Of a DNA stretch of 64,000 bases, positions 1-64,000 are shown one piece after another. How positions within the stretch are numbered: the stretch's first letter is position 1; each line of letters begins with the position of its first letter. The position numbers and the translations under genes are program-made. The notes below the pieces were generated by a model. The model saw only the letters and a list, made by a program, of their open reading frames with translations. It ran no database searches and was not told the origin of the DNA. This DNA comes from Hyphomonadaceae bacterium (lineage in GTDB: Bacteria > Pseudomonadota > Alphaproteobacteria > Caulobacterales > Aquidulcibacteraceae), in the NCBI GenBank assembly GCA_022841905.1, contig JALHQO010000008.1, forward strand, positions 124,001-188,000, written 5' to 3'.

Positions 1-263
1 AGCGCGAGGGACGGGATCGAGCGTGAGACAGCCGGCGTGAGTGCGTTTTTAAGGTAGTGCGCACAGCAGAAGCGTCGGGGTCCGGGACAACGGCAAAGTC
101 CCGCACGCCGCCAGGGCCTTGGGGTATGACCTGCGTAAAAAGCGCAAACCCAAGACCAGGCGAGCACAGATCTCCACGGGGCGCGCGAAGCGCGCGGCGA
201 CGTTCAGAGATGAACGCCGCACCCCACAACTAAACCAGCGCGGATCGCGCGCCCCGTTCTCCC

Positions 264-283
264 GCTCTCGCGTGAGCGAGAGC
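264..283. repeat. Perfect 8-bp hairpin in intergenic DNA
   Basis: GCTCTCGC (264-271) and GCGAGAGC (276-283) form a perfect stem around the loop GTGA. No T-tract follows on either strand, so it does not look like an intrinsic terminator. It lies in the 1-526 stretch, where I see no convincing gene: the open frames there have no ribosome binding site and no recognisable protein. Confidence 0.5.
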
Positions 284-284
284 G

Positions 285-310
285 TCCGCCGAAGCCTTGG
301 CGTAGGCGGA
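285..310. repeat. Small dyad repeat in intergenic DNA
   Basis: TCCGCC (285-290) pairs with GGCGGA (305-310), and an inner GCC/GGC pair (294-296/299-301) surrounds TT. The sequence resembles a short dyad often seen scattered between genes of GC-rich bacteria (recalled, not searched). It starts two bases after the previous hairpin, so the two may be parts of one composite intergenic element. Confidence 0.45.
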
Positions 311-372
311 TCGAGACACCGATGGCGAATGGAGCGGGTCGCGCCGCTCACGAACGCTGCGCGAATTCTAGC

Positions 373-478
373 CCGTCATTCCGGTCGCGCGGAGTGCGGG
401 CCGGAACCCAGGGGCCACAGGCGCGTCGTTTGCCCCTGGGTTCCGGGCTCAATGCTACGCATTGCCCCGGAATGACGG
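373..478. repeat. Long imperfect palindromic intergenic element
   Basis: The outer arms are exact: CCGTCATTCCGG (373-384) against CCGGAATGACGG (467-478). A second matched pair lies inside, GCCCGGAACCC-type sequence at about 399-414 against CCCCTGGGTTCCGGGC at about 433-448. The less conserved DNA between the pairs differs in the two arms, which is typical of a degenerating foldback repeat. It contains no reading frame of note and sits about 50 bases before the next gene. A REP-like or MITE-like element is the best description. No second copy was noticed in this window. Confidence 0.6.
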
Positions 479-526
479 ATTGAGCTTAAGTGGCTACGCT
501 GATGCTTGGGCCGAGGGGAAACACCA

Positions 527-1297
527 ATGCTGATGCGCCGTATTCGCGAGCACGTGACCGCGCACAATTGGTTCGCCGTCGGCATCGATCTCGTCATCGT
601 CGTGCTCGGCGTCTTCCTCGGCACGCAGGTCAGCAATTGGAACGCCGAGCGCCTCGCCCACGAAGCCGGCGACAGCTACCGCGCTCGCATCGTCCGCGAT
701 CTGGAAAACAATCAGAGCGATCTGCAAAGCCGCGAAGCCTACTTCACTCAGGTCCGCGCCTTCGCGCTGCAAGTGCTCGGCGATCTCGACGGCAGCGCGC
801 GCCTGTCGGACGAGCAATTCCTGATCGCCGCCTATCAGGCGACGCAGATCTATCCGCGCCCGCTCACGCGCGGCTCCTATGATGAGATTCAGTCCGTCGG
901 CGCGCTCGACACGCTGGGCAGTGTCAGCACGCGCGACAACATCGCGAATTATTACGTTGCCGTTGAGACGAGCGAAGCCACGTTCCGCAACGTGCCGCCG
1001 TATCGCGAAATCGTCCGCCGCGCGATCCCGTACCAGGTGCAGGCGCGGATACGGGAGGCCTGCGCGGAAGAGATGATCACAGCGACGACTGGCCTCGCGC
1101 GCTTGACGCTGCCCGAAAGCTGCACGCTAGCGATGGATCGCAGTGAACTGGCGCAAGCCGCCGCGCGCGTCCGCGCGACGCCGGGTCTGGAACTCGATGT
1201 GACGCGTTTGCTTGCCGATTTAGATCAGAAGCTGATCCAAACAGAACGCTCCCAAACGCGCGCCGCGAGCCTCGCTGACGAACTCTCGGAGCGCTAG
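527..1297 (+). CDS. Hypothetical protein with N-terminal membrane anchor (DUF6090-like)
   Basis: This 256-residue protein starts with a short basic segment followed by one hydrophobic helix (roughly residues 12-32, ending in a GVFLGTQVSNWN-type motif). That arrangement resembles the DUF6090 family of uncharacterised membrane proteins. The rest is soluble, mostly helical and charged, and has no catalytic motif I recognise. The ATG at 527 is chosen because AGGGGA lies 7 bases upstream; an in-frame TTG at 506 has no such site. The stop overlaps the stop of the convergent LD-carboxypeptidase gene by 4 bases. Function unknown; family assignment tentative. Confidence 0.75.
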   Translation: MLMRRIREHVTAHNWFAVGIDLVIVVLGVFLGTQVSNWNAERLAHEAGDSYRARIVRDLENNQSDLQSREAYFTQVRAFALQVLGDLDGSARLSDEQFLIAAYQATQIYPRPLTRGSYDEIQSVGALDTLGSVSTRDNIANYYVAVETSEATFRNVPPYREIVRRAIPYQVQARIREACAEEMITATTGLARLTLPESCTLAMDRSELAQAAARVRATPGLELDVTRLLADLDQKLIQTERSQTRAASLADELSER

Positions 1298-2136
1298 CGC
1301 TTCAACGCCCCAAACGGCACAACCTTGTTCTCAACATCGTGCCCAATATCCGCCCGGCCGAGATACGCGATGCCAGCTCTGTCGCACCAATAGCGGATCA
1401 TCTCTTCTTCAGTCGCGCCGAACGGTTTGTCGTTCTCGATCACGTCGCTGACGCGTCCGAGCTTGATCCCCTTCACGCTGCGCACGTTGGCGGAGGAGGT
1501 GATTTGGAAGAGGGCGCGGTCGAGCCGGTAAAGGTACTCCCCCACATCTTCGAGCATCAGCACATGGCCGCTCAAATCCGGCTCCAGCGACGTACCGAGC
1601 ATCGACTGAAACACCGTGATGTTGAACGCCGCAGTCTTGCCGTCGAACATGACGCCCAGTTCCAGGCTTTCAGGGGAGCGGTCGATCATCCACGAGAGCG
1701 CCCTCTTCACCGCCCCCTCTCCGCCTGGCCGCGTCATGTCGACGGGAATAGGGCCATGCGCCACGTTCTCGTAACCGCGCGCATAAAGCCCGCCGAGAAT
1801 GGCGCCATTGTCGCTGTAGCCGAGATAGGTTTTGGCGCGCGAAGCCGGCGTGAGCTGATCCAGCGCCGCCTCGGCAATGCGGCATGCGCCATAGCCGCCG
1901 CGCGCGAACCACAGCACGTCGAGCGACGGGTCGTTGGCGAATTCCACGAACGCGGCCAGCCGCGCCGCATCATCGCCTGCGAAATGACCCGCCGTGTAGA
2001 AGCATTGCTGGTGGAAGAAAATCTCCGGCGCGCGGTCGAGAAAGCTGTCAGCGGCGAAGGCTTTCACGCGCGCGGCCAGTTCGGGCTCGATGCGCGTGCC
2101 GGGCGCTACGACGCCGATGCGGAGCGATGGGGCCAT
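1294..2136 (-). CDS. ldcA: LD-carboxypeptidase (muramoyltetrapeptide carboxypeptidase), peptidase S66
   Basis: S66 peptidases remove the terminal D-Ala from murein tetrapeptides in the cytoplasm during cell-wall recycling. Visible family marks are the N-terminal IGVVAPGT segment, the FARGGYG turn, the GYSDN nucleophile motif with the predicted Ser at about residue 108, and a C-terminal GHDVENKVVPFG segment matching the family His region. The 280-residue length is slightly short but complete. The ATG at 2136 is preferred over an in-frame TTG at 2148, whose AAGGA is only a base away. The gene is divergent from a Mur ligase homologue only about 50 bases away, which supports a role in muropeptide recycling. 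Confidence 0.88.
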   Translation of the reverse strand: MAPSLRIGVVAPGTRIEPELAARVKAFAADSFLDRAPEIFFHQQCFYTAGHFAGDDAARLAAFVEFANDPSLDVLWFARGGYGACRIAEAALDQLTPASRAKTYLGYSDNGAILGGLYARGYENVAHGPIPVDMTRPGGEGAVKRALSWMIDRSPESLELGVMFDGKTAAFNITVFQSMLGTSLEPDLSGHVLMLEDVGEYLYRLDRALFQITSSANVRSVKGIKLGRVSDVIENDKPFGATEEEMIRYWCDRAGIAYLGRADIGHDVENKVVPFGALKR

Positions 2137-2190
2137 GGCGCGTTTCAAGTCCTTGCCGTGCGGCGGCGTTTCTCGTCATAACCGGTGCCA

Positions 2191-3594
2191 ATGAGTCAGG
2201 CCAAATCCTATTTCTTCAGCGGCGTCGGCGGCTCCGGCATGTTGCCCTTGGCGCTGATCCTGCGCGGCAAGGGCGTAACGGTCGCCGGCTCCGATCGCTC
2301 GCTCGATCAAGGCCGCCTCGGCGCCAAATTCGAGTATCTGAAAGCCCAAGGCATCGCCCTCTTCCCGCAAGACGGTTCTGGGATTGTGAGCGCCAACCAA
2401 ATCCTCGTGCGCTCGGCTGCCGTCGAAGACACGGTCGGCGATGTGGTGGCCGCCCAGCGCGTCGGCGCGCGCGACATGAAGCGGCCGGAGCTGCTGGCGG
2501 AATTGTTCAACGCAGCACCTGTGCGCATCGGCGTCGCCGGCACCAGCGGCAAGTCCACAACCACCGGCATGATCGCCTGGCTGCTCCACCGCGCCGGCCG
2601 CGATCCAACGGTGATGAACGGCGCCGTGATGAAAAACTTCGTCACGTCCGACGCTTTGTTCGCCTCAGCGCTGGTCGGCAAAGGCGATGCATTCGTCTCT
2701 GAGGTGGACGAAAGCGACGGTTCGATCGCCCGCTACGAGCCGACGATCGCCGTCGTCAACAATATCGCGCTTGATCACAAGAGCATGGACGAATTGCGAG
2801 CGCTGTTCGCAGGCTTCGTCAACAAAGCCGAGATCGCGGTGCTCAATCTCGACAATGACGAAACGGCGGCCTTGGTGATGGCGACGAGGGTCCGCACACG
2901 CACCTATTCGCTGCGCTCAGGCCTCGCCGATCTCCACTGCTCGGCCATCCGCCCAGCGCCGGACGGCATTTCGTTTGACGTGTTGGAGAAAGAAACCCGC
3001 GAGGCCGCCACCGTCGATCTGGCCGTGCCCGGCGAACACAATGTCTCCAACGCGCTCGCCGCGCTCTCGGTAGCGCGCGTGTGCGGGCTGTCGCTGGGCG
3101 TGGCGGCCGCGGCGCTCAAGGGCTTCTCCGGCACGAAGCGCCGGCTTGAGATCGTCGGCAAAGCCAACAACATAACCGTCATCGACGATTTCGGGCACAA
3201 CCCCGATAAGATCACGGCGACCTTGAAGACGCTGCACGCCTTCCCTGGCCGTCTGCTGATCATGTTTCAGCCGCACGGCTTTGGCCCGCTGAAACTGATG
3301 CGCGAGGGCTTCATCGATTGCTTCGCGAAAAACATGGAGGGCGACGACGTGCTGATCATGCCAGACCCCGTGTATTTCGGCGGCACCGTCGATCGCAGCG
3401 TCGGCAGCGAACAGATCGCCGCCGGCGTGCGCGCCCGCGGCCTGCAAGCCATGGCCTTCGCCGAGCGCGGCGCCTGCGGCGACAAGCTGATTGAGCTCGC
3501 TGAACCTGGCGACCGTATCGTTGTCATGGGGGCGCGCGATGATACGTTGAGCACGTTCGCGGCGGAGTTGTTGGAGAGACTGAAGCAGCGCTAG
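2191..3594 (+). CDS. Mur ligase family protein, MurC/Mpl-like
   Basis: The protein has the three Mur ligase parts: an N-terminal Rossmann segment (GVGGSGM, residues about 10-16), a central ATPase with P-loop GTSGKSTTT (about 112-120) and a C-terminal domain with DDFGHNPDK. MurC joins L-Ala to UDP-MurNAc, and Mpl joins recycled tripeptide. Placement beside ldcA, which makes tripeptide, favours an Mpl-like recycling role, but this is inference. The P-loop differs from the usual MurC/Mpl GTHGKTT (His to Ser, Thr to Ser), so substrate is uncertain. The start is ATG 2191; an in-frame GTG at 2185 is possible. The 3' end lies 4 bases from convergent hflX. Confidence 0.82.
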
Positions 3595-3598
3595 CGCC

Positions 3599-4957
3599 CT
3601 ACTCCGCCGCCGGGCGCATTTCTTCGGGTAGGGGCGCCAACGGCGCAAAGCGCGCGGCATCCTCCACCAACAACTCAGCCCGCAACGTCAGCGCACCATC
3701 CTCGTCCGTCGTTTCGTCGAGAATTTTGCCAGCGGCGGCGATCTGCGCGCGCACGCGGCCAGAATCGTCGGCGGGCAAGGTGAGGGTGATGATGCGCGTG
3801 GCGGAGAAGGCGGCGCGGTCGATGGCGGCGAGCAGGGCCTCCATGCCCTCCCCCGTCTCGGCCGAAAGCGCCACAGGGGGCAGGGCGCCCTGCCCGACCT
3901 GCTCAGCCCCCGCCGCCGCCCGCCGCGTCCGCGCATCGTGCGTCGCCGCCTCGAGCAAATCGATCTTGTTCCAGGCTTCCAGAATCGGTGGCTGTTTGCC
4001 GTCAGCGTCCTTCGCGAGTTGCGCCAGAACGGCGAGAACGTCGGCTTTCTGCTTGTCTGTTTCCGGATGAGCGATGTCTCGCACGTGGATCAGCAAATCG
4101 GCTTCCGTCACCGCTTCTAACGTCGCGCGGAAGCTTTCGACCAGTTCGTGCGGCAGATCAGAGATAAAGCCGACCGTGTCGCTCATGATCACGGCGCGGC
4201 CGCTCGGCAGCTTCACTTGCCGTGCGGTTGGATCGAGCGTGGCGAACAGCATGTCTTTGGCGAGCACGCCAGCTTGCGTGAGCCGATTGAAGAGCGTCGA
4301 TTTGCCGGCATTGGTGTAGCCGACGAGCACAACAGCAGGCAGCCCAGCGCGAGACCGTGCGCGTCGCTGCAGCCCGCGTGTGCGGCGCACGTCCTCAAGC
4401 TCACGTTTCAGCTTGATGATGCGGTCCGCGATGATGCGGCGATCGAGTTCGATCTGGGTTTCGCCAGGGCCGCCGGTTTTACCGAGGCCGCCGCGCTGGC
4501 GTTCCAAGTGCGTCCAGGTGCGCACGAGGCGTGAGCGCTCGTAGCCTTGGCGCGCAAGCTCGACTTGCAGTTTGCCTTCCTTGGTGCGCGCCCGCAGGCC
4601 GAAGATTTCGAGGATGAGGCCGGTGCGATCGATGACTTTAGAGCCGGTGTCCGTTTCCAGATTGCGCTGTTGCACCGGGGATAGCGCAGCGTCGATGACA
4701 ATGACGCCCGCGCCCAGTTCTTCGCTCTGGTCCTTCATCCGCTCAACGCGGCCCGAGCCGAAATACGTGCGTGGGCTGATCTGGCGCAACGGAGCAGCTT
4801 CGGCGCTGGCGACATCGAGACCGAGCGCTTGCGCAAGGCCCACGGCTTCCAACAGCCGCGCTTCGCCGTCGCGCACGCTCTCCTCCGCGCTCGCGAGCGG
4901 GCGAAGGACGATGGCGCGGTTATAGTCCCTGAGCGGCGTGTCAGCCGTCGGCTTCAT
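3599..4957 (-). CDS. hflX: Ribosome-associated GTPase HflX
   Basis: HflX is a GTPase that binds the large ribosomal subunit and splits stalled ribosomes under stress. This 452-residue protein has the N-terminal HflX domain ([12 protein letters not shown], then [15 protein letters not shown]), the glycine-rich [19 protein letters not shown] linker, and a GTPase domain with G1 [10 protein letters not shown]3 DTVGF and G4 NKID. The ATG at 4957 begins a family-like N-terminus. The open frame continues upstream to 5116, but that part is an out-of-frame reading of hfq. The start overlaps the end of hfq by 17 bases, as expected for an hfq-hflX operon. Confidence 0.95.
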
Positions 4958-5192
4958 CAGCGGCCTTGTCGATGTCGTAGAGCGCAACGGGCGCACCCGG
5001 CATGATCGTCGAGATCGCGTGTTTGTAAACCAGCTGCACTTGGCCGTCGCGGCGCAACAGCACACAGAAATTGTCGAACCAGGTGACAACGCCCTGAAGT
5101 TTGACGCCGTTGACAAGGAAAATGGTGAGCGGGGTCTTGGCTTTGCGGACTGCGTTCAGAAACGTGTCCTGCAGGTTCTGTTTCTTTTCCAT
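4941..5192 (-). CDS. hfq: RNA chaperone Hfq
   Basis: Hfq forms an Sm-like hexameric ring that anneals small RNAs to target mRNAs. The 83-residue protein has the Sm1 motif ([20 protein letters not shown], then [15 protein letters not shown]) and the Sm2 motif YKHAIST, with the KHA uridine-binding signature. The short acidic C-terminus is usual for alphaproteobacteria. It lies downstream of the nitrogen-regulation genes and dat, after a 126-base gap likely to contain its own promoter, and upstream of overlapping hflX. Confidence 0.97.
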
Positions 5193-5318
5193 GGGCGCCC
5201 CATGCTTCTAGTTTTATGGCGCCGCGTCGAACGCGCGGCTGGACTGGAGCTATAAGCTGCGCCGCGGCCTGCGCCAACCGCATCGCAAAACTGTCGTGGT
5301 TTCAGCGGTATTTGGCGC

Positions 5319-6164
5319 TCAGGCGCCCAAATAAACGGCTCGGAGCGCCTGTGCGACTGGCCCAGGGCGACCATCGCCGATCGTTGCGCCGTCGATTGCG
5401 ATTACGGGAACCGCGGGATTGCTGGCGGCGCTGATGAACGCCTCGCGCGCCGCTTTCGCCTCGGCGGGCGTGAACGCGCGTTCTTCGACCTTCATTTGAT
5501 GCTCGCGTGCGATGCGTATCAGGCTCGCTCGCGTGACGCCGTGTAGGAGTTCGTGGGAGAGTGGACGCGTTCGGATGACGCCGTCCGCATCCACGATCCA
5601 GGCGTTGGATGAGGTCCCTTCGGTGACGAGGCCCTCCGCATCGACGAACCACGCCTCGAAAGCCCCCTCCTCTTTCGCCTGCTGGCGGGCGAGGGCGTTG
5701 GGGAGGAGGTTGGTCGACTTGATATCGCGCCGCGCCCAACGCGTCTCGGGAAGTGTGATGACGCTCACGCCGGCTTCGGCGCGCTTTGCGACCGCGCGTT
5801 GATCGAGGTTCTTTGCTGTGACGACGAGTGTCGGCTTCGTCTCGGGCGGCGGAAAGACGTGATCGCGGTTCGCCGCGCCGCGGCTGATCTGAACATAGAC
5901 GATGCCGTCGCGGACGCGGTTGCGGCGGATGGTTTCGCGGATGACGGCCCAGAGCGCGCGCTCGCTGAGCGGCGCCGCAAGCCGCAACTCTGTGAGCGAG
6001 CGGTGCAGCCGCGCCATGTGCTCGGTGGCGTCGAACAAGCGTCCGGCGCGCACGGCCCAGACTTCATAGATCGAATCCGCGAATTGAAAGCCGCGGTCCT
6101 GGATGGATACGCTCGCCGCCGTCAGCGGCACATAGGCGCCGTTGACGTAAGCGATGCGGCTCAT
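5319..6164 (-). CDS. dat: D-amino acid aminotransferase (class IV PLP enzyme)
   Basis: Class IV aminotransferases of this type move the amino group between D-amino acids and 2-oxo acids such as D-Ala/2-oxoglutarate. Features seen: an N-terminal VNGAYVPL start, the DRGFQFADSIYEV segment, the predicted PLP lysine K149 in RRDIKSTNLLPN, and the phosphate-binding VTEGTSSNAW segment. The 281-residue length is normal. Branched-chain aminotransferase or aminodeoxychorismate lyase are the alternatives, but the SIYEV and DIKSTNLLPN segments favour D-alanine transaminase. The start overlaps the ntrX stop by 4 bases, so it is the last cistron of the ntr operon. Confidence 0.88.
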   Translation of the reverse strand: MSRIAYVNGAYVPLTAASVSIQDRGFQFADSIYEVWAVRAGRLFDATEHMARLHRSLTELRLAAPLSERALWAVIRETIRRNRVRDGIVYVQISRGAANRDHVFPPPETKPTLVVTAKNLDQRAVAKRAEAGVSVITLPETRWARRDIKSTNLLPNALARQQAKEEGAFEAWFVDAEGLVTEGTSSNAWIVDADGVIRTRPLSHELLHGVTRASLIRIAREHQMKVEERAFTPAEAKAAREAFISAASNPAVPVIAIDGATIGDGRPGPVAQALRAVYLGA

Positions 6165-7555
6165 TCGACCTCGGCGCCGTTGCGGCCCGGCGCTTCGACA
6201 CCGAGTGATTTGAGCTTCCGGTGCAGCGCCGAGCGCTCCATGCCGATGAAGGCGGCGGTGCGTGAAATGTTGCCGCCGAAGCGCGTGATCTGCACGTTGA
6301 GGTACTCGCGCTCGAAGCGTTCGCGCGCGTCGCGGAGCGGCAAGCCGATCACTTCCTGCAAGCCGTCATGCTTGGAGAAGCCCGCTTGCGGCCAAGCTTC
6401 CGGCGGCAACGAATCCACCGTCACCGGCGTGTTGATGTCGCCCGTTGCGAGGATGAGGATACGTTCGATCACGTTGCGCAGTTGGCGGACATTGCCGGGC
6501 CATTCCGCCGCCTGCAGCGCTGCGAGCGCGTCTTCGCCGATCTGCCGCGCCGGCACGCCGGACATTCCGGCAAGCCGCCCGACGAAGTAGCCGGCGAGTT
6601 CTGGGATGTCTTCGCGCCGCTCGGCCAAGCCCGGCGCGCGCAGCGGCACGACGTTGAGGCGGTGGAAGAGATCTTCGCGGAAGCGGCCTTGCTCGATGTC
6701 GCCGCGCAACTCGCGTGAGGTCGAGGAAACAACGCGCACGTTGACTTGCACGTCCGTTGAGCCGCCGAGGCGGCGGAAGCGTTGCTCGACCAGCACGCGC
6801 AGGATTTTCGACTGCGTTTCGGGCGGCATATCGCCGACTTCGTCGAGAAAGAGCGTGCCGCCGTGGGCTTGTTCGAACACGCCGATCTTGGTCGGGCGGC
6901 CATCCGGCGATTCCTCGCCGAAGATTTCGCTCTCCATGCGGTCGGGCGCAATCGACGCGGCGTTGATCGCCACGAAGGGTCCGTCAACGCGGCCGCTGCG
7001 TTCGTGCAGCAACCGCGCAACCAGCTCTTTGCCGGAGCCTGCCGGGCCAGCGATGAGCACGCGCGAATTGGTTTGCGCCACGCGGTCAATTGCACTGCGA
7101 AGCGCACCCATAACGGCGGACGAGCCAATAAGGTCGTCGCCACTCGAGGAGCGCGCTTTCAGCGCCGAGTTTTCTTTCTTGAGCCGTGTCGTTTCCATCG
7201 CGCGCTGAACGATCAACAACAGGCGTTCGGCGGTGAACGGCTTTTCGATGAAGTCGTAGGCGCCTTTGCGGATGGCGGCGACGGCGGTCTCGATGGTGCC
7301 GTGACCGCTGATGACGACAACCGGCAAGTCGGCGTCGATCTCCTTCAGCATGCTGAGGAGTTCAAGCCCGTCAATGCGGCTGCCTTGCAGCCAGATGTCG
7401 AGCACGACCAGCGCGGGGCTGCGCCGACGCAGCGCATCGAGCGCCTCGTCGCTGTCGCGCGCGGTGCGCACTTGGTGGCCGTCATCTTCGAGGATGCCGG
7501 AGACGAGATCGCGAATGTCGGCCTCGTCGTCGATTACGAGAATATCTGACGCCAT
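6161..7555 (-). CDS. ntrX: Nitrogen regulation response regulator NtrX
   Basis: NtrX is the partner of the NtrY kinase. Receiver domain 1-120 has the acid pair DD9-10, phosphoacceptor D53 and K105 in EKPF. The AAA+ domain has Walker A GPAGSGKE (about 170-177) and Walker B LFLDE (about 235-239), and the C-terminus is a Fis-type helix-turn-helix (ISRTAAFIGMERSALHRKLKSLG). The GAFTGA sigma-54 contact loop is replaced by IFGEESPDGRPTKIGVFEQ, so sigma-54 activation is doubtful. The start at 7555 gives a normal receiver beginning (MASDILVIDDE); the upstream extension to 7672 is a shadow. It lies one base after ntrY. Confidence 0.93.
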   Translation of the reverse strand: MASDILVIDDEADIRDLVSGILEDDGHQVRTARDSDEALDALRRRSPALVVLDIWLQGSRIDGLELLSMLKEIDADLPVVVISGHGTIETAVAAIRKGAYDFIEKPFTAERLLLIVQRAMETTRLKKENSALKARSSSGDDLIGSSAVMGALRSAIDRVAQTNSRVLIAGPAGSGKELVARLLHERSGRVDGPFVAINAASIAPDRMESEIFGEESPDGRPTKIGVFEQAHGGTLFLDEVGDMPPETQSKILRVLVEQRFRRLGGSTDVQVNVRVVSSTSRELRGDIEQGRFREDLFHRLNVVPLRAPGLAERREDIPELAGYFVGRLAGMSGVPARQIGEDALAALQAAEWPGNVRQLRNVIERILILATGDINTPVTVDSLPPEAWPQAGFSKHDGLQEVIGLPLRDARERFEREYLNVQITRFGGNISRTAAFIGMERSALHRKLKSLGVEAPGRNGAEVE

Positions 7556-7556
7556 T

Positions 7557-9803
7557 TTATGAGGCTCCTGCGCCGTGTTCTGGCGCGGTTTCTGACGGCT
7601 CCTCGCCGCGTTTGGGTAGAACGAAACGGACGACGGCGCCTGGGTTCGGCCCTGGCGCATCGTCCAACTCAATCAGCCCCCCGTGGTCTTCGACAATGCG
7701 CGCAACAATGGCCAGGCCCAGCCCCGCACCTTTGCTGCGCGTCGTAACGTATGGCTCGATCAGGCGATGGCGATCCTTGTCTGGAAAGCCCATGCCATTA
7801 TCGATCACTTCAAACTGCACGCCGAAATCGAGATCGCGCAGACGCAGTGTGACGAGACCTTCTTTCGGCTCGCCATCGCGTGCGCGCCGCGCTTGGACGC
7901 TTTCGGCGGCGTTCTTGACCAAGTTCAGCAGCGATTGCGAAATCAACCGCTCGTCGCACACCAAGCCAATCGGCCGATCGACGCCTTCGACTTCGACGCG
8001 CATGTCGGCAAATGCGAGCCGTTGGCCGAACACCACTTGGCGTGCAATCTCACTCATGTCGGCGAACGCCATCCGCGGCGTCGGCATACGGGCGAAAGAC
8101 GAGAACTCATCGACCATGCGGCCAATGTCGGCGACTTGGCGCAGGATCGTGTCGGTGCATTTGAAGAAGGTCTCGGGATCGGACTTGATCTCGTCGCCAT
8201 ACTTCTTGCGCAGGCGTTCAGCCGAGAGCTGGATCGGCGTCAGCGGGTTCTTGATCTCGTGGGCGATACGGCGGGCGACGTCCTTCCAGGCTTCCTGACG
8301 CTGCGCCGCAATCAGCTTGGTCATGTCGTCAAAGGTAAGGACGAGGCCGCCATCAGCGTCGGGGCTCATGCGGACGCTGAGATTGAACGACCCGCTTTCG
8401 CGCACGAGATCGACACGCTGCGGCGGCGTCTCGCCTGCCGGCGCCGGCTGGTTCAGCAGATCCGCGAACTCCGGCGCCATATCGACAAGCCGGCGATCCA
8501 CGAGTTGGCTCTCGCTCAAGCCCAGTTGCTGCGAAGCCGATGCGTTCACGGCGGTGATGCGGCCGTTCTTGTCGAGACCCATGACGCCAGCGCTGACGCC
8601 GCCGAGCACGGCTTCGATAAACGCCGAACGGTTCTCCGCTTCTTCTTGCGCAGTCACCAAATCGCGCCGTTGCGTTTCGAGTTGCGCGGTCATGCGGTTG
8701 AAGGCGGCGCCGAGGGCGTCGATCTCGTCGCGCTCTTCGCCGATTGTAACGCGCGCTTTCAGATCGCCAGAAGCGACGCGACGCGCGGCGCCGACAAGCC
8801 GCCCGATTGGTTCGGCCACGCGAGATGCGCTCGTGAGCCCGACCCAGCCTGCGGCCAGCAGCACGATCAGCGCCGTTGCGACGTACGCTAGGCCAAACAA
8901 TCCGCGCAGCGATGCTTGTTGTTCGCGGGCGGTGCGATAGTCGCTTACCGATTGGCTGAAATCGCGAAGCTGCGTCACCAAACCCGGCGGAATGGCGCGC
9001 GATACGAACACGAATGCGTTGTCATACGCGGAGAGCCTGTAGAGGGCGAGCAATCGGTCGTTGTCTTGGTCGAACCGGGCCGAGACTTCGCCCTGGTTCG
9101 CCACCGCGAAGGCTTCGCGTGACGGCGGCGTGTAATTGTTGTCGGGGTCGTCGTCTTCCAGTTCGGCGGCGGCGAGCACGCGGCCGAGACCATCGATCAC
9201 ATAAGCCGAAGAGAGTTCGCGCCGTTCCGCTTGGGCGGCCAGGAACGCGACGTAGCGCTCGGGGTCATCGACCAGACCGCGACGGGCGAGGTTCAAATCC
9301 TCCGCCATCGCTTCCACTTCCCCGCCCAGATTGCCGGAGGCGAGATCGACATAAGCGCGGCCGACATCGGCGGCGTTCTCGATCGTGCTTTCGACACGCT
9401 GACTAAACCAGCGATCGACGCCTTGGCTGAAAGTGAAACCGAGGAACGCGGCCACGATCAAAGCCGGCGCCAGCGCCGCCAAGCTGAACAGCGTCACGAA
9501 CCGGACGTGCAGTCGCGCGCCTGTCGCCGCCGCGCGCCAAGCACGGGCGACGCGCATCAGTCTGTGTGCAAGGATGCCTGCCAGTCCCGCCGAGATGAAC
9601 AGGCTCGCGATCAGGAGCGTACGCACCGCGCCGCTCGTCTCGCCCGCTAGCCCTTCCCCGAGCAGCAGCATCACCGTGGCCACGGCGGTCAGCAGAATCG
9701 CCACCGCTAGGCCGCCGATAAAGATCAGCGCGCTGCGGCTCTGGGGCTGGTCGCTGAGGACAGCGACCTCAGCCGGTTCTTGCGCCGTGAGTGGAAGCGT
9801 CAT
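7557..9803 (-). CDS. ntrY: Nitrogen regulation sensor histidine kinase NtrY
   Basis: NtrY is a membrane sensor kinase that phosphorylates NtrX. In order: two or three N-terminal membrane helices (about 26-50, 62-80, 101-125), a periplasmic sensor region to about residue 300, another helix (about 303-325), a HAMP region (VAEPIGRLVGAARRVASGDL), a PAS domain (about 385-495), the H-box with H515 in RRIAHEIKNPLTPI, N-box NLVKNAAES and G-boxes (DNGMGFPDKD, GAGLGLAIV). The 748-residue length is typical. A 7-bp dyad lies 9-28 bases before its start. Confidence 0.95.
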   Translation of the reverse strand: MTLPLTAQEPAEVAVLSDQPQSRSALIFIGGLAVAILLTAVATVMLLLGEGLAGETSGAVRTLLIASLFISAGLAGILAHRLMRVARAWRAAATGARLHVRFVTLFSLAALAPALIVAAFLGFTFSQGVDRWFSQRVESTIENAADVGRAYVDLASGNLGGEVEAMAEDLNLARRGLVDDPERYVAFLAAQAERRELSSAYVIDGLGRVLAAAELEDDDPDNNYTPPSREAFAVANQGEVSARFDQDNDRLLALYRLSAYDNAFVFVSRAIPPGLVTQLRDFSQSVSDYRTAREQQASLRGLFGLAYVATALIVLLAAGWVGLTSASRVAEPIGRLVGAARRVASGDLKARVTIGEERDEIDALGAAFNRMTAQLETQRRDLVTAQEEAENRSAFIEAVLGGVSAGVMGLDKNGRITAVNASASQQLGLSESQLVDRRLVDMAPEFADLLNQPAPAGETPPQRVDLVRESGSFNLSVRMSPDADGGLVLTFDDMTKLIAAQRQEAWKDVARRIAHEIKNPLTPIQLSAERLRKKYGDEIKSDPETFFKCTDTILRQVADIGRMVDEFSSFARMPTPRMAFADMSEIARQVVFGQRLAFADMRVEVEGVDRPIGLVCDERLISQSLLNLVKNAAESVQARRARDGEPKEGLVTLRLRDLDFGVQFEVIDNGMGFPDKDRHRLIEPYVTTRSKGAGLGLAIVARIVEDHGGLIELDDAPGPNPGAVVRFVLPKRGEEPSETAPEHGAGAS

Positions 9804-9811
9804 CGGCCACC

Positions 9812-9831
9812 ATGTTGCGGGAATGCAACAT
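9812..9831. promoter_or_regulatory. Inverted repeat ATGTTGC-N6-GCAACAT upstream of ntrY
   Basis: ATGTTGC (9812-9818) and GCAACAT (9825-9831) form a perfect dyad around GGGAAT, in the 54-base gap between ntrC and ntrY and just before the ntrY start. The half-site resembles those at 13355-13371 and 29170-29186, but the spacer is 6 instead of 3 bases. It may be an operator giving ntrY separate control; the regulator is unknown. Confidence 0.4.
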
Positions 9832-9857
9832 AGTGTTGGACGAATATCACGCTTTCG

Positions 9858-11240
9858 TCAATCGCCGCGCCCAGTTCGGATGCCGAGGGTCTGGATTTTC
9901 TTCCGGAGGGTATTCCGGTTGATCCCCAGGACAGACGCGGCCTTGATCTGGTTGCCGCGCGTCGCTGAAAGCGCCTGGGTGATGAGCGGCCGTTCGACCT
10001 CCGCCAACAGCCGATCGTAAAGCCCGGACGCCGGCAGTCCAGGGCTCGCCGCAGCGAACTCGCCGGCGAGACGACGGTTCACGGCGGTCTCGAGGCCGTC
10101 GGCGGCTTCCTCCACGACGAGTTCTTCGCGCGCGGCTTGGCCGAGCTCTTCGCTGATCTCGCGTGCGCCGATCACTTGCGCTGGGCTCATCGTCGCCGCG
10201 CGACGCAGGAGGTTTTCAAGCTCGCGCACATTGCCCGGGAAGTTGTGCGCTTTCAGCCGCTCGATGGCGGCGTTGTCGATCGACTTTTCCGGCAGGCCTT
10301 CACGCTTGACGCGAACGAGGAACGCGCGCGCGAGATCGTCCACATCATCGAGACGGTCGCGCAGCGGCGGTAAGCGGATCGCGACCACGTTCAAGCGGTA
10401 GAACAAATCCTGCCGGAACGAGCCTTGGCGCACGAGTGCAGCAAGGTTGCGTTGAGCGGCGGCAACGATGCGCACATTCGGGCGCTCGTTGGGTTCGTCG
10501 GAGTGAAGCATGCCGGCTAGGCGCGTTTGTGCGTCTGTCGGCATCTCGTCCAAGTCTTCCAGAAAGAGCGTACCGCCTTTGGCTTGTTCGAACTTGCCGC
10601 CGGGGCCGAACAGATCACGGTCGATCTGCGCGCTGGCGACGCCGGCAAGGCTGACCGTCACGAACGGCGCCGCAGCGCGGCGGCCGCTCTCGTGGATAGT
10701 GCGGGCGACGCGTTCCTTGCCGGTGCCGCTCTCCCCTTCGATCAACACGGTGAGATCGGTGCCGGCCACGCGCGCCATGACGCGGTAAACCTCCTGCATC
10801 GCCGCGGAGCGGCCGATCAGCGGCAGCTTCTCTTCTTTCGCGGCCTTGCTCGCCTGTGCTCGCGTGCGCGCATCGGGCGCGCTGTCGAGCGCGCGTTGGA
10901 CGGTGGCCAACAGGATTTCGAGATCGAAAGGCTTGGGCAAATAATCGTACGCGCCGGCGCCGCTGGCAGAGAGCGCCGTGGCGACCGTCGATTGTGCGCT
11001 CAGCACGATGATTGGCAGATTGGGCCGCGCCGCCCGCATCGCTGGCAGCGCATCGAACACGCAATCGTCGCCCATATAGACGTCGCTCAACACCAGATCG
11101 CCTTCGCCCTCGCGCACCCACTTCGACAATGTCGCGACATTGGTGGTGGCGCGCACTTCGTAGCCTTCCTGTGCGAGCGCTTTGCTCAGCACGGTGCGGA
11201 TGGCGTTGTCGTCGTCGGCCAGAAGAATGCGTGAGGTCAT
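9858..11240 (-). CDS. ntrC: Nitrogen regulation response regulator NtrC, atypical AAA+ domain
   Basis: The receiver domain has the acidic cluster at residues 9-11, phosphoacceptor D53 and K103 in PKPF. The AAA+ domain has Walker A GESGTGKE (169-176) and the arginines of FRQDLFYRLNV. The Fis-type helix-turn-helix is at about 430-452. The AAA+ domain is altered: the segment that normally holds GAFTGA is shortened to DLFGPGGKFEQA (209-220), and Walker B reads LFLED instead of LFLDE. Sigma-54 activation is therefore unlikely; sigma-70-dependent activation or repression is more likely. It overlaps ntrB by 4 bases. Confidence 0.92.
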   Translation of the reverse strand: MTSRILLADDDNAIRTVLSKALAQEGYEVRATTNVATLSKWVREGEGDLVLSDVYMGDDCVFDALPAMRAARPNLPIIVLSAQSTVATALSASGAGAYDYLPKPFDLEILLATVQRALDSAPDARTRAQASKAAKEEKLPLIGRSAAMQEVYRVMARVAGTDLTVLIEGESGTGKERVARTIHESGRRAAAPFVTVSLAGVASAQIDRDLFGPGGKFEQAKGGTLFLEDLDEMPTDAQTRLAGMLHSDEPNERPNVRIVAAAQRNLAALVRQGSFRQDLFYRLNVVAIRLPPLRDRLDDVDDLARAFLVRVKREGLPEKSIDNAAIERLKAHNFPGNVRELENLLRRAATMSPAQVIGAREISEELGQAAREELVVEEAADGLETAVNRRLAGEFAAASPGLPASGLYDRLLAEVERPLITQALSATRGNQIKAASVLGINRNTLRKKIQTLGIRTGRGD

Positions 11241-12319
11241 GGCGTGTCGTCCGGGTCGATGGGGAGGAGAATGCGGAACGCGGTGTGTCCAGGCGCGCTT
11301 TCGACTTCGATGCGGCCGTCGTGACGGGCAATGATGTCGGCGGCGACGGTGAGGCCGAGGCCCATGCCGCCTGGCTTGGTCGTCGCAAACGCTTCGAACA
11401 ATCGGTCAGCGACGTCAGCGTGCAGGCCGGGCCCGTTATCGGCGATGCGCACTTCGAGTTGCGCGCGCGCTGCTCCGCTCGCGGCCGAGCGAAATTTCAC
11501 GCCGGAGCGATAAGCCGTTGAGATCGAGATCTCGCCGTTTTTTTGATTTTCGACCGCTTCGGCGGCGTTTTTAGCGATGTTGAGGAACGCTTGGATCAAT
11601 TGGTCGAGATCGCCGCGTAAGGCTGGCAGACTCGGATCGTAGCGCTCGATGATCATCACGTTCGGGGCGCTTGAGCCGATGAGCTTGCGCACGCGATCCA
11701 GCGCTTCGTGGATGTTCAGACGCTCGAAGCGCGGCGGCTCGATCGCGCCGAAGGGATCGATCCGATCGGTCAGGCGATGGACGCGGTCGACTTCATCGCA
11801 AATGAGCTGCGCCAGCGATTTGGACTCAGCATCGCCGCTGCGGCTGATGAGCTGGGCGGCGGCACGAATGCCGGCGAGCGGATTGCGAACTTCATGCGCC
11901 AGCGTGCGCACAGCGGAGTGTTCTGCCGCCGCAGGCGCGATGCGCGCGCGGCCGGTGCGTGTGAGCACAAGCGCGATGTAGCCGTTCTCGCCCACCGGCG
12001 CCGCAGCGACGCTGGCGCGCCCGAGCGCGAAACCTGGACCGACCAGTGCGACATCTGCCTCTGCGACGCCGCCAGTGCTTGAAAGCGCACGCCGTGCAAG
12101 CGTCGTCATCGGTGCGTCGGGGCCAAAAATCTCATCGAGCCTGCGGCCCAGCAGTCCGCGTCCGACGCCGGCGAGCAATTCGGCAGCGGCGCCGTTCACG
12201 AAGCGGACGCGCTCGCCTGCGTCGATACCGATCACCGGCGCCGGCAACGCCTCCAACCAACGCTCCGCGTCTGGCTGGCCCAGTCGCGCGGCGACGGTGC
12301 GGAGCACTGGATCGGTCAT
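11237..12319 (-). CDS. ntrB: Nitrogen regulation sensor kinase/phosphatase NtrB
   Basis: NtrB is a soluble kinase/phosphatase for NtrC, normally governed by PII proteins. The 360-residue protein has no membrane helix. It has an N-terminal PAS domain (about 18-125, with VIGIDAGERVRFVNGAA), an H-box with H142 in LAHEVRNPLAGIRAAAQL, an N-box NIAKNAAEAV, and G-boxes DNGPGL and GGMGLGLTVA. Both ends overlap neighbours by 4 bases, giving translational coupling in the order dusB-ntrB-ntrC. All catalytic boxes look intact, so the oddity of this system is confined to NtrC. Confidence 0.95.
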   Translation of the reverse strand: MTDPVLRTVAARLGQPDAERWLEALPAPVIGIDAGERVRFVNGAAAELLAGVGRGLLGRRLDEIFGPDAPMTTLARRALSSTGGVAEADVALVGPGFALGRASVAAAPVGENGYIALVLTRTGRARIAPAAAEHSAVRTLAHEVRNPLAGIRAAAQLISRSGDAESKSLAQLICDEVDRVHRLTDRIDPFGAIEPPRFERLNIHEALDRVRKLIGSSAPNVMIIERYDPSLPALRGDLDQLIQAFLNIAKNAAEAVENQKNGEISISTAYRSGVKFRSAASGAARAQLEVRIADNGPGLHADVADRLFEAFATTKPGGMGLGLTVAADIIARHDGRIEVESAPGHTAFRILLPIDPDDTP

Positions 12320-13296
12320 GCCGCTTTCGCCATCTGAGGTTCAAACAGCGCCGTGAGCGCGGTGCGGACGGCGCCGGGATCTTCGAGCACGCAGATCGCC
12401 TTGCGCTGTTCACGCGCCGCGTCGCCGAACACGGCGTCGATCATCCAGGCGATGTGCTTGCGTGCGACACGGACACCGAGTGGGCGATCATAGAACGCCA
12501 AGGTGTCGTCGTAGAGGTCGAGCAGGCTTTGCAGCAGGCGCGATGTCGGCGGCGCGGTGATTTCATCGCCATCGCGCAACGCGCGCTCAATCTCGGCCGG
12601 CAGCCAAGGCTTGCCCTGCGCCGCGCGGCCGATCATCACGCCGGCGGCGCCGGATTGCGCTAGTGCGCGGCGCGCGTCTGATGCGGTGGCGATGTCGCCA
12701 TTAGCGATCACTGGAATTCGCACCGCTTGCACGACCGGGGCGATCGCCGCCCAATCGGCTTGGCCGCGGAAAAATTGCTGACGCGTGCGGCCATGGATGG
12801 TGAGCATCCGCACGCCCGCGTCCTCCGCCCGCTTGGCGAGATCAGGCGCGTTGAGTGAACCGTGGTCCCAGCCCAGGCGCATCTTAAGTGTCACCGGCAG
12901 CGTGGTTGCGTTCACAGTCGCTTCGATCAGGCGCAGTGCGTGATCTGGATCGCGCATCAGCGCCGAGCCGCAGGCGCCGCTTGTCACACTCTTGGCCGGG
13001 CAGCCCATGTTGATGTCGATGACATTGGCGCCTGCCGCTTCCGCCAGACGCGCGCCTTCGGCCATCCAACGGCTCTCACGCCCGGCCAGTTGGATCACCA
13101 ACGGCTTGAGCGCCTCAGCGCCCATGGCCCGCCGCACCATGTCGATGCGCTGCCGGGCGAGCTGGTCCGAGGCCACCATTTCAGAGACGCAGTAACGGCC
13201 GCCAAATCGCTTCACTTGCCGGCGGAACGGGACGTCGGTCACGCCGGCCATGGGTGCCAGCGAGACAAGCGGCGGAAATTCGTTCAAATCGAACAT
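12316..13296 (-). CDS. dusB: tRNA-dihydrouridine synthase DusB (NifR3)
   Basis: DusB is a flavoenzyme that reduces specific uridines in the tRNA D-loop. The TIM-barrel features are visible: APMAGVTDVPFR near the start, the substrate region DINMGCPAKSVTSGACGSALM with the catalytic-loop cysteine, LTIHGRTRQQFF, and the FMN-phosphate segments IANGDI and GVMIGRAAQGKPW. The 326-residue length is normal. The gene was first known as nifR3 because it heads the ntrBC operon, as it does here. The 98-base gap to divergent ispDF should contain both promoters. Confidence 0.95.
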   Translation of the reverse strand: MFDLNEFPPLVSLAPMAGVTDVPFRRQVKRFGGRYCVSEMVASDQLARQRIDMVRRAMGAEALKPLVIQLAGRESRWMAEGARLAEAAGANVIDINMGCPAKSVTSGACGSALMRDPDHALRLIEATVNATTLPVTLKMRLGWDHGSLNAPDLAKRAEDAGVRMLTIHGRTRQQFFRGQADWAAIAPVVQAVRIPVIANGDIATASDARRALAQSGAAGVMIGRAAQGKPWLPAEIERALRDGDEITAPPTSRLLQSLLDLYDDTLAFYDRPLGVRVARKHIAWMIDAVFGDAAREQRKAICVLEDPGAVRTALTALFEPQMAKAA

Positions 13297-13354
13297 GCTG
13301 GCCCCGTCCTGGACCAGAGCTTAGGGCGCCTAAAAAGCGGGCGCCAAGGGTTTT

Positions 13355-13371
13355 ATGCTGCGATGCAACAT
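13355..13371. promoter_or_regulatory. Dyad ATGCTGC-N3-GCAACAT between dusB and ispDF
   Basis: ATGCTGC (13355-13361) and GCAACAT (13365-13371) are inverted repeats with one mismatch around GAT, in the divergent intergenic region of dusB-ntrBC and ispDF. The half-site and the 3-base spacer match the perfect dyad at 29170-29186 before pdhA. A shared regulator is possible but unproven. Confidence 0.4.
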
Positions 13372-13394
13372 TCGCCTGAGTTACAAACCCGATC

Positions 13395-14540
13395 ATGAAG
13401 CGCGCTGCATTGATTGTCGCCGCTGGCCGAGGCGAGCGCGCCGGCGGGCATATCCCTAAACAATACAGCAGGTTACTGGGCCGGCCGATCTTGCGCTGGT
13501 CGATCGAAGCGCTTCAGCGCGCGGGCGTCGAGGACATCGTCGTCGCCATCGCACCTGAGCACGCGGAAATCTTCGCGGCTGCGGTCGAAGACCTCTCAGT
13601 TCGGTCGGTCATCGGCGGCGCAACGCGCACCGCGTCGGTGCGGGCGGGTTTGGCGGCTTTGGCGGACGCCGACATCGTTTTGATCCATGACGCCGCCAGA
13701 CCCGGCCTGACGCCAGCCATCGTCGTTGCACTTACGGAGGCTCTCAGCGCTGGCGCGGCGGGTGCGGCGCCAGGTCTGCCGGTGGCGGATTCGCTGCGGC
13801 GCGTGGATGAAGCGCAGCGTGTTGTCGCCGACGTGGAACGTGATCAGTTGATGCGCGTGCAGACGCCGCAAGCGTTTCGCGCCGAGGCACTGCGTGCCGC
13901 GTACGCGGCCATCGCTGACGACGCCAGCTTCAGCGACGATCTCGCTGTCGTGCGCGCACACGGCGGCGCGTGCGTCATCGTGCCGGGCGACGCGCGGTTG
14001 ATGAAGCTTACCTATCCGGAAGACTTTGCGCTGTTGGAGCGGATCATGGGCGGCGAACGGATCGTGTGCGTCGGCAACGGCGTCGATGCGCATCGCTTCG
14101 GCGATGGAGACCACGTCACGCTGTGCGGCGTGGCCATCCCCCACCATAAGGGGCTCGTCGGTCACTCCGACGCTGATGCGGGCTGGCACGCGTTGGTCGA
14201 TGCCATTCTCGGCGCGCTGGGCGAAGGTGATATCGGCGCGCACTTCCCGCCAAGCGATCCGCAATGGAAAGGCGCCGACTCCGAGCGCTTCTTGCGCCAC
14301 GCAGTTCAACTTGCTGACGCCGCGGGCGCGCGCATCCTGCACGTAGACGTGACGTTGCTTTGCGAGCGGCCAAAAATTGGCCCGCATCGCGATCGCATGC
14401 GTCAGCGTACGGCCGAGGTACTCGGCTTGCCGATCGAGCGCGTGAGCGTGAAAGCGACGACGACTGAGCGCATGGGCTTCATCGGCCGCGAAGAAGGCCT
14501 GGCCGCGCAAGCAACCGCGACACTCGATCGTCCGCTTTAG
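13395..14540 (+). CDS. ispDF: Bifunctional MEP cytidylyltransferase / MECDP synthase IspDF
   Basis: The protein carries out two steps of the non-mevalonate isoprenoid pathway. The N-terminal IspD half (about 1-220) makes CDP-methylerythritol from MEP and CTP; seen are the nucleotide-binding VAAGRGERAGG, IPKQY, HDAARPG and VQTPQAF. The C-terminal IspF half (about 225-381) forms the cyclodiphosphate; seen are the metal-binding D-x-H in GNGVDAHRF, HSDADAGWHALVDA, GDIGAHFPPSD and KATTTERMGFIGR. Fusion of the two is common in alphaproteobacteria. The 3' end overlaps the convergent membrane-protein gene by 4 bases. Confidence 0.96.
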   Translation: MKRAALIVAAGRGERAGGHIPKQYSRLLGRPILRWSIEALQRAGVEDIVVAIAPEHAEIFAAAVEDLSVRSVIGGATRTASVRAGLAALADADIVLIHDAARPGLTPAIVVALTEALSAGAAGAAPGLPVADSLRRVDEAQRVVADVERDQLMRVQTPQAFRAEALRAAYAAIADDASFSDDLAVVRAHGGACVIVPGDARLMKLTYPEDFALLERIMGGERIVCVGNGVDAHRFGDGDHVTLCGVAIPHHKGLVGHSDADAGWHALVDAILGALGEGDIGAHFPPSDPQWKGADSERFLRHAVQLADAAGARILHVDVTLLCERPKIGPHRDRMRQRTAEVLGLPIERVSVKATTTERMGFIGREEGLAAQATATLDRPL

Positions 14541-17239
14541 TTTGCCGGCGCGGGCAATGTTTCAGGTTGCGGCTCGGCTACGCGGTCGCCGCCACACTGC
14601 GGCAGGTAGCCGTAAATGCGGCACTCTTCGACGCCGGTCAGCCCATCCCACAAAGCCCGCGGCATGTTGATGTAATCATCGGTCCAGCCACGGCCGGGCG
14701 GCGCTTCGAAGTGAAGCCAGTTGCTCTCGGGCGGAACCGGCAGCGCTGCAAGCGTGGCGGGCGAGCGCGCTACGATCATCGCGCTTGCGGCGGAAGCGCC
14801 ATAGAGCGAGGCGCCGGCAACGTCGAAGGGGCGGCTGACGCGATAGAGCGTCGGCGCTTGTAGATCCCGCGCGACACGCGCCGCTTCCGAAACCAGCGCC
14901 AAGTGCCGGTTCGACAAGTGAAGGATAACGATGCCGTTCTCGCTGACCTTCGAGAGATACAGCGCAATTGCTTCCGCCGTCAGCAGGTGCGCCGGAATGG
15001 CGTCGGACGAGAAGGCGTCGACGACAATGACATCAAAAGCGCCGTCAGGCGCCTCGGCGATGCGCAAGCGGGCGTCGCCAATAAGGACGCGCGCATTCGG
15101 CTGGCATTCCTGCACGAAGGTGAAATCGCCACCCGGTTCAGCTGCGAGGCGCACGACGGCGGGATCGATCTCATAGATCGTCAGCTCATCGCCGGGGCGC
15201 ATCAAACACGCCGTGGTGCCGGTGCCGAGACCGATCAACGCCAAGCGTGAGTTCTCGTGCAAGCTGAGCCCGGCGACGATGGCTTCGCCAAGCGCGGTGC
15301 GCGGGTGATAATAGGTCAGCGGTTGGCGCGAATAGTCAGGTGCTGCGATCTGAGCGCCGTGCAGCGTCGTGCCATGCAGAAGCGTGCGCAGCGGCGGAAT
15401 CTGCGGATCGTCGGTGACGTATTCGCGCGTCCGTAACACGCCAAAGAATGTGCGTTCCTGGGTGAGGATGCGAGCGCCCCGCGCGTCGTCGAGGAAGATC
15501 ATCATGAACGCGAGCAGCACGATGCCGGCGAGCACGAAGGGCCGGCCGCGATTGATGAAAATGGCGATGCCGCAAATCATCAAGCCGATCACGATGAGGG
15601 AGTCGTGTTGGTCGTATTGCGCGCCGACGACGATCAACAACAAAAGCAAAACCACCGTCGGCAACGCCGCTCCAAGCGCAAAGTCGCCGATTGTCTTGTT
15701 GTCGCGTCGCGGTTGGATGGTGCCGTGCACGGCGAAGGCCAGGATCAAGAAGCTCGTCAGTCCCAACAGCCAGCCCCAGGGATCGTTGAAGCTGAGGACG
15801 GGCTCCCCTTCCACGACTTCGCGCGTAATCACGCTGGAGAGATCGCCGCCCATTTTGAACGCGACCCAGATGACCAAAAGCGCGTGCACTGCGGCGATGC
15901 CGAGGAAGGCGTAGCGATAGACTGCAGGCTTGCTCTCATCGCCCCAGCCGGCCGCAACCATGGCGGCGGCGGCGCCGAGCGCGCCCAGAATGATGACGGA
16001 GTCGAGCGGCTGGCGAACCACCAGCAGCAAACCCAGCACGCCGACAGCCACTGCGGCGGCGAACGAGGCATCGGTCATGCGCGGCACGTCAGAAGCGGCG
16101 CGCGGCCGGAAGAGACAGGCCGCCGCCATCGCTAGCGGAAATTCGTAGACGTTGTTGAAAATCAACGGCGCGATGAAGGCGGCGAACGCCCCGCCCAAAA
16201 CGCCGCCAAGCGAGACGTAGAGATAGAACTCGGTCAGGCGGTCGGCGCTTGGTCGCGAGCGCGAAAGCGCCAAATGGCAGACGAGCGCACTGAAAAAGAA
16301 TGCCGTCAGGATCAGTGTCGCCGTCAACACCCAGTTTGCGGCCACGTAATAGGACGCCACCATGAAGGCGAGCGCGATGGGCTGCACAAGCAACGTCGCC
16401 TGCGCGATCCGTTCGCTGCGCTTCATGAACGCGAGCACGAACGTCGCCAAGTAAAGCGCTAGCGGGATCACCCAAAGCATGGGCGCGGAGGCGACGTCAG
16501 TGGAGATGTAGAGCGTGGCGCCCAAGGACATTGCCGAAGGCACCGCTGCGGCGGCGATCCAGTAGCCGCGTTCGCGCCAAGTGGGCGCAGCGCCCGTATG
16601 TGCGAGCTGTTTGGGCGCTTCGCCGTTGCCTGAAATTGTCGTCGCTGCCGCGAGTACGATGAGCGCCGCCACCGCGACGTACGCTACCGACCATGCCGCG
16701 CTCTGCTCTTGCGCGCCGAGTAGTGGCTCGATCAGCAGCGGATAGGCGAGCAAGCCGCCGAAGCTGCCAAGATTGCTGGCGGCGTAGAGGTAGTATGGGT
16801 CGTGCGCATCAGCGCGGCCGCTGCGCGCATACCATGCTTGCAGCAGGGGCGCGGTCGCCGACGCTGCGGCGAACGGTGCGCCCACGGATAGAGCTAGTAC
16901 GCCGACTAGCCAGAGCGCCGGTTGATCGGAGCTTGGCGCGCCAAGGGCGGTGGTGACGTGCACTGGCAGCACAAACCAGGCCGCCACCAGCACGGCGCCA
17001 TGAATGGCGGCTTGGATGCGAATGTCTTTCACGCGAGCCAGCACGTGCGCGTAGAGGTAGCCGACAAGGAGCGCGCCCTGGAAAAACGCCATCGACGTGT
17101 TCCAGACTTGCGGGCTGCCGCCCAGGAGCGGCGTCACCATGCGCGCGAACAAGGGCTGCAGCACGAAGATCAGCGCGGCGCTGGAGAACAGCGCGAGCGT
17201 GAAAATCGGTGCGGCGGCGCGGCGCGCTAAGGCTTCCAT
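14537..17239 (-). CDS. Polytopic membrane protein with C-terminal spermidine synthase-like domain
   Basis: About the first 600 of 900 residues are strongly hydrophobic, with many predicted transmembrane helices in an MFS-like layout. The last 250 or so form a Rossmann methyltransferase/spermidine-synthase-like domain, with LIGLGTGTTACL as the nucleotide-type glycine loop, YEIDPAVVRLA, VLIGDARLRI and VVDAFSSDAIPAHLLTAEA. Such proteins are usually annotated as fused MFS/spermidine synthase; true polyamine synthesis is not shown for the class. The ATG at 17239 follows a strong GGGGAGG site; an in-frame GTG at 17272 is less likely. It is convergent with ispDF and divergent from the CinA-domain gene. 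Confidence 0.82.
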   Translation of the reverse strand: MEALARRAAAPIFTLALFSSAALIFVLQPLFARMVTPLLGGSPQVWNTSMAFFQGALLVGYLYAHVLARVKDIRIQAAIHGAVLVAAWFVLPVHVTTALGAPSSDQPALWLVGVLALSVGAPFAAASATAPLLQAWYARSGRADAHDPYYLYAASNLGSFGGLLAYPLLIEPLLGAQEQSAAWSVAYVAVAALIVLAAATTISGNGEAPKQLAHTGAAPTWRERGYWIAAAAVPSAMSLGATLYISTDVASAPMLWVIPLALYLATFVLAFMKRSERIAQATLLVQPIALAFMVASYYVAANWVLTATLILTAFFFSALVCHLALSRSRPSADRLTEFYLYVSLGGVLGGAFAAFIAPLIFNNVYEFPLAMAAACLFRPRAASDVPRMTDASFAAAVAVGVLGLLLVVRQPLDSVIILGALGAAAAMVAAGWGDESKPAVYRYAFLGIAAVHALLVIWVAFKMGGDLSSVITREVVEGEPVLSFNDPWGWLLGLTSFLILAFAVHGTIQPRRDNKTIGDFALGAALPTVVLLLLLIVVGAQYDQHDSLIVIGLMICGIAIFINRGRPFVLAGIVLLAFMMIFLDDARGARILTQERTFFGVLRTREYVTDDPQIPPLRTLLHGTTLHGAQIAAPDYSRQPLTYYHPRTALGEAIVAGLSLHENSRLALIGLGTGTTACLMRPGDELTIYEIDPAVVRLAAEPGGDFTFVQECQPNARVLIGDARLRIAEAPDGAFDVIVVDAFSSDAIPAHLLTAEAIALYLSKVSENGIVILHLSNRHLALVSEAARVARDLQAPTLYRVSRPFDVAGASLYGASAASAMIVARSPATLAALPVPPESNWLHFEAPPGRGWTDDYINMPRALWDGLTGVEECRIYGYLPQCGGDRVAEPQPETLPAPAN

Positions 17240-17290
17240 CTTCCCTCCCCTGGGCAGCGCCGCTTCTGCCACCCGCCCCGATTCAGGGGA

Positions 17291-17818
17291 ATGGACATTC
17301 GCCAGCGACTGTCGTTATGCGTCACCATGGTTTCGCACCCGAACTATGACGCCGCGCAAGAACTGCTCGATGACGCCAAGCGTCGCGGACTGCGGGTCGC
17401 CACCGCGGAGAGTTGCACCGGCGGGCTGATCGCCGCCACGCTCGCTGCCGTGCCTGGCGCTTCGGCGGTGCTGGAGCGCGGCTTCGTCACCTATTCGAAT
17501 GAAGCAAAGACCGACATGCTGGGTGTGCCGTCGGCGCTGATCGCGCAGCACGGCGCGGTAAGCCGTGAGGTCGCGCTGGCGATGGCCGAGGGCGCGCTAA
17601 AGCACAGCCGCGCCGACATTACCGTGGCCGTTACTGGCATTGCCGGGCCAGACGGTGGCAGCGCGGAAAAGCCAGTGGGCCTCGTGCACCTCGCCGCCGC
17701 GCGGAGAGACGGTGCGCGGCTGCATGAAGAAAGGCGCTTTGGCGCGGTCGGTCGCCACGAGATCCAACTTCAAACCGTGTCGGAAGCATTCGCGCTGATG
17801 CGAAGGCTGATCGACTAA
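17291..17818 (+). CDS. pncC: CinA C-terminal domain protein, nicotinamide-nucleotide amidase (PncC)
   Basis: PncC deamidates nicotinamide mononucleotide to nicotinate mononucleotide in NAD salvage. The 175-residue protein is only the CinA C-terminal domain and lacks the N-terminal MoCF domain of full CinA. Family marks are VATAESCTGGLIAATL with the catalytic Ser/Cys region, VTYSNEAKTDMLGV, the GAVSREVALAMAEGAL helix and AVTGIAGPDGGSAEKPVGLV. The start is uncertain: ATG 17291 has AGGGGA very close to it, and ATG 17327 has no clear site. The stop overlaps that of the convergent RatA-type gene by 4 bases. Confidence 0.9.
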   Translation: MDIRQRLSLCVTMVSHPNYDAAQELLDDAKRRGLRVATAESCTGGLIAATLAAVPGASAVLERGFVTYSNEAKTDMLGVPSALIAQHGAVSREVALAMAEGALKHSRADITVAVTGIAGPDGGSAEKPVGLVHLAAARRDGARLHEERRFGAVGRHEIQLQTVSEAFALMRRLID

Positions 17819-18267
17819 CCCAGGCGTCGCTTCGCTTCGCGCTCGAAGGCGCCCATGATGCGGCCCGCCAGCCCATCCTTGTTGGCGGCGACCACGGCTT
17901 GCAAGACCGGGTTCTTGAACTGATACGAAATGCGAAAGCGCACGCGCGCGCCTTTTTCGTGTGGCTCGAACCGCCAAGAATTATCAAGCGCATGGAACGG
18001 CCCGCTCACCAGCGCAACGTCCACCTCTCCTTTCGCGGGCTCGCAGCGGACCGAGGTCGAGAAGCGCTCCGTGATCGCCTTCCAGCCTACAATGGCGCTG
18101 GCGACGCCTTCCCAGCCGCCCTCGTCGCGCGCTTCTTCGGTCACGACGCGCAGGCTTTGCAGCCATGGAATGAATTGCGGATAGGCGCGCACGTCGCCCA
18201 CCAAGCGGCAAAGATCACCCGGCGCGTATGGGAGAATGCGCTCTGCTTCGATCGTGGTGCGGGCCAT
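17815..18267 (-). CDS. RatA/COQ10-type SRPBCC (START-like) protein
   Basis: This 150-residue protein has the single-domain SRPBCC fold pattern of the RatA/COQ10 family: the N-terminal PYAPGDLCRLVGDVRAYPQFIPW segment, the central GPFHALDNSWRF and a C-terminal helix. In mitochondria and many alphaproteobacteria the family binds ubiquinone and helps respiration; the toxin name RatA comes from E. coli. Neighbouring lipA (one base upstream) argues for a metabolic rather than toxin role here. The two are almost certainly co-transcribed. Confidence 0.88.
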   Translation of the reverse strand: MARTTIEAERILPYAPGDLCRLVGDVRAYPQFIPWLQSLRVVTEEARDEGGWEGVASAIVGWKAITERFSTSVRCEPAKGEVDVALVSGPFHALDNSWRFEPHEKGARVRFRISYQFKNPVLQAVVAANKDGLAGRIMGAFEREAKRRLG

Positions 18268-18268
18268 G

Positions 18269-19243
18269 TCAGGCCTTGGTTTGCGCCAAGCGCGCGGCCT
18301 TCAGGCGCGCGAAGTCTTCGCCGGCATGGTGCGACGAGCGCGTCAGCGGGCTGGCGGAGACCATCAGGAAGCCCTTGGCGTAGGCGATTGTCTCCAGCGC
18401 TTTGAACTCGTCCGGCGTCCAGAAGCGATCGATGGCGGCGTGCTTCTTGGTTGGCTGTAGATACTGCCCGATGGTGAGGAAATCGACGCCGGCGACGCGC
18501 AGATCGTCCATCACCTGCAACACTTCGTCCTTCGCTTCGCCGAGCCCGACCATGAGGCCGGATTTCGTGAACTGGTTCGGATCGCGCTGTTTCACCGAGT
18601 CGAGCAAGCGGAGCGATTGATAGTAGCGCGCGCCGGGGCGGATCGAGTGATAGAGCCGCGGCACGGTTTCCAGATTGTGGTTGAACACATCCGGCGCCGC
18701 ATCGATGACGCGCTCGGCAGCGTCTGGCTTGCGCAAGAAGTCTGGCGTCAGAATTTCGATAGTCGTCTCTGGCGCAGCGCGGCGGATGGCTTGGATCGTC
18801 AGCACGAAGTGCTCGGCCCCGCCGTCCTCCAGATCGTCGCGATCCACAGACGTGACGACGACGTGCTTCAGACCCATCTGCGCCGTGGCGAAGGCGACGT
18901 TCTCGGGCTCGTTGGCATCAAGCGGCAGCGGCTTGCCGGTGGCGACATTGCAGAAGCTGCAGGCGCGCGTGCAGATGCCGCCGAGGATCATGAAGGTGGC
19001 GTGCTTCTGGCTCCAGCACTCGCCGATATTGGGGCAGCCCGCTTCTTCGCAGACGGTGTGGAGTTTCAGGTCGCGGACCAATTCCTTGGTCTGGTGGTAG
19101 CCGAGGCTCGTCGGCGCCTTGACCCTGATCCAGTCTGGCTTGCGCGGGCTGGGCGCGTCGGGGCGGCCCTGCTTTTCAGGGTGACGCGGGCGTGTTTCGC
19201 CGCCGTCTTCGCCTTCCGGGCGCAAATCAATCAGCGTCGGCAT
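18269..19243 (-). CDS. lipA: Lipoyl synthase LipA
   Basis: LipA is a radical-SAM enzyme that inserts two sulfurs into octanoyl groups on lipoyl domains. Both iron-sulfur clusters can be seen: auxiliary C-x4-C-x5-C ([12 protein letters not shown]) and radical-SAM C-x3-C-x2-C (CTRACSFC). The [34 protein letters not shown] and [12 protein letters not shown] segments are also present; the last contains the conserved C-terminal RSS motif. Its likely products are the lipoyl domains of PdhB and PdhC encoded nearby. Confidence 0.97.
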
Positions 19244-19336
19244 GACTTGAACATGAGCCTCCGCGCCTTGGCCCGCAACGGCTGGGACGGATTCCTCCCC
19301 TGCATGACCAACGACTTAGTGGACCCATGGCTTGCC

Positions 19337-19353
19337 CGGCCCCATTTGGGCCG
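19337..19353. repeat. Inverted repeat CGGCCC-N5-GGGCCG between lipA and acyl ligase gene
   Basis: CGGCCC (19337-19342) and GGGCCG (19348-19353) form a perfect 6-bp stem around CATTT, in the 204-base divergent region between lipA and the acyl ligase gene. A moderately T-rich stretch follows on the plus strand, but no gene ends here, so it is more likely an operator or leader hairpin than a terminator. Confidence 0.3.
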
Positions 19354-19447
19354 CTAGTTTCTGTTACAAGCGTGAAACAATAATCACGAATGGCCGCCCT
19401 CCCTCCTCTTGGGGCGTCCGAGGCGGTCAAACGGAGGCATCAAGTTC

Positions 19448-21016
19448 ATGGCGCATCGACCGTTCGAGCTGGCGCGTACACGTGTCACCTTGTTCGAGGC
19501 TCTGCTCCGGGCGCGCGACGCCAGAGGCGGCAAGTTTCCAATCCTCGAAGATCATGAGCGCAAAGTGCTCTCGTACGATGACATCGTGCGCGCCGCGTTT
19601 GCGCTCGGCGGCAAGTTCGACACGCTGATCAAGAAGCGCGAGACGGTCGGCATCATGCTGCCGACCGGCGCGGGCGCAGTGGTGACGTTCTTCGCGGTCC
19701 ACGCAATCGGGCGGACGCCAGCGATGATCAACTTCACGGCTGGCGCGATGAATCTGCGCGCCGCCTGTGAAGCGGCGAACGTGCGCAAGATTCTCACCTC
19801 GCGCACCTTCATCAAACTTGCGAAGCTCGAAGCGTTGGAAGCCGAGCTCTCGAAGTTCGCCAAGCTCATCTATCTCGAAGACGTCCGCAAAACCATCGAC
19901 ATTGGCGACAAGGTTGTGGCGCTGATGAAGGGCTCCTTCCCGCGCGTCTTCGCCGCCAAGGGCAATCCAGACGATACGGCAGTGATCCTGTTTACGTCCG
20001 GCTCATACGGCACACCCAAAGGCGCGGTGCTGAGCCACGCCAATCTCGTGGCGAACGTCGAGCAAGGCTATTCGCACGTTCCGTTCGAGCCGGATTTCAG
20101 CTTCTTCTCGCCGCTGCCGATGTTCCATTGCTTCGGCTTGCTGGGCGGCGTGCTGCTGCCGCTGTTCACCGGTCACAAGACGTTCCTCTATCCCTCGCCG
20201 CTGGCGGTGAAGGAAATTCCCAAGCTGATCAAGGATACCGGCGCCAACGTCTTCTTCGCCACCGACACGTTCGCGCAGCAATATGCGCGCAACGCGGACG
20301 ATGAAGATTTGAAGGGCATTCGCCTCATGGTGCTGGGCGCCGAGCGCGTGCGTCCGGAAACGCGCGAAATGTATACGAAGCGCTTCGGCGTCGAATTGCT
20401 CGAAGGCTATGGCGCGACTGAAGCGTCGCCGCTGATTTCCGTGAACGTGCCGGCGCGCAATCGCCACGGCTCTGTCGGCCAGTTCGTGCCGCACTTGGAG
20501 TGGCGGCTTGAGCCGGTGCCCGGCATCGAAGGCGGCCAGAAGCTTTATGTGCGCGGGCCGAACGTCATGCGCGGCTATCTCGATCCCACGAAGCCCTTCG
20601 GCATCGATCTCCTGCCGGAAGGCTGGCACGATACCGGCGATGTCGTGGACGTCGATGCGGACGGCTACATCAGAATTCTCGGCCGCGTGAAGCGCTTTGC
20701 GAAAGTCGGCGGCGAGATGGTGTCGCTGAACGCCGTTGAAGGTTACGCCCAGCAAGTGTGGCCGAACGCGACACACGCGGCGATCGCTATGCCCGACAGC
20801 CGCAAGGGCGAACGCATCATCCTTTTCACCAGCGAGAAGGACGCCGAATCGAGCGCGTTCGTGGCGTGGTGCAAAGCCAATGGCGTCGCCGACATCGCCG
20901 TGCCGAAGAAGATCATCGGCGTGGAAGAAATCCCCCTGCTCGGCACCGGCAAGACCGACTACGTCGCGCTCGGTCGCATGGCTGCGGATTTGGTGGCGCG
21001 GGCTGAGGCGGCTTAG
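19448..21016 (+). CDS. AMP-dependent acyl-ACP/acyl-CoA synthetase-like protein (Aas C-terminal type)
   Basis: The ANL-superfamily adenylating fold is clear: the P-loop-like A3 motif LFTSGSYGTPKGAVLSH, the A5 motif GYGATEASPLIS, the A7 motif WHDTGDVVDVDADGYIRILGR and a C-terminal domain with the late lysine in GTGKTDYVALG. Similarity is greatest to the acyl-ACP synthetase half of Aas, which activates fatty acids for lysophospholipid re-acylation. The acyltransferase half is absent here, so the acyl acceptor is unknown. The ATG at 19448 is preceded by GGAGG at a distance of about 11 bases; upstream starts lack a site. The stop overlaps the next convergent gene by 4 bases. Confidence 0.82.
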   Translation: MAHRPFELARTRVTLFEALLRARDARGGKFPILEDHERKVLSYDDIVRAAFALGGKFDTLIKKRETVGIMLPTGAGAVVTFFAVHAIGRTPAMINFTAGAMNLRAACEAANVRKILTSRTFIKLAKLEALEAELSKFAKLIYLEDVRKTIDIGDKVVALMKGSFPRVFAAKGNPDDTAVILFTSGSYGTPKGAVLSHANLVANVEQGYSHVPFEPDFSFFSPLPMFHCFGLLGGVLLPLFTGHKTFLYPSPLAVKEIPKLIKDTGANVFFATDTFAQQYARNADDEDLKGIRLMVLGAERVRPETREMYTKRFGVELLEGYGATEASPLISVNVPARNRHGSVGQFVPHLEWRLEPVPGIEGGQKLYVRGPNVMRGYLDPTKPFGIDLLPEGWHDTGDVVDVDADGYIRILGRVKRFAKVGGEMVSLNAVEGYAQQVWPNATHAAIAMPDSRKGERIILFTSEKDAESSAFVAWCKANGVADIAVPKKIIGVEEIPLLGTGKTDYVALGRMAADLVARAEAA

Positions 21017-21501
21017 CCGCCGTACTGCTCAATTGTCATCATGCCATCGGCGCACGTCACGGTAAGCTGGCCATCCAAGAGTTTGAACCGTGCTACCCGG
21101 CGATCCGGTGTGTCTTCGATCAACGCTGGTGGCCCGAAGGTTTGAGCGGATCCATCAATCGTGCCGATGCATGCTTGAAAGGAAGCTGGTCGAACGAGCG
21201 GCGAGCCATCGGTCGGCGGCTCGCCTAGCATCGCGCTCATGGGGTCGGTTTGGGCGTCGGGCGCGTTCGCGACATCGGACGCCGTTCGGCCACGCAGGTC
21301 AGCCAAAGCTACTTCCGGGATATCGAAGTCTGGCAGCGAGAGAGTTGGCAACGAAAACTCAGGCAAGCGCCATGAGTCAGATTGGTTTTCTTGAGTGGTC
21401 ATAAGGACAAGCGCCGCGCCCGCAGCGCCGACCAGGGCAACCCGGCCCCACCAACGCTGCCTCTCTTCCGGATCAGCCTCTGGTTCCGGCCACTCCGCCA
21501 C
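21013..21501 (-). CDS. Hypothetical single-pass membrane protein
   Basis: The 162-residue protein has an acidic N-terminus, one hydrophobic segment (about residues 19-36, VALVGAAGAALVLM) and a soluble remainder with a low-complexity LPEFSLPTLSLPDFDIPE stretch that may act as a linker. Three cysteines are spread through the C-terminal half. No family recognised. It ends 4 bases into the convergent acyl ligase gene and starts 9 bases after the end of lpd on the same strand, so it is probably the last cistron of the lpd transcript. Confidence 0.65.
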   Translation of the reverse strand: MAEWPEPEADPEERQRWWGRVALVGAAGAALVLMTTQENQSDSWRLPEFSLPTLSLPDFDIPEVALADLRGRTASDVANAPDAQTDPMSAMLGEPPTDGSPLVRPASFQACIGTIDGSAQTFGPPALIEDTPDRRVARFKLLDGQLTVTCADGMMTIEQYGG

Positions 21502-21510
21502 ACGGCTCTC

Positions 21511-22920
21511 CTAAACGTGCAACACCCGCCCATACGCATCGAGCACCGCCTCGTGCATCATCTCTGACAGCGTCGGGTGCGGGAAGACGGTTTCCATGAG
21601 CTCTTGCTCTGTCGTTTCCGTCTGCATCGCGATGGCGTAGCCTTGGATGAGCTCCGTCACCTCGGCGCCGATCATGTGCGCGCCGAGGAGTTCGCCGGTC
21701 TTGGCGTCGAACACAACTTTGACCATGCCCTGATCTTCGCCCAGCGCGATCGCTTTGCCATTGCCAACGAATGGGAAGCGGCCAACGCGCACCTCGCGCC
21801 CCGCGGCTTTCGCCTTGGCTTCGGTGAGGCCCACGCTCGCCACTTGCGGATGCGAATAGGTGCAGCCTGGAATGCGCTCCTTGATCATCGCGTGCGGCTT
21901 CTGGCCGGCGATGGCTTCGACGCAAATGATGCCCTCGTGCGACGCCTTATGCGCCAGCCACGGCGCGCCGGTGACATCGCCAATCGCGTAAAGCCCAGCG
22001 ACATTGGTCTTGCCGTAGCCATCGGTGACGATGTGGCCGCGATCGGTCTTTACGCCGAGCGTCTCCAGCCCAAGGTTTTCGATATTGCCGGTGATGCCGA
22101 CAGCGACGATGGCGTGCGACGCCGTAAGCGTTTCTTCCTTGCCCTTGGATGAGACAACCGCCTCAACGCCGCTCGCCGTCGCCTTCAGTGATTTGGCTTC
22201 GGTTGAGGTGAGGATTTTCAACCCCTCCTTCTCATAGCGCTTCTTCGCGAACGCTGAGATTTCTTCGTCTTCGACTGGGAGCACGCGGTCGAGCAGCTCA
22301 ACCACCGTCACCTTCACGCCGAACGCAGCATAGAACGAAGCAAACTCGATCCCGATGGCGCCCGAGCCGAACACCAAAAGCGACTCCGGCCATTCCGGCG
22401 GGTTCATTGCGTCGCGATAGGTCCAAACGCGCTTGCCGTCGCTCTTCAACCCAGCGGTCGGGATCTCGCGTGCGCGCGCGCCGGTGGCGAGGATGACGTG
22501 CTTGGCGTCGTAGGACGCATCCTTGCCGTCCTTGCCCTTCACGGTCACTTTTGGCGCCGCACTCCCCTTCTCCAGCCGCGCTTCGCCTTCGATCACGGCG
22601 ACCTTGTTCTTCTTCATCAAGAACTGGACGCCCTTCTCCATCCGCGCCGCAACGCCGCGCGAGCGCTCGACCACGGCTTTGTAATCGAACTTCACGCCTT
22701 CGGCCGAGAGACCGTAGTCGTTCGCATGTTGGAAGTTGCGGTACACTTCCGCCGAGCGCAACAGCGCTTTGGTCGGGATGCAGCCCCAGTTGAGGCAGAT
22801 GCCGCCGAGCCGGTCGCGCTCGACGATGGCGACCTTCAGCCCAAGCTGCGCAGCGCGGATCGCGGTCACGTAGCCGCCGGGGCCGGAACCGATAATGATG
22901 ACGTCATAGGATGTGCTCAT
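21511..22920 (-). CDS. lpd: Dihydrolipoyl dehydrogenase (E3)
   Basis: E3 reoxidises dihydrolipoamide of the pyruvate and 2-oxoglutarate dehydrogenase complexes, passing electrons through a disulfide and FAD to NAD+. Seen: the FAD-binding GSGPGGYVTAIRAAQLG, the redox-active GGICLNWGCIPTK (C-x4-C), the second FAD motif YAIGDVTGAPWLAHKASHEG and the C-terminal His-Glu base HPTLSEMMHEAV. The 469-residue length is normal. The Trp inside the disulfide loop (NWG instead of NVG) is common in PDH-type E3. The gene is separated from pdhC by marC, a receiver gene and a small membrane protein gene. Confidence 0.96.
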   Translation of the reverse strand: MSTSYDVIIIGSGPGGYVTAIRAAQLGLKVAIVERDRLGGICLNWGCIPTKALLRSAEVYRNFQHANDYGLSAEGVKFDYKAVVERSRGVAARMEKGVQFLMKKNKVAVIEGEARLEKGSAAPKVTVKGKDGKDASYDAKHVILATGARAREIPTAGLKSDGKRVWTYRDAMNPPEWPESLLVFGSGAIGIEFASFYAAFGVKVTVVELLDRVLPVEDEEISAFAKKRYEKEGLKILTSTEAKSLKATASGVEAVVSSKGKEETLTASHAIVAVGITGNIENLGLETLGVKTDRGHIVTDGYGKTNVAGLYAIGDVTGAPWLAHKASHEGIICVEAIAGQKPHAMIKERIPGCTYSHPQVASVGLTEAKAKAAGREVRVGRFPFVGNGKAIALGEDQGMVKVVFDAKTGELLGAHMIGAEVTELIQGYAIAMQTETTEQELMETVFPHPTLSEMMHEAVLDAYGRVLHV

Positions 22921-22957
22921 GAGGGCTACTTAGCAGGCCCTGCCACGAGGTGAAGGC

Positions 22958-22975
22958 GGAGATTTGGCAATCTCC
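22958..22975. repeat. Perfect 7-bp hairpin upstream of lpd
   Basis: GGAGATT (22958-22964) and AATCTCC (22969-22975) form a perfect stem with a TGGC tetraloop in the 78-base gap between marC and lpd. There is no T-run on the minus strand after the stem, so intrinsic termination of marC is not convincing. It could be an operator or RNA hairpin in the lpd leader. Confidence 0.35.
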
Positions 22976-22998
22976 CACCCATTCCCGGATGAAGCCGA

Positions 22999-23646
22999 CT
23001 AGCCAGCAATCCCGAACACGTTGCGGACGCCGTCGATGACGAACTGCGCCGCGAGGGCGGCCAGCAGAATGCCGAAAATGCGCGTGAGCATGGATGCGAC
23101 CGTATCGCCCATGATTTTCGAGAGCGGCCCCGCCATCAGGAACGCGGCTAGACAGAGCGCCAAGTTGGCGCCGACGCCGAGCAGGATCATGCCGCGGCTC
23201 GCCAAGTCTTCGTGCTCGGCGAACAGCAGCATGATCGAGGCAATGGCGCCGGGGCCGCTGATCAGCGGAATGGCCAACGGGAACACGGAGATATCGTCCT
23301 GCACGCCCGGGTGCGACGCCTGTTCCGCCGCCACCTTCTCGGCCCGCTCCTCGCGCCGCTCGGAGCGCTTCTCGAACAACATGTCGACGGCGATCAGGAA
23401 GAGCAGCAGACCGCCGGCGATGCGGAACGCGTCGATCGAGACATGGATTTGCTCCAACAGCCACGCGCCGCCAAACGCGAATGCGAGCAGTATGCCCGTA
23501 GCGATCGCGACCGCCTTGAACGCCATCTTGCGGCGCCAGTCCGGCGTCATGCGCGCGGTCATGGTCGTGAACATCGGCGCCATGGCGACAGGGTCGATGG
23601 CGACGAAGAAGGTCACGAAGGAGGCAAGCAGCAGCGAAAGCATCAA
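22999..23646 (-). CDS. MarC family integral membrane protein
   Basis: The 215-residue protein has six predicted membrane helices in two blocks separated by a charged cytoplasmic loop (about residues 92-118, rich in Glu and Arg). The helix-start motifs FVAIDPVAMAPMF and IPLISGPGAIASIML, in pseudo-symmetric positions, are typical of MarC/UPF0056. Despite its name, MarC has no proven role in multiple antibiotic resistance, and a transport substrate is not known. It is co-directional with lpd, 78 bases apart. Confidence 0.9.
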   Translation of the reverse strand: MMLSLLLASFVTFFVAIDPVAMAPMFTTMTARMTPDWRRKMAFKAVAIATGILLAFAFGGAWLLEQIHVSIDAFRIAGGLLLFLIAVDMLFEKRSERREERAEKVAAEQASHPGVQDDISVFPLAIPLISGPGAIASIMLLFAEHEDLASRGMILLGVGANLALCLAAFLMAGPLSKIMGDTVASMLTRIFGILLAALAAQFVIDGVRNVFGIAG

Positions 23647-23707
23647 CGGGCCTTAACCGATTCATTCAATCTTTACGCTGAATTCCTGGCGCCATTGGCC
23701 GGAATTT

Positions 23708-23733
23708 TAAGTCTGGCGGCGTAAGTTTGGCGG
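23708..23733. repeat. 12-bp tandem direct repeat before degenerate receiver gene
   Basis: TAAGTCTGGCGG (23708-23719) and TAAGTTTGGCGG (23722-23733) differ at one base and repeat with a 14-base period. The second copy ends directly at the GTG start of the next gene. A tandem binding site for a repressor or an mRNA-binding regulator is possible, but no known box is recognised. Confidence 0.4.
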
Positions 23734-24537
23734 GTGACCGCAAAAGCCAGATCAGAACGCGCAGAACCGGCGCTCCGGTTTTTGGTTGCTGACGACAGCG
23801 TTTTTCAGCGCCGTCTGCTGACCGATATGCTGCGCACGCTTGGCCGCGCGCAAGTCACTTACGCCTCGACGACCGAGGAATGCCTCTCGCTCGCCGCCGT
23901 CATCGCGCCCGATTTCCTACTGGTCGAATGGGAGTTCGAGAACGGGACGGGCTTGGAGCTGATCAAGAAAATGCGGGCGGGCGAAGCTGGCGATGTCGGG
24001 CGTAAGGTTCCGGTCATCATGTTGGCCGAGCGGCGCATGCAGCGGGATGTGGACGCCGCCCGTCAGGCCGGCGTCGACGAATTCGTCATTCGTCCCTTCT
24101 CGATCGCCACCGTTCAGCGCCGCATCAAGTCGATCCAGCGCAAGCAAGCCTGCGCCGAAGGGCGTAGCGACAAGGACGACGCGCCGGACGTGCAGATCCG
24201 TAAGGGCCTGGTGCGGATGTATGTCGAGCGGCTGATGGCGCTGCGTTCCGCGATCCAGCCCGGCGGCGACGCCCGCGACTTCAAGCTCACCTGCGCACAG
24301 CTCAGTGTGCTGGCGAATGATATGGAAGAGCCGATGTTGGTCTCGGCCACCTTCTCGCTCTCCAACTATGTGAAGGCCGTCGGTGGCGAGGCGCGCATGA
24401 ACGCGAGCGTCGTGGAAGCGCACCTGCACGCGATCCTGCAATTGGCCGAGCTGCCAAACTCGCAGTACGAACTCCGCCGCACCGTCACGGCCGAACTCAA
24501 CAATCTCGTCGCCAAGAAGCTCGGTCGCGCCGCCTAG
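23734..24537 (+). CDS. Degenerate (pseudo) receiver-domain protein with unknown C-terminal domain
   Basis: Residues about 15-135 have the full length and hydrophobic pattern of a response regulator receiver, including the acid pair D20-D21. The three other conserved positions are changed: the phosphoacceptor Asp is Glu (E65 in LLVEWEFENG), Thr/Ser is Ala (A98 in VIMLAE), and Lys is Arg (R120 in VIRPF). Phosphorylation is therefore unlikely, and the Glu could mimic a permanently active state. The C-terminal 130 residues are helical, with no DNA-binding or enzymatic motif recognised. The GTG start has only a weak upstream site. It is divergent from marC. Confidence 0.82.
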   Translation: MTAKARSERAEPALRFLVADDSVFQRRLLTDMLRTLGRAQVTYASTTEECLSLAAVIAPDFLLVEWEFENGTGLELIKKMRAGEAGDVGRKVPVIMLAERRMQRDVDAARQAGVDEFVIRPFSIATVQRRIKSIQRKQACAEGRSDKDDAPDVQIRKGLVRMYVERLMALRSAIQPGGDARDFKLTCAQLSVLANDMEEPMLVSATFSLSNYVKAVGGEARMNASVVEAHLHAILQLAELPNSQYELRRTVTAELNNLVAKKLGRAA

Positions 24538-24965
24538 CCGCGCGCGATGAAGCCGTTCACGAACGTGAACACGCTTTCCCAGGTCACATAGAGCGTCAGC
24601 GCAAACACCACGACCGCCAGATACGGCGCCGCGCGATTGAGCGTGCGGCCGAATCTCGGCGCCGCCGCGCTAATGATCCAGCCGACAATGGCCGACACGA
24701 TGATCGCCCCGCCGATCGCCGCGACGATGGCGATGAGCGCGCCGCTCGCGGTCAGGAACGCATGTAGGAACAGCAGCAGCGGCGTCAGCAGGCTGAGGAT
24801 CATCACCAGCAGCGCGAAGCCTTGCGGGCCAGCCCTGCTCTCACCCTCCGCCGGCTTCGGCTTCGCGGACTCGCAAATCATCACGAAGAACGCGCCGATC
24901 AGCGCGAGAAACCACAGGTCGCCGGCGTTGGCCGCGAGTTCGTCGATCAGTGCGTTGATGTCCAT
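24534..24965 (-). CDS. Hypothetical small membrane protein
   Basis: The 143-residue protein has three to four hydrophobic segments: about 18-33, 48-70 (ALLVMILSLLTPLLLFLHAF), 73-99 and 113-130. It has no family motif known to me. ATG 24965 gives a normal start (MDINALIDELAAN); a GTG at 24977 with GAGG upstream is an alternative. It is the last gene on the pdh strand, 25 bases downstream of pdhC, so it is probably read through from the pyruvate dehydrogenase promoter. Its end overlaps the convergent receiver gene by 4 bases. Confidence 0.65.
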   Translation of the reverse strand: MDINALIDELAANAGDLWFLALIGAFFVMICESAKPKPAEGESRAGPQGFALLVMILSLLTPLLLFLHAFLTASGALIAIVAAIGGAIIVSAIVGWIISAAAPRFGRTLNRAAPYLAVVVFALTLYVTWESVFTFVNGFIARG

Positions 24966-24990
24966 GCGGGCCCCCACCCTTTTCCTCGAC

Positions 24991-26283
24991 CTACAACAAC
25001 ATAGCCATCGGATCTTCCAGGAAGCTCCGGAACGCTTTCAGGAAAGCGGCGCCCAGCGCGCCATCCACGACGCGGTGATCGCAGGTGACGGTGACGCTCA
25101 TCATGGTGGCGATGGCGAGCGCGTCGTTCTTCACGACTGGGCGTTTCTCGCCGGCGCCAATTGACATGATCATGCCGTGCGGCTCGTTGATGATCGAGGC
25201 GAAGCTCTTAATGCCGAGCATGCCCATGTTCGAGATCGAGAACGTGCCCCCCTGAAACTCCTCGGGCTTCAGCTTCTTCTCGCGCGCGCGCAGCGCGAGG
25301 TCGGCCATTTCGTGACTGATCTGCGCCAGGCCCTTGGTCTCGGCTTGCCAGATGATCGGCGTGATCAAGCCGCCCGGAATGGCGACGGCGACGGCGACAT
25401 CGGCGTGGTGATGGATAGCGATGCCGTCGGGTGTGTAGCTGGCGTTGGCTTCCGGCACGAGCTTCAGCGCCAGTGCGGCGGCTTTGATGCACATGTCGTT
25501 GACGGAAATCTTTACGCCATTATCGGCGAAGCGCTTGTTTATCTCGCCGCGCGCTTTCAGCAACGCGTCGATCTCGATGTCGATCGTCAGCGGAAAGTGC
25601 GGCACGTCGCGGAAAGACGCCGTCATGCGCTTGGCGATCGTCTTGCGCATGAGGTCGAGCGGGACGAGGTCGTACGACCCGGAAGGAATACCTTGGCTTT
25701 CGAGCGATTTGAATGGCGCCGGCGCTTGCTGCGCGCTTGGCCGCGCGACTTCGCGCGATTGCTGCGGCGTTTGTGTAGCGCGCGGTGATTGCGCGGCGGA
25801 CTCGATATCCGCTTTCACCACACGCCCATTGGGCCCGGTGCCCTTGAGACCGGCCAGATCAATGCCGCCTTGCTCAGCCAGGCGGCGCGCAAGCGGCGAC
25901 GCCAGGATACGGTCACTTGGCGACGACGCAACGCTTTGCGGCGAAGCTTTGCGCTCCGACGATGGCGCGGGCGCCTGTTGTTTTGCTGCAGCCGGCGCGT
26001 CGGTCTTCGCCTCCCGCTTCGGCGCAGCCTTGGCCGGCGCGTCTTCGCCCCTGAGTGTTGCGATCGGCGTGTTGACCTTCACGCCTTGGCTGCCTTCCGG
26101 CACCAGAATTTCCTCGATCACGCCCTCATCGACGGCTTCGACTTCCATCGTCGCCTTATCGGTCTCGATCTCGGCAATGACTTGGCCGGGCTCGATCGTG
26201 TCGCCAACCTTCACGTGCCACTTGGCGAGGTTGCCCTCCTCCATCGTCGGCGACAGCGCGGGCATGGTGATTTGCGTGCTCAT
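24991..26283 (-). CDS. pdhC: Pyruvate dehydrogenase E2 (dihydrolipoamide acetyltransferase)
   Basis: E2 passes acetyl groups from lipoyl-lysine to CoA and forms the core of the complex. The domain order is one N-terminal lipoyl domain (1-80, with lipoyl lysine in ETDKATMEV), an Ala/Pro-rich linker with charged runs, the E1/E3-binding domain ([34 protein letters not shown], about 130-165), a second linker, and the catalytic domain ending with [11 protein letters not shown], which carries the active-site His and Asp. The ATG at 26283 is the family start; the frame upstream of it is a shadow of pdhB. It lies 7 bases after pdhB. Confidence 0.97.
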
Positions 26284-26290
26284 GTCGGCC

Positions 26291-27655
26291 TCAGCGATAC
26301 GTAACGGCTTTGACCGCATCGATGATCTTATCGACGTTCGGCAGCGCCAAGGCTTCAAGATTGGCCGCGTAAGCGAGCGGCGCATCGACTTGGTGCACGC
26401 GCGTCGGCGGCGCATCGAGATAATCGAACGCATCGGCGACAACGCGGGCAGCGATTTCAGCGCCGACGCCCGACTGCGCCCAGCCTTCTTCGACAGTGAC
26501 GATACGGTTCGTCTTCTTCACGCTCTCGATGATGGTTTCTGTATCAAGCGGACGCAGCGTACGCAGATCGATGACTTCGGCGTCGATGCCCTCCTCCGCC
26601 AATTGCTCGGCGGCCTTCAGCGCCAAGCCCACCATGCGCGAATGGGCGGTGATGGTGACGTCGGCGCCGACGCGGCGAACTTTCGCTTTGCCGATCGGTA
26701 CGATCCAATCCGGCACGTCAGGAATGTCGAACTCTGTGCCGTAGAGCATTTCGTGTTCGAGGAAGACGACGGGATTTGGATTGCGGATCGCGGCTTTGAG
26801 CAAGCCCTTGGCGTCCGCGGCGTCGTACGGCGCGATGACGATCAGGCCGGGCACGTGGGAGTACCACGACGAATAATCCTGGCTGTGCTGCGCTGCGACG
26901 CGCGAAGCGGCGCCATTCGGACCGCGGAAGACGATGCTCGATTTGATCTGGCCGCCGGACATATAAAGCGTCTTGGCGGCGGAGTTGATGATGTGGTCGA
27001 TGGCTTGCATCGCGAAATTCCACGTCATGAACTCGACGATGGGTTTCAGCCCGCCCATCGCCGCGCCAACGCCGAGGCCGGCAAAGCCGTGCTCGGTGAT
27101 TGGCGTATCAACGACGCGGCGCGGGCCGAACTCTTCCAGAAGGCCGCGCGAGACTTTGTAGGCGCCTTGGTACTCGGCGACTTCCTCGCCCATCAGGAAG
27201 ACGCGATCATCGGCGCGCATTTCCTCGGCCATCGCGTCACGCAGCGCGTCGCGCACGGTGATCTTGATCATCTGCGTGCCGGCCGGGATATCGGGATCGG
27301 CTTGCGGCGTAGGCGTTGATACTTTGGTGGGCTCTGGACGAGGCTTCACCGGCTCTTCACGCATTTGCGGCTGTGCCGGCGCCGTCTTGGCCTCTTGCTT
27401 CGGCGCTGGCGCTTCACCTTCGCCGCTGAGCTCAGCGATGGGGGTGTTGACTTTCACGCCTTGCGCGCCTTCTTCGATCAGCAGCGCCGTCACCGTGCCT
27501 TCATCGACGGCCTCGACTTCCATCGTCGCCTTATCCGTCTCGATCTCGGCGATGACCTGGCCGGGCTCGATTTTGTCGCCGACCTTCACCAACCATTTGG
27601 CGAGGTTGCCCTCCTCCATAGTGGGCGAGAGCGCGGGCATGAGGATTTGCGTCAT
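26291..27655 (-). CDS. pdhB: Pyruvate dehydrogenase E1 beta subunit with N-terminal lipoyl domain
   Basis: The 454-residue protein is longer than a plain E1-beta (about 330) because residues 1-80 are a lipoyl domain (lysine in ETDKATMEV) followed by a Pro/Ala/Lys linker to about 125. The rest is the transketolase-like beta subunit: [58 protein letters not shown] and a C-terminal transketolase domain. E1-beta lipoylation is known in several alphaproteobacteria. The start at 27655 overlaps the stop of the MAPEG gene by one base. At the DNA level its lipoyl segment is nearly identical to that of pdhC. Confidence 0.96.
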
Positions 27656-28053
27656 CAGGCGAGGATCCCGAACAAAGCGAGGAAGATCATCGCGCAAGCG
27701 ATGATGCCCACGAGCCAGATCAGCGGTCGGATGAACGGCCAGCCGGCGATGTACCAAACGGCGTGCGCAAGGCGCGACCAGAAGAAGAGCTGCGCGCCGA
27801 GCACGGTCCATTGGTTGGAAATATCGGCGACCGCGGCGATCAGCACGAGCGGCGCGAAAAACCAAAGGTTCTCGCGGAAATTATCGACGAGGCGCTTGGT
27901 GCGCGCGGCGTACGTGTTGCGCTCCGGCAGGTTGTCGCGATTGTTCGCGAGCGTCATGCCGCCATACTGGCGAACCCCAGCGCCGGCTTGGATAAAGACG
28001 ACAACGAAGAATAGCGCGATCGTGTAGGCGAGATATGTGAGTTCGACGGTCAT
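27655..28053 (-). CDS. MAPEG family membrane protein
   Basis: The 132-residue protein has four predicted membrane helices and the MAPEG pattern: N-terminal [16 protein letters not shown], the polar loop with [30 protein letters not shown], then [17 protein letters not shown]. Eukaryotic MAPEG proteins handle glutathione and eicosanoids; bacterial relatives of this subgroup have no settled function. It sits between pdhA (15 bases) and pdhB (1-base overlap), so it is translated with the PDH complex. The ATG at 28053 is chosen; the frame also allows a TTG at 28065, directly after AGGAG and probably too close. Confidence 0.85.
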
Positions 28054-28068
28054 GTTTTGCCCCAACTC

Positions 28069-29064
28069 CTAAGCTTCGATGTAAATGTCCGTCATCAGTT
28101 CGCTCGGATCGGGCTCAGGGCTCGATTGCCCGAATTCGGCGCTCTCAGTCACGACGGCGCGGATGTCGCGGTCGATCTCCTTCAGCGCCGCCTCATCGGA
28201 ATGGCCAGCGTCGATCAGCATCTTCTTCACGCGCTCGATCGGGTCGTGCTTGGTCTTCTGCTCGTCGACCTCTTCTTTGGTCCGATACTTGGCCGGGTCA
28301 GACATGGAGTGGCCGCGATAGCGGTAGGTTTTCATCTCCAGCAGCGTCGGGCCGTTACCGGCGCGTGCGTTCTCGACGGCGCGCTTGCCCGCTTCGCGCA
28401 CGGCGACAACGTCCATGCCGTCCACTTCTTCGCCGGGAATGTTGAAGCTGATGCCGCGCTTGTGCAGATGCGTCTCTGACGTTGAGCGCTGGATCGAGGT
28501 GCCCATCGCGTACTGATTGTTCTCGATGACGAACACGACCGGGAGCTTCCAGAGCGCGGCCATGTTGAAGCTCTCGTAGACTTGGCCCTGGTTCGCCGCG
28601 CCGTCGCCGAAATAGGTCAGGCAGACTTTGCCGTCGTCGCGATACTTGTTGGCGAAGGCTAAGCCCGCACCAAGCGAGACTTGCGCGCCGACAATACCGT
28701 GGCCGCCGTAAAAGGCCTTTTCGATGCTGAACATGTGCATCGAGCCGCCCTTGCCCTTAGAATAGCCGCCGCTGCGGCCGGTGAGTTCGGCCATGACGCC
28801 GTTGGCGGTCATGCCGGCGGCCAGCATGTGCCCGTGATCGCGATAGGCGGTGATGACTTGGTCGCCGTCCTGCAGCGCCGCTTGCATGCCGACGACGACG
28901 GCTTCCTGGCCGATGTAGAGGTGGCAGAAGCCGCCGATGAGCCCCATGCCGTACAACTGGCCGGCGCGCTCCTCGAAGCGGCGGATGAGCAGCATGTCGC
29001 GGTAATATTGAAGCAACTCGTCCTTGGTCGCTTCGGCGGTATGCTTGCCGTTGGCTTTGGCCAT
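28069..29064 (-). CDS. pdhA: Pyruvate dehydrogenase E1 alpha subunit
   Basis: With PdhB this subunit decarboxylates pyruvate using thiamine diphosphate. The ThDP-binding motif is clear: GDGAANQGQVYESFNMAALW through VIENN. The family phosphorylation-loop equivalents YRYRGHSMSDPAKYR are present, together with HLYIGQEAVVVG and GKGGSMHMF. The 331-residue length is typical of alphaproteobacterial E1-alpha. It is the first gene of pdhA-MAPEG-pdhB-pdhC; the 253-base gap upstream holds a perfect dyad at 29170-29186. Confidence 0.97.
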   Translation of the reverse strand: MAKANGKHTAEATKDELLQYYRDMLLIRRFEERAGQLYGMGLIGGFCHLYIGQEAVVVGMQAALQDGDQVITAYRDHGHMLAAGMTANGVMAELTGRSGGYSKGKGGSMHMFSIEKAFYGGHGIVGAQVSLGAGLAFANKYRDDGKVCLTYFGDGAANQGQVYESFNMAALWKLPVVFVIENNQYAMGTSIQRSTSETHLHKRGISFNIPGEEVDGMDVVAVREAGKRAVENARAGNGPTLLEMKTYRYRGHSMSDPAKYRTKEEVDEQKTKHDPIERVKKMLIDAGHSDEAALKEIDRDIRAVVTESAEFGQSSPEPDPSELMTDIYIEA

Positions 29065-29169
29065 GAATTTCCTCCGCCGCTAGGTAAGCCTGAGACGCGC
29101 CAAAGGGTCCACAGAGCGCGGCGCGCTTCTCTTATGCGGGAATGCCTTGGCTCGCTAGGAAGCTTTGCG

Positions 29170-29186
29170 ATGCTGCATCGCAGCAT
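29170..29186. promoter_or_regulatory. Perfect dyad ATGCTGC-ATC-GCAGCAT upstream of pdhA
   Basis: ATGCTGC (29170-29176) and GCAGCAT (29180-29186) are exact inverted repeats separated by ATC. The core CTGC-N3-GCAG matches the pattern I recall for PhaR, the polyhydroxyalkanoate regulator of Rhodobacter-type bacteria. It lies 105 bases before pdhA and 132 before the divergent TIR gene. Control of acetyl-CoA supply by such a regulator is plausible but inferred. A related dyad lies at 13355-13371. Confidence 0.5.
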
Positions 29187-29317
29187 GCGCGTTTTCAGCC
29201 GCCGTTCAGGCGGTTCTGATTAGCTCACAGTCCCGAGCCTGGCCCTAGTTTCGCGCTATCGGGGCGCTAGGTAACTTTCGCCATGACCGGGGCTCTGCGT
29301 GTGATGACAGTCTATCG

Positions 29318-30508
29318 ATGAGGGTCTTTGTCTCCTCCACGCGCGTGGACGCCGATTGGACAGATCAGCTCTGCGCGTTTCTGAGCGATCGCGGCTTCAA
29401 GCCGATGCTCGACGGTCGCGACATCGGCTCGGCCGACGTCTGGAAGCACCGCGTGAAAACGCTGCTAAGTTCGGTTGAAGCCGTCGTGTTCGTGCTGACA
29501 GACGATTCCGCTGAGGCGATCGAATGCGAGTGGGAGATTTCCGAGGCTCAGCGGCAGGGCAAGCGCGTAGTGGCTGTGTTGCCGGCCGCACTCCAAGTTC
29601 GCCCGCCGGACTTTCTGGCCGAGCGCAACTTTATCCTGTTCTACTCGGATCCGGTCGCGCCGGAGTCGGGCTTCTATGCTGGGCAGAAGCGGCTTGAGGC
29701 GGCGCTGCGTCAAAAGCCGCTGAACGTGCGTGTGACCCGGCCGATCGCGCCGCCAACACCGCCGCCGCGCGCTCCGCCACCGCGCGAGCCGATCATGATG
29801 CCGTACGATCCGGCATACCTCGCGCCACCGCAGCGGCGCGGTTTCCGCATGCCATGGTTTCGCCTGGGGCTGCTCGCTGCCGTTGGCGGCGCGAGCTACT
29901 ACACCGCGACAAACGAGCAATTTCGCTCCGGATTGGGCACAGCATGGACGGAGGCGTCGGCTGTCTTGCTTGCGCCAGCTGCGGACGAGGACGACGCGCC
30001 GCCGGACGGGAGCCGTGTCTCCGCGCATGATTGGACGCCGGAGAGCCCCTTGTTCGCAGGCGCCAGCGGCGCCAATGCGCGCAACTATCCGCTTCCCAGC
30101 GCAACCATCCTTCAAGAATTGCCAGCGGCTGCGCCGCTTAACATCAATGGCCGCATGGAAGTGCAAGGCGATTGGTGGTTCCGCGTCGTGCTTGAGGACG
30201 GACGCGTTGGCTTTGTGCACGAGGAAGCGACCGCCAGCCGTCCAACGGCGCCGAGCACGGCGGGCGTTACGCTGATCGACCCGGGTGTCGCTGTGCGCGC
30301 GGGCCGCGCAGGCGCCAACGTGCGCGCCTCTCCTGGCCTTCGCGCGCGGCGCCTCGTGCGCGTCGAGGCCGGCGCTGCGTTGACGGTGACCGGCAGAACG
30401 CAAACCGGCGGGCATCGCTGGTATCGCGTGCAACTTGGCAACGGCCAGACCGGCTGGGCGCGCGACGATGTGTTGGTGACCGCCGAGGGCCAGCCGGTTC
30501 GGATTTAG
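29318..30508 (+). CDS. TIR domain - transmembrane - double bacterial SH3 protein
   Basis: Residues 1-135 form a TIR-like domain: MRVFVSSTRVDADWTDQLCAFL, a DGRDI turn, VVFVLTDDS, then a C-x-W-E helix in which E73 fits the catalytic Glu of NAD-cleaving TIRs. A Pro-rich linker follows (143-175), then one membrane helix (about 181-197) and, on the far side, two SH3-like repeats (about 240-310 and 322-390; second with NVRASPG, WYRVQL, GQTGWAR). This predicts cytoplasmic TIR and periplasmic SH3. It is oriented against its neighbours: divergent from pdhA and overlapping the ftsB stop by 4 bases. Function and substrate are unknown. Confidence 0.8.
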   Translation: MRVFVSSTRVDADWTDQLCAFLSDRGFKPMLDGRDIGSADVWKHRVKTLLSSVEAVVFVLTDDSAEAIECEWEISEAQRQGKRVVAVLPAALQVRPPDFLAERNFILFYSDPVAPESGFYAGQKRLEAALRQKPLNVRVTRPIAPPTPPPRAPPPREPIMMPYDPAYLAPPQRRGFRMPWFRLGLLAAVGGASYYTATNEQFRSGLGTAWTEASAVLLAPAADEDDAPPDGSRVSAHDWTPESPLFAGASGANARNYPLPSATILQELPAAAPLNINGRMEVQGDWWFRVVLEDGRVGFVHEEATASRPTAPSTAGVTLIDPGVAVRAGRAGANVRASPGLRARRLVRVEAGAALTVTGRTQTGGHRWYRVQLGNGQTGWARDDVLVTAEGQPVRI

Positions 30509-30795
30509 TCGAGAGCGAAGACGATCTCTTCGGTATCGCCGGCCGCCAGCGTCACGCGCGCGCGTTCGTCCAAGTAATCCAGATCGAGCGTCTCGGGGCG
30601 CAGCCGCGCAGCACGGGCTTCCAGTTGCGCGCGTTCTTCTTCGAGGCTGGCGATCTGCTCTGAAAGCACGCGTTCCTGCGCTTGCAGATCGACGTACGCG
30701 ACGAGGCCCTGCCGGCCCGTCACGGCGTGTGCGCCGAGATAAAGAATGGCCGCGCCCAGACCGATGCTGAGCGCCGTGGCCCCATGTTTCGACAT
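30505..30795 (-). CDS. ftsB: Cell division protein FtsB (septum formation initiator family)
   Basis: FtsB is a bitopic protein that joins FtsL and FtsQ at the division site. The 96-residue protein has one N-terminal membrane helix (about 7-28), then a coiled coil (about 38-68, VLSEQIASLEEERAQLEARAARL), then the DLDYLDERARVTL segment typical of the DivIC/FtsB family. Gene order near eno and pdhA is that expected for alphaproteobacterial ftsB, although accessory genes separate them here. The region upstream is exceptionally rich in GANTC sites. Confidence 0.9.
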   Translation of the reverse strand: MSKHGATALSIGLGAAILYLGAHAVTGRQGLVAYVDLQAQERVLSEQIASLEEERAQLEARAARLRPETLDLDYLDERARVTLAAGDTEEIVFALD

Positions 30796-30824
30796 CGTAC
30801 CGACCCTCGAAGAGCCGGCAAAAT

Positions 30825-30966
30825 GAGTCCCGATCCTTAATGAAATCTTTACGGAATCGCGAGGCTGCGGAACAAAACGAGTCCAAAGAATCGTGTTGAA
30901 TCAGCTATTTAGGAAAATGGCGCAAGATGTGGTGGGGCGTTGATGCGCCGGACTCCACATGGAGTC
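30825..30966. promoter_or_regulatory. ftsB promoter region with seven GANTC (CcrM) sites
   Basis: GANTC occurs at 30825, 30854, 30879, 30888, 30898, 30951 and 30962 (first bases). In DNA of this composition about one site per 300 bases is expected. GANTC is the target of CcrM methylation, which with GcrA times transcription in the Caulobacterales cell cycle. The last two sites lie in the inverted repeat GACTCCA-CA-TGGAGTC (30951-30966). The region lies directly before ftsB and after the stop of the ATP-grasp gene. Confidence 0.6.
30837..30851. promoter_or_regulatory. Near-consensus CtrA box upstream of ftsB
   Basis: TTAA (30837-30840), seven bases, then TTTA (30848-30851) is one mismatch from the CtrA consensus TTAA-N7-TTAA. 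It lies 42-56 bases before the ftsB start and inside the GANTC cluster. Alone it would be weak, but the two signals together suit a cell-cycle promoter. Confidence 0.4.
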
Positions 30967-31015
30967 CCTCTCGTGCGCTCAAAATATTTTTGCAGTTGGA
31001 GGCGAAAAACGGGCC

Positions 31016-32047
31016 TCAATCCTCTTCCGCCGCCCCCGCGCGGGCGATGGCGAGCGAGAGAATGCGGCTGATCAGGTCGGAATAGCTGATGCCGTCGTGC
31101 TGCGCCGACTGGGCGTACTCCTCGCTGCGCGCGATTTCGGGATTGGGGTTGGCCTCGATAAAGTACGGCACCCCGTCCCTCCCGAGACGGAAATCGACGC
31201 GTGCATAGCCGTCGAGTTCAAGCACTTTGCAAATGCGTTTCGCCGCTTCGCGGATGCGGGTGGAGAGAGCCGGTGAGAGATCCTTGGCTGGGCCGTCAGT
31301 GACGCCGCAGCGCTCCTGATATTTGAGATCGTGCTTCACCTTCTGCGTGGCGATCGGCAGCGCGCCCGGCGCCAAGCGCTCGAACTCCAGCTCCCACACC
31401 GGCAGCGCCCGCAGGCGTTCGTTGCCGAGCACGCCGACATAGATCTCGCGCCCATCGATGTACTGTTCCGCGATCGCGGGCGTGCCGACATGCTCGTGAA
31501 TGAACTTCACCCGCTCGGCGAGCTTCTCGTCATTATCGACGACCGCCGCTTGCGAGATCCCGAGCGAGCCGTCTTCGATCGTGCTCTTCACGATGAGCGG
31601 GAAGCGTAGCCGCGCCGGCCGCTTCACTTTGCGGCCCATCGGAAACACCACAAAGGCCGGCGTGGGTATCCGGTGATATTTGAGCAGCTTCTTCGAGAGA
31701 TCCTTGCCCTGCGCCAAAATCTGGCCGCGCGGATTGCAGCCCGTGTACGGCACGCGCATGAGTTCGAGGAAGCTCGCGATATTCTGGCCGTAGAGCGCCT
31801 CGCCGTGAAACTCGATCAGCAGATTGAAGACGACGTCGGGCTTCCAATTGTCGATCTGGTCGCGGATGGGTTTCAGATCGTAGGCGACGCCGAGCGTGTG
31901 CACGTCGTGCCCGAGCTGCTTCAGCGTGCTGATGACGTCGTACTCGGTCTTCAGCTTGTAAACGTCGCGCTCGCTGACGCCTTCCATGCTCTCGGGCGGG
32001 ACGCCATCGGGGTGGCACAGGACGAGGACGCGCAAGGGTTGCTTCAT
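31016..32047 (-). CDS. ATP-grasp protein, D-alanine--D-alanine ligase-like
   Basis: The 343-residue protein follows the Ddl layout: an N-terminal pre-ATP-grasp domain (VLVLCHPDG through VVFNLLIEFHGEALYG), a central ATP-binding segment (PLIVKSTIEDGSLGIS) and the C-terminal metal-binding VDFRLGRDGVPYFIEANPNPEI, followed by GISYSDLISRIL as in Ddl. Ligation of a carboxylate to an amine via an acylphosphate is expected, but the substrate need not be D-Ala. It overlaps the upstream metallopeptidase gene by 4 bases. A dedicated Ddl normally lies in the mur/fts cluster, which is not in this window, so this is probably an additional ligase. Confidence 0.82.
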   Translation of the reverse strand: MKQPLRVLVLCHPDGVPPESMEGVSERDVYKLKTEYDVISTLKQLGHDVHTLGVAYDLKPIRDQIDNWKPDVVFNLLIEFHGEALYGQNIASFLELMRVPYTGCNPRGQILAQGKDLSKKLLKYHRIPTPAFVVFPMGRKVKRPARLRFPLIVKSTIEDGSLGISQAAVVDNDEKLAERVKFIHEHVGTPAIAEQYIDGREIYVGVLGNERLRALPVWELEFERLAPGALPIATQKVKHDLKYQERCGVTDGPAKDLSPALSTRIREAAKRICKVLELDGYARVDFRLGRDGVPYFIEANPNPEIARSEEYAQSAQHDGISYSDLISRILSLAIARAGAAEED

Positions 32048-33102
32048 ACCGCGAACGTCTGCCGGCGGCCGGAGCTGTAGAGCGAAGTGACGGATTTCGC
32101 CGTCAAAAGCGCGGTAAGTTTGCGTCGCATGGTTTGTCCCGAGCCTGGCGCGCGCAGTTTCAGCACGCGTGAGCGGTCAATGACGTCGTCCAAGGCATGG
32201 TCCAACGCGAGCGGATATTCCCCCGTCTCGCGCGCGACAGAGTTCATGATCTGCGCCCGGTGTTTGCGAATAACGGTGGTGGCCGCCGGCGCTTTGCGAT
32301 GCGCGGGATCGGCGGAGAAGATTTTGAGCAGATCGCGATCAAACACCGTCGGCGCCTCGACAGAGAAGCGCTTCTGTTTGTCGCGATAGTGCTGGCCGAG
32401 CGTCGTCGTCAGGCTGTGCAGCGGCTCCATGGTGGTGCGCGGCTTCGGCGGCGGCTTCACGCCGTCGAGTTCGCCCATGAGATCATCGACGTATTGGAGC
32501 TTCTGCAGCGCTGGCCAATCGGCGTAGCGCTTCTTCCAGCGCGCGCGCGGCCCGAGCCAGACAGCGAACGTCTCGGCGAAATCTTCATCCGGATGGCATT
32601 GCGCGTACCAGCGGCGCAAATGCTGCACGTGGCGGCGGCTAGTCGGATTGGGCCGATAGAAATCGGGATAGCGCTTCGACGCATTGCCAAAAAGCTCGCG
32701 CCAGCGTTTGCGCCGATGAAGCCCGTATGCGCGCTGCACGACGTGCCCGGCTTCATGGCGCAAAATGCGCATGCACTCGCGCACCGTGCCGCCCTCGACC
32801 TCAAGCACCATCTTGCGTTCAAGCCGCGCCAGACGCGGGTGCGCCAGATAAAAAGGGACAGCGATCCCTGGCGTATCGTGCGGGCTGAACCATTCGGTCG
32901 AGAGCCACGCATGCGCGCGTACTTCGATGCCGCGCGTATCCAGTTCGTGATGCATCTGGGCGATGCAGTCCTCGACCCAGGTGCCGGTGAGCGAGAGCTT
33001 CAAATCCTTGAAACGGAGCTTCAGAAGATCGTCATCGCTATAGGCCGCCCAAACGGGTTCTCGCTTGCGCGAGCGCGGGGATTTGCGCGGAAGACTCACC
33101 AC
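32044..33102 (-). CDS. Putative zinc-binding metallopeptidase
   Basis: The 352-residue protein has a zincin motif HEAGH (116-120, in RHEAGHVVQRAYG) and a later acidic candidate third ligand, E177 in DFAETFAVWL. This matches the gluzincin-like putative zinc-binding metallopeptidase family. No signal peptide or membrane helix is seen, so it should be cytoplasmic. The N-terminus is basic and the C-terminal third (about 215-352) has no recognised domain. The GTG at 33102 is the only reasonable start for the frame. Translation is coupled to the ATP-grasp ligase (4-base overlap), suggesting that they act on one substrate. Confidence 0.75.
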   Translation of the reverse strand: MVSLPRKSPRSRKREPVWAAYSDDDLLKLRFKDLKLSLTGTWVEDCIAQMHHELDTRGIEVRAHAWLSTEWFSPHDTPGIAVPFYLAHPRLARLERKMVLEVEGGTVRECMRILRHEAGHVVQRAYGLHRRKRWRELFGNASKRYPDFYRPNPTSRRHVQHLRRWYAQCHPDEDFAETFAVWLGPRARWKKRYADWPALQKLQYVDDLMGELDGVKPPPKPRTTMEPLHSLTTTLGQHYRDKQKRFSVEAPTVFDRDLLKIFSADPAHRKAPAATTVIRKHRAQIMNSVARETGEYPLALDHALDDVIDRSRVLKLRAPGSGQTMRRKLTALLTAKSVTSLYSSGRRQTFAV

Positions 33103-33223
33103 TTCATGCTAGCGAGAAGCCTTACCGCGTTGCAATTGATGGATTTCAACGACCCACATACCGATGCGGCCGCGGCGTCGATTGCGGCCAAGTGTTGTTT
33201 CGAAGACGAGCTTTGTCGACGCA

Positions 33224-34030
33224 CTAGAGCGGCGCCGCCGGTGAGGGTTCGTCGCAGTGAAGGGTTCCCGAACGAACGATCTGGCGCTCCCTCAACCTGC
33301 GGAACCGTCGCCCCAGCCAATGCTCCTGGAGGTCCTCCTGGAATGACGCCACCTGAACGCGGGGTAGGCACGACAGGATCAGCTGCTCCTCCACTAAGAT
33401 GAAGCGATTGCCCGACAAGGAAGGCTCGCTTGCCCCCGAGAGATAGTGCGTGGTGTTAGGCTCTTCGGCCTCCCGATGGATGAGCCATCCCAAGCGTATG
33501 CCATTCCGTTCGGCAAAGGCGCGCTGACGTTCGGCGTTCTGTTGAGCTTGGTGCAACGCGTCCTGGTATCGCCGGTCGGCCTCCTGGGCGGTCGCGCCGT
33601 CGGCGCGATGTTCCGTAACAATAGCATCTCGCCGGCCCTCAAGCTGCGCGACAAATGCGGGGTCAATGCCGCCGTGCAACAACATAAGAGCGCCCGGTTC
33701 GAGAATGAGGCGGGACGCTGTTGGAACGAGATAGTTGGCGCAAGAGGAGTTGCATTGTTCGCGAATGCGAATGGTGAGATCGCGGCCCTCAAATTGCTCG
33801 GCGATAGCGAGCGCCGCGCCGACATCTCCGCCTTCACTATTTAGAACGACTTCTTGCGTCTCCGGTTGAAGGCGCTCGGAGACGCACAGCGCCAACTCGG
33901 CGTCTATCCGGCCTTCAATTACGAAAATTGTTGGCGAGTGCTGTTCGCATCCTTGAGCATGGGCATGGCCAACGCCGGCAAGCAGCAGCCCAATCGCCAC
34001 GCAGAGCACGAAGGAAATGCGCTCTTTCAC
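33224..34030 (-). CDS. Exported ClpP/crotonase-fold protein, probable periplasmic serine peptidase-like
   Basis: A signal peptide is clear (residues 1-26, ending AHAQ). The following domain (about 33-125) has the ClpP-like pattern: VVLNSEGGDVGAALAIAE, then CNSSCANYL with a candidate nucleophile S96 and two flanking Cys, then a candidate catalytic His at 119 in LMLLHGG. This resembles COG3904-type predicted periplasmic proteins. The C-terminal half is charged and helical and has no known domain. It starts with GTG and lies 17 bases after eno on the same strand. Confidence 0.75.
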   Translation of the reverse strand: MKERISFVLCVAIGLLLAGVGHAHAQGCEQHSPTIFVIEGRIDAELALCVSERLQPETQEVVLNSEGGDVGAALAIAEQFEGRDLTIRIREQCNSSCANYLVPTASRLILEPGALMLLHGGIDPAFVAQLEGRRDAIVTEHRADGATAQEADRRYQDALHQAQQNAERQRAFAERNGIRLGWLIHREAEEPNTTHYLSGASEPSLSGNRFILVEEQLILSCLPRVQVASFQEDLQEHWLGRRFRRLRERQIVRSGTLHCDEPSPAAPL

Positions 34031-34047
34031 GGCCTCAGTCTCGCGTC

Positions 34048-35346
<1,299 letters not shown>

Positions 35347-35414
35347 CTATAACGCGCGCGGCGCCGGTCTTTTGAACCGGGCGCGCGCTCGAACGCAAGC
35401 GGGTCTAGAAGACC

Positions 35415-35597
35415 TCAGTCTTCTTTCGGCTTGAGGATTTGCTTGCCGCGATAGCGGCCGCTCTTGAGGTCGATATGGTGCGGGCGGCGCAGCTCGCCGG
35501 ACTCCGCGTCTTCGACGTAGGTATTCTTGCCCAACTTGTCGTGCGACCGGCGCATGCCGCGGCGCGAGGGCGTGGTTTTTCGCTTCGGAACGGCCAT
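35415..35597 (-). CDS. rpmF: 50S ribosomal protein L32
   Basis: The 60-residue basic protein begins [20 protein letters not shown], a standard L32 N-terminus. It has no CxxC zinc motif, which is normal in this group. The gap to eno (86 bases) contains an imperfect GC-rich hairpin around 35353-35387 with stem CCGGT/ACCGG and loop CTTTTGA, but no T-run, so termination is uncertain. Confidence 0.96.
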
Positions 35598-35754
35598 AGC
35601 CGGTAAACTCCTGGGACCCGGGTCTGTGCGGGAAAGCGGGGCTGATAGGCCAAATGCGCCCCACGGGCAAGCCTCAGCGCGCCTCGGAACCCCGGCTTAA
35701 ACGTCGCGTTGGCAGCGCATAAGCCGCTGGGGGGCCAGCTGCAGGGAGCACCTT

Positions 35755-36198
35755 ATGATCGTCAGAGACGCCATGAGCCGCGACGTCCAGACCGTCACCC
35801 CCGAGACCACCATCAGAGAAGCCGCCCGCCTCATGGCTGACGCCGATGTCGGCGCCCTGCCGGTAGCGGGCGGGGACCGCCTGGCCGGCATGGTCACAGA
35901 CCGGGATATCGCTATCCGCGCCACCGCCATCGGCAAAGGCCCAGAAACCACGGTGGGCGAAGTGATGAGCTCAAACGTCCTCTATTGCCATGAGGACGAA
36001 GATATCGGCCACGTCAGCCGCAACATGGCCGAACATCAGGTTCGCCGGCTGCCGGTTGTGGACGTAGACAAGCGCCTTGTCGGCATCGTGTCGCTCGCCG
36101 ACATAGCAACTTTGGCGAACGCTCAAGCCGGCCAAGCGCTGCAAGGCATCACCCAGCCCGGCGGCGAGCGCAGTCAGACGATCGAGGGCCGCGCCTAA
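35755..36198 (+). CDS. Tandem CBS domain protein
   Basis: The 147-residue protein consists of two CBS motifs (about 7-60 and 72-125), with the conserved VGALPVAGGDRLAGMVTDRDI and VRRLPVVDVDKRLVGIVSLADI. Standalone CBS pairs bind adenine nucleotides and regulate partner proteins, but no partner can be named from the context. The stop codon abuts the stop of the convergent FG-GAP gene. The divergent 157-base gap to rpmF should hold its promoter. Confidence 0.9.
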   Translation: MIVRDAMSRDVQTVTPETTIREAARLMADADVGALPVAGGDRLAGMVTDRDIAIRATAIGKGPETTVGEVMSSNVLYCHEDEDIGHVSRNMAEHQVRRLPVVDVDKRLVGIVSLADIATLANAQAGQALQGITQPGGERSQTIEGRA

Positions 36199-37434
36199 TC
36201 AGGCGCCGCGATTGAGGTAGAGCCGATCGCGCACCGGTCCGCCGGGCCCGCCAATCTGGCCGACGAAGATATCGATGCGGCCGTCGCCGTTGAAGTCGGC
36301 GAGTTCGATTGAGATGGCCGCGCCTTCAATCGCGCCAGCGCCAAGCGCGGTTCGCGTCTCGTCCCTGAAATTGCCCTGGCCGTCATTCAGGTAGATCCGC
36401 ACCGAGCCGCCATTGCCTTGCACGAGATCGAGGTCGCCGTCGCCATCGAGATCAGCGAATTGCGCGTCAAGCGTCAGTGCACTCTCAGCGCCTAAGCGCG
36501 TGTCGGTCTCGTCACTGAAGCGGCCTCCGCTGTCATTGATGTAGAGCCGATCTTGCGGCTCGCGCCCCTGCCAGCTCACGTGCGCGAAATAGAGATCGAG
36601 ATCGCCGTCGCCGTCCACGTCAACAGGCGTGACTTTGCGCGCCTCGACATTGCCGGCCGCAGGCAGTCGATCGCTTGTTTCGTCGACGAACACGCCCTGC
36701 CCGTCATTGATCCAAAGCGCGTGTCCGCCTTCCAGGCCGAGGACGAGATCGAGATCACCATCGCCGTCGAGATCGGCAAACTCCGCGTCCTGGGCGGTCG
36801 CGGCTTCGCGCGGCAGCCTCGCCGCAGTTTCATCGCGGAAGCCGCCCGCGCCATCATTGATTAGCAGTCGATCTTGGCCAGCGCCGCTGATCAGCACGTC
36901 CGCTACGCCGTCGCCGTTGATGTCGGCGTGCGCAACAGCGTTGGCGACAGTGTCCGGCAGTTGCCCGTAAATGCGTTCATAGGAGCCATCGGCGCGCCCG
37001 CGGAAATATTGGTGCACGTTCTGTCGCCCGAAAGTCAGATCGTCTTCTACGACCATGATGAGATCGAGCACGCCGTCGCCGTTAAAGTCGGCGATCGAGA
37101 CGTCCTCGGAATCTTTCTGCAACGGCTGCTGAATATGCGCGGGGCGCACCAGCTCGGTCGGCGGCGGCGCAGGGAATGCATTGGCGCGCAGCGTGAAGCG
37201 TCCCTGCCCATCATTGATGAGCAAGCGGTTTGCACGCCATTCTTGTGGTGTGACGATATCGAGATCGCCATCGCCATCGATGTCCACGGCTGCCGCATCC
37301 ATGCTGGCAACGCCATTGGCAGGCGGCGACGGCAGATGGGTTTGGGTTACATCCTCAAAGCGCACTGTCGCCAGCGCGGGCCAGGCGCAACCGAGCAACG
37401 CCGCGACTGACGCGGTCACAAAAATCCTGATCAT
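36199..37434 (-). CDS. Secreted FG-GAP/VCBS repeat protein
   Basis: A signal peptide (1-22, ending ALA) is followed by about 380 residues with seven calcium-binding D-x-[DN]-G-D-G-x-x-D loops: DIDGDGDLD, DFNGDGVLD, DINGDGVAD, DLDGDGDLD, DVDGDGDLD, DLDGDGDLD and DFNGDGRID. Each is followed by a strand and an IN/LNDGxGxF turn. The pattern predicts a seven-bladed beta-propeller of the FG-GAP type, as in integrin-like or lectin-like adhesion domains. No enzymatic domain or sorting signal is seen, so it is probably periplasmic or extracellular. Confidence 0.85.
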   Translation of the reverse strand: MIRIFVTASVAALLGCAWPALATVRFEDVTQTHLPSPPANGVASMDAAAVDIDGDGDLDIVTPQEWRANRLLINDGQGRFTLRANAFPAPPPTELVRPAHIQQPLQKDSEDVSIADFNGDGVLDLIMVVEDDLTFGRQNVHQYFRGRADGSYERIYGQLPDTVANAVAHADINGDGVADVLISGAGQDRLLINDGAGGFRDETAARLPREAATAQDAEFADLDGDGDLDLVLGLEGGHALWINDGQGVFVDETSDRLPAAGNVEARKVTPVDVDGDGDLDLYFAHVSWQGREPQDRLYINDSGGRFSDETDTRLGAESALTLDAQFADLDGDGDLDLVQGNGGSVRIYLNDGQGNFRDETRTALGAGAIEGAAISIELADFNGDGRIDIFVGQIGGPGGPVRDRLYLNRGA

Positions 37435-37542
37435 GATCCCTCCGCGGCCATTTGATCGTTGGATTTAGGCCGACCACCAGCCAGAAGCGACGACCGCGCA
37501 ATGTTTCACGATCTGCCGCAGATCAGACGCGCCGTGTGGCTG

Positions 37543-38358
37543 TTACGCCTGCGCGTGGACTTCAGCCGGGGCGCCAGGCTCAAGCGGTGCGTTCAGGCTG
37601 AATTGGCGGACGCTTGCGGTCTCGCAGACGCCTTGCACAATATAGACGACCTCCGTCTCGATCGTGTTTTGCTCAGGTCGCCGGATCACGGTGAATGCGC
37701 ACGGTTCGTGGCGCACGCGTTGCGAGAGCGTCCCACTTGTTACGGTAAGCGCGCGTCGGCCGACGAGGCGCGCGGATGCGAAATGCAAATGGCCAGCGAG
37801 GAAAAGTTCGGCGCCGGCGTCGATCAGCTTTTCCAGCGCGCGCGGCCCACCGCGCGTCAGCCCTTTGATCGGCGCATCGTTTGGCCAGTCGAGCGGGTGG
37901 TGCGTGATCACGACGCGCAACGCGCCGGGCTTCGCACGCTGCATTTCCGCGGCGGCGATCGCTGTTTGTCCGCGCGAAATCTCGCCTTGCGCCCAGTTCA
38001 GCCGGAATTGCCAAGCCCGCGCGGTGTTGACCGGCACGATGCTCCACTGATCGGTGTGCCACGGCGCAACCTGCAGCCCATCCGCGGCGCGGTTGAAGCG
38101 CGTCCACGGATAAGCAAGCCTGCCCCACATCTCATAGTACGGCACGTCGTGATTGCCGGGCGTCAGCATCACTGGCGCCGAAAGCTCACGCATCCAGGCG
38201 CAGGCGTCGTTCAGTTCGCTTGCGAGCCCGTCCTTGGAGATGTCGCCGGTGATGATAACCGCGTCGGGCTTGTGCTCATCGACGTAGCGTGCTGCTGCGG
38301 TGAGCGCGGCCTTATCCTCGCAGCCGAAGTGCAAGTCCGTCAGATGCACCAATTCCAC
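37543..38358 (-). CDS. Calcineurin-like metallophosphoesterase
   Basis: All metal-binding motifs of the family are present in order: DLHFG (residues 8-12), GDISKDG, GNHD, ITHHPLDW and AGHLHFASA. The 271-residue protein is single-domain and cytoplasmic. Candidates include cyclic nucleotide phosphodiesterases of the CpdA type and UDP-sugar pyrophosphatases; substrate cannot be set from sequence. The start overlaps the last base of the diacylglycerol kinase gene, suggesting a two-gene operon. Confidence 0.87.
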   Translation of the reverse strand: MELVHLTDLHFGCEDKAALTAAARYVDEHKPDAVIITGDISKDGLASELNDACAWMRELSAPVMLTPGNHDVPYYEMWGRLAYPWTRFNRAADGLQVAPWHTDQWSIVPVNTARAWQFRLNWAQGEISRGQTAIAAAEMQRAKPGALRVVITHHPLDWPNDAPIKGLTRGGPRALEKLIDAGAELFLAGHLHFASARLVGRRALTVTSGTLSQRVRHEPCAFTVIRRPEQNTIETEVVYIVQGVCETASVRQFSLNAPLEPGAPAEVHAQA

Positions 38359-39278
38359 TAGGTGGCGTCCTCCGCGTGGTCGAGCGCTAAGACGCGCGGG
38401 CCGTTGCCATCGTACTTGATGTGGACGCGCGAGTAAAAGCGGCGCGGTTCCCCGTCGAGCGTGGCGTGCACGTAACCCAGTGCAGCATCGATATCGCCAG
38501 TGCGGGTTTGGCTGATTTCAACGGCGGAATCGTTGCGCCAGTCTGCGGTAATCGCGCGAATGCTGACGCGCGCGAAATCGAAGATATGGCGGGCATCGAG
38601 ATTGACCCATTCGAGGCTCTCGGCCTCGATGCCGCCGGAGAAGCTCGGCAACAACACGCCGACGGCTTCGATCTTGCGCATCGCGTTACGCCCTGTGCGG
38701 GCACGCAGCGAGCGCATGAAGGATCGCTTTAGCGCCACGCGGAAACGCCGCCACGCCGTCAGCGGCTTGCCCTCACGCATCGCTTCGCGCACGTGCACCA
38801 ATTGTGTCGTCCCGCCAAATAACGCCGCCACAAAAAACGGTTCGCCGTTAGCACGGCCTACTGGGAGTTTCTTGATGACGCCGCGATCGAGCGCCGCCGC
38901 CAGCGCTTCCGGCCATGCCAGATCGCCATAGAGTGCTTTGGGTAGAATGTTCAGCGTGCCGCCCGGCAGCAGAACCATCGGCGGTGCATCGCGCGGCGCG
39001 AGTTCAGCCGCTGCACGCGCGGTGCCATCGCCGCCGAGCACGATGATCACGTCGAAATCATGCGCGTGTTGGAAAAGCTCCGGCGATATTTTTTCCGCAT
39101 CGACCAACGCATACTGGCCGATATCGGCCGCGCCCAACGCCTCCACCAGCTTCTGCCGGTCGTTCGGGCCAACACTGCCCGCTTTTTCGTTGAAGAAGAC
39201 CAGGGCCTTGGCCGCAGGTGGGATTGCGCGCGCCGGAGGCGGCGCGGTCAGTTCGGCAAAATCGGGGGCGGGTTCCAT
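38358..39278 (-). CDS. Diacylglycerol kinase family (DAGK catalytic domain) protein
   Basis: Lipid kinases of this family phosphorylate diacylglycerol or related lipids. The catalytic domain shows FFNEKAGSVG, the glycine-rich VLGGDGTARAAA and the LPGGTLNILP motif with its downstream LPVGRANGEPF. The C-terminal half has the FGGTTQLVHVREAM segment, shorter than typical YegS/BmrU forms. It has an N-terminal Pro/Ala-rich tail of about 22 residues before the fold. It is translated with the metallophosphoesterase (one-base overlap). Confidence 0.85.
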   Translation of the reverse strand: MEPAPDFAELTAPPPARAIPPAAKALVFFNEKAGSVGPNDRQKLVEALGAADIGQYALVDAEKISPELFQHAHDFDVIIVLGGDGTARAAAELAPRDAPPMVLLPGGTLNILPKALYGDLAWPEALAAALDRGVIKKLPVGRANGEPFFVAALFGGTTQLVHVREAMREGKPLTAWRRFRVALKRSFMRSLRARTGRNAMRKIEAVGVLLPSFSGGIEAESLEWVNLDARHIFDFARVSIRAITADWRNDSAVEISQTRTGDIDAALGYVHATLDGEPRRFYSRVHIKYDGNGPRVLALDHAEDAT

Positions 39279-39325
39279 GCGGGAACCTAACGCGGCCCCG
39301 CCACGCCGGTTCCCGCCTTACACAG

Positions 39326-39943
39326 CTACTGTCTGGAGATTGAGCCGCCCATGGAGGAAGCGACCTCACGCGCCTGTGCCTCGCCATCGACGCTGATCGA
39401 ACCGCCCATGGAGGCCGAGGCATTGTAGGCGGTCGAGGCAAACACATCCATGTCGCCGCCCATCGAGGCGGAGAGATTCGCGGTCCCGCACTGGAAGTTA
39501 TCGGCATCGATGGATCCGCCCATCGAAGCGGACGCCGACAGGTCGCTGCAGCGGCCGCTGATCTCAATCGTTCCGCCCATGCTCGCGGCGAGCGAAATGG
39601 CGCGTGCGTTGATGTCATCGGCGCTGAGGCTAGCGCCGCGCGAGGCGGCTAAGGTCTCAACCGCAGGCAAGGTGACGAGAACGCGCGCGTCGATGCGCGG
39701 CGTGCCGCCAAACCATGGACGATTGCGTTGCTGAATTCTGAGCACACCGTCTTCAATCTCAGTGCGGACGCGAGCCGCTTCGCTGCCGATGATCTCGACG
39801 CGGTAAGTATCGCCAGTCGCGACTTCGACTTCAATACGGTCAGCGACCGCAACGCCGGTGAAACCAGACAAGTTGCGCGTCTCCGCCGAGGCGGCGCTTG
39901 CCAGCGCTATGACGGCGACGCAAGCGATCAGATATTGTCGCAT
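39326..39943 (-). CDS. Exported DUF2807 (GIN) repeat protein, SMGG type
   Basis: A signal peptide (1-20, ending ASA) is followed by the DUF2807 beta fold (LSGFTGVAVADRIEVEVATGDTYRVEI). From about residue 110 a short turn motif S(A/S)SMGGS/T/D recurs about six times, at intervals of 13-25 residues, ending SSMGGSISRQ. This suggests a beta-helix with regular turns. Function unknown; the family is common in Bacteroidetes and alphaproteobacteria. It follows a paralogue with 18 bases between them. Confidence 0.82.
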   Translation of the reverse strand: MRQYLIACVAVIALASAASAETRNLSGFTGVAVADRIEVEVATGDTYRVEIIGSEAARVRTEIEDGVLRIQQRNRPWFGGTPRIDARVLVTLPAVETLAASRGASLSADDINARAISLAASMGGTIEISGRCSDLSASASMGGSIDADNFQCGTANLSASMGGDMDVFASTAYNASASMGGSISVDGEAQAREVASSMGGSISRQ

Positions 39944-39961
39944 GAAATTTTCCCTCTCAGA

Positions 39962-40582
39962 TTAGCTGGCGCGACGGTGCGAACCGCCGGAAGACAAAGA
40001 AATCGTGCCGATCCCGGCATCGCCATATGAAACCACCCCGCCACCGCTGGAGGCCTCGACGTCGAGACGCCCGCTCGCATTGATGCGTACGTCGGCGCCG
40101 GATGAGACGTCCACGCTGCCGTTCACGCAGCGCAGTTCGGAGGCGTGAATGTCGGCGCCGCTCGAAGCGTCGGCGGTGAAGCTATCGCAACGGCCGCTGA
40201 CGCGGAGATCGGCGCCGGAGGAAGAGTCGAGCGCAATCGCGCCGCCATTGACGCCGGTGGCGACGAGATCTGCGCCGCTGGAGGCGCTTAGGCCTTCCAC
40301 GCGTGGCATGCTCACCCGCACGCGCGCGTCGCGTGGTCCGCGCTGAAACCAATTGCCGCGCACCGGCTCAACGATCAGCCGATTGCCGGACACGCGGGTG
40401 ACGACCCGATCGGCGTCGCGGCCGGTAACTTCGACGCTGAACGCGCCGCCAACCGATACTTCAACGTCGGTGCCGGCGCTGGCCGCCACTTGGGTGAAAC
40501 CCGACAGGGCGCGCTGTTCGGCATGAGCCACGCCCGCGGCGCCAGCCAATGCCATCGCGGAAATTGCTAGAATTGCTTTCAT
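39962..40582 (-). CDS. Exported DUF2807 (GIN) repeat protein, SSGAD type
   Basis: The ATG at 40582 gives a clean signal peptide (MKAILAISAMALAGAAGVAHA); the long frame upstream is non-coding. The DUF2807 start (LSGFTQVAASAGTDVEVSVGGAFSVEV) parallels the neighbouring gene, so the two are tandem paralogues. The recurring turn here is (A/S)SSGAD, about five copies, in the same places where the paralogue has SMGG. The two genes probably form one transcript; the divergent esterase gene starts about 125 bases away. Confidence 0.82.
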   Translation of the reverse strand: MKAILAISAMALAGAAGVAHAEQRALSGFTQVAASAGTDVEVSVGGAFSVEVTGRDADRVVTRVSGNRLIVEPVRGNWFQRGPRDARVRVSMPRVEGLSASSGADLVATGVNGGAIALDSSSGADLRVSGRCDSFTADASSGADIHASELRCVNGSVDVSSGADVRINASGRLDVEASSGGGVVSYGDAGIGTISLSSGGSHRRAS

Positions 40583-40707
40583 GAGCGGCTCCCCTGCCTC
40601 GTCGCGGCGGACACACGTGTCCCGGCCTTTCCCGAGGGATGCCCTGGCCCGGGCGTTTGGATGCATGCTTGTCATCCGGAGGCAGCCCGGCGACCGTACT
40701 AATCGCC

Positions 40708-41565
40708 ATGCACCGACGCGCCCTCCTCGCCGCCTTCCCCTTTTTGGCCGCCTGCAGCCCGACCTTGGGGATGTTCGACGCCGTGGCGCCCCGGGATGGT
40801 GGCGTCCGCCGTGTGGTTCGTGACGCCGCCTACGGGCTAGGCGAGCGCCAGAAGCTCGACGTCTACGCACCTGCGGCCCACGACGGCCAGCCGCTGCCGG
40901 TGCTCATGTTCATCTATGGCGGTTCTTGGCGTTATGGCGAGAAAGACGATTACGAGTGGCTGGGCGCGGCCCTGGCGGCGCAGGGTTTCCTCGTCGTCGT
41001 GCCGAACTATCGGCTTGTGCCAGACGTCGTGTTTCCCGCCTTCGTCGAGGACTGCGCCGCCGCCGTGCGCTGGGCGGTGGACAATAGCGCCGCGCATGGC
41101 GGCGACCCGACCAAGCTCGTTCTGAGCGGCCATTCCGCTGGCGGCTACAATGCCGTGATGCTCGCGCTGAATGGCGCCTATCTCAGCGCGGCTGGCGTGG
41201 ATGCAGCACGCGTGCGCGGCGCGATCGGTTTGGCCGGGCCGTATGATTTCCTGCCTTTCGACGTGGACGCCACCCGCAACGCCTTCGGCGCCGCGCCCGA
41301 TCCACAACTCACCCAACCGGTCCATTTCGCGCGCGCCGATGCGCCGCCGCTGCTGCTGCTCTGGGGAGAGGACGACACGACGGTCGGCCCGCGTAATCTT
41401 GAGAGCTTGCAGCGCGTGCAAACCGCCGCAGGCGCCCGAGTTCAGACGAAGACCTATCCCGGCGTCGATCACATCGACATTCTGCTCGCGATTTCGCGAC
41501 CGTTCCGCGCCCGCGCGCCGGTGCTAGCGGATATGACGGACTTTGTGCGCCGCGTGACGGCCTAG
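40708..41565 (+). CDS. Alpha/beta hydrolase, probable lipoprotein carboxylesterase
   Basis: The N-terminus has a lipobox-like LAAC with C16, so outer-membrane or inner-membrane lipidation is likely. The fold shows the oxyanion-hole motif FIYGGSW, the nucleophile motif LSGHSAGGYNAVM, a late Asp in LLLWGEDDTTV and a His in PGVDHID, as in carboxylesterase/BD-FAE-like enzymes. The ATG at 40708 is favoured because it starts exactly at the signal peptide; upstream in-frame starts do not. The stop overlaps that of the convergent TerB-like gene by 4 bases. Confidence 0.87.
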   Translation: MHRRALLAAFPFLAACSPTLGMFDAVAPRDGGVRRVVRDAAYGLGERQKLDVYAPAAHDGQPLPVLMFIYGGSWRYGEKDDYEWLGAALAAQGFLVVVPNYRLVPDVVFPAFVEDCAAAVRWAVDNSAAHGGDPTKLVLSGHSAGGYNAVMLALNGAYLSAAGVDAARVRGAIGLAGPYDFLPFDVDATRNAFGAAPDPQLTQPVHFARADAPPLLLLWGEDDTTVGPRNLESLQRVQTAAGARVQTKTYPGVDHIDILLAISRPFRARAPVLADMTDFVRRVTA

Positions 41566-42116
41566 GTGATGTTACCGCGCCTGAAATCGAGCACGATGCC
41601 GCGCAGCATCTCCGGCGCACTTTGACGGTCGAAACCAACCGCCGCGGTGTAGTCAACAAGCGCGCCGTGTTCGGTTTCGTGGAATTGGCCGTCGGCGACA
41701 AACACCGACAGCAAAGCCTTCAGCAGCGCTGTCTTCTGCTCGCGCGAGAACGAGCCCGCTTTAGCCGCGAGATACGCCACCAATTCATCCTTGGTCAGCC
41801 GCGCGCGCTCCAACGCTGGCGCCACCGAACTCGTGTCGAAGTCCGGTGCGATCTCGCGCATGGCGGCGGCAATCGCCGCGCGCTCGGCGTCATTGACGCG
41901 GCCATCGATCTTGGCGGCGTTCACTAGGGCTTCCAACACGTAAGTTGCGTAGCTCTCGCCAACCGCGCCTTCAGCCCTACGCGCCCGCATGCCGCGTATG
42001 AACTGGCGTAAGCCGATCCAACCCGCCGCCGCTGCGATCAGAATCACGAGCGCCAATGCGGCGCCCGCGTCTCCCTCGGCGGTGTTCGAGCTGGCTTGTA
42101 CGGAGACAACGAGCAT
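41562..42116 (-). CDS. Membrane-anchored TerB-like (tellurite resistance/DUF533) protein
   Basis: The 184-residue protein has one membrane helix (about 16-36, ALALVILIAAAAGWIGL) followed by a TerB-like helical domain (about 55-184) with VLEALVNAAKIDGRVNDAERAAI and a second metal-type helix LSVFVADGQFHETEHGALVDYTAAVGF. The pairs of acidic residues fit the TerB metal-binding pattern. ATG 42116 follows AGGAAG at 4 bases; ATG 42131 is further from any site. Actual tellurite resistance is not implied. Confidence 0.75.
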   Translation of the reverse strand: MLVVSVQASSNTAEGDAGAALALVILIAAAAGWIGLRQFIRGMRARRAEGAVGESYATYVLEALVNAAKIDGRVNDAERAAIAAAMREIAPDFDTSSVAPALERARLTKDELVAYLAAKAGSFSREQKTALLKALLSVFVADGQFHETEHGALVDYTAAVGFDRQSAPEMLRGIVLDFRRGNIT

Positions 42117-42190
42117 GTGTCTTCCTGGCATGGACGAGAGCTGGAGTCGAACCTGAGGCTACAAACTCTAGCGCCCCTTCGCCAACTCGC

Positions 42191-42224
42191 AAAATTAAGC
42201 GCGACCGCCGCTGCGGCCGCGCTT
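42191..42224 (-). terminator. Rho-independent terminator of the outer membrane beta-barrel gene
   Basis: A 12-bp stem with one mismatch (42197-42208 paired with 42213-42224) and a four-base loop lies 22 bases after the stop of the minus-strand gene. On that strand the stem is followed by AATTTT. This is the clearest intrinsic terminator I find in the window. Confidence 0.7.
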
Positions 42225-42245
42225 AAAGCTGCTCAAATCGACGAC

Positions 42246-43001
42246 CTAGAAGTCGAAATTGACGCCTACCTGAATTGAGTCGAGAGACAGATCTTCGTCG
42301 TAGTTTTCGGTGTAGGCAGGCGAGGTGAACGAACTGCCAGGACGATACACCGTCGAATAGCTCAACTCGTCAAAATCAGTTCTTGTGTATTCCAGACGTG
42401 CCGACCAGGGGCCGCCGAGGCGAATGGCGCCGCCCAGGCCCCACGTGAAGCCGCCGACATTGTCCGACTCCGACGCCGCCTTCAGGTAGTTGCCGTTGCT
42501 CGTGATCAAGATATCGCTGCTCACTTCGGCCCAAGAATAGCCGAGCACGACGTAGCCGAGAACGCCCCCGAAATCGTAGCCGATATTAGCGCGCGCATTC
42601 AAAACGCTCTCGATCTCGGTCGCGTTGCTGACGGTGTATGTGAGTGACGGCGTGGCGGACGGGTTGCCAACGCGATTGCCGGTGGCGTCATCCGCGTTGA
42701 GCACCGAATAGCCGATCTCGCCACCGAAAACGAACCCGCTTTCAGTCTGCCAATTGTAGCCGCCTTGGATGCCGTATCCCCAGCCCTCGGGGTCCAAGTC
42801 CCCGTCGAAATGCTCGCTGACGAAATCACGGGTGTTCTGTGACTCAATGCTCCATTGCCCGCCGATGGTGGCGTCCTGCTCCGATTCTCCAGAACTGCTG
42901 GAAATGTTGCCGCCGACATAGAAGCCGGCCCAATCTTGCGCCGACGCCGATCCAGCACTCATGATCAGCGCCGCGGCTGCCAATAGGGACACTTTTTTCA
43001 T
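42246..43001 (-). CDS. Outer membrane beta-barrel protein (porin/OmpA-barrel-like)
   Basis: A signal peptide (1-21, ending ASA) precedes DWAGFYVGGNISSSSGE, a typical first strand of small alphaproteobacterial OMPs. Alternating hydrophobic strands run throughout: GYGIQGGYNWQ, FVFGGEIGYSVL, LNARANIGYDF, LGYVVLGYSW and WSARLEYTR. The protein ends with a terminal Phe (VGVNFDF), the Bam recognition signal. The 251-residue length suits an eight-stranded barrel with long loops. GGGGAG lies before its ATG and a terminator lies downstream, so it is probably a single-gene unit. Confidence 0.9.
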   Translation of the reverse strand: MKKVSLLAAAALIMSAGSASAQDWAGFYVGGNISSSSGESEQDATIGGQWSIESQNTRDFVSEHFDGDLDPEGWGYGIQGGYNWQTESGFVFGGEIGYSVLNADDATGNRVGNPSATPSLTYTVSNATEIESVLNARANIGYDFGGVLGYVVLGYSWAEVSSDILITSNGNYLKAASESDNVGGFTWGLGGAIRLGGPWSARLEYTRTDFDELSYSTVYRPGSSFTSPAYTENYDEDLSLDSIQVGVNFDF

Positions 43002-43136
43002 AGGATAACTCCCCTGTTCACCGCGCTAACAGGTCCATTCTCACGCCGTTCTTGGCGATACGGAAGCGTGCAACAATCCTTGCGTCTCGTTTTCAACAAG
43101 AGACGCGCTAGACGCGCTAGGATTCCGGCCGGTCCG

Positions 43137-44801
<1,665 letters not shown>

Positions 44802-44823
44802 TCAGCCCGGCGAAGTTCGAGCT

Positions 44824-45549
44824 TTATTGGTCGGGACCGGCGCGTTCGCGCCGGACGGCGCCGAGGCCGTCACCGTCTATCTCAATCGATTCGGCTGGAG
44901 TTTGACCATCGTCCTCGAGGTTGATGCCGCCAACGCTGCCGGAAGTGTTCGGAATAACCGGTGCGCGCGTGGGTGGCGCTGCGGCCGGCTGGACCGTTGC
45001 GGTTGGCGAACGAGTAGCGGCCGCTGGCGGCGTGACTGGGCGCTGGGTTCCGGTGGCCGACGCGGGCACCGGTCCGGCAGGCTGCGGCGACCGCGTTTCG
45101 AGGGGGCCAGCGCGCGGTGCAGAACTCGATGGCGTCACCGGCGCAGCAGCTGCCGGCGCTGGGCCGAGGGCTGCGAGCTGAGTGTCGCCGCTGTTTTGCG
45201 GCAGGCTGCTTTCGGTTGGATCCGGGGCGGTCTCAGGCTCGGCCGGCGTTTCAAGCGGCGGGGTCAGCGCAGGCGGTTCGCTGCCTTGGATCAAATCAAA
45301 TACGGAATTGCCGCTGGAGGTCGCCGCGGCGCCCGACAGGACCGTCAGGCTCAGCGAAGTCACGAGGAAAAAGCCGCCGGCAACTGAGGTCATCTTGGCC
45401 AGTGCGTCGGCCGCGCCGCGTCCGGTCATCAGCGAGCCGCCACCGCCGCCGCCCATGCCCAGCGCGCCACCCTCGGAGCGCTGCAAAAGCACCAGGCCGA
45501 TCAAGCAGATCGAGACCAGCAAATGAATGATGAGAACGATCATTTCCAT
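44824..45549 (-). CDS. secG: Protein translocase subunit SecG with long Pro/Ala-rich C-terminus
   Basis: SecG is the small accessory subunit of the SecYEG channel. Residues 1-75 are normal SecG: a first helix (IVLIIHLLVSICLIGLVLLQ), the RSEGGALGMGGGGG loop and a second helix (FFLVTSLSLTVLSG). Instead of ending at about 110-130 residues the protein goes on to 241, with a Pro/Ala/Thr/Ser-rich and finally acidic tail. Such tails are seen in some alphaproteobacteria and are presumed disordered. It lies between tpiA and pyrG. Confidence 0.93.
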   Translation of the reverse strand: MEMIVLIIHLLVSICLIGLVLLQRSEGGALGMGGGGGGSLMTGRGAADALAKMTSVAGGFFLVTSLSLTVLSGAAATSSGNSVFDLIQGSEPPALTPPLETPAEPETAPDPTESSLPQNSGDTQLAALGPAPAAAAPVTPSSSAPRAGPLETRSPQPAGPVPASATGTQRPVTPPAAATRSPTATVQPAAAPPTRAPVIPNTSGSVGGINLEDDGQTPAESIEIDGDGLGAVRRERAGPDQ

Positions 45550-45661
45550 GGGTCTTGCCGTTGCTCCCGCGCACGTTCCGTCACGCGCTCACATGGGCGC
45601 GCGCGAAAGGGCGCTCAATAGCCGAGGCCGATCTTAAACGCCAGCCCGCCCCGACGCACCC

Positions 45662-46420
45662 TCAAGACGCAGCCGGATGTGCGAGAATAATGGCGGAAAA
45701 ATCGGCTGCTTTCAGGCTCGCTCGCCCAACCAGGGCGCCGTCCACCCCATCGACGGTAAAAATCTCGCCCGCATTCTTGGGGCCCACCGATCCCCCATAG
45801 AGGATGCGCATGCCGTTCGCCTCAGCGCCGAAACGCTCGTTCAGGACGCTCCGGATCAGGGCATGGACCTCCCCGATCTCTGCCAGGGTCGGCGTGCGGT
45901 CCCCGCCGATGCACCAGACCGGCTCGTAAGCGATCACGGCGCCCGCCCCGGCGGTTGGTACGCTGTTGCGCACCTGCGCGCCGATAACCTTAGCCACGCG
46001 GCCAGCGTCACGCTCGGCCCGGGTTTCACCGACGCACACGATTGGCGTGATCCCCGCCGCCAGCACCGCTTCCGCTTTCTGGCGCACCAGATCGTCCGTT
46101 TCGCCTTGCAGGGTGCGGCGTTCGGAGTGACCGACGATCACGTAGCGCGCGCCAGCGTCAGCCAGCATGGCGGCGCTAACCTCGCCGGTGCGGGCGCCAT
46201 CTTCGGCTACGGCGCTGCAATCTTGTGCGCCGATCGCGACCGCCTTGCCCCGCGCTTGCCAGGCGGCCGACTGGACATAAGCGCTCGGCGGACAAATCAG
46301 CGCCTCTACCTTATCCCCGGCCGCCCCCACTCGTTCCGCCAGCGCCGCGATTTCGCCCAGATCGGTGGCGCGGCCAAACATTTTCCAGTTTCCGGCGATC
46401 AGCGGCTTACGCGCGGCCAT
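45662..46420 (-). CDS. tpiA: Triosephosphate isomerase
   Basis: TpiA interconverts dihydroxyacetone phosphate and glyceraldehyde 3-phosphate. Active-site pieces are all present: the Lys in AGNWKMFG, the His in VIVGHSERR, the Glu in AYEPVWCIGG and the phosphate loop LYGGSVGPKNAG. The 252-residue length is normal. It is divergent from ppiD (99-base gap) and first in tpiA-secG-pyrG. Confidence 0.98.
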   Translation of the reverse strand: MAARKPLIAGNWKMFGRATDLGEIAALAERVGAAGDKVEALICPPSAYVQSAAWQARGKAVAIGAQDCSAVAEDGARTGEVSAAMLADAGARYVIVGHSERRTLQGETDDLVRQKAEAVLAAGITPIVCVGETRAERDAGRVAKVIGAQVRNSVPTAGAGAVIAYEPVWCIGGDRTPTLAEIGEVHALIRSVLNERFGAEANGMRILYGGSVGPKNAGEIFTVDGVDGALVGRASLKAADFSAIILAHPAAS

Positions 46421-46519
46421 GCGTCTCTCCCCTCGGACGTGTCTCAGGCGGTTCCGGTGATTGCCCCGGTCTAGGGGCGTCTCTATGGTCCGGCGCCTTC
46501 CCGCTTATCGGAACCAGAC

Positions 46520-48430
46520 ATGCTTGCACAATTGCGAAATATGACGCGCGGCGTGGTCGCCTACGTCTTGTTGTTCCTGCTCACGATCGCCTTCGCCATC
46601 TGGGGCATCAACGACATGTTCGGCGGCGTTGGCTCGCAATATGTCGCCGAAGTCTCCGGCCACAACGTGACGCCGGCCGAACTCTCCCGCGAACTCGAAC
46701 TCACGCTGCGCGCGCAGCGTAATGAAGACGTGAACATGACGTCGCAGGAAGCGATCGACCAAGGTCTGCACGTCCGTCTGCTCGAAGGCATCATCGGGCG
46801 CCACGCGCTGCTGGGCTACGCTGAGCGGATCGGCCTCAGCGCCAGTGATCGCATGGTCGCCGATCGTATCCGGACAATTCCCGCTGTCGTGAACCCCGTC
46901 ACCGGCGTGTTCGACGAAACCGCCTACGACGCGTTCTTGCAGCAATTGCGCTATACGCGCCGTGAGTTCGAAAGCGATATCCGCGCCGATCTCGTGCGCA
47001 GCATGATGATGGAAGCCCTGGTGACGGGCGTGCGCGCGCCGTCGAGCTTCGGCGCGCTTGCTCTCACGTACGAATCCGAGCGGCGCGTTGTCAGCATCGC
47101 GGAAGCGCCGGCTTCGGTCGTCGGCGCCATCGCACCGCCGACGGAAGCCCAGCTCCAGCAATATTGGGAAGAGTCGCAGGAGAGCCTGCGTCTGCCGGAA
47201 TTCCGCGCCCTCACGCTTGTTTATGCGCGTCCGGAAGATTTCGTCTCGCGTGTCGATGTGCCGGAAGCGCGTCTGCAGGAAGAGTTCGAAGCCCGCCGTG
47301 CAGCGCTGACGCAGCCGGAGCGGCGCACCTACGTGCGCCTAACCGCACAGAACCAAGAGCAAGCCAACGACATCGCCGCCCGCCTCGGCCGGGGCGAAAC
47401 GCCCGCGGCGATCGCCGCCGCACTCAGCGTTCCCACAACGCGCGGCGAAAACCAGACGCGTGGAGAAGTCACCGACGCGCGCGTCGCTGAGGCGGTCTTC
47501 GACATGCAGCGCGGCCAGGCGCGCGTGGTGCGGGGCGAACTCTCACCCTTCGTGGTTGTGCGCTTGGAGTCGATCACCGCGCCTGTCGCGCCAAACCTCG
47601 CCCAAATCCGGGACGAGCTTCGCCAAGCCATCGCGCTCGACGAAGCTGGCGACATGCTGAATGCAGCCCTCACCGGCTTCGAGGATGCACGCGGCGGCGG
47701 CGCCAGTGTCTTGGAAGCTGCCCGAGCCAACAATCTCCCGGTCGTCGCCATCCCGTCCGTCGAGGCCGGCGGTCGTGACGCCACTGGCGCGCCTGTCGCC
47801 CTGCTCGAAGGCCAGGAAGAAGTCCTGCGCACAGCGTTCGAAACGCCGGAAGGCGAAGCCAGCGACTTCATTCCCGTTGGCAATGCCGACGTTCTGGTGG
47901 CGGTAGACGGCATCACGCCAGCCCGCGTGCGCCCGCTCGATGAAGTCCGCACAGAGCTGACGCAGGTCTGGACCGCGCGTGAACGCGGCACGCGTATGCG
48001 CGAGCTGGGCGAACGCGTAGTCGCCGCCGTTCGCGACGGCCAAGACTTCAACGCTGCCGCCCGCGCCAACCGCTTCAATGTCGTGGTCGACTCGCAGGCC
48101 ATCGATCGGCGAACGGCCGCACAAATTCCCGCCCGCGGGCTTGCGCCGCAAATCTTCAGCGTCGCCGAGGGCGCAGCCGTCAGCGATATCCGCGCCGATG
48201 GCGCAGCGGTGCTGGTGGCGGTCGTGGAGGACATCAACCGCGTCGACGCCGCCGCCTCGCCGCAAGAGGTCGAACTGTTTAGGCTTCAGCTGCAGCAGAG
48301 CCTGATCAACAGCTTCGGCACCGCCATTCAGGACGAGATCGTCGATAACGCCAGTCCGCGCCGCAATCAGCGGCTGTTGGATCAAACCTTCCGGCGCACC
48401 GGCCAAGGTGAGGAAGAAGACGCCCAATGA
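46520..48430 (+). CDS. ppiD: Peptidyl-prolyl isomerase PpiD-like, SurA N-terminal domain
   Basis: PpiD is an inner-membrane-anchored periplasmic chaperone near the Sec channel. The 636-residue protein has one N-terminal membrane helix (about 11-33, GVVAYVLLFLLTIAFAIWGI), a SurA-N-like region (about 35-185), and a parvulin-like region in the middle (about 245-370). The parvulin consensus is poorly preserved, so isomerase activity may be low or lost. The stop overlaps the trpE start by 4 bases, coupling trpE to this gene. Confidence 0.87.
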   Translation: MLAQLRNMTRGVVAYVLLFLLTIAFAIWGINDMFGGVGSQYVAEVSGHNVTPAELSRELELTLRAQRNEDVNMTSQEAIDQGLHVRLLEGIIGRHALLGYAERIGLSASDRMVADRIRTIPAVVNPVTGVFDETAYDAFLQQLRYTRREFESDIRADLVRSMMMEALVTGVRAPSSFGALALTYESERRVVSIAEAPASVVGAIAPPTEAQLQQYWEESQESLRLPEFRALTLVYARPEDFVSRVDVPEARLQEEFEARRAALTQPERRTYVRLTAQNQEQANDIAARLGRGETPAAIAAALSVPTTRGENQTRGEVTDARVAEAVFDMQRGQARVVRGELSPFVVVRLESITAPVAPNLAQIRDELRQAIALDEAGDMLNAALTGFEDARGGGASVLEAARANNLPVVAIPSVEAGGRDATGAPVALLEGQEEVLRTAFETPEGEASDFIPVGNADVLVAVDGITPARVRPLDEVRTELTQVWTARERGTRMRELGERVVAAVRDGQDFNAAARANRFNVVVDSQAIDRRTAAQIPARGLAPQIFSVAEGAAVSDIRADGAAVLVAVVEDINRVDAAASPQEVELFRLQLQQSLINSFGTAIQDEIVDNASPRRNQRLLDQTFRRTGQGEEEDAQ

Positions 48431-49971
48431 CGGCGCTTGAGCGCCAGCTCTCGCCATCGCCTGACGACTTCGCCGCCGCCTATGCTCAGGGCGGCGGCGT
48501 TGTCTGGGTTCAACGCATCAGCGATCTGGAGACGCCAGTCTCGGCGCTATTGAAGCTCGGCGCCGACAAGCCTGGCACGTTCCTGCTCGAAAGTGTGCAA
48601 GGCGGAGACTTTCGCGGGCGCTACTCGATCATCGGGCTGAAGCCGGATCTCGTTTGGCGGGTGAAGAACGGCCGCGCGGAGACAAGCCGCGGCGGTTTCG
48701 GCGATGGCAGCTTCCGCCCGCAACGCGACCCGCCACTCAAGAGCTTACGCAAATTGCTGGCGCGCTCGGCGCTCGATCTGCCGGCGCCGTTGCCGCCGAT
48801 GGCAGCAGGCCTCTTCGGCTATCTGGGCTATGACATGGTGCGCTTCATGGAGCGCTTGCCGGACAGTGCGCCCGATCCGATCGGCACGCCGGACGCGCTG
48901 CTTGTCCGCCCGACCATCATCGCGGTGTTCGACAACGTCACCAGCGAGATCACGTTGGTCACGCCGGCACGTGCGCGCGCCAGCCAAACTGCGGCGCAAG
49001 CCTATGCCGCCGCCAGCGAACGGCTCGCGCGGGTGCTGCGCAGCCTCGATCGCACCCTGCCCCGCCAGCACACGCCAACCACGACGCCAACGCCACAACC
49101 CGAACCGCGCTCCAACACCACGCCTGACGCCTATCGAGCGCTCGTGGAGAAGTGCAAAGCTTACACGCGCAGCGGCGACATCTTCCAAGTCGTCCCCAGC
49201 CAGCGCTTCTCGGCGCCGTTCAAGCAAACGCCGTTTGCGCTTTATCGCGCGCTACGCCGGCTGAACCCCTCGCCGTTTCTCTATTTCCTGAACTTCGCCG
49301 ACTTCAGCGTTGTCGGCTCCAGCCCGGAAATTCTAGTCCGATTGCGCGGCGAGACCGTCACCATCCGCCCCATCGCCGGCACCCGTCCCCGTAGCGCCAC
49401 GCCGGCCGAGGATCACGCAAACGAAATCGAGCTGCTGGCTGATCCCAAAGAGCGCGCCGAGCACTTGATGCTCGTCGATCTCGCGCGCAACGATCTGGGC
49501 CGCGTGGCGCAGCGCGGCGGCGCGGGCAACAGCGCCGCCGCTTCGGCTGGCTCAAAGCACGTGCGCGTCACCGAGAGCTTCACGATCGAGCGCTACAGTC
49601 ACGTGATGCACATCGTCTCCAACGTCGAGGGCGAACTAGCGTCCGGCCTATCCGCGCTCGATGCGCTGATGGCCGGCTTCCCACATGGTACCGTCACCGG
49701 CGCGCCGAAGATCCGCGCCATGGAAATCATCAACGAGGTCGAGCCGCATAAGCGCGGCATCTATGCCGGCGGCGTCGGCTATTTCGGCGCTGCCGGAGAC
49801 ATGGACACGTGCATCGCGCTCCGCACCGCCATCGTCAAAGACGGCGCACTCCATGTGCAGGCCGGCGGCGGCGTCGTGCTTGATAGCGACGCAGAAGCGG
49901 AGCTGCAGGAAACGCTGCACAAGTCGCGCGCCCTGTTCCGGGCGGCGGCCGAAGCGTGGCGTTACGCCTGA
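48427..49971 (+). CDS. trpE: Anthranilate synthase component I
   Basis: TrpE converts chorismate to anthranilate with ammonia supplied by TrpG. The N-terminal domain has the feedback-site type LLES motif (LLESVQGGDFRGRYSIIG). The chorismate-binding domain has SGDIFQVVPSQRF, GSSPEILVRL, RPIAGTRPR, DLARNDLGRV, the HIVSNVEG segment and FPHGTVTGAPKIRAME. The 514-residue length is normal. It overlaps ppiD by 4 bases. Unlike many operons, 130 bases then separate it from trpG, and that gap holds a candidate leader peptide. Confidence 0.97.
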   Translation: MTALERQLSPSPDDFAAAYAQGGGVVWVQRISDLETPVSALLKLGADKPGTFLLESVQGGDFRGRYSIIGLKPDLVWRVKNGRAETSRGGFGDGSFRPQRDPPLKSLRKLLARSALDLPAPLPPMAAGLFGYLGYDMVRFMERLPDSAPDPIGTPDALLVRPTIIAVFDNVTSEITLVTPARARASQTAAQAYAAASERLARVLRSLDRTLPRQHTPTTTPTPQPEPRSNTTPDAYRALVEKCKAYTRSGDIFQVVPSQRFSAPFKQTPFALYRALRRLNPSPFLYFLNFADFSVVGSSPEILVRLRGETVTIRPIAGTRPRSATPAEDHANEIELLADPKERAEHLMLVDLARNDLGRVAQRGGAGNSAAASAGSKHVRVTESFTIERYSHVMHIVSNVEGELASGLSALDALMAGFPHGTVTGAPKIRAMEIINEVEPHKRGIYAGGVGYFGAAGDMDTCIALRTAIVKDGALHVQAGGGVVLDSDAEAELQETLHKSRALFRAAAEAWRYA

Positions 49972-50017
49972 GGCGAACCCCGTTCCCTATGCCGCGTTTT
50001 CAGTTAAGGTGCCCACG

Positions 50018-50068
50018 ATGACAATTTGGCCCACCCCCGTTTCACGATGGCGCGCGGACGAACGCTGA
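50018..50068 (+). CDS. trpL: Candidate trp leader peptide (16 codons, two Trp)
   Basis: The small frame encodes MTIWPTPVSRWRADER, with Trp codons at positions 4 and 11. AAGGTG lies 6 bases before its ATG. It sits wholly in the trpE-trpG gap, and its second Trp codon overlaps the first arm of a hairpin that can pair across 49-90 of the same kilobase. This fits a leader peptide used for Trp-responsive attenuation of trpGDC. It is too short for codon statistics, so the call rests on position, the Trp pair and structure. Confidence 0.5.
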   Translation: MTIWPTPVSRWRADER

Positions 50069-50090
50069 TCCGCTTCGTTTCACGCGCGCC
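50049..50090 (+). promoter_or_regulatory. Candidate attenuator hairpins before trpG
   Basis: GGCGCGCG (50049-50056) can pair with CGCGCGCC (50083-50090). A smaller hairpin GCGGA/TCCGC (50054-50058/50069-50073) shares three bases with its first arm, so the two exclude each other in part. No T-run follows, so control may act on translation of trpG or through Rho rather than by intrinsic termination. Confidence 0.4.
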
Positions 50091-50101
50091 TGGGGCCGTC
50101 C

Positions 50102-50677
50102 ATGATCCTCGTCATCGATAATTACGACAGTTTCGTCTACAATCTCGTTCACTACATCGAAGATCTCGGCGTGCGCGCCGATGTCGTGCGCAACGACGCG
50201 CTTACGGTTGCTGAAGCGTTGAAGCGCAAGCCGCGCGCCATCGTACTTTCGCCTGGGCCCTGCACCCCTAACGAAGCAGGCATCTGTCTCGATCTCTTGG
50301 AAGCTGCGCCCGACGATTTGCCGATCCTCGGCGTTTGCCTCGGCCACCAGGCCATGGGCCAAGCCTTTGGCGGCGATGTCGTGCGCGCGCAGGCGATCAT
50401 GCACGGCAAAGTTTCCGATGTGACGCATCGCGGCGGCGGCGTCTTTCGTGGCCTGCCCTCACCGTTCAAGGCGACGCGCTACCACTCTCTCGCCGTGATG
50501 CGCGACACCTTCCCTGCCGTGCTCACCATCGACGCCGAAACCGCAGATGGCGAGATCATGGGCCTCTCACACAAGACGCGGCCCGTCTTCGGCGTGCAAT
50601 TCCATCCTGAATCGATCGCATCCGAACACGGCCACGCCATCGTCGGCAATTTCCTCGCCGCGGCAGGCTTGCGATGA
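50102..50677 (+). CDS. trpG: Anthranilate synthase component II (glutamine amidotransferase)
   Basis: TrpG releases ammonia from glutamine for TrpE. The 191-residue class I amidotransferase has the N-terminal DNYDSFVYNLVHY, LSPGPCTPNEAG, the nucleophile Cys in GVCLGHQAMGQAFGG and the late His-Glu in FGVQFHPESIASEHGH. It could also supply aminodeoxychorismate synthase, as dual-use forms do. The stop overlaps the trpD start by 4 bases. Confidence 0.96.
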   Translation: MILVIDNYDSFVYNLVHYIEDLGVRADVVRNDALTVAEALKRKPRAIVLSPGPCTPNEAGICLDLLEAAPDDLPILGVCLGHQAMGQAFGGDVVRAQAIMHGKVSDVTHRGGGVFRGLPSPFKATRYHSLAVMRDTFPAVLTIDAETADGEIMGLSHKTRPVFGVQFHPESIASEHGHAIVGNFLAAAGLR

Positions 50678-51684
50678 GCCTCGCATCCACTCTCGCTGCG
50701 CTGAAGGACGGCGCCGCCGTGCAAGCGGCCGACATGGACGGCGCCTTCGCTGAAATCATGGATGGCGCCGCCGTCCACGAGGACATCAAGACCTTCCTGG
50801 CCCTCACTACGCCGCTGATGGGTCACGCACCGTTGATCGCTGCCGGCGCCCGTGCGTTGCGCTCACGCATGGTGCGCGTGGCGGCGCCTGAAGGCGCGAT
50901 CGATGTCTGCGGCACAGGCGGCGATGGCGCGCATACGCTGAACATTTCGACCGCCGTCGCCTTCGTCGTCGCCGGCTGCGGCGTACCTGTTGCCAAACAC
51001 GGCAACCGCGCCATGAGTTCGAAGTCCGGCGCAGCTGACGTGCTGGAGGCCCTAGGCGTCAGACTTACTAACGATGTGCCAACCCTGGAGCGTTGTCTTG
51101 CCGAGGCCGGCGTCGCGTTTCTGTTCGCGCAAAACCATCACCCAGCCATGCGCCACGTTGCACTCGCGCGTCGCGAACTGGGCAAGCGCACCATCTTCAA
51201 TCTGCTCGGCCCGCTCTCCAATCCGGCTGGTGTGAAGCGCCAACTCCTCGGCGTGTTCAGCGCAGATTTCTTGGAGCCGGTCGCGGGCGCATTGCGCGAA
51301 CTCGGCTGCGAAAAAGCGTGGGCCGTCCACGGCGCCGGCGGGCTCGACGAACTCTCCGCCCAACACAAGGACGCCAACAATGTGGCCATCCTCGATAAAG
51401 GCGCCATCACGCGCGTAACAGCGAGCGTCACGGCCGAGATCGATCCGGACATCAGAGGTGGCACGGCGGCCGAAAATGCGGACGAGATGCGCGCGCTGCT
51501 CGACGGCGCCGGCCGTCCCGGGCATCGCGCCGCCGTCATCCTCAACGCCGCCGCCGCATTGGTTGTCGCCGGACGTGCGGCGGACGTGCCGGCAGCGTGG
51601 CCAATGGCGGAGCAATCGCTTGTCAGCGGGGCGGCGAGAGCGGCGCTGGAGCGCCTCGTTGACGTCTCGCGGAGTGCGCCATGA
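50674..51684 (+). CDS. trpD: Anthranilate phosphoribosyltransferase
   Basis: TrpD transfers phosphoribose from PRPP to anthranilate. Visible motifs are the PRPP-binding [43 protein letters not shown] with the anthranilate-site region, [30 protein letters not shown] and [11 protein letters not shown]. The 336-residue length is typical. It overlaps both neighbours by 4 bases. Confidence 0.97.
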
Positions 51685-52463
51685 GCGTTCTGGACCGGAT
51701 ACTTACGTATAAGCGCGAAGAGGTCGCGGTCCGCAAGCAAGCGAAGCCTTGGGGCGCAATTGAAAGCGACGCATTCGCGCAACCGGCGCCGCGCGATTTC
51801 TACGCCGCGCTCGTCGCCGCCGCGGGTCGCCCCGCGCTCATCGCCGAGATCAAGAAGGCGAGCCCGTCTAAAGGACTCATCCGCGCTGATTTTGAGCCAG
51901 CGGCGCTCGCGCGCGCGTACGAAGCGGGCGGCGCGGTGTGCCTGTCTGTGCTCACGGATAGCCCGAGCTTTCAGGGCGCCGATGTGTATCTTCAGCAGGC
52001 GAAGGCGGCGTGCGCGTTGCCGGTACTGCGCAAGGATTTCATCGTTGATCCTTGGCAGGTGTTCGAGGCGCGCGCACTCGGCGCTGACGCGGTGCTGCTG
52101 ATCATGGCTGCGTTTGACGTTGGCCAAGAGTTGGTGATCAACGATGCGGCGCGCGATTGCGGACTGACTGTGTTGGTCGAAGTCCACGACGAGGCCGAAC
52201 TCTCGCGCGCGCTCAAACTCGAGGCCCGTTTGATCGGCGTGAACAATCGCTCGCTGGCCACCTTCGAAACCGATCTCGGCATTACCGAGCGTTTGGCAAA
52301 GCTCACGCCACCTGATCGCCTGCTAGTCTCCGAATCCGGCATCTCAACGCATGCCGACATCGTGCGCTTGCAAGCGGCGGGCGCGGGCGCGTTCCTGGTG
52401 GGCGAGAGTTTGATGCGCCAAGACGATGTCGCCGCCGCCACGCGCACACTACTTGGCCGTTAA
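51681..52463 (+). CDS. trpC: Indole-3-glycerol phosphate synthase
   Basis: TrpC closes the indole ring. The 260-residue TIM barrel has the N-terminal [13 protein letters not shown], catalytic Lys in [13 protein letters not shown], the [26 protein letters not shown] segment with its Lys, [14 protein letters not shown] and [11 protein letters not shown]. The PRA isomerase domain of E. coli TrpCF is absent; trpF must be elsewhere. It is the last gene of trpGDC, 71 bases before lexA. Confidence 0.97.
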
Positions 52464-52474
52464 CCAAACTGGAC

Positions 52475-52504
52475 TTGACCCGGGGCTTGGAACGGATATA
52501 GAAC
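52475..52504 (+). promoter_or_regulatory. lexA promoter with overlapping LexA box
   Basis: GAAC-N7-GAAC (52490-52493 and 52501-52504) is the reverse complement of GTTC-N7-GTTC, the alphaproteobacterial LexA operator. It overlaps a promoter-like pair TTGACC (52475-52480), 16-base spacer, TATAGA (52497-52502). A second, imperfect copy (GTTC-N7-GGTC) lies at 52513-52527. This predicts autorepression of lexA and SOS induction. Confidence 0.8.
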
Positions 52505-52534
52505 GCCTCATCGTTCACCCTTTGGTCTCAGGTC

Positions 52535-53203
52535 ATGCTGACAGCGAAACAAAAAGAACTGCTGCTCTACATTCATGAGCGGATCAAAGAGTCCGGCGTC
52601 TCGCCCTCTTTCGACGAAATGAAAGAGGCGCTCGATCTGGCGTCGAAATCCGGCATCCACCGGCTGATCACGGCGCTGGAGGAGCGCGGCTTCTTACGCC
52701 GGCTGCCGCACCGGGCGCGAGCTCTGGAAGTTTTGAAGCTCCCGGAGAGCGCCGCCACCGCCGCCCCACCTAAGGGTCGCAGTACGTTTCGGCCGAGTGT
52801 GGTCGCTGACGGTCGCTCCGGGATGGGCATTCCGATCCTCGGCCAGATCGCGGCGGGCGTGCCGATTGAAGCGCTGCAGAACGAGATTGGCCGCATCCAG
52901 GCGCCGGACGATCTGCTCGGCGCTGGCGATCACTTCGCGCTCGAAGTCAAAGGCGATTCCATGATTGGCGCCGGCATCCTCGACGGCGACGTGGTGTTGA
53001 TCAAACGCACCGACACGGCCGACAGCGGCGATATCGTCGTGGCGCTGGTCGATAACGAAGAAGCGACGCTGAAGCGCCTGCGCAAGCGCGGTAATTCGAT
53101 TGCGCTCGAAGCCGCTAATCCAGCTTATGAAACCCGCATTTTCGGTCCCGACCGCGTGCGCGTTCAGGGCAAGCTCGTCGCGATGATCCGCCGCTATTCC
53201 TGA
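52535..53203 (+). CDS. lexA: LexA repressor
   Basis: LexA represses SOS genes and cleaves itself when RecA is activated. The 222-residue protein has the N-terminal winged helix ([34 protein letters not shown]-type region, about 20-55), the cleavage site A107-G108 in QIAAGVP, the catalytic Ser142 in KGDSMIG and Lys180 in EATLKRL. It has its own promoter with a LexA box. The 3' end overlaps the convergent comEC by 10 bases. Confidence 0.97.
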
Positions 53204-55383
53204 ACCACGCCGCGCGGCGTCCAGGGGCGCTGCACGTCTGGGTGCAGCGCGCGTGTTATCTGCAGCCCGGCCTCGGTCTCGTAAATGAAACCGCCGCCTC
53301 GCGCGTCAAGATCGTCGATCAGCGCGGCGATTTCGCAGCGCCGCGCGAAGTCCTCTGGAGCAGGCGCTCGTGTAATCGCGACAGCGCCGCGCTCGCACGC
53401 ACGCGCCAATCCGCTCTCATCGCTGACAAACGCAAACGTCCGCTCACCCCGACGCCACACACAGCCGCCCTCCCCGCAACCCTCAGGCGGGGCCAAGCGT
53501 TCAATCGCCGGCGGCGAGATGCCAAGCATCGCACCAAGCCTGTCGCGTGCGTAAGTTGATCGTCCCGGCGCTGCGATGAGCATCCAAGCATCATCACCCC
53601 GCGCATAGATCGCGCGCGTATCGCCATCGAAGGCAACAATCGGCTGCGGGGCCGTCGCATACATCGCAACGCTGGCCGCGAACATCACGACGCCGAACCA
53701 GCGCAACGCGCCGCGCCACAGGCATCCCCAGATCAAGGCCAGCACACACAACACGAACGCCGCATCTGGCGGTCGCGGCAAGGCGCGCACAGCTTCGGGG
53801 CGCTCGCCGAAGGTTTGGCCCACCGCCGCCACCAGATCGAGCGCGCTCGCCATCACTTGCAGCGCAGGTTCTGCCCAACCGAACGGCGCCAACACCGCCG
53901 CCGCGCCAGCCGCAGGCGCGACCAGGAACGACATGATCGGCGCAGTGATCAGGTTCGCCGGCAGCGAATAGATCGAAAAGCGCTGGAAGTGGTAGATCGC
54001 GAACGGATCGGTCGCGAGCCCCGCCACAAGCGAAATCAGCAACACGCCGCCTATGCCTCGCGTTGTCGCCTGCAGCGCGCCGATCAATGGCCCGGGCGTC
54101 GGCAGGGCCGGTTCATGCGGCGCGCGCTTCAACATTTCAAACAACGCCACCAACGCCATCGTCGCCGCGAACGACATTTGGAAGCCAGGTTCGATCACCG
54201 ATTCCGGAAAGATCAGCACGACGATGAACGCCGCTAGCGCCAAAGCGCGCATGGAAATCGCCGGCCGGTCCAGCAAAATCGCGCCGAACGCAACGCACGC
54301 CATCACGAATGAGCGCAGCGCCGGCACGCTCGATCCCGAGACTATGAGGTAAGCCGCAAGCACAACAAGTGCTCCGACGGCCGCAATCTTCTTCACTGGA
54401 AAGCGCAACGCGATCGGCGGGATCAGCGACAGCACCCACATCAGCACCGCAAACACCAAGCCGCCAACGACGCCCATGTGAATGCCAGACACCGAAAGCA
54501 AGTGGCCCAGGCCGGAGTCGCGCAACACGGCATTGGTGTCAGCGTCGATGGAGCTGCGATCGCCGGTGACGAGCGCTGCAGCGATGGCCCCGCCTCTATC
54601 CGGCGCGGCCGCGACAATTGCAGCCGCAAGATCGGCACGGAGAGCGGCGAGTTGCAAACGCTGGCGGTCGAGCCAGTCGGTTGGCGGATCAAGCGCAATG
54701 GGCCGACAGCGCCCAAACGCAAAACCGGTAGCGCCCAGGCGCTCGAAATAGGCCCGGCGCGCGAAGTCGTAGCCTCCAGGGGCCATCGGCCCCGAGGGCT
54801 GCCCGAGCACACCCCGGCAACGCGCGCCGCGCCCCGCCGTCAGCAAGCCCGCTTCGCTGACGGACACGCGCACATAGCGCGGAGGCTCCGCCACGCCTTC
54901 GATGCTGCGCACGAGCAAGCGGAGGCGCGGGCCGTTGTCACTGGCGTCGTTGGTGACGACCCAGCCTTCGATGCGCGCAGGGTCCTCGCTGCCGACATAG
55001 GTCGGCTGGGCGACGCTCAAGCCTCTAAAATGAGCCGCTGACCAACCGAGAGCCGCCGACGCCAGAAGTGCAAATGCACCGGCCAGCGCCAGCCGCGCGG
55101 CATGCAGCGCGCCGTCGGTGCGTTCGCTGGGCCAGGCCGTGAGCCCAATCGCTGCCACCAGGGCGCCGACAAACGCCACTGGCCCCCACCAGAGCGGCGG
55201 ATCGGTCGCCATCAGCAGCCAGCCTGCCGCTCCAGCGATCATCGCGGGCGGCAGCCACAGGATCCAGCGGTCGCGCTGAAGCGCGAAAACGGCGGTCAGG
55301 GCGCGGCTAGGAGAAAAGCGCTCCCGCGTGCTACCACGCGCGCGCTTTGACCACTCCGCGTTCTCCCCGATGAGCGTCGTCAC
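53194..55383 (-). CDS. comEC: ComEC/Rec2 family membrane protein
   Basis: ComEC forms the inner-membrane DNA uptake channel in competent bacteria. The 729-residue protein has N-terminal membrane helices around 42-100, a soluble DUF4131-like region (about 115-230), the competence domain with [39 protein letters not shown] and many further helices. The C-terminal 170 residues lack the metal-binding HxHxDH motif of a metallo-beta-lactamase. No ATG precedes the conserved RWILWLPP segment, so the GTG at 55383 is used. This makes its 5' end overlap that of divergent gltX by 14 bases. Confidence 0.85.
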
Positions 55384-56758
55384 ACGCTTCGCCCCCTCGC
55401 CAACAGGCTACCTCCATATTGGCGGGGCGCGAACCGCTCTGTTCAACTGGCTCTACGCCCGCAAGATGGGCGGCAAATACCTGCTCAGGATCGAGGATAC
55501 CGATCGCGCCCGCTCCACGCCGGAAGCGATCGAGGCGATCATTGACGGCCTCGATTGGCTCGGCCTCCAGCACGACGGCGAGATCACATACCAGTTCGAG
55601 CGCGCGCCGCGTCACCGCGAGGCGGCCGAGGCTATGATCGCGCGCGGCACAGCGTTTCGCTGTTACATGACAGCCGAAGAGCAAGAGGCCGAGCGCGCCA
55701 AATCGCACGAGGAAGGCCGCGCTATTCGTTCGCCCTATCGCGACGGCAAAGCGCCGCCTTCGCCTGATGCACCCTTCACCGTGCGCCTGCGCGCGCCGGA
55801 TGAAGGCGACGTACTCAACGTCGATCTGATCCAGGGCGATGTGCGCATCAAGGCGCGCGACATCGACGATCTCGTCTTGCTGCGCGCCGACGGCAATCCC
55901 ACCTACATGTTGTCGGTCGTCGTCGACGATCACGACATGGGCGTGACGCACGTGATCCGCGGCGATGACCATTTGACCAACGCGGCCAGGCAAATCGTGA
56001 TCTACCGCGCACTAGATTGGACGCCGCCGCTCTTCGCACACGTGTCGCTGATACACGGCGAGGACGGCAAGAAGCTATCCAAGCGCCACGGCGCGCAAGC
56101 GGTCCACGAATGGCGCGACATGGGCTACTTGCCCGAAGCGATGAATGCGTACCTCATGCGTCTCGGCTGGAGCCCAGGCCATGACGATATCTTGAGCAAG
56201 GAAGAAGCGATCTCGCAGTTCGACATCGCGCAGATCGGCAAGGCGCCGTCACGGCTCGATTTCAAGAAGCTCGATTCCGTCAACGCGCACTTCATGGCGC
56301 TCGCTGATGACGAGCGGCTCGCTAAACTGGTGCTCACGCACATCGAACAGCGCGACGGCGCCACTTTAGGCGGCGCCGAGCGCGTCGCGTTGGCGAACGC
56401 GATACCGCTGCTGAAAAAACGGGCAAAGACGATTCCAGACCTCGCCGATCAAGCCGCATTCGTGCTCGTAAAACGACCGCTTGTGCTTGACGACAAGGCG
56501 AAATCTCTGATGAAAGACGACTTCAGACAACGCCTTCAACGTCTGCGCGATCGGCTCACGAAAGAGCCTGCCTGGGACCATGTTTCTCTTGGCGCGGCGC
56601 TTAAGGCTTTCGCTACCGACGAAGGCGTTGGATTGGGTCAAATCGGCCCGGGCCTCAGGGCGGCGCTGACCGGCGGTTTGCCGGCGCCCGATCTGGGCCA
56701 GGCTTTGGAATTGTTAGGCCGCGACGAAGCGCTTGCGCGCATTGCGGATCAAATTTGA
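55370..56758 (+). CDS. gltX: Glutamyl-tRNA synthetase
   Basis: GltX charges tRNA-Glu and, in bacteria without GlnRS, also tRNA-Gln. The 462-residue class I enzyme has the HIGH-type motif HIGG (16-19) in RFAPSPTGYLHIGGART and the KLSKRHG loop. No C-x-C zinc motif was noticed. ATG 55370 gives the standard start [13 protein letters not shown]; the earlier in-frame start has no support. It lies 11 bases before gltA, so the two are probably co-transcribed. Confidence 0.96.
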   Translation: MSVVTRFAPSPTGYLHIGGARTALFNWLYARKMGGKYLLRIEDTDRARSTPEAIEAIIDGLDWLGLQHDGEITYQFERAPRHREAAEAMIARGTAFRCYMTAEEQEAERAKSHEEGRAIRSPYRDGKAPPSPDAPFTVRLRAPDEGDVLNVDLIQGDVRIKARDIDDLVLLRADGNPTYMLSVVVDDHDMGVTHVIRGDDHLTNAARQIVIYRALDWTPPLFAHVSLIHGEDGKKLSKRHGAQAVHEWRDMGYLPEAMNAYLMRLGWSPGHDDILSKEEAISQFDIAQIGKAPSRLDFKKLDSVNAHFMALADDERLAKLVLTHIEQRDGATLGGAERVALANAIPLLKKRAKTIPDLADQAAFVLVKRPLVLDDKAKSLMKDDFRQRLQRLRDRLTKEPAWDHVSLGAALKAFATDEGVGLGQIGPGLRAALTGGLPAPDLGQALELLGRDEALARIADQI

Positions 56759-56769
56759 GGACGTGAGCC

Positions 56770-58074
56770 ATGGATAGCAAACTCACCAAGAAACCCGCGG
56801 CCACGCTCACGGTGAACAACAAGACGCTTGAGTTGCCGGTCTATGGCGGCTCCGTCGGCCCCGACGTGGTCGATATCCGCAAGGTGTTCAGCGACGGCAA
56901 GGTCTTCACCTACGATCCCGGCTTCACCTCCACCGCCTCCTGCGAAAGCCAGATCACTTACATCGATGGCGATGAAGGCGTGCTGCTCTATCGCGGCTAC
57001 CCCATCGATCAGCTGGCCGAGAAATCGAGCTTCCTGGAAGTGTGCTTCCTGCTCGCCAACGGCGAACTGCCGAACAAGGCCGAGCTCGATCGCTTCAACC
57101 GCGACATCACTTATCACACGATGCTGCACGCGCAGTTTGATCGCTTTTTCGAAGGCTTCCGTCGCGATGCGCATCCGATGGCGATCATGGTCGGCACGGT
57201 CGGCGCTCTTGCCGCCTTCTATCACGACAGCACCGATATCAATGATCCGGTGCAACGCACGATCGCCAGCCATCGCCTGATCGCAAAAATGCCGACGATC
57301 GCGGCGCGCGCCTTCAAATATTCGATCGGCCAACCCTTCATCAGCCCGCGCAACGAGTTCGACTACTCATCGAACTTTCTGCGCATGTGCTTTGCCGTGC
57401 CAGCGGAGGATTACAAAATCAACCCGATCATGGCGCGCGCACTCGACGTGTTCATGATCCTGCACGCCGATCACGAGCAGAACGCCTCGACCTCGACGGT
57501 GCGCCTCGCCGGTTCGTCCGGCGCCAATCCGTTTGCGTGCATCTCGTCAGGCATCGCTTGCCTTTGGGGCCCCGCGCACGGCGGCGCCAATGAAGCGGCT
57601 CTCAACATGCTCGAAGAGATCGGCACGGTCGACAACATCCCGGCCTTCATCAAGCGGGTGAAGGATCCCAATGACGACGTGCGCCTGATGGGCTTCGGCC
57701 ACCGCGTCTACAAAAACTACGATCCGCGCGCGAAGGCGATGCAGAAGCTCTGCCACCAAGTGCTCAAGGAAGTCGGCGCAGAAGACAATCCGACGCTGAA
57801 AGTCGCGATGGAGCTTGAGAAGATCGCGCTCAGCGACGAGTATTTCGTCAGCCGCAAGCTCTATCCCAACATCGATTTCTATTCCGGCATCACGCTGCGC
57901 GCGATGGGCTTCCCGACCTCGATGTTCACCGTGCTCTTCGCCGTGGCCCGCACGGTCGGCTGGATCGCGCAATGGACCGAGATGATGGAAGACCCGAGTC
58001 AAAAGATCGGCCGGCCGCGTCAGGTTTATACTGGCGCGCCGAAGCGAGACTACGTTCCGTGCGATAAACGCTGA
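56770..58074 (+). CDS. gltA: Citrate synthase
   Basis: GltA condenses acetyl-CoA and oxaloacetate at the entry to the TCA cycle. The 434-residue protein is the large hexameric, NADH-sensitive type. The catalytic residues are seen in [32 protein letters not shown] and the Asp region of [18 protein letters not shown], with [12 protein letters not shown] near the end. Its 3' end overlaps the end of lpxB on the other strand by 25 bases. It uses acetyl-CoA made by the pdh products encoded earlier in this window. Confidence 0.98.
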
Positions 58075-59204
58075 TCTTTGACTGCTAGAACGGCGTCTGC
58101 CGCGATCTCCGCGGCTGGACGCCCACCGCGTCCCATCAGCGCCAGTGCTTCATCCTGACGGCGCACCTGCTCCTCGCGCGCATCCTCGTCGTCGAGCAAT
58201 GGCGCCGCCGCTTGCGCGACGTTCTCTGGTGTAAAACGCGTCTGAACGAATTCGGGCGCGACCTCGGCGTCGGCGGCAACATTCATCAGCGTGCCGTACT
58301 TCGTCTTCACCAACATGCGCAGGATCGCCCACGTGATCCAGCCAAACTTGTAGCCGATCACCAGCGGCGTCCCTTGGAGTGCCACCTCCGTCGTCACCGT
58401 GCCTGACGTTGCCAGCGCAACCGTAGCCGCCGCAAACGCATCCTCTTTCTCGCGCTCATCGATAATGCGCGCCGCCGCTGGCGTTTGCGCGAGCACTTGG
58501 GCGCGTACGCTGTTGGCCGCGACTACGATCAGCCGCACGTCGCGATCGCGATCGAGCGACTCCGCCGCCGCCCAAAGCGTCGGCCCGACGCGGCGAATTT
58601 CCGAAGGCCTGCTGCCGGGCAAGATCAGAATGATCTTTTCTTTCGCCGTGAACCCTTGGCGCGCACGCAGAGCGGCGCCGTCGCCCGGCGTATAGCGGCC
58701 AAACGCAGGGTGGCCGCATACGGTGCAGGGCAAGCCAAACGGCTGGTAAAACGGAACCTCGAAATCGTGAATGCAGATCAAGTGATCGACAGCCGCCGCT
58801 AATGTTTTCGCGCGGCCTGGACGTGTCGCCCACACTTGCGGGCCGACATATTTCGCCAGCTTGATGTTCGGCGCCGCCGCACGAACTGCCTGGGCAACAC
58901 GCAACGTGAAGCCCCACGAGTCGATCAATACAACTACGTCGGGTTTTGCCTCGAGAATGGCGGCGACGGTCGCCGTCACCGCGCGCTTGACGCGATTATA
59001 AGCCAACAGGCCGTCAACCAGGCCGAGGACGGCCAGGCCAGTCGTGATGTCGGTGCGTGTCGGCACGCCGGCCTCTGCAATGCGCTCGCCGCCGACTGCG
59101 TGCAGCTCAAGCGTCGCATCACGCTCTTTCAGCGCGCGTGCGAGATCTGCGCCGAGCGCATCGCCGGACGATTCCGCTGCGACGAGGAAGATGCGCCCGC
59201 TCAA
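58050..59204 (-). CDS. lpxB: Lipid-A-disaccharide synthase
   Basis: LpxB joins UDP-diacylglucosamine and lipid X to give the lipid A disaccharide. Family features are [17 protein letters not shown] at the N-terminus, [11 protein letters not shown], the [14 protein letters not shown] strand, [35 protein letters not shown] and [22 protein letters not shown]. The 384-residue length is normal. It overlaps lpxI by 4 bases and is the last gene of the envelope operon. Confidence 0.96.
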
Positions 59205-60058
59205 GACGTCTCTACTTCTTCAGCGGTGAAGCCATAAACAAAGAGCCCAGTCTGATCGGCGGCGGCGATTATCTCCGCCCGCCGCACAGCCAGCGCGCCA
59301 TTGGCTTCGACAGCGACGCCCGCCAGCCCAGCAGCTGCGGCGCCCGCGATGGTGCGCACGCCAATCGTCGGCAAATCGATGCGCCGTTCTTGGATGGGCT
59401 TCGGCCGCTTCACCAACACACCGCGCCGCGCCTCCGCGCTGCCGCGAATGGCAAGCGGCAGTTCCGCGGCGCGCTTCAACATCGCATCGGTCCCCTCTTG
59501 CGCCTCGACCGTCAGCACCAAGCCATCACAGACGATCACGCCTTGTCCGATATCGAATGTGCCAACAGCCGCCGCTACCTTGGCGGCTTTGTCGATATCC
59601 CTATGGTGTTTGGCGCTTGGCTCCACCGCCCCCCATACGCCCGCTGGCGCGAGCAAATCGCTCATCGCTTCATCGACGCCGATAACACGGAAGCCCGCTT
59701 TCTCGTGCTCACTCAGCACCGCCCGCAGCAGCGCATCATCCCCCTGCGGCATCGCCGCGAGGATCGCCGGCATCATCTGCATTGCGGCATCGTCAAGCTG
59801 AAGCGTCGTCAGATCGGGCCGTGCCACCTGGCCGATCAGCGTGATTGCATCACACCCTGCCGCGCGCAGCGCCGCCATGCGTGCTCCCATGAGGCCAAGG
59901 GCGATGGTAGCGCCAGGATGTGCGTCGAGCGCGGGGTCCGCGATGCCTTCGACACGCGCGATGAAATATTGCCGTCCAGTCGCCGCCAGATGCTCGGCCA
60001 GCACCGCCGGCAGCTCGCCGCCGCCCGCCAGTACGCCGAGCTTGCGCCACTCGGCCAT
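59201..60058 (-). CDS. lpxI: UDP-2,3-diacylglucosamine pyrophosphatase LpxI
   Basis: LpxI makes lipid X from UDP-2,3-diacylglucosamine and replaces LpxH in alphaproteobacteria. The 285-residue protein has the N-terminal LGVLAGGGELPAVLAEH, the GQVARPDLTTLQLDD segment and a C-terminal catalytic domain with VDEAMSDLLAPAGV, QGVIVCDGLVLTVEAQEGTDAML, KRPKPIQERRIDLPTIG and GAAAAGLAGVAVEA. It lies between lpxA (3 bases) and lpxB (4-base overlap), in the usual alphaproteobacterial order. Confidence 0.95.
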   Translation of the reverse strand: MAEWRKLGVLAGGGELPAVLAEHLAATGRQYFIARVEGIADPALDAHPGATIALGLMGARMAALRAAGCDAITLIGQVARPDLTTLQLDDAAMQMMPAILAAMPQGDDALLRAVLSEHEKAGFRVIGVDEAMSDLLAPAGVWGAVEPSAKHHRDIDKAAKVAAAVGTFDIGQGVIVCDGLVLTVEAQEGTDAMLKRAAELPLAIRGSAEARRGVLVKRPKPIQERRIDLPTIGVRTIAGAAAAGLAGVAVEANGALAVRRAEIIAAADQTGLFVYGFTAEEVETS

Positions 60059-60061
60059 GCC

Positions 60062-60853
60062 CTAGTCCCGCGGCATGCAGAGCGGACGCGCGGCGTCAGC
60101 GCGGATGAAGTCTACGATCTCCATCACATGCGGATTGCCGCCGTAAGCTTCTACGCAATCGACGATCCGCTCCTGGAAAGTGCCCTCTTCGGCGAACAGC
60201 AGACGGTACGCCGCGCGCAGATCGTGGATCTGGTCGCGTGTGAACCCGCGCCGCTTAAGGCCGACAACGTTAAGGCCGCCCAGGTGCGCGTGATTGCCGA
60301 TGGCCGAGCCGAACGGAATGAGGTCTGTCGTCATCAGCGCCGAGGCGCCAACGAACGAGTAGCGGCCGACGCGGCCATGCTGGTGCACGCCCGAGAGGCC
60401 GCCGAGGAAGGCGAAGTCGCCGACCTGCACATGGCCGCCGATCGTTGCGGTTTGCGCCATGATGACGTTGTTGCCGACGATGCAATCGTGCGCCACGTGG
60501 CAATTGCCCATGATCAGGCAATCGTTGCCGATAGTCGTCACCGAACGCCCACGCGCAGTGCCGCGATGCAGCGTCGCGTGCTCGCGGATCACGTTGTTGT
60601 TGCCCATGACAAGCCGCGTTGGCTCGCCCTTGTACGACAGATCCTGCGGCGTGCCGCCAAGCCCGGCGAACGGAAAGACGGTGTTGTCGTGACCGATCTC
60701 GGTGTGGCTCTCGATGAACACATGCGCGATCAACTTGGTGCGATCGCCCAGCCGTACGTTCGGGCCGATGACGCAGCCGGGGCCGATTTCGACATCGGCG
60801 CCGAACTCGGCGCTTTTGTCGACGACGGCGGTGGGATGGACGGTGGCGCTCAT
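60062..60853 (-). CDS. lpxA: UDP-N-acetylglucosamine acyltransferase
   Basis: LpxA is the first enzyme of lipid A synthesis, adding the 3-hydroxyacyl chain to UDP-GlcNAc. The 263-residue protein is a left-handed beta-helix with repeated hexapeptides (IHPTAVVDK-like start, IGPGCVIGPNVRLGD), the catalytic His region GNCHVAHDCIVGNNVIMAQTATIGGHV and a helical C-terminus. The ATG at 60853 overlaps the fabZ stop in an ATGA junction; the longer frame to 60889 has no site. Confidence 0.97.
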   Translation of the reverse strand: MSATVHPTAVVDKSAEFGADVEIGPGCVIGPNVRLGDRTKLIAHVFIESHTEIGHDNTVFPFAGLGGTPQDLSYKGEPTRLVMGNNNVIREHATLHRGTARGRSVTTIGNDCLIMGNCHVAHDCIVGNNVIMAQTATIGGHVQVGDFAFLGGLSGVHQHGRVGRYSFVGASALMTTDLIPFGSAIGNHAHLGGLNVVGLKRRGFTRDQIHDLRAAYRLLFAEEGTFQERIVDCVEAYGGNPHVMEIVDFIRADAARPLCMPRD

Positions 60854-61335
60854 GATGGCCGATCCGCTTTCATCGCCGCAAACTCGCAATCGGTAGCGAG
60901 CTGCCCGCGTACTTCGACACGGCCGCGGAATTTGAAGATGTTGCGGCGTTGGAAGAGCACTTCGACGACCATCTCCATGGTGTCGCCCGGCATCACCGGC
61001 CGCTTGAAGCGCGCATTCTCGACCGACATGAAGAGGATCAAGTGTTTGGTGATGTCCGCTTCGAGCGTCTTCGACATCAGCACTGCGCCCGTTTGCGCTA
61101 AGGCTTCAATCTGAAGCACGCCCGGCATGACCGGTGCGCCGGGAAAGTGCCCGGGAAAGAATGGCTCATTGATGGTGACGTTCTTGATGCCGCGGATCGA
61201 TTTGTTCGGGACGTAGTCCACGGCGCGGTCGATCAACAGAAACGGATAACGATGCGGCAACCGGCGCAAGATTTCGCCGATCTCGATCACGTCATCCGTG
61301 GTCTTTTGTTGCTCGGTTAGATCATTCGCTTTCAT
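60850..61335 (-). CDS. fabZ: 3-hydroxyacyl-ACP dehydratase FabZ
   Basis: FabZ dehydrates 3-hydroxyacyl-ACP in fatty-acid elongation and competes with LpxA for the same substrate pool. The hot-dog fold has [16 protein letters not shown], the catalytic His in [25 protein letters not shown] with its Glu, and [21 protein letters not shown] at the end. ATG 61335 gives a 161-residue protein of normal size. Its start overlaps the end of lpxD by 14 bases. Confidence 0.97.
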
Positions 61336-62326
61336 TGCGCGCCCCTGCCTTGCGGGCCAACCATGCCGCCTCGCGCAGCCATTTCCGTAACGGTTTGGCC
61401 GGGTAGCCGCTCCAGACTTCGCCTGGCGGCACGTCTTGGAACACCGCGGCCCGGCCTGCAAGCGTAGCGCCCGCGCCGATTTTGCGATGGTCAGCCACGC
61501 CAGCTTGCCCACCCAGGGTGACGCCGTCCCCTATGACAGTTGAACCCGATATCCCACACTGCCCCGCCATCAGCACACCACGTCCTAGGATGCAGTTGTG
61601 AGCGACATGGCAGAGATTATCGATCTTGGATGCCTCGCCGATCACCGTATCGCTGAACACGCCGCGATCGATGCATGTGTTCGAGCCGATGGTGACGCGA
61701 TCCTGGATCACAACCCGGCCGAGGTGGGGAACATCGACCGGACCCGAAGCGTCGCCCGCCACACCAAAGCCCGCCTCGCCGATCACCGCGCCAGCCAGGA
61801 TATTCACCTCGTCACCGATGAGCGCAAAGCCGATCGAGACGCGCGCTCCGATCATGGTGCGGCGGCCGATCGTGACACCCGGTCCGATCACCGCGCTGGG
61901 GCCGATCACACTACCAGCGCCAATCTGCACATCCGGCCCGATCACCGCGCCTGGCGCCACAGCAACGCCCTCTTCCACCTTCGCGCTCGGATCGATGGCC
62001 GGCGCATGCGACGCGAACCTGCGCGGTTGGATGAGCAACGGGACGAGCCGTGCAAAAGTCCCGCGCGGACGGTCTGTCAGAATGAGCGCGACAGCATTGG
62101 GCGCCAGATGCGCTTGGGCGGGCGTGATGATGCAAGCGCCGGGCGCGCTGTTCAGAGCGGCGGCGCCCTTCTTACCTTCGAAATAGCAGAGGTCGTTCGG
62201 CCCGGCGCTTTCGGCCGGCGCCGCACCGACAAGCCGATGCTCTGCCTCGCCGCCGATCTCTGCAGAAGGCGCAAGCGCCCGGACCGTCACCGGTCCGAGC
62301 GCCGCGTAGAAACGAGGGTCGATCAT
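61322..62326 (-). CDS. lpxD: UDP-3-O-acyl-glucosamine N-acyltransferase
   Basis: LpxD adds the second acyl chain to the lipid A precursor. The 334-residue protein has the N-terminal uridine-binding domain and a long left-handed beta-helix of hexapeptide repeats (VAPGAVIGPDVQIGAGSVIGPSAVIGPGVTIG-type run), the catalytic His region DNLCHVAHNCILGRGVLMAGQCGISG and a C-terminal helix. Unlike LpxA it has no LpxA-type catalytic tail. Confidence 0.96.
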   Translation of the reverse strand: MIDPRFYAALGPVTVRALAPSAEIGGEAEHRLVGAAPAESAGPNDLCYFEGKKGAAALNSAPGACIITPAQAHLAPNAVALILTDRPRGTFARLVPLLIQPRRFASHAPAIDPSAKVEEGVAVAPGAVIGPDVQIGAGSVIGPSAVIGPGVTIGRRTMIGARVSIGFALIGDEVNILAGAVIGEAGFGVAGDASGPVDVPHLGRVVIQDRVTIGSNTCIDRGVFSDTVIGEASKIDNLCHVAHNCILGRGVLMAGQCGISGSTVIGDGVTLGGQAGVADHRKIGAGATLAGRAAVFQDVPPGEVWSGYPAKPLRKWLREAAWLARKAGARNESE

Positions 62327-62369
62327 GCGTTCGCTATGGCGCCGCAGCCGCCCAAAGTCACTGCCAGAC

Positions 62370-62996
62370 TTATTGCGCCGGCGCTTGGCACTCGCTCACC
62401 GGACGACGGGTGACGTTCAGGGCGCGTGTGTTCGCGCCTTGATCGAGCTGCTGAATAACGATGGTGGTGATGTCATACGCCGGCAACGTCAGTTGCACGT
62501 TACGACTATCAAGCACCACGCCAGCGCCACGGCCTTCCATCACGCCGCGAACGACTGGCGATATGGTGTTGTCGAAATCGCGCAGTGCAATCACCTGCGT
62601 GCACTGAAGATCGCCTTCGAGAGATTGCGAGCGCGTCTGAAACGCTTGCAGGCGCTCCGCTAGCGAGCGGTATTGCGGGCCCCACGTCGCGTGATCGCGG
62701 ATCTGTTCAGGCGACAAGGTGCGCGTGGCGGCTTGCAAGCGCTGGCTTTCGGATTCGATCGCTTGACGCTCCGGCGCCAGCGTTTGCGCTTCGGTTTGAA
62801 TGTCGGTGCGAACCGCTTGCAGGCGGGCCTGCATGTCGCGGCCGATGGCTGATTCCGTCAGCACGCGTTGATAATCGATGACGACGACGGTAGTGGCGTT
62901 GTCGTTGCCGCGGTTGCGCTGCGCGAGAGCGTCGGGCGACGCGGTGACGGCGACGGCGATAACCGCGGCCGCGCAAAGTGAACTCAGTACACGCAT
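62370..62996 (-). CDS. ompH: OmpH/Skp family periplasmic chaperone
   Basis: Skp-type chaperones hold unfolded outer membrane proteins. A signal peptide (1-25, ending ALA) is followed by VVVIDYQRVLTESAIGRDMQARLQAVRTDIQTEAQTL, the usual OmpH start, then a long heptad-rich helical part (about 60-125) and a C-terminal VVLDSRNVQLTLPAYDITTIVIQQLD. The 208-residue length is normal. It lies between bamA and lpxD, 43 bases before the latter. Confidence 0.93.
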   Translation of the reverse strand: MRVLSSLCAAAVIAVAVTASPDALAQRNRGNDNATTVVVIDYQRVLTESAIGRDMQARLQAVRTDIQTEAQTLAPERQAIESESQRLQAATRTLSPEQIRDHATWGPQYRSLAERLQAFQTRSQSLEGDLQCTQVIALRDFDNTISPVVRGVMEGRGAGVVLDSRNVQLTLPAYDITTIVIQQLDQGANTRALNVTRRPVSECQAPAQ

Positions 62997-63017
62997 AAAG
63001 CGCCTTCTCCTTGGAAT

Positions 63018-64000
63018 TTAGAAACGAGTCCGGGTTGAGAACCGGAACTCTTCAACTTGATCGTATTCTTCGTTTTGTAGCGGATGCGCAAAGTCGAACT
63101 GCACAGGCCCGAACGGCGAATCCCAGAACACTGAGACGCCGGCGACGGCCCGCAGCGAGGCGGTATCGTCAACGACGAGGCGGTTGGCGCCGGTAAGATC
63201 GACAACGCCGCGGCTCGCGGAATCGACGATACCCAGGGTGCCGAACTCAGTGAACAACGCCGCTCCGATGCCGTACGACTCGGGCAGCGGGAGCGGCACG
63301 TCGAGTTGGATTGTGCCGACGGCGAAGACATTGCCGCCCAGCGCGTCACCTTCCTGAACGATTTCTCCTGTCACGTCGTCGACAAGCAATTGCCGAGGAC
63401 CAATGCCGGCCACGTCGAAACCACGGAACGACGAGCCGCCTTTGAAGAAGCGGTCGTTGATCCGAACATCGTCGCCGCCCCAACCCATGATGTATCCAGC
63501 CGAGAGACGACCCGACAAACGCCACCCTGCCCAGGGCAGCCCGTAATAGATGCCGCCGTCTAGTTCGGTGCGGAGATAGTTCACCTCACCGCCCAGACCG
63601 GCAACGTCTTGGCTGAGAGACAGATCGAACCCGCGTGTGGCGAAAATGGGGTCGTTACGGCGATCCCAGTTCACCGTGAAACCGAGCACAGACGTGAGGA
63701 ACGAGCCTTCCTGGTCGCAGAGCAGCGGCCGGCCTGGATTGATTGGATCACACTGATCGATCGCGGGCGTCCCAACGTTGCCATCGTGATCAATGAACGC
63801 GTCTTGAATCTCGGTGTCGTCTTGGATCAACGAATAAGTGAGGCCGAGGCTGGTGCGCTCTGCAACTGGGAAGCTGAGGCGAAGGCCCAAGCCAGTCGAC
63901 TGGTTTTCGAACGACGACTGACTCAAGAAGTCCGTGCGCAGCGTGTAGAGGTCGAAGCCTGCCGCCATTTCGCGGCCGAGAAAGCGCGGCTCCGTGAAAC
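63018..64000 (-). CDS. bamA: Outer membrane assembly factor BamA, C-terminal part (cut by window end)
   Basis: The frame stays open to the last base, so only the C-terminal 326 or so residues are visible; the POTRA domains lie beyond the window. The visible part is the barrel: FTEPRFLGREMAAGFDLY, GLGLRLSFPVAERTSLGLTYS, the strand series through NWDRRNDPIFATRGFDL, the conserved VRG(F/Y)-type loop as SSFRGFDVAGIG, and FWDSPFGPVQFDFAHPL near the end. It ends with a terminal Phe (RTRF). It is 21 bases before ompH and heads the visible lipid A operon. Confidence 0.96.
   Translation of the reverse strand, partial: FTEPRFLGREMAAGFDLYTLRTDFLSQSSFENQSTGLGLRLSFPVAERTSLGLTYSLIQDDTEIQDAFIDHDGNVGTPAIDQCDPINPGRPLLCDQEGSFLTSVLGFTVNWDRRNDPIFATRGFDLSLSQDVAGLGGEVNYLRTELDGGIYYGLPWAGWRLSGRLSAGYIMGWGGDDVRINDRFFKGGSSFRGFDVAGIGPRQLLVDDVTGEIVQEGDALGGNVFAVGTIQLDVPLPLPESYGIGAALFTEFGTLGIVDSASRGVVDLTGANRLVVDDTASLRAVAGVSVFWDSPFGPVQFDFAHPLQNEEYDQVEEFRFSTRTRF

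Follow-up and report, generated by a model that had tools for sequence, protein, structure and literature searches.

A dense, conserved GANTC cluster upstream of ftsB occurs as two promoter types within a genus of Caulobacterales

We found that the division gene ftsB is preceded by an exceptionally dense cluster of GANTC sites, that this cluster is conserved across the genus, and that it occurs as two distinct promoter types. We consider it fairly probable, judging from the sequence, that transcription of ftsB is controlled through CcrM methylation and that its promoter has been selected for many GANTC sites. In the window, the 64,000-nucleotide stretch of DNA that was analysed, ftsB lies on the reverse strand at 30505-30795 and encodes a DivIC/FtsB septum formation initiator of 96 amino acids (Pfam PF04977, E 3.8e-10, 39.9 bits against a cut-off of 28.9). 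Upstream of it is a 220-bp gap, the presumed promoter region (30796-31015, reverse strand), which is kept in the genus. The initial annotation had reported seven GANTC sites in 142 bases at 30825-30966, and we found all seven at the positions it gave, all of them within this gap.

The density of the cluster was compared with several backgrounds. When the gap was shuffled 20,000 times by mononucleotides and 20,000 times by dinucleotides, seven sites never arose; the maximum was six in both, with means of 0.84 and 1.19 sites per shuffled gap, respectively. The window as a whole contains 76 GANTC sites where 305 are expected from its composition, the latter corresponding to 0.68 per 142 bp. In a sample of the same genome, comprising the window and 60 stretches of 20 kb (1.264 Mb, 36% of 3.56 Mb), 1,547 sites were counted, which is 1.22 per kb or 0.17 per 142 bp. 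The earlier estimate of about half a site was therefore roughly right by composition but too generous for a genome that avoids GANTC, and this genome-wide avoidance makes it unlikely that seven sites came together by accident. No other 142-bp stretch in the 1.264 Mb sampled is as dense as the ftsB cluster, the runner-up having five sites. We also counted sites in 894 upstream regions of 200 bp and found none in 659, one in 184, two in 45, three in six and more than three in no region; these regions precede mechanically called open reading frames of at least 150 amino acids, some of which may not be genes, and ftsB with its 96 amino acids is outside the set. This comparison with other upstream regions had been proposed as a check, and the ftsB cluster stands out in it. 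We conclude that the cluster is real, exceptional within the sample and kept by selection.

We searched 30 genomes of the genus, including the one from which the window comes, and found ftsB in 29, the exception being a genome that is 57% complete. Among named genomes, the best PdhA matches (four loci, 89-90% identity) come from metagenome-assembled genomes that are labelled Hyphomonadaceae. A cluster of 3-8 GANTC sites was found upstream of ftsB in all 29, so the loss in close relatives that might have spoken against the initial annotation was not observed. The cluster is present regardless of whether the next upstream gene encodes enolase, an ATP-grasp protein or a TIR (TIR-SH3) protein. In the window this gene is a D-Ala-D-Ala-ligase-like ATP-grasp gene on the same strand as ftsB (31016-32047, reverse strand; Pfam PF07478), found at this place only in L001 and L002 among the genus and sister loci L001-L030. 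A gene with TIR and SH3 domains lies between ftsB and pdhA in the window (29318-30508), and in several relatives related TIR genes are located upstream of ftsB, pointing away from it; the eno-ftsB-pdhA interval gives the impression of a hotspot for insertions. Taken in 4-kb steps, cumulative GC skew rises to a broad, shallow maximum at about 32-40 kb of the window, which is too local to place a replication origin or terminus.

Based on the positions of the sites relative to the ftsB start, the promoters can be grouped into two types. Type A has sites near -171, -160, -107, -97, -88, -63 and -34, and type B near -60, -50, -33 and -17. The two types are mutually exclusive in the genus, type A being found in 15 genomes (that of the window included) and type B in 14. 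The sister genus G036 is also of type A, and with it included type A promoters have 5-8 sites within 200 bp of ftsB; type B promoters have 3-5. Leave-one-out profile scores over -105 to -15 were 36.7-88.1 bits against the own type and at most 7.2 bits against the other. We then searched 61 genomes with the profile models R1 (type A) and R2 (type B). Each of the 29 genus members gave one strong match, of a single type and beside ftsB; since the matched sequences were themselves training sequences, the informative part is the absence of strong matches to the other model and elsewhere. In the window, the type A core promoter module lies at 30813-30906 on the reverse strand and is the sole R1 match in its genome (E 2.5e-27, with the sequence in the R1 training set). 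Two more distant loci, L036 and L038, are likewise of type B, and both had contributed to the training set. No strong second copy of either module was detected in the 61 genomes with the profile models. The remaining matches were weak (E 0.002 to 0.09, in searches with stricter filters that scored only part of the first-look candidates), and the best of them (E 0.002) was in G052, a genome of another family whose ftsB was not found in the ftsB search.

By profile comparison, types A and B resemble each other mostly in two segments, at about -200 to -95 and at about -47 to -1, and little between them, and the type B loci L003, L007 and L013 show weak type A matches running through the core. Three relations that the modules might have had were set aside. 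A repeated cassette was rejected as blastn within the genome gave only short, weak matches besides the locus itself (E 1.27 or worse). Ancestral tandem promoters of which one was lost were rejected as no genome is strong for both models and the types align at the same positions. An inverted relation of the two cores, GTTTTGTTC against GAACAAAAC, had E 0.045 over 15 bp only and was dropped as chance.

Within type A, most sites are retained in register. In the window, the site at -34 (30825-30829, GAGTC on the forward strand) occurs in all 15 type A members of the genus with an invariant N, as is the site at -88 (30879-30883, GGACTCGTTTTG on the ftsB strand). The site at -63 (30854-30858) is found in 14 of 15. 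Those at -97 (30888-30892; N is T, C or G depending on the species) and -107 (30898-30902) are in register in 11 and 12 of 15, respectively. All 15 have a site at -159 to -161, in the window at -160 (30951-30955), and 12 have the one at -171 (30962-30966). These last two form an inverted repeat, GGACTCCA-CA-TGGAGTCC, as had been annotated. One side of the repeat is gone in L005 and L023 without a matching change opposite, so the repeat probably follows from the palindromic nature of the two sites and is not a kept hairpin. Both loci lack the -171 site but have gained a GANTC at -149/-150; there is thus some turnover of sites while their number is kept. An RNA element was also considered for 30400-31300 and rejected, with no Rfam match up to E 1 and a repeat that is one-sided in two loci. 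Further upstream, an AT-rich block at 30981-30991 (reverse strand; sense AAAAATATTTT) is kept in type A, and type B has one like it. No sigma-70-like promoter was matched by simple consensus upstream of ftsB.

The conservation of individual letters bears on what the sites are for. In type A, the GA and TC letters of the sites have a conservation of 0.924, N of 0.857 and other columns of 0.760; in type B, the corresponding values are 0.973, 0.839 and 0.697. Shared ancestry alone, by which a conserved promoter would have handed down GANTC sites that are neutral, could explain that the region is alignable and conserved within each type. However, both types are clustered though their cores are barely alignable, conservation of the type A promoter equals or exceeds that of the ftsB coding DNA (0.75 mean identity where ftsB has 0.65-0.70), the GA and TC letters of the sites stand above the other columns, and GANTC is avoided elsewhere. 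We regard neutral inheritance as very improbable. The type B promoter is somewhat less conserved than ftsB.

A second alternative is that the GANTC letters are parts of the sites of another factor, for example one recognising GGACTC, and that methylation is incidental. GGACTC is found on one strand at 54 of 107 type A sites compared with 189 of 1,540 background sites and 0 of 57 type B sites, and the type A consensus contains GGACTCRTTTTG at both -88 and -34. Three type A sites (-171, -88 and -34) and one of type B (-50) never vary in N, which suggests that some letters may be part of different binding sites. The stretches that separate the GANTC sites, GTTTTGTTCCGC and GTAAAGATTTCATTAAG among them, show the same degree of conservation as the sites; together with the invariant N, this indicates that more than methylation is at work. 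Nevertheless, N varies at six of the 11 aligned sites (-107, -97 and -63 in type A; -60, -33 and -17 in type B) with GA and TC mostly kept, although three of the six, two of them in type A, vary in a single genome only. Type B retains GANTC amid different surrounding letters, and the genome-wide avoidance of GANTC also argues against incidental sites. We therefore think it unlikely that another factor accounts for the cluster.

The preferred reading, control by CcrM methylation, calls for the methylase and a factor that reads its product. The genome of the window contains a single gene whose product has the CcrM RAMA domain (E 1.3e-18, in a 362-amino-acid frame with a DPPY motif) and one GcrA gene (PF07750, E 2.1e-53). 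A RAMA-domain gene was found in 27 of 30 genus genomes (misses G003, G012 and G015) and GcrA in 28 of 30 (misses G012 and G021). Additional GcrA-like matches above the family cut-off were observed in G018, G049, G054 and G058. The sequence context preferred by GcrA is YGAKTCK (PMC7987155). This context was found at 369 of 1,540 background sites (24%), at 8 of 107 type A sites (7%; 1 of 7 in the window), and at 41 of 66 type B sites overall, 36 of 57 (63%) in the 14 genus members, counts that are not independent because the sites are inherited. Type B sites thus match the promoters at which GcrA acts as a sigma-70 cofactor, with their YGAKTCK motif, whereas type A sites, those of the window included, depart from it. 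GcrA is therefore doubtful as the reader in the type to which the window belongs, and the avoidance of YGAKTCK in type A also agrees with the alternative of another factor. The proposal that this is a CcrM/GcrA cell-cycle promoter stands with respect to the cluster and the presence of both genes, but not firmly with respect to GcrA. Type B sites are probably read by GcrA, and type A sites may be read by a GcrA with altered preference or by another factor.

A CtrA-like box, TTAA-N7-TTTA, lies among the sites at 30837-30851, with one mismatch to TTAA-N7-TTAA. The box exists as annotated, and in the window alone it is at chance level (1 found versus 1.62 expected), but all 16 type A promoters have it, those of the genus at -56/-57 and that of the sister genus G036 at -66. 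In type B, a one-mismatch box at -55 to -57, with GATTC inside the 7-bp spacer, is present in 6 of 14 genus members, and such a box was not found in the other 8. The support for the box comes from its conservation in type A and from the direct control of ftsB by CtrA in Hyphomonas neptunium (PMC7200025). The position of the box amid the sites in every type A promoter, and with a GATTC in its spacer in six of type B, also fits a hypomethylation or sequestration device, in which a bound protein (CtrA or MucR-like) would compete with CcrM and set a heritable on/off or delay state. Dam-dependent switches are a precedent for heritable on/off states based on methylation. FtsB is essential in well-studied bacteria, which makes a true on/off switch unlikely, and the eight type B promoters without the box are also at odds with such a device. 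Protection of GANTC sites by proteins, some of it by MucR1/2, has been described in Caulobacter (PMC7987155). On balance we judge a device of this kind improbable, clearly more so than binding by another factor.

The distribution of the two types does not follow phylogeny. On a tree of CcrM, GcrA and PdhA, built for the 26 genomes having at least two of the three proteins, promoter type requires at least nine changes, a rough count as the deep nodes are weakly supported; shuffled labels gave a mean of 8.8, with 68% at or below nine. A clade of mixed type (G024, G003, G007, G004, G027 and G029) has 97% support, and a tree of FtsB and PdhA also mixes the types. GcrA of the type B genome G007 is 98-99% identical to GcrA of the type A genomes G003 and G029. 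Between the close relatives L018 (type A) and L016 (type B), identity is 30-40% from -206 to -31, compared with 60-82% from -589 to -232 and 65-94% from -30 to +406. That the flanks are alike but the promoters unlike points to promoter exchange. Alignment scores of type A against type B are near the level of shuffled sequences at every ftsB distance. The type B locus L006 has a 53-bp A-like stretch upstream of the core (21.6 bits), as a recombinant might show, with type A matches of similar score over longer stretches in L007 and L011. These findings are most simply explained by recombination of a short segment of the promoter. Horizontal regulatory transfer is the exchange of promoter alleles between strains. 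The ftsB locus resembles it in having two promoter versions at one gene with matching flanks and a distribution off the phylogeny. It differs in that the exchange would cross species boundaries within a genus, would concern a division gene regarded as essential, and would involve versions that are both dense in GANTC.

We infer methylation of the sites, activity of the promoter, a reading factor and timing at ftsB as parts of the following scheme. CcrM would methylate the ftsB promoter sites late in the cell cycle, and passage of the replication fork would turn the fully methylated sites half-methylated. RNA polymerase, together with a methylation-sensing factor and CtrA at the box near -56, would then fire ftsB at a given time, which would tie the supply of divisome protein to replication. 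The sensing factor would probably be GcrA in type B, and in type A either a GcrA with altered preference or some other factor. The core module would exist in two versions, which close relatives would swap for one another at an identical position. The data suggest in this way that methylation helps to time cell division. Only tentatively, as a more specific version that we hold to be rather unlikely, do we propose that ftsB is run by one of two interchangeable GANTC-dense modules that move between species by recombination, B being read by GcrA and A by another methylation-sensing factor or a GcrA of changed preference. If true, a swap of modules would re-time septum formation relative to replication with the FtsB protein untouched. 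Two exchangeable promoters at one gene would be a natural experiment, with the same gene and methylase and a different site layout, and comparison of A with B would test how the number and context of methylated sites set division timing.

CcrM control of division genes is already known, and the unexpected part here is the two exchangeable versions of the ftsB promoter. In Caulobacter crescentus, CcrM activates ftsZ and mipZ (PMC3708114). The ftsB locus is similar to these promoters in being at a division gene, with conserved promoter GANTC and CcrM present, and type B shares the Caulobacter letters CGACTC at about -33 in 8 of 14 genus members. That study deals with one conserved CGACTC motif in each Caulobacter promoter, compared with 3-8 GANTC at ftsB here, and its bioinformatic search reported ftsZ, mipZ and ftsE and not ftsB (PMC3708114). 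Of 96 Caulobacter cell-cycle start sites that have GANTC no more than 50 bp away, only 11 have more than one (PMC4287350). In the open-licence literature that we searched, no link of GANTC, CcrM or GcrA methylation to ftsB or the septum formation initiator was found among the matches listed; supplements were outside this search, and an entry in a table is possible.

We looked at the same genes in the genus of the window. Upstream of ftsZ there are 0-3 GANTC sites in 15 usable of 18 loci, and upstream of mipZ there are none in 9 of 12 usable of 17 loci (among L313-L335; genus loci only), the loci left out being those where the motif or start was not placed (3 of 29 for ftsZ, all from the genus, and 5 of 17 for mipZ). 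Among ftsB, ftsZ and mipZ, the three division genes checked, ftsB bears by far the strongest GANTC signature. The mostly absent mipZ sites differ from Caulobacter mipZ as described in PMC3708114, and this weak signature fits the published rewiring of the CcrM circuit. The region upstream of ccrM resembles that of ftsB, with clustered sites (3-5 in 17 of 18 usable loci, usually four, in L112 and relatives; one locus with a single upstream base was left out) and frequent GGACTC (24 of 67 sites). Differences from ftsB are that ccrM is not a division gene, that only one layout was seen in the loci read, and that the ftsB models were unmatched there at E 0.1 or better. By eye, ATGGTTAAC lies beside the ccrM upstream sites in 16 of 18 loci. 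The ccrM cluster is conserved and adjoins a TTAAC half-site, as self-regulation would need.

Further points count against the CcrM reading, besides the invariant N, the conserved stretches between sites and the missing match to a sigma-70-like promoter. Type A sites avoid YGAKTCK, and the ccrM upstream sites are near background for it (19 of 67); the second densest cluster in the sample, in L164, is not at a known cell-cycle gene; and clusters this large are not general in the order. In 15 ftsB regions of the order and family outside the genus, 0-3 GANTC sites were counted, so clusters are not the rule there; 26 ftsB matches were available outside the genus and its sister, of which 20 were taken and five lost as tblastn did not relocate ftsB. 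In a second set, ftsB was relocated in 46 of 80 pdhA loci, five of which duplicate genus members. At least four sites in a 150-bp window were found upstream of ftsB in 5 of the 41 non-genus loci, namely L082 (seven), L046 (six), L038 (five), L036 (four) and L041 (four). The best cluster elsewhere had at most three sites in each of the 46.

The second densest stretch (L164:2634-2827, five sites) is located directly after a GNAT-like gene, identified by eye, downstream of alaS, and extends into the start of an open reading frame without assigned identity. In L082, from Ferrovibrio, a distant alphaproteobacterium, the seven sites upstream of ftsB have another spacing and neither promoter model matches them; this cluster is possibly an independent gain.
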